This document shows positions 1-21,018 of a stretch of DNA of 21,018 nucleotides, piece after piece. The DNA is taken from the IMG/VR virus record IMGVR_UViG_3300010155_001933, positions 1-21,018 of that record. The stretch is one strand, 5' to 3'. The DNA comes from a virus. Each line of letters begins with the position of its first letter. Positions within the stretch are counted from its first letter, which is position 1. A program made the translations under genes and the position numbers. Below the pieces are notes generated by a model. It worked only from the letters and a program-made list of their open reading frames with translations, made no database searches and had not been told where the DNA came from.

Positions 1-125
1 GAATTAAACCTGAACCCATTAAGTTGGCGAAAGAAAAAGAAAAAGTAAAGGCTATGTCTTTTAGTGAGATATTAGCTAAAATAAACCATTATGTAAGTAT
101 ACATGGTAGCTTGCCAAGGAATTAA
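1..125 (+). CDS. C-terminal end of an unidentified phage protein (cut by window start)
   Basis: The third reading frame is open from the window edge to a TAA at 123-125 and encodes about 40 residues, lysine- and glutamate-rich at first (KLAKEKEKVK) and ending HGSLPRN. The other two forward frames are closed by early stops. The stop lies five bases before the next ATG, and the AAGGA at 116-120, inside the last codons of this gene, serves the next gene, as in a phage operon. An in-frame ATG at 54 would give only 24 residues, so I prefer a longer gene entering from the left. No function can be given. Confidence 0.55.
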   Translation, partial: IKPEPIKLAKEKEKVKAMSFSEILAKINHYVSIHGSLPRN

Positions 126-130
126 ATCAA

Positions 131-451
131 ATGAAGGAATTTTTAACACTCTACTCAGAAGCGGGGATGATAGGTGTTGTAGGTGCAATGTTTATGTTTT
201 TAGTTTATTCTATGAGCAAGAGAGCCAGTCAACAGGCTGAAGCACTTGAAGACCTTAAAGTTGAAAACGAAGAACAATCTGTAAGGATTTCCAATATTGA
301 GTCTATTGTGCTTAAATTCTTAGATAGATGGAATCGTAGTGATGAAACAAGAGATAGACGACATGAAGATATGGTAAAGGAGATTAATGATATGTCTGAT
401 GTTCTTATGGAAATAAAAGGAAACGTGAGCAGAATCAATGGCCGCCACTAA
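131..451 (+). CDS. Small membrane-anchored coiled-coil protein, holin/spanin-like candidate
   Basis: A 106-residue protein with one hydrophobic segment at about residues 11-28 (MIGVVGAMFMFLVYSM), followed by a basic turn (SKR) and a long heptad-like charged helix over about residues 35-100. This is one N-terminal membrane anchor plus a coiled-coil stalk, with no lipobox or cleavable signal evident. The start is supported by AAGGA at 116-120. The gene overlaps the next one by 14 bases. It begins a run of three small single-pass membrane proteins, a context common for phage lysis cassettes. No endolysin is visible here, however, and the same shape also occurs in structural accessory proteins. 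Function is unproven; the lysis role is inference from shape and position. Confidence 0.75.
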   Translation: MKEFLTLYSEAGMIGVVGAMFMFLVYSMSKRASQQAEALEDLKVENEEQSVRISNIESIVLKFLDRWNRSDETRDRRHEDMVKEINDMSDVLMEIKGNVSRINGRH

Positions 452-677
452 TATGACAGTTGCAGAATATAGGGCTGAAAATACAGCAAGGCTTGTTAAA
501 TTAGAGGAGCGTCAGATTAGCATTTTTAAGACGCTACAAAGAATTGAAACACATATTGAAAAAATTAATGGACAAGTACAAGAAAATAAGACCAATTTGG
601 CTAAGATTGGAACTGTTGGCTCTATTGGTATTCTTGTTGTCCCCGTCATCGTATCAATAATAATGAGGTTAGTATAA
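438..677 (+). CDS. Small protein with coiled coil and C-terminal membrane segment
   Basis: A 79-residue protein with the opposite arrangement to its upstream neighbour. A charged helical region (about residues 8-50, KLEERQISIFKTLQRIETHI) is followed by a hydrophobic segment at about residues 57-79 that runs to the C-terminus (GILVVPVIVSIIMRLV). This would make it a tail-anchored protein. It overlaps the previous gene by 14 bases and its stop shares bases with the next ATG (TAATG). No strong Shine-Dalgarno sequence sits at the right distance, so translation may depend on coupling. An in-frame ATG at 453 is an alternative start that would shorten it by five residues. Paired with its neighbours it could belong to a lysis or membrane-remodelling set, but no family is recognised. 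Confidence 0.72.
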   Translation: MAATNMTVAEYRAENTARLVKLEERQISIFKTLQRIETHIEKINGQVQENKTNLAKIGTVGSIGILVVPVIVSIIMRLV

Positions 678-916
678 TGAGTGAATGGGTAAGTTGGACA
701 AACGCCTTCTATATGGGTGGTGTTATTATGGCTGGTATCGCTACTCTTGTAGCTGCTAAATATAAGAACATAGTCAAAGAGTTTGGTGATGTCTTAAAGA
801 AATTAGAAGATGGATATAGAGATGGTAAGCTCACAAAACAAGAGAAAGATGCGGTGATGAAAGAAGTAATTGATGTAGGTAAAGCAGTTCTTAAAGCAAA
901 ATGGGGGTTATTCTAA
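677..916 (+). CDS. Small N-terminally anchored membrane protein, holin-like candidate
   Basis: A 79-residue protein with a hydrophobic segment at about residues 10-27 (AFYMGGVIMAGIATLVAA), followed by a charged amphipathic helical tail. The tail contains DGKLTKQEKDAVMKEVIDVG, which reads like a short 'DGKLT-x-E' helical hairpin often seen in small phage membrane proteins. The ATG overlaps the upstream TAA, and GAGGT at 664-668 is a usable Shine-Dalgarno. One membrane segment with a cytoplasmic amphipathic tail fits small holins or pinholins, but I see no diagnostic motif. It is the third membrane protein in a row, which strengthens a membrane-related role for the cluster without fixing it. 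Confidence 0.75.
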   Translation: MSEWVSWTNAFYMGGVIMAGIATLVAAKYKNIVKEFGDVLKKLEDGYRDGKLTKQEKDAVMKEVIDVGKAVLKAKWGLF

Positions 917-1176
917 TGGCCAGTTTAGCAGATGTATATCGTTCTCAATCTGCCAATAATCGACAAATGGTTAAAAGGCAGCCTGAAAAACCAAAACGTA
1001 TGGATATCGTATTTCATATGCCGGAAGTAAAATCACTTATTAGGCATCTGGATGTTTTGTACTCTAGTATGATAATTCAAAATATGAGTAGACCTTCTAA
1101 TGATTCTATGTGGGAAACTATTAGTTGGTACAGTCCCGGTCAGGGAGCTGTAAAGCAATCTCAAAGCGTTAACTAA
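916..1176 (+). CDS. Hypothetical phage protein, 86 residues
   Basis: I start this protein at the ATG at 916, which overlaps the upstream TAA (TAATG) and has GGGGG at 903-907 as a ribosome-binding site. An in-frame ATG at 901 exists, but it lies inside the upstream gene. The product begins MASLADVYRSQSANNRQMVK, is basic and glutamine-rich at the N-terminus, and has a helical centre (VKSLIRHLDVLYSSMII). It has no membrane segment, cysteine or known motif. Another gene in the window (5831) begins with a similar MASLA sequence, which I treat as coincidence. No function is recognised. Its place between membrane proteins and Lys-rich miniproteins gives no specific hint. Confidence 0.7.
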   Translation: MASLADVYRSQSANNRQMVKRQPEKPKRMDIVFHMPEVKSLIRHLDVLYSSMIIQNMSRPSNDSMWETISWYSPGQGAVKQSQSVN

Positions 1177-1187
1177 AAGGATATAAA

Positions 1188-1370
1188 ATGCCAGCACAAG
1201 TATCAAATGGTAAGATGGCTACAGCGCCTTCTAAGCCAATAAAGAAGAAGAAAGAAGTAAAAGAAAACACTCTTCTTGATGAAATTTCAGAAGCTATAGG
1301 ATATGTCATAAATGAACTTGATGACATACAGGGAAGATTAAAAAAAGTTGAAGGCCGAATGGGTCTTTAA
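1188..1370 (+). CDS. Hypothetical Lys-rich coiled-coil miniprotein, 60 residues
   Basis: A clear AAAGGA (1176-1181) stands six bases before the ATG. The protein has a basic, probably disordered N-terminal third with a KPIKKKKEVK run. A helical C-terminal half follows (about residues 28-58) with heptad-spaced Leu/Ile/Val, likely an oligomerising coiled coil. The TAA overlaps the ATG of the following gene (TAATG at 1368-1372). No family is recognised. Similar very small Lys-rich proteins are common beside structural genes in uncultured phages, but that is general experience and not an assignment. Confidence 0.65.
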   Translation: MPAQVSNGKMATAPSKPIKKKKEVKENTLLDEISEAIGYVINELDDIQGRLKKVEGRMGL

Positions 1371-1600
1371 TGGATGTTATAAATTTAGGTAATGCATCTA
1401 CTCCAGACACAGGCCCTGGAAAAGTAAAAAAAACTGGTGGTAATAGAGGGTATAATATGGCTAAGAAATCAAAATCAAAACGACTAATAGCTTGCATGTC
1501 AAAAGCAAAAGGGGACCCCAGTAAGGTTAGAGCTTGCAAGATTAAGTTTGCAACAGAAACTGATACACAAAAGAGTATTGATTATAAACCGAAAGGATAA
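1370..1600 (+). CDS. Hypothetical basic miniprotein with two possible starts
   Basis: From the TAATG-coupled ATG at 1370 this gene encodes 76 residues. From an internal ATG at 1457, preceded by a good AGAGGG (1445-1450) at six bases, it encodes 47. The short form begins MAKKSKSKRLIACMSKAKGD and is strongly basic, with two cysteines (ACMSK and RACKI) 17 residues apart. The N-terminal extension of the long form is Gly/Thr/Pro-rich and looks disordered. Both starts may be used, or the short form may be the true protein. The gene is followed after four bases by the next ATG. No function is recognised; the basic composition would suit nucleic-acid or virion association. Confidence 0.6.
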   Translation: MDVINLGNASTPDTGPGKVKKTGGNRGYNMAKKSKSKRLIACMSKAKGDPSKVRACKIKFATETDTQKSIDYKPKG

Positions 1601-1604
1601 TAAT

Positions 1605-1766
1605 ATGCCAAGTCCAGAAAAATGTAAAGAAGAATGGAGAAGATTAGGATATACAAGTTACCTTGAATGCAAAGGTTATGGAGAAAAAAAGATAGGAAAA
1701 ACACTTTCAGCCCCAGCTAAAGCTGCTAAAGGTGTTGAATCAGTAAAGAAAACTAATGCCTACTAA
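1605..1766 (+). CDS. Hypothetical Cys-containing basic miniprotein, 53 residues
   Basis: The start at 1605 is chosen because AAAGGA (1593-1598) precedes it at normal distance. An in-frame upstream ATG at 1548 lies inside the previous gene and has no ribosome-binding site. The product begins MPSPEKCKEEWRRLGYTSYL and has cysteines at residues 7 and 22, a Trp/Tyr-rich helical first half and a Lys/Ala-rich second half (APAKAAKGVESVKK). It reads as a tiny helical domain with a flexible basic tail. It overlaps the next gene by 11 bases. No family or function is recognised. Confidence 0.6.
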   Translation: MPSPEKCKEEWRRLGYTSYLECKGYGEKKIGKTLSAPAKAAKGVESVKKTNAY

Positions 1767-1935
1767 CAGAGTAGATTTATTTGGGCACGATAAGGGACTA
1801 GGAGATACTGTTAGTCGTGCAATTAGAACCGTAACTCGAGGAAAAATAAAGGAGTGTGGAGGATGCAAGAAGAGGAAAGAATACTTGAACAGAGCGATCC
1901 CCTACAGGAACAACGAGAAGAAGCGGTACGAGTAA
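1756..1935 (+). CDS. Overlapping 59-residue protein with a C-G-G-C motif
   Basis: This gene is easy to miss because it is only 59 residues long. It starts inside the end of the upstream gene (ATG at 1756) and ends at TAA 1933-1935, well inside the following gene. The protein begins MPTNRVDLFGHDKGLGDTVS, has an amphipathic basic helix, then C34-G-G-C37 followed by KKRKEYLNRAIPY. The pattern GLGDTV plus a CxxC-KKRKExLN tail resembles small proteins I associate with structural regions of other phages; this is recollection, not a search. The cysteine pair could bind metal or form a disulphide. The 73-base out-of-frame overlap with the next gene is unusually long for this window. Confidence 0.7.
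   Translation: MPTNRVDLFGHDKGLGDTVSRAIRTVTRGKIKECGGCKKRKEYLNRAIPYRNNEKKRYE
1849..1854 (+). promoter_or_regulatory. Shine-Dalgarno AAGGAG deciding the start at 1863
   Basis: AAGGAG lies eight bases before the ATG at 1863 and only directly abuts the alternative GTG at 1854, which therefore cannot use it. It sits within the coding sequence of the 59-residue gene and supports the claim that the downstream overlapping frame is really translated. Confidence 0.6.
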
Positions 1936-2108
1936 AAAACGGTGGTACGATCAGAGGCGTTGAGGGAGGCCTGCGATTAGATGTTTTTGAACATGATTTA
2001 AATTCCGAATATGATTTCTCTGAAGACGAGTGCCCTGTATGTGAACTCCCAGAGCATGCTGTAAAACATATTATAGAAGATATCGAATACGAAGAAGGCA
2101 ATGCCTAA
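1863..2108 (+). CDS. Acidic miniprotein with CCHH zinc-finger-like spacing
   Basis: An 81-residue acidic protein (start at ATG 1863, with AAGGAG at 1849-1854). The first 25 residues are Glu/Gln-rich (MQEEERILEQ), the middle is Gly-rich, and the C-terminus carries C57-P-V-C60, then H65 and H69: a C-x2-C-x4-H-x3-H arrangement able to bind zinc. The first 73 bases overlap the 59-residue CGGC gene in another frame, so the Glu-rich N-terminus is constrained by two proteins. The last bases overlap the start of the large structural gene (ATG 2101). No family is recognised. It could be a small DNA- or protein-binding factor or a virion accessory protein. Confidence 0.62.
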   Translation: MQEEERILEQSDPLQEQREEAVRVKNGGTIRGVEGGLRLDVFEHDLNSEYDFSEDECPVCELPEHAVKHIIEDIEYEEGNA

Positions 2109-4344
2109 ACGTATTTGGAAAATCGACAAATTCCACGGTGGATTAAACTCTAATGCTGATCCCCGCGACATAGAAGACAATGAGCTGTCTAGAGCTTCTG
2201 ATATAATGGTGGATTTAATGGGTAAAATCAGACCTATGGGAGGGATGGCTGCGCATTATAATTATGTTAATTCAGCTTCAACAGGAACTGCTGCAGGGGC
2301 AGTAACAGCTGGATATGGTTTATTTCCATTTAGTCATGATAGATTAGGGGCTCAGTCTACTGGGACAAGTCAAGCTGAAACGGGTGATGATTATCTAGTT
2401 TTTGCAGATTGTGACTCAAGTGCTAATTTTGATATATATAGTAAAGTAGCTAATGCATGGGGTGATGGTATAGTTGATTTAGGAAGTACAGCTCTCATGA
2501 AGCCAACATTTTACTATGTAGATGGAGCTTTAAGAGTTTCTGATGGGAATTTTGGAGCAAATAATACTCCTAAATGGTATGGGTATGTGGAGAGAACACT
2601 ATTCCCTGGCGTAAGTGGTGACGAAATAGCAAATGACGGATGGTATGCCAAGGATCAAGGGCTAGCAAAACCACCAGCTTGTGATCTAGATGATGACTCT
2701 ACTAACTCAGCACCGGCTGCAGGTGAGGTTGATATTAATTTTTTTGATATTTCTGCAGCCGGAGGTACATGGGACTTAGTTAGTTATGATGGTTTAAGAT
2801 GCTATATAAGTTTTGTTTACGATGGAGATGTGGGGGATAGGACTGGTCAAGAGTCACTGTTGAGAGAAATGACTGGAACTCATCCTACAGTTCCAGCGGA
2901 TTACATGATGAAACTAAGAATTATGGCACACGGTCCATTTAATGAAAGAATTACTGGCGGCAGGGTATATTGGTCTGAGATTATAGACCAAGATACTTCA
3001 CCATATGAAATTGATGGTACAAGATATTTATTAGCTGAATTTGATTTTAATAGAGGATCGAGAGCAGCTGGGTCAGAGGAATGGAGACCCTGGGGAGATA
3101 CTGGGGTAGCCGATGATGTTGAGTCTCCAGATGGTACACATCATTTTTTGTTACATCCTCCAATGGATGAAACATACGAAAGTATCAACGGATTTTCCCC
3201 TACTTACGATGCTATAAGTTTCGATGCAGCTGGATATGGATATAAAACCGCTGTAATTGCTAATAGGACTGCGTATGTTGCAAATTTTAGAATGAAGAAC
3301 AAAGATGGAGTTGTAGAAACATTTGGAGATGGTATGATTAAGTCTATTGTTGGCAAATTTGATACGTTTGTACCAAATAGAATAATTGAAGCTAGTGTTA
3401 GAGATGGTGATGAAATAGTTAAGCTTGAAGAGTATGCAGATAGAATACTTCAGTTTAAGAAAAAGAAGATGCATTTAATAAATGTCTCACAAGAGATAGA
3501 GTTTCTTGAAGATACATTTATGCATAAGGGAGTGACTCATCCGGCAGCTACTTGTAAAACTGATTATGGTATTGCTTGGGTTAATAGACATGGAGTTTAC
3601 CTATATGATGGTAGGAGGGTGAATAATTTACTAGAAAAGGATGGACGGCAAATTATAAAGGATATAATATGGGATGATTGGATAACGGCAGCAGGCGGTT
3701 ATCCAATGATAGGTTATGTACCTAAAAAGAGGCAACTTATTGTGATAGCAGATATTGGAGCAAGTGGGGGAGATAATGATATTTATTTACATGATTTAGT
3801 AACTAGAAGTTGGGTACATGGGTATAATAGAGTACCCGCAGGTGATGTTGCTAAAACAAACCCAATTACAGATTGGAATGGAGATTTTGTTATTGGGCAT
3901 ACAACTGGTACTATAGTAAAATGGGTAGATGATTTAGCAGATGCTGGAACTACTACAGATGATATGGTATATATTTATACAAAAGACATAGATTTTGGGC
4001 AACCAGCACAAAGAAAGAAAGTATACAGAGTTCGTATTTCTTATAAAGGAGATGCTGATGGATTGTATGTAAGGTATGGAGTAAATGGCGAAACTGATAC
4101 ATTTCGCACCTTTGAAGATACTGAATTGTCAGGTGGGATTGCGACTCCTGACGGAAGCTCTGATACTACTCCATTGGAAGATGCAACTGATTTAACACAT
4201 TGGACTCACGCAGAATTAAAACCATCTACAGCATCTCAAGCAGATAATATATATAGTTTTAGAATAGTTATGTCGGGAACTATTGATAATGATTTTAGAA
4301 TTAATGACATTTCAATTGTTTATAGACTAAAGCCACCAAAGTAA
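2101..4344 (+). CDS. Large beta-rich virion protein, tail/DNA-stabilisation-like
   Basis: A 747-residue protein. The N-terminus (FHGGLNSNADPRDIEDNELS, about residues 11-30) and the following 'A.D.MVD..GKIR..GG' resemble the opening of phage tail or stabilisation proteins of the beta-propeller type (compare P22 gp10 and T7 gp12 families), which begin with an 'f.gG.n....p..l.d.el..a.N....-G' pattern. Around residues 440-540 is the repeat-like stretch LEEYADRILQFKKKKMHLI, then GIAWVNRHGVYLYDGRRV, also typical of that group. The C-terminal part (from about residue 620) is a probable beta-sandwich ending in a DF-x-INDISIVYRLK motif. No membrane segment is present. It precedes a tail-fibre-like gene, consistent with a place in the tail or neck. 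The exact position is inferred; a receptor-binding role is the main alternative. Confidence 0.7.
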   Translation: MPKRIWKIDKFHGGLNSNADPRDIEDNELSRASDIMVDLMGKIRPMGGMAAHYNYVNSASTGTAAGAVTAGYGLFPFSHDRLGAQSTGTSQAETGDDYLVFADCDSSANFDIYSKVANAWGDGIVDLGSTALMKPTFYYVDGALRVSDGNFGANNTPKWYGYVERTLFPGVSGDEIANDGWYAKDQGLAKPPACDLDDDSTNSAPAAGEVDINFFDISAAGGTWDLVSYDGLRCYISFVYDGDVGDRTGQESLLREMTGTHPTVPADYMMKLRIMAHGPFNERITGGRVYWSEIIDQDTSPYEIDGTRYLLAEFDFNRGSRAAGSEEWRPWGDTGVADDVESPDGTHHFLLHPPMDETYESINGFSPTYDAISFDAAGYGYKTAVIANRTAYVANFRMKNKDGVVETFGDGMIKSIVGKFDTFVPNRIIEASVRDGDEIVKLEEYADRILQFKKKKMHLINVSQEIEFLEDTFMHKGVTHPAATCKTDYGIAWVNRHGVYLYDGRRVNNLLEKDGRQIIKDIIWDDWITAAGGYPMIGYVPKKRQLIVIADIGASGGDNDIYLHDLVTRSWVHGYNRVPAGDVAKTNPITDWNGDFVIGHTTGTIVKWVDDLADAGTTTDDMVYIYTKDIDFGQPAQRKKVYRVRISYKGDADGLYVRYGVNGETDTFRTFEDTELSGGIATPDGSSDTTPLEDATDLTHWTHAELKPSTASQADNIYSFRIVMSGTIDNDFRINDISIVYRLKPPK

Positions 4345-4345
4345 T

Positions 4346-4831
4346 ATGGCATTCACAAGACAAGAAAGAGTTGCTTCCCATAGGAAGCAGGAAAAAATAC
4401 AAGTAGGGGATGGTATTCCATCTGTCCATGAACTTGTAGATGGAGTCCCTGTTTTCAGAAGAGTATCTGGTAGAGTAATAGAATATATAAGAATTGGACA
4501 ATCTTTATTTGAAAGCGTCTTTGGAAAAGTTACCGTATCTAAAGCCCCAGTAGATGTTGTAGACTTTGATGATGATGGTTATCTTAAATTTGATAATGGT
4601 TTAATTATGCAATGGGGTCAAGAAACTATTAGTGATACCACAGAAGTAGTCACGTTTCCAATAGCCTTCCCTACTGCGTGTTTGAATGTAGTTGGTACTG
4701 CATATCGTAGCGCGCAAACAGGAGGATTAACAAACTCTTTAGCAATAAATACACTTCCAACAACAACAACGGTTGTTTTTAACACAGCTAGTGTTTGGCA
4801 GACTTTATTTTGGCAAGCTATAGGGCATTAA
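4346..4831 (+). CDS. Tail-fibre-like protein with Gp53-like C-terminal domain
   Basis: A 161-residue protein. Residues 1-60 form a charged N-terminal part (DGVPVFRRVSGRVIEYIRIG) that probably attaches to the virion. From about residue 85 the sequence NGLIMQWGQETISDTTEVV, then TFPIAFPTACLNVVGT, matches the pattern of the putative tail-fibre Gp53-like C-terminal domain: 'GLi.QWG....... ..FP.aFPt.c..v'. These small beta-rich tips occur at the ends of tail fibres and collar proteins and probably contact the host or other fibres. Its start follows the previous TAA by one base with no clear Shine-Dalgarno sequence, so it is likely coupled. It is the last gene before the only sizeable gap in the + strand operon. 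Confidence 0.8.
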   Translation: MAFTRQERVASHRKQEKIQVGDGIPSVHELVDGVPVFRRVSGRVIEYIRIGQSLFESVFGKVTVSKAPVDVVDFDDDGYLKFDNGLIMQWGQETISDTTEVVTFPIAFPTACLNVVGTAYRSAQTGGLTNSLAINTLPTTTTVVFNTASVWQTLFWQAIGH

Positions 4832-4902
4832 GAAAATATTTTATGATGGATAAAGTGACAGCATTGTTAGTAAATTATAATGAAAAACTGTAATTAATAT
4901 TC
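4832..4902 (+). promoter_or_regulatory. Operon gap with a possible sigma70-like promoter
   Basis: This 71-base AT-rich gap is the only notable intergenic space on the + strand. It contains TATAAT at 4876-4881 with GTGACA at 4855-4860 upstream, a 15-base spacer that is shorter than the usual 16-18. The next ATG (4903) lies 21 bases past the TATAAT and lacks a Shine-Dalgarno sequence, so a transcript from this site would have a very short leader. In such AT-rich DNA a TATAAT match by chance is likely. It separates the fibre gene from the internal-protein module, which is a sensible place for a promoter. Confidence 0.3.
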
Positions 4903-5829
4903 ATGCCTACTCCAGTATATTCAGCAGCCCTATCCGCATCTCGGGCGTCATCGGAATTAGAAAAAGAAAAGTACAATATATTAGATGCTATAGATCAAGT
5001 AGAATTTGCTTCTGAAAAAGCTTCTTATGATCGTGAAAGATGGGGAAAATTAGAGTCTACAGTAGCCGATGCACTCGAGGTGGCCAGCACCTTAGGTGGC
5101 ATGATGGAAGATCAGCAAATCTTTGAAGATGTATATCTTCCAGAAGCCCAAGAAACAATTGCTAAACAATCTTATGAAGGTAAAATCTCTTGGGAAAAAT
5201 TTAAAGGTAAAAAAGATTTGTATAGCGCTTATTTAAGTGAGTTCGCTCCACAGAAAGTAGATAGGCCATGGTGGGATGTATTAGGAGAAACTGAGTACAA
5301 GTTTGGAGAAAAAGGAGGTACGTATTCAAAAGGTATGATAGCTGCTACAGGAAGGCATAGAAAAGGTACATCAGATGTATCGGCTTTATTAGGGGATACA
5401 GATAAACCAACTATGATAGAAGAAGTTGACAAAAATATAAACAAACAAGTAGAGGGAAAAGATACTGCTCTTGAGAAACTGAAGAAAGAGGCTGAAAGGA
5501 AACAGTTAGATAGGGAAAGAAAAGCGATGAAAGAATTGGAAAAGAGACAAGCGGAAGCAGCTGCGGAGAAAGCAGCTAAAGAAGCAGCAGATTTTGATCC
5601 ATCGGGAAGCAAGAATTATTTGGCTGAAGATGCAGAAGAAGCCGCTGATGAAGGTCAAGGAGCGTTATTACCTGCCAAAGAAACTGATAAACCAGATAAA
5701 ATGGCAGAGATGATGAAAATATATAAAGAACAAGATTTGAATCCTTCAGTAACGGGAGGGTCTGAAGTAGATTGGTTTGACCCAGCAAGAGCTAAAGAGT
5801 TTGGATGGGTAGATGGAAGATGGATATAA
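4903..5829 (+). CDS. Coiled-coil-rich probable internal virion protein, 308 residues
   Basis: ATG 4903 is the first possible start after an in-frame TAA at 4891. The protein opens MPTPVYSAALSASRASSELE, followed by long helical stretches. A Lys/Glu/Ala-rich coiled coil at about residues 185-235 (LEKLKKEAERKQLDRERKAM) leads to an Ala/Glu/Asp-rich linker. The C-terminus is aromatic (DWFDPARAKEFGWVDGRWI), a W/F/D-rich tail that may be a docking peptide. No membrane segment is seen. It heads a module of five genes ending in two very large proteins, as do internal core or ejection protein genes of short-tailed phages. The ejection role is inferred from context and composition; no family match is claimed. 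Confidence 0.65.
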   Translation: MPTPVYSAALSASRASSELEKEKYNILDAIDQVEFASEKASYDRERWGKLESTVADALEVASTLGGMMEDQQIFEDVYLPEAQETIAKQSYEGKISWEKFKGKKDLYSAYLSEFAPQKVDRPWWDVLGETEYKFGEKGGTYSKGMIAATGRHRKGTSDVSALLGDTDKPTMIEEVDKNINKQVEGKDTALEKLKKEAERKQLDRERKAMKELEKRQAEAAAEKAAKEAADFDPSGSKNYLAEDAEEAADEGQGALLPAKETDKPDKMAEMMKIYKEQDLNPSVTGGSEVDWFDPARAKEFGWVDGRWI

Positions 5830-5830
5830 A

Positions 5831-6673
5831 ATGGCTAGTCTAGCAGCAGAACATTTATCAGAAGCAGCTTATGGCAGGTATGGTGATACCGATATTGCTG
5901 TATCTAGATATGTTGACCCGGGAAAGAAATGGCATGTTAATCCAATGGAAAAAAGTTTAATGGAGAGTGGGGCTAGAGGAGAAAAGCTCGTGGATGCCTT
6001 AGGCTCTGGGACTATAAATCCTATGACTGGGAATGAAGAGAAGTTTTTAGGTATTTCAACAGCAGCGTGGGTAGCAGGAGCTACGATAGGTAGTTTTCTT
6101 CTATCGGCTGCTTCTTCTGCTAGCGAGGGACATACAGCGGAAAGAGAATCTTCATCAAAGGTTGCTGGATATGATGAGGCTCTTTCAGGTATAGAATCAG
6201 CACAGAAAAAACTTGAGCCAGCTCGTTCAGCAAAAATAAAATTAGCTAAGGCTGAATATGAACAAGAGGCTAAGAGTTTTTCCGCTGAAACTGGTATGAA
6301 ATATGATGATGTGCAACGTGATACTGAGCAAACTATTGCAAAAGCAAATATGCCTACTCATGGGACTGTTGGAGCAAAAAGATCATCAGCATGGAAAAGG
6401 ATTCAGGGAACAGCTACTAGAGGAAAAGAAAAATTACACGGACTATTGGGCAAATCTATGGGTGAGATAGAAGAATGGTATGAAGGCGAAAAAGGTAGAT
6501 TAGATTTAGAACAAAAAAGAATAACTAGAGAGAGAGAATTGGAAGCAGATAAAGCTGATGATTGGTATTTAGGTAAGTACGCAATTAAAGCTGGCGAGTT
6601 TATATCAGGTGGCGGTATTCAGCAATCTATTGAAGAAACGAGTGAGGCGTACGTGGAGCATAAATATGGCTAA
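5831..6673 (+). CDS. Probable internal virion protein with one hydrophobic segment, 280 residues
   Basis: I place the start at ATG 5831, one base after the upstream stop, because the in-frame ATG at 5813 lies inside the previous gene. The N-terminus is MASLAAEHLSEAAYGRYG. A Gly/Ala/Ser-rich hydrophobic stretch at about residues 77-95 (AAWVAGATIGSFLLSAASSA) could insert in a membrane. It is followed by charged helices, including an EWYEGEKGRLDLEQKRITRE coiled coil near residues 215-235. The gene ends eight bases inside the next gene. Helical proteins with a single Gly/Ala-rich hydrophobic segment between tail genes and giant proteins fit DNA-ejection proteins that form a channel in the host envelope; this is inference. 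Confidence 0.65.
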   Translation: MASLAAEHLSEAAYGRYGDTDIAVSRYVDPGKKWHVNPMEKSLMESGARGEKLVDALGSGTINPMTGNEEKFLGISTAAWVAGATIGSFLLSAASSASEGHTAERESSSKVAGYDEALSGIESAQKKLEPARSAKIKLAKAEYEQEAKSFSAETGMKYDDVQRDTEQTIAKANMPTHGTVGAKRSSAWKRIQGTATRGKEKLHGLLGKSMGEIEEWYEGEKGRLDLEQKRITRERELEADKADDWYLGKYAIKAGEFISGGGIQQSIEETSEAYVEHKYG

Positions 6674-8207
6674 TCCTTACGGTTCCAACGCATTACAATC
6701 CCTAAATAGGATACTTCAGTATAGGGAAGAAAAAGAAGGTCGTAAAGTCCAAGAATCATTACAGTTCATGGAGCTTGCTCAGACAAAAAGTTATAGAGAG
6801 GCTCAATTAGGATTAGAAGAACAAAGAATTGAGATAGCTAAAGATCGTCAAGCTTTCACAGCTATCCAATCGCAATTAGATACTGCTCAGAAAGCTAACA
6901 TTCAATATCAAACTAATATAGCTGAAAGTTGGATTACAGAGTCAGGTCTTGGTGATGTATATACTAAAATTCCTTCTGGATCAATTACAGATGTAAAAGA
7001 AATAGAAGAAGGTATAGATACATTAACTGATGCATTAAAAGGCAAAAAATCATCTTGGTACAATCCGTGGAGTAAAGGGACAAAAGCTAGATTTACTGAA
7101 GACCAAGCTGAGCAAATAGTAACTGCTTTATGGTCTTTCAAGCAATCAAATGATCCATCATCTATTTTATCTTTAGCTAAGTCAACAAGTGATTCTATTA
7201 GCAGAGCTACAACCGACCCTAAAGCTAGTGTATATGATAAAAGTCTATATGAATCATTTTTTGCTTTAGGGGCTACTCAAGAGTTTGCCAATATGGGTAA
7301 AAGAGCTATGACATCATTAGATAACGAACAAAAGATTTTAAAAGAGCAGGGTGAATTTGCTCAAGGTGATTACATCTTTCAAAGTAAATTAAATTTTGGT
7401 GACGATGATGATAAAGCTAACATACAAGAGTCTCAAATATTTATAGGGGAAAGGGCATTAGAAGATCAATTGATTGATTGGCAAGAACAGTATGAAAAAG
7501 ATCATCCAGAAGATGAAGAAGGTTTAATAGGCCCCAAGATTACAACAGGTGCGTTGGCTCTTGGAGCAGCTGGCATAGCAGCAGCGGGCGAAAGAGAAAG
7601 AAGATTATTTACTGAAGGTATAGATAAATACTTATCGGATTTTGAAACAAATAAACTTCGTAAAGGCACAGCAAATCCAGATGCTTTAGGGTGGAAAGAG
7701 TTTCAAGACAAGTATAAATTTCCAAAGAAGAGAGCCCATTGGGTAAGAAATCAAGCTAAAATTCAACAACAAGCTAGAGCCGCTGGTAAAGCATCTATGT
7801 CTATACCTAGAGCATGGGAAGCTACTAAAGCTGGAGCTGTTGGAGCAAGAGAATGGGCTGTGGGTGTTGGCGGTAAAGCTGCTGTCAGCACTGGAGTGGG
7901 ATTATCTCTTCCATTTGCTGGTAGAGCGATAGGTGAAGCTGTTGGAGATCAAGAAGGTGGTATGGTTGGTGAAGCTGTAGGATTAGGTGGGTTTGGAGCT
8001 CAACAAGTTTGGAATCAAACAGCAAAGAAGGGGTCACGATCTTTTATTAGTTATTTAGCAAGTAAATTCCCATCTATTGGAGGAAAAGCAGCTGCTATGG
8101 CTATGTCAGATTCACCAATGTTACCGATAGGAGATATAGCAGCTCTAGGTTTTACAGCTTACGAAATATATGATTTATATCAAGAGTGGTCTGCAGGCGC
8201 TGAGTAA
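6666..8207 (+). CDS. Probable internal virion/ejection protein, 513 residues
   Basis: The start at ATG 6666 is supported by GGAG at 6655-6658, seven bases upstream; an in-frame ATG at 6609 lies in the previous gene. Residues 10-70 form a long charged coiled coil (SLQFMELAQTKSYREAQLGL). There is a short Ala/Gly hydrophobic patch near residues 290-303 (GALALGAAGIAAAG). The region from about 388 to 450 is Gly/Ala/Val-rich (GVGGKAAVSTGVGLSLPFAG), and a further hydrophobic helix lies near the C-terminus (GDIAALGFTAYEIYDLY). Such Gly-zipper-like sequences suggest membrane interaction or conformational change on ejection. The stop overlaps the ATG of the giant gene. No enzyme motif is seen. Confidence 0.65.
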   Translation: MANPYGSNALQSLNRILQYREEKEGRKVQESLQFMELAQTKSYREAQLGLEEQRIEIAKDRQAFTAIQSQLDTAQKANIQYQTNIAESWITESGLGDVYTKIPSGSITDVKEIEEGIDTLTDALKGKKSSWYNPWSKGTKARFTEDQAEQIVTALWSFKQSNDPSSILSLAKSTSDSISRATTDPKASVYDKSLYESFFALGATQEFANMGKRAMTSLDNEQKILKEQGEFAQGDYIFQSKLNFGDDDDKANIQESQIFIGERALEDQLIDWQEQYEKDHPEDEEGLIGPKITTGALALGAAGIAAAGERERRLFTEGIDKYLSDFETNKLRKGTANPDALGWKEFQDKYKFPKKRAHWVRNQAKIQQQARAAGKASMSIPRAWEATKAGAVGAREWAVGVGGKAAVSTGVGLSLPFAGRAIGEAVGDQEGGMVGEAVGLGGFGAQQVWNQTAKKGSRSFISYLASKFPSIGGKAAAMAMSDSPMLPIGDIAALGFTAYEIYDLYQEWSAGAE

Positions 8208-11200
8208 TGGCAGACACTCCAGCCTCATTGCAGCCTAGTCAAGCTACATTACTGCTACATGAAAGACTAACGAAGCAAGGTAGGGATGTAAATATAAATG
8301 ATCTTGATAAATGGTTAAGAAATAAACTCCCATCATCAAGACCTACGCTTCCCGCCCCTACAACCCCAGCTCAACCTAGACCAATTTTCACAGGAACTGG
8401 AAAACTGCCAGATTGGTATGAGCCTGTAGGCAGTAAAGCATCAGAAAGTGATGTTGATTTATTAAACTCTCTTGGTGTAGCTCTATGGAGCTTTGCTGAT
8501 ACTGCAGCTTTTGGTGTACCCGGTGCCTTAGTAGAAGAAGAGGAATTTCTAGATTTTGAAGACCCTCTAGGTAAGTGGCTTGGAGCTGTAGGTGGATTTG
8601 CAGGGTTTGTGAAAGGTGCTCCTATGAGATTAGGAGCTAAAGCAGTCGCTCAAGTAGCAAAGCCTTTTATAAAGAAAGCTGGTAAAGAGTCTGCTGATAC
8701 TATTATTCGTGGTATGACTAAAGTCGGTAAGGAAGGCGGGCTTAGTAGAAAAACTATAAAAGAAGTGACTACTGGTTATGGTGGACTTGTTCAAAAATCT
8801 CAAATGGACAAGACATTAAGAGGGCAAAAGTTTAAAGAATCTAGTGAAGACTTCTTAACTGGCTTTCTTGATAAAAGTCCAGATTTAACTGATGTGGAAC
8901 GAGTAGCTGTAAAAAATATGTTTAGAGAAAATGTGATGAAAAGGCCTTTACAGGATTTCAAAGGACTTATGGCTGATTCAGCAATGTCTCTAAGCAGTCC
9001 CAATACAGCTAAGGTTATAGGCCATGCTATAAATGACGCTGTCATGTTTGGTCTGATTGATACCGTATTTGAAGGTGTAAGTACCATAGAAGACCACGAA
9101 TATGATTGGACGGCTCCAGTGTGGGGTGTGGGAACTGGTGTCGCATTCGCTCAATTATCTTGGTTAAAACCTAAAGGTAAAGCAGCTAGTTGGATAAAAG
9201 ATTTTAGGTCTGGATTGAAATCATCTTTTAGAAAGAATCCTTATAAGAATGCAGATAGGGAAGCATTGTCTAATTATGCAAACTTCTTTGGGAAAGCTTT
9301 AAAAGGCAATAATGCAAGCCCAGTGCAACAAGTTTCTTATAAAGGAATTTCAGACTCAGTAAACCTTATGGATGATAGAGTTTATGATAAGTTTAAAAGT
9401 ATATGGGGAGATAATGCTGAAGATGCTATGAGATCATTTTTAGACTCACACAGGAAGAAGTGGGGTAGGGAGCTTATGAAATGGTCTACAGCTGCTGAAG
9501 CTGAAAATATTGCTCAAAATTGGGTAAGAATGGGACTAGGTGGTATGTTATTCAACCTACATACTTTTCATGACATATATAGTAAGGGATATGAACCAGA
9601 TGTAAGTGACATTTTACCCCATTTCCTTATTGGAGCATACGTTCAAAGGAGATCGAATCCTGCTAAGTTTGATTTAAAGTCAGGTGAAGTTAATCAAGCC
9701 AGAAATAATTTACTTGCTCTTGGTATGCATCCAGAGCAATTATCGGAAATACCATCACTTAGATATACTAAGAGTCCTGCAGATAATATATTTAATGATC
9801 CTAAGTGGAAACCAGTAGAGGAATTAGCTCGTGAAAGAGGTATCATAACAGACAGTAGGGAAGTTTCTGAAGTAAGATTAAAGACGGGTGAAGTTAGTGT
9901 TCAAATGAAACCAGTAGAGGGTTTTGATTTGGTTTTTGAGGATTTACTTTCAAGAGGTAAATATGCTAAGTATAAAGATGAAGTAAATACTAAAGATGCT
10001 GAGGCTATAATGAGGAAGATGAAAGAGATTGATCCTTCGTTAAAGACTCTTAAAGATTATGAGGTAGTATTTGAAGATTCTAGATTAAAAGGGTCTGAAA
10101 GTTTTGAAGATAGCTTTACTGAGGTAATCGAAGCTGTTAGATTAGCTGATGTAGATAATACTCTTAGTATAACATCATCTGTAGAAGGAAAGCCGGGGCA
10201 GTCTCCTATATATATAGGCATTTCTAAAGAATTAGCTGATAAAGCTAGAAAGGGTGAATTAGACTTTTTAGGGGATTTAAAAGGTGAAGCTGCTGAAATA
10301 GAATTAAATGAGAAAATAGGTGGATTAAATAAAATACTTACTACTGCTAATTTATTAGGTAAAACTAAACCATTACCAAATGAAGGAGGTACAAATGACA
10401 GTAGGAGAATAACAAGTGAGTCTCTACTAAGGTCAACTTATAGAGCTGTTAGCGAAGCTGAGGCAAGTATAAATGAAAGATTTCCAGATGCTAGAGATCA
10501 TGTTGATAGGTTTTCATTTCAAAATTCATATAATGATTATATTAATATTTTATCAAAAAATTATGCTTTAAGGTCAGCGGAGAAGATATCTAATATTTTT
10601 CATCCAGCATCCCCTGCAGGCGAAAGAGATAGACTTGGTGATATATTAAGAAATGTTGGCATATTGACAGACCCCATTAGTAGAAAAGATGGTAAAATTA
10701 GCAGCAACATAAGGTCAGATATAAGCAGAATAATCATCACAGACCCAGCGAATCCAGACAAAGCTCTTGGTAAAAATGATTCAAGATTGGGTGAGGCTAA
10801 GAGAATGTTAAATAGAATTTTAACTATTCAGTCTTTATCTGGTGGATATGATGTAATGGAAAACGCTCCTAGAAAGCTTGTTAGTTATGATAGAATTGTC
10901 AACTTAGAGAAGTTTTTAGCTAATAAGGGATATACTAAAGAAGTTTGGGGAAAAGACTGGATGCATGGTCAGATTACTGACTATATAATGAGGGACAGAA
11001 TAAAGAGAACTAACCTTTCAATAGAGCAAGCTGATACACTTTTTTCATTAGCTGAGAAAGGTTTTGCTAGATTTGAGACAGCTGTTGAAGGAAGGGCTGC
11101 TGGTTTTAGAGTAAAGCTTATTGATGAAAGAGTAATACCAGACAATGATACTAGAGTAATAAAGTTAGCTCAACAATATAATAAATATGTAAGACAACTT

Positions 11201-14200
11201 GTAGAAGATGGTGGAGGAGATCGAGGTCTTGTAAAAACTGAAGGACTTGTTAAAGTATTAGAATCATCTGCTATTGATAGTCTATTTCAAGCTCTTCAGA
11301 ACCCTGCTCAACGAATGTCTGCAAGGGCTCAGTTAACTCAGTTTATAAATTCATTACCAACAACTAAAAAGTCTTATACTGTTCTTGGTAAACAGATGCA
11401 AGAGTTTATAAACCTACCCGGGGCTACTGAGGATCAATTAATAAAGTGGTTGTCAGCTGCTAAAGTTTTTTCATTATCCGATCCGGGTAAGGGGTCATAT
11501 GAAATAGACATGAAAAAATTTAATCAGAAGTTGGCTATAGAATTGTCTAATAATATGGATAAAGTTGGGATTACTCCAGAATATGCTGAATCTAAATTTT
11601 TAGAATACGAAAAAGCTGTTAAAGAAAAACTTCTTACAGACGCTGATGAGATGGATGTAGACAAAGGGATGACTCTGGATAAGTTTTTTAAGAAGTATCG
11701 CACTGGTGACAATGAAGCCTTTAATATGAATAGGCATGATTCTGCGACAAAATTAGAACACTTTAATGATTTAGTATATACTGACGTTCCAACAAAATTA
11801 TTAGCTCCCAAAGTTATTAAAAATATGCTAAAAAGAATCCATGTAAAGCGTGGAAAAGATTTTGTAAAGTATACCAATCTATCAAGTAAACAAAAACAAA
11901 AAGAAAAACCAGTAATAATAAGAGACTTAATAAGTTTACTGGCTAGACAAGGTTCTCAAACAGAAGTTCCTATGTTGGAATGGCAACATGGTAATGTCGT
12001 TAAAACAAAAGAGACTGTAAACATAAGTAGATTTTCTAAATTTTTTAAAGAAACATTAGCTGATGAAGTCCCTTATTATATTATAAACCCATACGCCTCT
12101 ACATATGAACTTGTTGATGGCAGATATGTGAATCATGGTTTTGTTGATATCTATAGAGATAGTGCCAATCTATCTAAACAGCAAAGAGAAAAAATAACTG
12201 GTCAAAAACAAGATTTTAAAGCTTATTTAAGTCAGATGGAGGCAATTGATAAAGTTTCGATAAGGGATGGAGACACTAAAGGACTTCATACTATGAGGCT
12301 TTCAAGTAATATAGCTCCTATAGCTATTGAAAAAAGACATCTTCCAAATTTAGTTGAGCCTTATAGACAATTTGTCAGTGAATATGAGAATATGGCTGGA
12401 GTCAATAAAAAAGTGATCGAACAGATGCAAAAAGAAATAAAATCGTTTGATGAAGGGACTGCTACTGAGGTTGATTATGAACATGCTTTAAGAAGAATGA
12501 TGTTCAAAGATATGTTAACTGGTAAAGATGGGAATAAATTTTTTATAGAATTTTTAAATGGAAATGTAAATATAAATAAAACATTAGGTAGGATAAAATT
12601 ATACAATACAAAGAAATTTGTTAAACCTTCTAAAGATTTTTTATTAGAAATTGCAGATGCCCATAAGTCGATTGGTGATACAGAGACATCAAAGGCTTTC
12701 ATGAGAGTCCTTAGAAATAAAGGATATGGAGTAGCTATATGGAATGATGAAAGCTATAATACAGTTAGAGACGAAGCTATATCTATGTTAAGTAAAGAGC
12801 TTCCAAAGACTAGTAAGGGGAAATTGGATATAGATGCTGCTACTAAATTGTATGATAATATTATTGGAGAAGCTCACAAAGAAGCTTCCGCTTTTGATAG
12901 TATATCTTTTGTCTCTAAAGATATGATGAGAGTGGCTCATACCCTTGTTGGTCATTCACCTGAATCTCAAAATCCTATCAAACCTATTATATCTTCTGGC
13001 GGTCCTGACTCACCACTTCTTTTAGGTAAAACTGTTTTTGTATACTCAAGTGCTTTAGATGGATTTTTTAGTAAGAATAAGGGTATTGATATATTATTAA
13101 CTAAAAGCGGAGCTAAGGCTTATAATCCAGTCGACAGTGGTATGGCGGGATCAGCTGCTGATGCTAGTATAATTAATAAGCCGTGGCAAAGAATTACAGG
13201 GGCAGCTAGGCCTGGCCAAGTAATAGGTAGTGGTAAAACAAGATTAATAACCATTGATTCTCTTGGTATACAAGCTAATAAGGATTCAAATATGCTTTCA
13301 GCTAAGACTTCTATGGCTGATTTTAATTATACTAAGAATAAGGAAGCAGGCAACATATACGATGTTATGTTTGCTGAACCCCTTAACCAAAGGTTGGAGG
13401 CTATGAAATACATAGCTCATGAGCCAATTGCTATGCGTCAGTGGATTGAAAGTGAAATGGGTAAGGACTTTAATCCAGATGTGAAAGCTGGTGAAGGAAT
13501 GGCTCATATAAATAATATGTTTTATTGGTCTCAAATATCAAGGGATGCTAATCCTAAGTCATATAGTGAAAGAATGTTTAAAAATAAAATGTATGGAGTC
13601 TATATAAATTCATTGATAAATGAGAGTAGGGGTGTTACTAATCAAGGTGATTTAGCTGGAGATATTAAAGAAAGTCACAGATATAGTGGACAAGCTGTTC
13701 TTATACAAGTTCCAGATGCTGCTAAAAGATTAAAGCCAACTGTAGTTGATGCTGATGGTAAAATGGTTATAAGAGGCGAGGTAATGCTTCCGTTTCACGA
13801 ACAGAATATGAGTATAGATGTTTTAAGAGCTGGGGAACATGGTCAGCAAATGGATGTTAGATTTGTTAGAAAAGGGGAAACGTTTACAGGCGATCAGATA
13901 TTTGGTAAAGAATGGGATGCTGTAGCTAGGGATAGCACATTAGGTACTATTTATGCAGATTTAAATTCTAGAATAAAAGCTGGTGATGTACCAGCTGGGA
14001 CTCAAATAGGAGTCATTGTTAGCAGGAAGCCTAGAACTAGACCTAATGATATGATGATATTGGGATTAAAAGGATTTTTAGAAGAAACATATGGTAATGG
14101 ATTGCAAGTAAACAGCTTAGATGTTGTTAATGTTTTTGAAGGTGATTATGATGTAGATAAAGCTGATTACTTTTTTGCCCATAGGCAAGGAATGTTTGAG

Positions 14201-16840
14201 CATGTAAACAGAACATCTAAGTTTTTTGTTCAAGGTGTAGACCCAACTAAATATGCAACGGCAAGTGAATTTAAATGGACTATGCCTGCTAATACTGCAA
14301 GTGAATCTATTGAAAGATTAGCAGCTGATAATGATTTATATAAGTCATCTATTGGCGTGGTACAAAAAATCCCTAGAATGTTGGGATACCTTGATAAGAT
14401 ATCTACAAAATTAACTCCAGAAGAGGCTAGAAATCTTGGTTTAAAAGATATTATTAGAAAAAATGCGGATGGTGAGGACTTTGTTCCAGGTGTTCTTATT
14501 GATGTACCCGGCAAAGAAGGGTATAGGATAGTAATGGACTATGATAATTTAGATTTTTATACAAGATCAGCATTAGAAACTCAATATATAATAGATGGCA
14601 GTGGAAAATTAAATAGAAATATCGCTCAAAATATTAATACTTGGAAACCTGAATTTCTTTTTCCCACTAAAGGTGAATCTATAGTTCCAGCAGCAGCTGA
14701 ACAACGAAAAGCCGGGTTTATTAATCAAATGAGAACTAATGGCAATGAGAATGGTAAAAGAGTTAGAATTTTCAGAAAGATAAATGCAGATACGACTGAA
14801 GGTGAGTTAACAAAGCTTGATAAAGCTGTTATACAAGGACTTCTTAATGAATACGGTTCGATGTTAAACGCAACTGGTAAAACTATGTTTGAAAAAAGTG
14901 GAGAGCAAAGAGCCCCTAATTATCAAGACGTAGTAGATGCAGCTGAAAAATTTAGAGGTTTTAACAGAAATATAAGTGACCAATTGTACTATAGGTTAAG
15001 AAATAAAAGAATTGATCCTAATGACCCAAATAGTAAAAAGTGGAGAGATGATCCAGAGTTTGACAGTATCTTTGGAGTTAGAGAACTTGGAGGTGGGAAA
15101 AATGAAAAATGGAAATATAGTAAGCAAAAGAAAAAGAGATATTGGAAACCTACACAGCAAATAGTAAGAAGTGATACAAAAGTTAGAGGCGAACAATATG
15201 CTGATGGTCAAAGAGGCTCTGTTATTGATAGAATTACATGGAATTTGCTTGAAGCTGATGTTTTTAATCAAACTAAAAATGAAGGATTGACAGGTGGAGC
15301 TAGGGGAATGGTAGAAGATTGGTATGCTCAGATGCATGGAGGTAGAAGAGCAGACATGGCTCATGAGATTGATCGGCTTAACGATAACATTATAAAAGGA
15401 TCGTTTAGTCATAATAAAAAAGTAGCCATAATAGAGTCTCTTAAAAAGAAGGTTATGCAGGTGTTGAATGATCCTAGCAAGACATATAAGCAAAAAACTT
15501 ATGCTAAGGATAATATAAATAAAACAATAAAGACTCTTGAAAAAGAACTTGGAAAAGAAATTCCTAAATCATATTGGAAAACTAAATCAGCTAAGGATTT
15601 AAAGAAGATTCAAATTGTATCTATGGAACAGGATGACTTGAAACAAGGCGCTATACAATATGGAACAATGGAAGTGCTAAAAGAGTATTTGCCATTTGTA
15701 AATGGTGATATGAATTTTTCCTTAAATAGAAAAGGGATAGAAAGATTATCTGAATTAAAGAAACTCAGGCAGTTGTTTTATAGCAACCAAACAAGGCTTG
15801 AAGATGTTATGAAGTATAAAGGAAAGAGTATATTAAATAGCGAGACAATAGCTTTTTTAACAAACATGCCAGCTTTAAGCACTTTTTATAAAATAGAATC
15901 TGATTATTTAAGACAAGCATATGCAGAACATGGTAATCCTTTTATATTTGCTTTTATGCAGCCAGCTAATAATAAATACCAGATAGCTGTACATAATGGT
16001 AGGGTGCATCCCGTTCCTTATCAAGCATCAAAAAGATACTCGAGAGGTCTTCAATTCCTAACTTCATTAGCTACAGAGTCGTTTGATCCTGACCTTAATC
16101 ATAGAATGCCCGGATATCAAGATTTTGTAAGAAATTCATTATATTATTTACAGCTATCAGAAGCTCAGTTTGAAAGATATTTTAATAATAAAATTGAATT
16201 AAGGAATGTTCTTGGCACTAGAGTAGGTAAGGGTGTTGATATTAATGAGTTAAATGAATCGCAAATGTTGTCATTACTTGAGAGAATAAGACTTCCAAAT
16301 TTTGATAAGGACATGCAGGATAAGTTTACAAATTTTACTAATATTCAATGGGCTAGGGATAAAAAAAGAATAACTGGTGGTCGTGAGTTAACTAATGATC
16401 ATTTATTGGATTTTTATTCAAGTCTTATGAAACTGGCTGGTAAAGAAAAACAGTTTGATTCTTATTTACAGAATATGCATGATATAGAAGCTCAGATGTT
16501 GTCTAATAATATAATGTCTCCAATTGAATATTTGTCTAAGAGATCAATGATTGAGTCTGAAATTAAAGGCATTGCTCAAGATGTCCTTACAAGTGCAATG
16601 ACTGGCGACCCTAAAAATCCGATTGTACAAAATATTTTAAGTAATCCAGTGTTGGCAATTATGGGAGGGCCTGGATATTTTAAGGGAGTAACTTTTGAAA
16701 AGCAATCTAAGTTAAATGTAGAAAGGCTTAGGAATATGAAAAATATGTTCGAGACATTGGACTCTTATAAAGAGGAATTATCTTTTGGAAGTCATAAAGG
16801 TAAAGCTGAATTTTTAAAGCTTAAAGAATTATGCCCGTAA
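8207..16840 (+). CDS. Giant 2877-residue protein, candidate virion RNA polymerase (two-barrel type)
   Basis: One uninterrupted frame begins at an ATG overlapping the upstream stop (TAATG). The first 500 residues contain hydrophobic Gly/Ala-rich segments (about 86-150, 265-330, 430-480), like ejection proteins. The central part is charged and helical. Around residue 1600 comes YSSALDGFF, then DILLTKSGAKAY with K1633 and K1637, then K1700 in LSAKTSMADFN: candidates for the lysine-bearing barrel. Next, R1940-K-P1942 and D1948 (RKPRTRPNDMMILGL) precede VFEGDYDVDKADYFF with D1980, D1982 and D1984. Order and spacing mimic R-x-P...DxDGD of cellular, YonO-like and QDE-1-like RNA polymerases, with the DxDxD form reported for crAss-like phage enzymes. 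About 890 residues follow, mostly helical, possibly the rest of the polymerase or a further domain. T7-type polymerase motifs were not seen. The alternative is a polyvalent structural protein with a fortuitous acidic loop. The polymerase call is inference from motifs. Confidence 0.6.
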   Translation: MADTPASLQPSQATLLLHERLTKQGRDVNINDLDKWLRNKLPSSRPTLPAPTTPAQPRPIFTGTGKLPDWYEPVGSKASESDVDLLNSLGVALWSFADTAAFGVPGALVEEEEFLDFEDPLGKWLGAVGGFAGFVKGAPMRLGAKAVAQVAKPFIKKAGKESADTIIRGMTKVGKEGGLSRKTIKEVTTGYGGLVQKSQMDKTLRGQKFKESSEDFLTGFLDKSPDLTDVERVAVKNMFRENVMKRPLQDFKGLMADSAMSLSSPNTAKVIGHAINDAVMFGLIDTVFEGVSTIEDHEYDWTAPVWGVGTGVAFAQLSWLKPKGKAASWIKDFRSGLKSSFRKNPYKNADREALSNYANFFGKALKGNNASPVQQVSYKGISDSVNLMDDRVYDKFKSIWGDNAEDAMRSFLDSHRKKWGRELMKWSTAAEAENIAQNWVRMGLGGMLFNLHTFHDIYSKGYEPDVSDILPHFLIGAYVQRRSNPAKFDLKSGEVNQARNNLLALGMHPEQLSEIPSLRYTKSPADNIFNDPKWKPVEELARERGIITDSREVSEVRLKTGEVSVQMKPVEGFDLVFEDLLSRGKYAKYKDEVNTKDAEAIMRKMKEIDPSLKTLKDYEVVFEDSRLKGSESFEDSFTEVIEAVRLADVDNTLSITSSVEGKPGQSPIYIGISKELADKARKGELDFLGDLKGEAAEIELNEKIGGLNKILTTANLLGKTKPLPNEGGTNDSRRITSESLLRSTYRAVSEAEASINERFPDARDHVDRFSFQNSYNDYINILSKNYALRSAEKISNIFHPASPAGERDRLGDILRNVGILTDPISRKDGKISSNIRSDISRIIITDPANPDKALGKNDSRLGEAKRMLNRILTIQSLSGGYDVMENAPRKLVSYDRIVNLEKFLANKGYTKEVWGKDWMHGQITDYIMRDRIKRTNLSIEQADTLFSLAEKGFARFETAVEGRAAGFRVKLIDERVIPDNDTRVIKLAQQYNKYVRQLVEDGGGDRGLVKTEGLVKVLESSAIDSLFQALQNPAQRMSARAQLTQFINSLPTTKKSYTVLGKQMQEFINLPGATEDQLIKWLSAAKVFSLSDPGKGSYEIDMKKFNQKLAIELSNNMDKVGITPEYAESKFLEYEKAVKEKLLTDADEMDVDKGMTLDKFFKKYRTGDNEAFNMNRHDSATKLEHFNDLVYTDVPTKLLAPKVIKNMLKRIHVKRGKDFVKYTNLSSKQKQKEKPVIIRDLISLLARQGSQTEVPMLEWQHGNVVKTKETVNISRFSKFFKETLADEVPYYIINPYASTYELVDGRYVNHGFVDIYRDSANLSKQQREKITGQKQDFKAYLSQMEAIDKVSIRDGDTKGLHTMRLSSNIAPIAIEKRHLPNLVEPYRQFVSEYENMAGVNKKVIEQMQKEIKSFDEGTATEVDYEHALRRMMFKDMLTGKDGNKFFIEFLNGNVNINKTLGRIKLYNTKKFVKPSKDFLLEIADAHKSIGDTETSKAFMRVLRNKGYGVAIWNDESYNTVRDEAISMLSKELPKTSKGKLDIDAATKLYDNIIGEAHKEASAFDSISFVSKDMMRVAHTLVGHSPESQNPIKPIISSGGPDSPLLLGKTVFVYSSALDGFFSKNKGIDILLTKSGAKAYNPVDSGMAGSAADASIINKPWQRITGAARPGQVIGSGKTRLITIDSLGIQANKDSNMLSAKTSMADFNYTKNKEAGNIYDVMFAEPLNQRLEAMKYIAHEPIAMRQWIESEMGKDFNPDVKAGEGMAHINNMFYWSQISRDANPKSYSERMFKNKMYGVYINSLINESRGVTNQGDLAGDIKESHRYSGQAVLIQVPDAAKRLKPTVVDADGKMVIRGEVMLPFHEQNMSIDVLRAGEHGQQMDVRFVRKGETFTGDQIFGKEWDAVARDSTLGTIYADLNSRIKAGDVPAGTQIGVIVSRKPRTRPNDMMILGLKGFLEETYGNGLQVNSLDVVNVFEGDYDVDKADYFFAHRQGMFEHVNRTSKFFVQGVDPTKYATASEFKWTMPANTASESIERLAADNDLYKSSIGVVQKIPRMLGYLDKISTKLTPEEARNLGLKDIIRKNADGEDFVPGVLIDVPGKEGYRIVMDYDNLDFYTRSALETQYIIDGSGKLNRNIAQNINTWKPEFLFPTKGESIVPAAAEQRKAGFINQMRTNGNENGKRVRIFRKINADTTEGELTKLDKAVIQGLLNEYGSMLNATGKTMFEKSGEQRAPNYQDVVDAAEKFRGFNRNISDQLYYRLRNKRIDPNDPNSKKWRDDPEFDSIFGVRELGGGKNEKWKYSKQKKKRYWKPTQQIVRSDTKVRGEQYADGQRGSVIDRITWNLLEADVFNQTKNEGLTGGARGMVEDWYAQMHGGRRADMAHEIDRLNDNIIKGSFSHNKKVAIIESLKKKVMQVLNDPSKTYKQKTYAKDNINKTIKTLEKELGKEIPKSYWKTKSAKDLKKIQIVSMEQDDLKQGAIQYGTMEVLKEYLPFVNGDMNFSLNRKGIERLSELKKLRQLFYSNQTRLEDVMKYKGKSILNSETIAFLTNMPALSTFYKIESDYLRQAYAEHGNPFIFAFMQPANNKYQIAVHNGRVHPVPYQASKRYSRGLQFLTSLATESFDPDLNHRMPGYQDFVRNSLYYLQLSEAQFERYFNNKIELRNVLGTRVGKGVDINELNESQMLSLLERIRLPNFDKDMQDKFTNFTNIQWARDKKRITGGRELTNDHLLDFYSSLMKLAGKEKQFDSYLQNMHDIEAQMLSNNIMSPIEYLSKRSMIESEIKGIAQDVLTSAMTGDPKNPIVQNILSNPVLAIMGGPGYFKGVTFEKQSKLNVERLRNMKNMFETLDSYKEELSFGSHKGKAEFLKLKELCP
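14021..14158 (+). other. Candidate catalytic barrel of the giant protein: R-K-P to DYDVD
   Basis: Residues 1939-1984 of the giant protein run from S-R-K-P through N-D-M-M-I-L to the acidic loop DYDVD. In two-barrel RNA polymerases the arginine of R-x-P lies near the incoming nucleotide, and three loop aspartates hold the catalytic magnesium. Here the usual DxDGD glycine is valine. Hydrophobic strands flank both motifs (QIGVIVS before, LDVVNVF just before the loop), as expected for strands of a double-psi beta barrel. Confidence 0.55.
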
Positions 16841-19587
16841 ACTGCACATTAGTAAGTAAACATTATAAAGACCTACTTGGTGAAATAGAAAAATGGTCTG
16901 AGTCTAATAAGAGTAGATCATATTTTAAAGACCCGTATGAGGCTGCTTTTAAGCTTGTAGAAACTGAATTTAATATGGACTTAAATACTCTTAAGTATAA
17001 TCCAGAGATTACAGCAGGTCAAGTTGGTTCTTTTAGGAGCAGGCTAAGAGAGCTCACAAGGAATATTGATAATGGTAAGATGGCTAATACTTGGGCTTCA
17101 ACATTTTGGCAATCATCTAAGTATGGTAAAAAAGACCCAGTTGTTGGCAATGTTCTAAATAAGATGGGTATGTCTGGTTTTCATTTCAGAGCTAATGAGG
17201 CAAGGGATACTACATTATTTCAAGCTGTCTTGACTAATATTAAATCAGAGGCTGGTCGAAGACATTTAACTTCAATTACTGGATGGTCTGAAGTAAAAGT
17301 TGAAAAAGAATTAAATAGACTTGATACTGAATGGATGAAAGCTATAGCTGATTACAAAAACAATGTACCAGGAGCTTCAGATAAAATAACTAAAATTAAA
17401 ACACAAATGGACGAATTGGTTAGAGACACCCATTTAAAAGTATATGATGATTTAATAAATATTTTAGAGAGTACAAAAGAAGGTTCTTTAAGAGATGTTT
17501 TAAAAAATAAATATCTTAAGATGAGTAAGTCCGACAGGGGAAAAGTTGATAGAGGTGAAAAAACAGTAAAAGCTTCTAAAAAAGATTTACGTCAGGTCAA
17601 AATTGACGGAGAAGAAATATCTGATCAAATGTATGGAGCATTAGAAAACTATATGGAGCTGTCGGATGGTTTGTATAAGTCATTACGGCAGGGTGTCGAT
17701 AAAAGGATCGACTCTATCATCAAGAAATTAGTAGCATCGGGTAGGGATGTATCAGCTAGTGAGTTTAAAAATATAAAAGAAAGATTAAAAGGGAAGTTAA
17801 TGCCTAAATATGAGCAGGGATTCTTTCCACATTATTCAAGAGACTTGAATATCAATATGATGGATGGTTTAATGCCTAAGTTTGAAGATATGCAAACATC
17901 TATTAATGATTATAGTAAATCAAATAATAAAAAATCTATAAAACAAATCATAAAAGAAATGAATGGATATATTGATGGGCATGCTAAGTCTAGAGCTAGG
18001 GACTTAGAAAGCGGTGAATATGATTATGATTATAGCAGAAATTTTGTCAACTCTATAACTAACTATATAACAGATATTAATAGATTTAATTTTGCTTCAT
18101 TTATGGATGCTCATATGATTGATGGACTTATGTCTATCGAAAGAATTTATAAAACCGAAGGAGCTGCTAAGGGCTACGCTGAGTCTATTACTAATTTTTT
18201 ACAAGATTTAAACATGGCTGCTAATGGTCATAATAATATAAGTGAGAACACTAGAAACTTCATGAGAACTCTATTGGGATTTGAGTTTATATCTAAACTT
18301 GGATTCAATCCTAGAGGTGCTTTAAGAAATACAACACAAAGATTTTTAGATTATGTTAACTGGGGCCCTATACAGATAAACTCTACAAATGAATATTTAA
18401 GAACTTTATCCTTTAAAGAAGGGCAGGAATTGTTTGTTGAAAATGAATTAAAAAAGGCTGGACTATTATTTGATACGCAATCTCCAGAGTTTATGCAAAC
18501 TGGACTAGATACGCCAGCTTCTATATTTAGAACAGTAAGTTGGAATGACTCTGCTGGAAAGTTTCAAGTAAATAAGCCGGGAAAAATGAAGTCTGTCGCT
18601 GATAAGGTTTCTTGGTTAGCAGGCAAATCATCTTATCTACATAGAACAGCTGAGAATATAAATAGGAAACATACATTTAAGATTGGCTATGGTCAGATGC
18701 ATAAATGGCTGAGTAGTAAAAGTTATTACGATTCTCTTGTTGCAAAAAGAAGCGAAACTGAGGCTGGTAAGAAAAGAATAGCTAAGGGAGAAGAAGTTTT
18801 AACGGAAGCACAATTTCAAGCTATCGTGGAAAAAAAATCTGCTAATTACGCTATAAATATGGTAGTTATGAACCATTTTGATTATGCTGATTATGCTAAG
18901 GCTAAGTGGACTAGAAGTAAAATAGGTAGATTTGCAGGACAGTTTCAGCATTATAGCTTTGAGTTTTTAGAAAGAAATATAGCAATACTTAGAGAAGCTA
19001 AACATGATGTTGTAGCTGGTAAACTACTTCCTGGAAAAGATGCTCAAGGATTAATGAAAGCTTATAGAATGTCTATGGCTTACTTCTTTGCTCCTTTAAT
19101 GGCTTCTGAATTAATGGGTGTTGATTTTTCTAATCTAATAGAGCATGATACTTTACAAAGATTAAAACAATTAACTACATTATTCACTGGTGACGATGAG
19201 GAAATACAAGAAGCTTTTTATGGTAAAGGCCCTATCATAAGTACATTTGGTGGGCCTCTTCTTAGTGATACAATAGATATAGGTGTTATGTTAGATTTAA
19301 TAGATTTAGATGAGCCAGGCATACTTACATTAATCTCTGGGTTAGAAAATTATGACCCATCGACATCAACTGAAATTGGCTCTAAGTTAAGAATCCTTAA
19401 TACTTTTTTAGGTAGAGCTTATGAAAGACATTATCCATTAATACAAAAAGGTAATATTGGAATGGCTTTTCAACAAGAATTTGGTTTATATCCCACAGCT
19501 AAAGCTAGAAAAAAGAGAAAGAAAGAGACATCTAGAGCTGTTCCAATGGAATTAGAAAAAGCATTGAGGCTTATGGAACAAAGTTAG
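16831..19587 (+). CDS. Large 918-residue phage protein, probable virion-associated partner of the giant protein
   Basis: It starts ten bases inside the end of the giant gene (ATG 16831), so the two are probably translated together. The protein is mostly helical. Notable pieces are EQGFFPHYSRD near residue 330, FNPRGALRNTTQRFLDYVNW near residue 490, SYLHRTAENINRKHTFKIGY near residue 600, and FAGQFQHYSFEFLERNIAIL near residue 705. A hydrophobic stretch (MAYFFAPLMASELMGV) follows near residue 750. The C-terminus is basic (KARKKRKKE). The FPHY and N-P-R-x-A-L-x-N-x-T-Q patterns, and the late F..Q...Y..E segment, remind me of very large polyvalent phage proteins and DNA-ejection proteins. I cannot assign an enzyme activity. 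It is the last gene of the + strand operon, which ends at a hairpin. Confidence 0.65.
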   Translation: MPVNCTLVSKHYKDLLGEIEKWSESNKSRSYFKDPYEAAFKLVETEFNMDLNTLKYNPEITAGQVGSFRSRLRELTRNIDNGKMANTWASTFWQSSKYGKKDPVVGNVLNKMGMSGFHFRANEARDTTLFQAVLTNIKSEAGRRHLTSITGWSEVKVEKELNRLDTEWMKAIADYKNNVPGASDKITKIKTQMDELVRDTHLKVYDDLINILESTKEGSLRDVLKNKYLKMSKSDRGKVDRGEKTVKASKKDLRQVKIDGEEISDQMYGALENYMELSDGLYKSLRQGVDKRIDSIIKKLVASGRDVSASEFKNIKERLKGKLMPKYEQGFFPHYSRDLNINMMDGLMPKFEDMQTSINDYSKSNNKKSIKQIIKEMNGYIDGHAKSRARDLESGEYDYDYSRNFVNSITNYITDINRFNFASFMDAHMIDGLMSIERIYKTEGAAKGYAESITNFLQDLNMAANGHNNISENTRNFMRTLLGFEFISKLGFNPRGALRNTTQRFLDYVNWGPIQINSTNEYLRTLSFKEGQELFVENELKKAGLLFDTQSPEFMQTGLDTPASIFRTVSWNDSAGKFQVNKPGKMKSVADKVSWLAGKSSYLHRTAENINRKHTFKIGYGQMHKWLSSKSYYDSLVAKRSETEAGKKRIAKGEEVLTEAQFQAIVEKKSANYAINMVVMNHFDYADYAKAKWTRSKIGRFAGQFQHYSFEFLERNIAILREAKHDVVAGKLLPGKDAQGLMKAYRMSMAYFFAPLMASELMGVDFSNLIEHDTLQRLKQLTTLFTGDDEEIQEAFYGKGPIISTFGGPLLSDTIDIGVMLDLIDLDEPGILTLISGLENYDPSTSTEIGSKLRILNTFLGRAYERHYPLIQKGNIGMAFQQEFGLYPTAKARKKRKKETSRAVPMELEKALRLMEQS

Positions 19588-19628
19588 AAGATAGCAGCCG
19601 GGGTGATAGAGTCCCGACTACTACCTTC
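19587..19628. terminator. Long hairpin between converging operons, likely terminator
   Basis: The left arm GAAGATAGCAGCCGGG (19587-19602) faces the right arm CCCGACTACTACCTTC (19613-19628) across a ten-base loop. As + strand RNA it has three A-C mismatches in 16 positions and is followed by TTTT. As - strand RNA the same three positions become G-U wobbles, so all 16 pair, and one more A-U pair extends the base. The + strand has the better U tract (TTCTTTT); the - strand has only UAACUUUGUU. It begins at the last base of the 918-residue gene's stop codon and lies 17 bases past the end of the - strand operon, so it may stop transcripts from both sides. Confidence 0.6.
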
Positions 19629-19629
19629 T

Positions 19630-19654
19630 TTTAGCAAGGAGTGACTATGCTAAA
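19630..19654. repeat. Seven-base inverted repeat beside the terminator hairpin
   Basis: TTTAGCA (19630-19636) and TGCTAAA (19648-19654) are perfect inverted copies separated by eleven bases. The repeat overlaps the stop codon of the - strand 62-residue gene. It may be a second hairpin of a tandem terminator or a protein-binding site. On the + strand the loop contains AAGGAG. Confidence 0.4.
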
Positions 19655-19833
19655 TAGTTTTCTTCGCTGTTTTCTATTATATAATTTATTGTCATGTCTA
19701 TAACTTTTTGAAGTTGTAATAGAACATTTAATATTACTTTTTCTTTATTTTGTATATTACTTTCTTCGCAGAGTTCAAACATTTTTAAGTTGCTTTGTAG
19801 CGTTTGTTTCAGTAGTTCGTATTCTTCACTCAC
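19645..19833 (-). CDS. Hypothetical helical protein, 62 residues, downstream of the resolvase
   Basis: The gene starts at a GTG (19833-19831) that overlaps the stop of the resolvase gene by eight bases. It has a very good AAGGAG (complement of 19840-19845) six bases upstream. The product begins MSEEYELLKQTLQSNLKMFE and looks entirely alpha-helical, with a Leu/Ile-rich second half (VILNVLLQLQKVIDMTINYI). It has one cysteine and no membrane-like or DNA-binding motif I can name. It is the last gene of the - strand replication operon. Coupling to the resolvase suggests a small accessory factor for DNA metabolism, but this rests on position only. Confidence 0.65.
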   Translation of the reverse strand: MSEEYELLKQTLQSNLKMFELCEESNIQNKEKVILNVLLQLQKVIDMTINYIIENSEENYLA

Positions 19834-20308
19834 TTGTCTCTCCTTCCTGTTGTTGGTTTAAACCATACATAGCTATTAGTATGGCATCTGAATTATAAAG
19901 TGTAACTCTTTTGTCTGTATACCTTGATGCTATTTCTTTTAATGATCGTTTACGTTCTTGTTTATCTTTAGGTAGTTCTATATTAAGTTTAGTTTTCCAG
20001 TATTTTTGCCATTTTTGTGGTGATACGAGTGTAGTGTTTACTTTATATGCTGCTAATATTCCTTGCCATTGTCCAAAGTTCTGTCCAAACTTAAATAGAG
20101 ATGATCTTCCATCGTGAGGCATTGCGTGTACTTGTTCTAAATACGCTTTAGCTCTCATATTTTTATCGACATACTCAGAGTTTTTAGATGATCTGATTAT
20201 ATCTGCCATTCCTTCTATTGTTTTTGGACACTTTATTATGGTGTTGAGGCCACCTTTCCAGATGGCCACTCCACCACTTTTCCCCGGGTCTATTCCTATT
20301 ATAGTCAT
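19826..20308 (-). CDS. RuvC-like Holliday junction resolvase
   Basis: A 160-residue protein of the RuvC/RNase H fold, about the size of bacterial RuvC. It opens with IGIDPGKSGGVAIW, giving the first catalytic aspartate D7 on strand one. The second acidic residue is E58 in YLEQVHAMP. The middle carries FKFGQNFGQWQGILAA and VSPQKWQKYW, characteristic of phage RuvC-like proteins. The last acidic site is D141 in NSDAILIAMYGL. Expected activity is metal-dependent cleavage of Holliday junctions or branched replication and packaging intermediates in the cytoplasm. Its ATG overlaps the TAA of the helicase gene (TAATG), so it is coupled to replication. A pared-down RNase H-fold nuclease with altered substrate is possible, but all the acidic positions looked for are present. 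Confidence 0.88.
   Translation of the reverse strand: MTIIGIDPGKSGGVAIWKGGLNTIIKCPKTIEGMADIIRSSKNSEYVDKNMRAKAYLEQVHAMPHDGRSSLFKFGQNFGQWQGILAAYKVNTTLVSPQKWQKYWKTKLNIELPKDKQERKRSLKEIASRYTDKRVTLYNSDAILIAMYGLNQQQEGETSE
19840..19845 (-). promoter_or_regulatory. Shine-Dalgarno AAGGAG for the GTG start at 19833
   Basis: On the - strand AAGGAG lies six bases before the GTG at 19833, inside the last codons of the resolvase gene. It is the reason a GTG start is accepted for the 62-residue gene. Confidence 0.65.
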
Positions 20309-21018
20309 TATATATCCGCCTCAGCCATATCAGAGTTCATATAGAATTTGCATTTGTTACCATTAAATCCTATTAAATGAGTACCTATCTTCCCGTATCT
20401 GCTTTTCGCTACTATTATTTCACTCTTGTACTGAGAGTATCTTTCACTGTCAAAGTTATGACCATAGAATACGAACATTGCTGACTCAGCTGCTTGTTCT
20501 ATAACACCTGACTCTGCATAATCGCTCATTCTTGGACGAGGGTCTATTCTTTTCTCTATCTCTCTGTTCAATTGTGATACTAAGATAGCGCTACAGTTTT
20601 CTTGTTTACATATCCACTTATACTCTTGCATGATCTTTTCAATCTCGAATCTTCTACCTTCTCTAACACCATTTACATCTATTAACTGTATGTAGTCATC
20701 TATTACTATATCTGGTTTATACCTAGCAATTTCTCTAAGACATTCAGATAAGGATCGAACATCATCATACATCATAAAGTTTTCATAATTTTTCTTTATT
20801 TTATTTGATGCTGATTCAAACTCTTTCTGACTGCCTTCTGATAGGTCATTCCGTCTTATGTTTATATATTCAAGACTGTTGCTTTCCATCACTGTCATCT
20901 TCTTTAACATTTCTGTGTTGCTCATCTCTCTATTAAACAGCATTACTCTGTAACCTTGCTGGACAAGACCTTTAACCATGTTAATAACTAGTGTTGTCTT
21001 TCCATGACCGGGTCTTCC
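20308..21018 (-). CDS. DnaB-like replicative helicase, C-terminal part (cut by window end)
   Basis: The frame stays open to the window edge, giving 236 visible residues; an in-frame ATG at 20979 is internal and not the start. The visible part begins exactly at the Walker A motif GRPGHGKTT. A FNREMS segment with the probable catalytic glutamate follows, then Walker B PDIVIDDYIQLI. Next is motif H3 ILVSQLNREIEKR, followed by RPRMSDYAESGVIEQAA, the hallmark of the superfamily 4 DnaB RecA-like domain. It would be a hexameric 5'-to-3' helicase unwinding DNA at the phage fork. The N-terminal primase-binding domain, and any fused primase, lie beyond the window. It is first of three coupled - strand genes. 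Its ATPase motifs are intact in the part seen. Confidence 0.9.
   Translation of the reverse strand, partial: GRPGHGKTTLVINMVKGLVQQGYRVMLFNREMSNTEMLKKMTVMESNSLEYINIRRNDLSEGSQKEFESASNKIKKNYENFMMYDDVRSLSECLREIARYKPDIVIDDYIQLIDVNGVREGRRFEIEKIMQEYKWICKQENCSAILVSQLNREIEKRIDPRPRMSDYAESGVIEQAAESAMFVFYGHNFDSERYSQYKSEIIVAKSRYGKIGTHLIGFNGNKCKFYMNSDMAEADI

Follow-up and report, generated by a model that had tools for sequence, protein, structure and literature searches.

Does the giant protein encoded at this locus contain a single-chain two-barrel RNA polymerase, and would such an enzyme travel in the virion? The question was addressed for the record of an uncultured bacterial virus (IMGVR_UViG_3300010155_001933), the entire 21,018 bases of which were analysed and are referred to as the window. 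The 2877-aa protein encoded there is predicted, from its sequence and modelled fold, to hold the core of a two-barrel RNA polymerase, roughly at residues 1525–2330. We consider it likely that this is a single-chain DNA-dependent two-DPBB RNA polymerase, a very divergent relative of the crAss-like vRNAPs, which would be packaged in the virion and transcribe the early genes. It is a new, very divergent lineage of a known polymerase type, and its carrier, to judge by the packaging genes, is no crAss-like phage. Polymerases with both barrels in one chain form a link between the RNA polymerases of cells and those of eukaryotic RNA interference, and they are known from few lineages of phages; the present one is widespread (96 matching stretches in IMG/VR), was missed by the sequence libraries tried and provides a further core on which structure and promoters can be studied. 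No paper describing it was found in the literature searched, which included few subscription journals and yielded work on crAss-like phages and P23-45.

Gene map

The + strand of the window carries a late-type block that ends in the 2877-aa ORF, followed by a 918-aa ORF. The − strand carries convergent genes that include those for a DnaB-like helicase and a resolvase-like protein, and the same genes were typed in one relative. A search of the 21,018-base window for tRNA gave none. The conserved genes of the + strand are as follows.

2101–4344, + strand: 747-aa late protein, conserved position, probably a tail component
4903–5829, + strand: 308-aa conserved block neighbour (synteny)
5813–6673, + strand: 286-aa conserved block neighbour (synteny)
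6663–8207, + strand: 514-aa candidate virion or ejection protein, directly upstream of the polymerase gene and in a conserved position; weak match to a PHROG scaffold family (E = 0.0054)
8207–16840, + strand: 2877-aa protein with predicted single-chain two-barrel RNA polymerase core (ORF, family, homology, fold)
16831–19587, + strand: 918-aa partner protein, always directly downstream of the polymerase gene (42/42 loci long enough)

A 161-aa protein at 4346–4831 matches tail fibre families in its C-terminal part (PHROG 4209, E = 2.1e-15). The 918-aa protein has no family match and is a candidate partner or co-ejected protein.

Full-length relatives of the 2877-aa protein measure about 2780–3000 aa and contain EGDYDxD. 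The preliminary description had called such a length exceptional, which is refuted by longer phage polymerases: P23-45 gp96 has 5002 aa (PMC10770324), RNAP genes of crAss-like phages encode up to about 6000 aa (PMC10136315), and an N4-like vRNAP (Schitoviridae, e.g. phage DEV) has 3398 aa (PMC10925440).

Family collection and conserved residues

Relatives were gathered from IMG/VR in rounds, which gave 4 loci, then 25 and then 96 matching stretches; the best 80 of these 96, in 76 loci, were retained. Reduction at 85% identity left 47 sequences including the window. Conservation along the 2877-aa protein, calculated from this set, shows two clear peaks, at residues 1555–1640 and 1935–1990. These are the regions of the lysines and of the RxP and DYDVD motifs, so that the motifs are not chance occurrences. 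The features of the core are listed below; boundaries of the barrels are approximate.

12779–15196, + strand: RNA polymerase core as modelled, residues 1525–2330 (AlphaFold2; 6vr4 at E = 1.8e-6, QDE-1 at Z = 15.4)
12881–13276, + strand: first barrel (DPBB-B type), about residues 1559–1690, from the model strands
12980–12982, + strand: K1592, 47/47 family members, HHalign partner of gp66 K1012
13028–13030, + strand: K1608, 47/47, counterpart of gp66 K1027 by eye
13115–13117, + strand: K1637, 47/47, HHalign partner of gp66 K1065
13625–14236, + strand: second barrel region (DPBB-A type), about residues 1807–2010, which aligns with the largest RNAP subunits
14024–14050, + strand: RKPRTRPND, R1940–D1948, RxP motif (HHalign, conservation)
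14144–14158, + strand: DYDVD, residues 1980–1984, predicted catalytic metal-binding loop (D-Y-D-x-D in 46/46; HHalign to gp66 DFDID 1361–1365)
14288–14401, + strand: long helix after the catalytic barrel, about residues 2028–2065 (helix 504–541 of the second model)

The two motifs to which the preliminary description had drawn attention, R1940-K-P-R-T-R-P-N-D1948 and D1980-Y-D-V-D1984, are present and near-invariant across 46–47 members: P1942, T1944, P1946 and D1948 are invariant in 47/47, position 1940 is arginine in 46/47, and D1980, Y1981, D1982 and D1984 are invariant in all 46 members that cover them. Its choice of lysines was borne out in part. K1637 is invariant, but K1633 (22/47) and K1700 (18/47) are not conserved, and K1592 and K1608, which are as invariant as K1637, were missing from its list. 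In relatives L019 and L047 (and the near-identical L020 and L048) the motif reads EGDYDADAVH and not EGDYDxDKxD; the aspartates are kept, but the lysine that follows the loop is replaced. Relatives L035 and L039 have an extra DYDVD string (QRDYDVDVEK and QRDYDVDIEK, respectively) beside the catalytic EGDYDFDKAD, which may be a chance occurrence.

Profile comparisons

Homology to the crAss-like vRNAPs was established computationally by profile–profile comparison, which the preliminary description had proposed. The query profile comprised 24 members of the 2877-aa family (residues 1300–2420), and the crAss-like profile was built from phi14:2 gp66 and its relatives (about 82 core sequences aligned). 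HHalign recovered the crAss-like vRNAPs over 383 collinear columns, with a probability of 95.7 and an E-value, for a single comparison, of 9.6e-9. Controls using reversed or column-shuffled profiles, or N- or C-terminal parts of the same proteins, gave E = 0.18–0.86 (above 0.2 for the reversed and shuffled ones), and the same comparison with larger sequence sets gave E = 7e-7 and 1.6e-6.

The alignment pairs NPIKP with QPLKG of gp66, SGAKA with DGVKV, RGEVMLP with RPGQIFM, RKPRTRPND with RIPNQGQSSND and EGDYDVDK with GSDFDIDK. In the crAss-like alignment K1012, K1027, K1065, R1322, P1324 and D1361/1363/1365 are invariant in 80/80 sequences. Both proteins thus have the same order of K-K-K, RxP and D[FY]DxD at nearly the same spacing. 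From arginine to aspartate there are 40 residues in the 2877-aa protein and 39 in gp66; the lysines are spaced by 16 and 29 residues in the former and by 15 and 38 in gp66, in which the gap between the second and third lysine is longer. Around K1608 the HHalign alignment is shifted by some residues, and the pairing of K1608 with K1027 is a reading by eye. Identity to gp66 over the aligned core is about 15%.

By sequence comparison, the crAss-like vRNAPs are the only relatives of the polymerase core that were detected. Pfam gave nothing above the cut-off for the 2877-aa ORF and four neighbours. PHROGs gave no match to the core, the sole match being of 24 residues outside it (E = 0.0016), and searches of the PDB by single sequence and by profile returned chance matches only. 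Three family members, used as tblastn queries, revealed no relative among deposited phages, and none of 29 pattern matches in bacterial and archaeal genomes was a relative. No HHalign match was obtained to a 61-sequence alignment of YonO (E = 0.25–0.31), or to P23-45 gp96 and gp64, for which single sequences on that side make the test a weak one. A gp67-like module fused at the N-terminus was considered and rejected, as the match comprised 37 columns at a probability of 19.7 in a glycine-rich hydrophobic stretch.

Structure prediction and structural comparison

The fold class was established by computation from two AlphaFold2 models. For the first (residues 1300–2420, 24 sequences; pLDDT 73.1, pTM 0.67), the sole significant Foldseek match in the PDB was 6vr4, the phi14:2 vRNAP (E = 2e-6). 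The second (residues 1525–2330, 46 sequences; pLDDT 81.9, pTM 0.83) again gave 6vr4 as the top match (E = 1.8e-6), followed by QDE-1; 111 chains had E ≤0.001, and the best 50 listed are all RNA polymerases. The catalytic loop was modelled at moderate confidence in the second model (block mean 68).

Structural alignments of the second model were conducted using VIA-align. The Z-scores were 15.4 for QDE-1 (404 residues, rmsd 5.3), 14.8 for maize RDR2, 12.0 for the gp64 type, 9.6 for 6vr4 (509 residues, rmsd 4.7), 9.4 for gp96 and near 8.7 for the largest subunits of cellular and viral RNAPs. Both barrels were aligned with QDE-1, RDR2, gp64, gp96 and 6vr4, in agreement with the structural resemblance anticipated in the preliminary description. 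The alignments to QDE-1, gp64 and gp96 begin at the first barrel, and the second barrel region was matched to the largest subunit of RNAPs from cells and viruses (ASFV 317–497, for example). In the model, the long helix at about residues 2028–2065 may be either a bridge helix or a clamp helix. In BFVD, two viral proteins (A0A516M3R5 and A0A516L9L2) and several crAss-like proteins were matched.

Profile homology, fold and conservation of the catalytic residues together support the proposal that this is a single-chain two-barrel phage RNA polymerase. Two other readings of the core can be weighed on the same evidence. PolD likewise has two such barrels (PMC10770324), and eleven related contigs yielded no family A DNA polymerase, as might be expected if the core were a DNA polymerase of PolD type, or a primase; yet the structural matches listed are all RNA polymerases, and the sole sequence relatives detected are crAss-like vRNAPs, which makes this reading scarcely credible. 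PolD is absent from the structural matches listed, which is not in itself grounds for rejection. A former polymerase that has lost catalysis and been retained for structure or ejection would accord with the large size of the protein and with the stretch of roughly 1500 residues before the core, for which no match was obtained. It is nevertheless very improbable, as no positions of the protein are more constrained, over 46–47 divergent members, than the aspartates, the barrel lysines and RxP. From these residues the core is predicted to be catalytically active.

Gene context and carrier phage

Gene order was compared computationally across the relatives. The recurrent order is 747, 308, 286 and 514 aa, polymerase, 918 aa, and in each of the 42 loci long enough to show it the 918-aa gene comes directly after that of the polymerase. 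Three relatives on contigs of 51–54 kb show terminase, portal, putative scaffold and capsid and tail-type genes, then the polymerase block, with the replication genes on the opposite strand; portal and terminase were typed by PHROGs in one relative, and scaffold and capsid were assigned from position and a weak match. The polymerase gene is fixed within the late structural block, far from the convergent replication genes. The most divergent relatives (L102, L095, L093 and L097) retain both the polymerase gene and the 918-aa one, but neither a resolvase nor a DnaB gene of the window's type can be recognised after them, so that the replication module differs.

Membership of the carrier in the order Crassvirales is not supported, since its portal and terminase families differ from the crassvirus ones (phrog_156 and phrog_38 in a relative on a 54 kb contig, phrog_6547 and phrog_6681 in phi14:2). 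HHalign aligned the terminase with that of phi14:2 over only 44 columns (probability 17.9), and the neighbours of the polymerase gene gave no match to phi14:2 gp67 and gp68. The longest related contigs, the ends of which may not be genome ends, are 44–54 kb, compared with about 90–105 kb for a Crassvirales genome. By its portal and terminase the carrier does not resemble the Crassvirales; it appears to be a podovirus-like phage, and its relatives look short-tailed. Among deposited phages a capsid match was detected in Desulfofustis phage LS06-2018-MD01 alone (22% identity); its late block likewise ends in a large uncharacterised protein, of about 1577 aa (L116:15927–20660).

No ORF for a second two-barrel RNAP was found in three related contigs. 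A search of the eleven related contigs for a T7-type RNAP gave no match; as the control genomes gave none either, this negative carries no weight. Motifs before the early genes, sought as promoters in few, short regions, did not rise above shuffles.

Proposed function and comparison with known polymerases

The gene's place among the late structural genes of a podovirus-like phage makes packing of the protein into the capsid the most likely reading. In phi14:2 the gp66 gene likewise adjoins genes for large virion proteins. The RNAP proteins of crassviruses travel as cargo of the virion, and in phiCrAss001 this cargo includes RNAP-associated proteins that are thought to unfold partly during ejection (PMC10172136). 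The portal and terminase of the carrier show no kinship with those of Crassvirales, so the case for packaging is one of analogy, which together with the gene context makes it plausible. One barrel would supply the invariant lysines and the other the RxP motif and the metal-binding DYDVD loop, and both together would extend RNA on a DNA template. The polymerase, most likely stored in the capsid, would be ejected through the tail and refolded in the host, where it would transcribe the first phage genes independently of the host polymerase. Early transcription is proposed from the same fixed place in the late block.

Since packaging rests on context and analogy, an enzyme of the same type could instead be made during infection and transcribe later genes, like P23-45 gp64 or SPbeta YonO, and non-virion two-barrel polymerases do exist (PMC10770324). 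We regard this as unlikely: the gene is flanked by those of conserved late proteins and lies well away from the convergent replication genes, whereas P23-45 gp64 is encoded among early genes (PMC10770324), and the nearest sequence relative is a virion enzyme. With a packaged enzyme as the preferred reading, the lineage points to a wider use of virion-carried two-barrel polymerases than is apparent from the crAss-like and Thermus phages. A bolder reading, possible but tentative, is that an undescribed phage group outside Crassvirales has fused a two-barrel virion polymerase to ejection machinery of about 1500 residues, which would make it part of genome delivery, and that such polymerases either passed from one phage order to another or are ancient in several of them.

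Among known systems, phi14:2 gp66 is the closest, with both barrels in a single chain, a gene among late virion genes, the best Foldseek match and the only profile match. It differs in length (2180 aa), in the portal and terminase families of its carrier and in its neighbours. The eukaryotic RNA-interference polymerases QDE-1 and plant RDR2 share the same overall two-barrel core; unlike the phage protein they are cellular enzymes that copy RNA or single-stranded DNA, and no sequence match to them was found. Thermus phage P23-45 gp96 and gp64 are also single-chain two-barrel phage polymerases. In gp96, a fusion to the tail tape measure protein, the core likewise lies within a giant virion protein, but it is N-terminal in the 5002-aa tape measure protein of a long-tailed phage, whereas the core of the 2877-aa protein follows about 1500 residues and its relatives look short-tailed. 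YonO of Bacillus phage SPbeta is a single-chain phage protein of the two-barrel class, with a DxDGD loop seen in its sequence; it differs in that its alignment gives no profile match to the family. N4-like vRNAPs belong to the T7-like fold class and not to the two-barrel one. They work alike in that a giant polymerase is carried in the virion of a short-tailed phage (PMC10925440).

Upstream of the core, hydropathy gave no clear transmembrane helices in the 2877-aa protein, including residues ~91–335 (8474–9220). This region has conserved glycine-rich hydrophobic stretches and is a possible membrane-active ejection segment.
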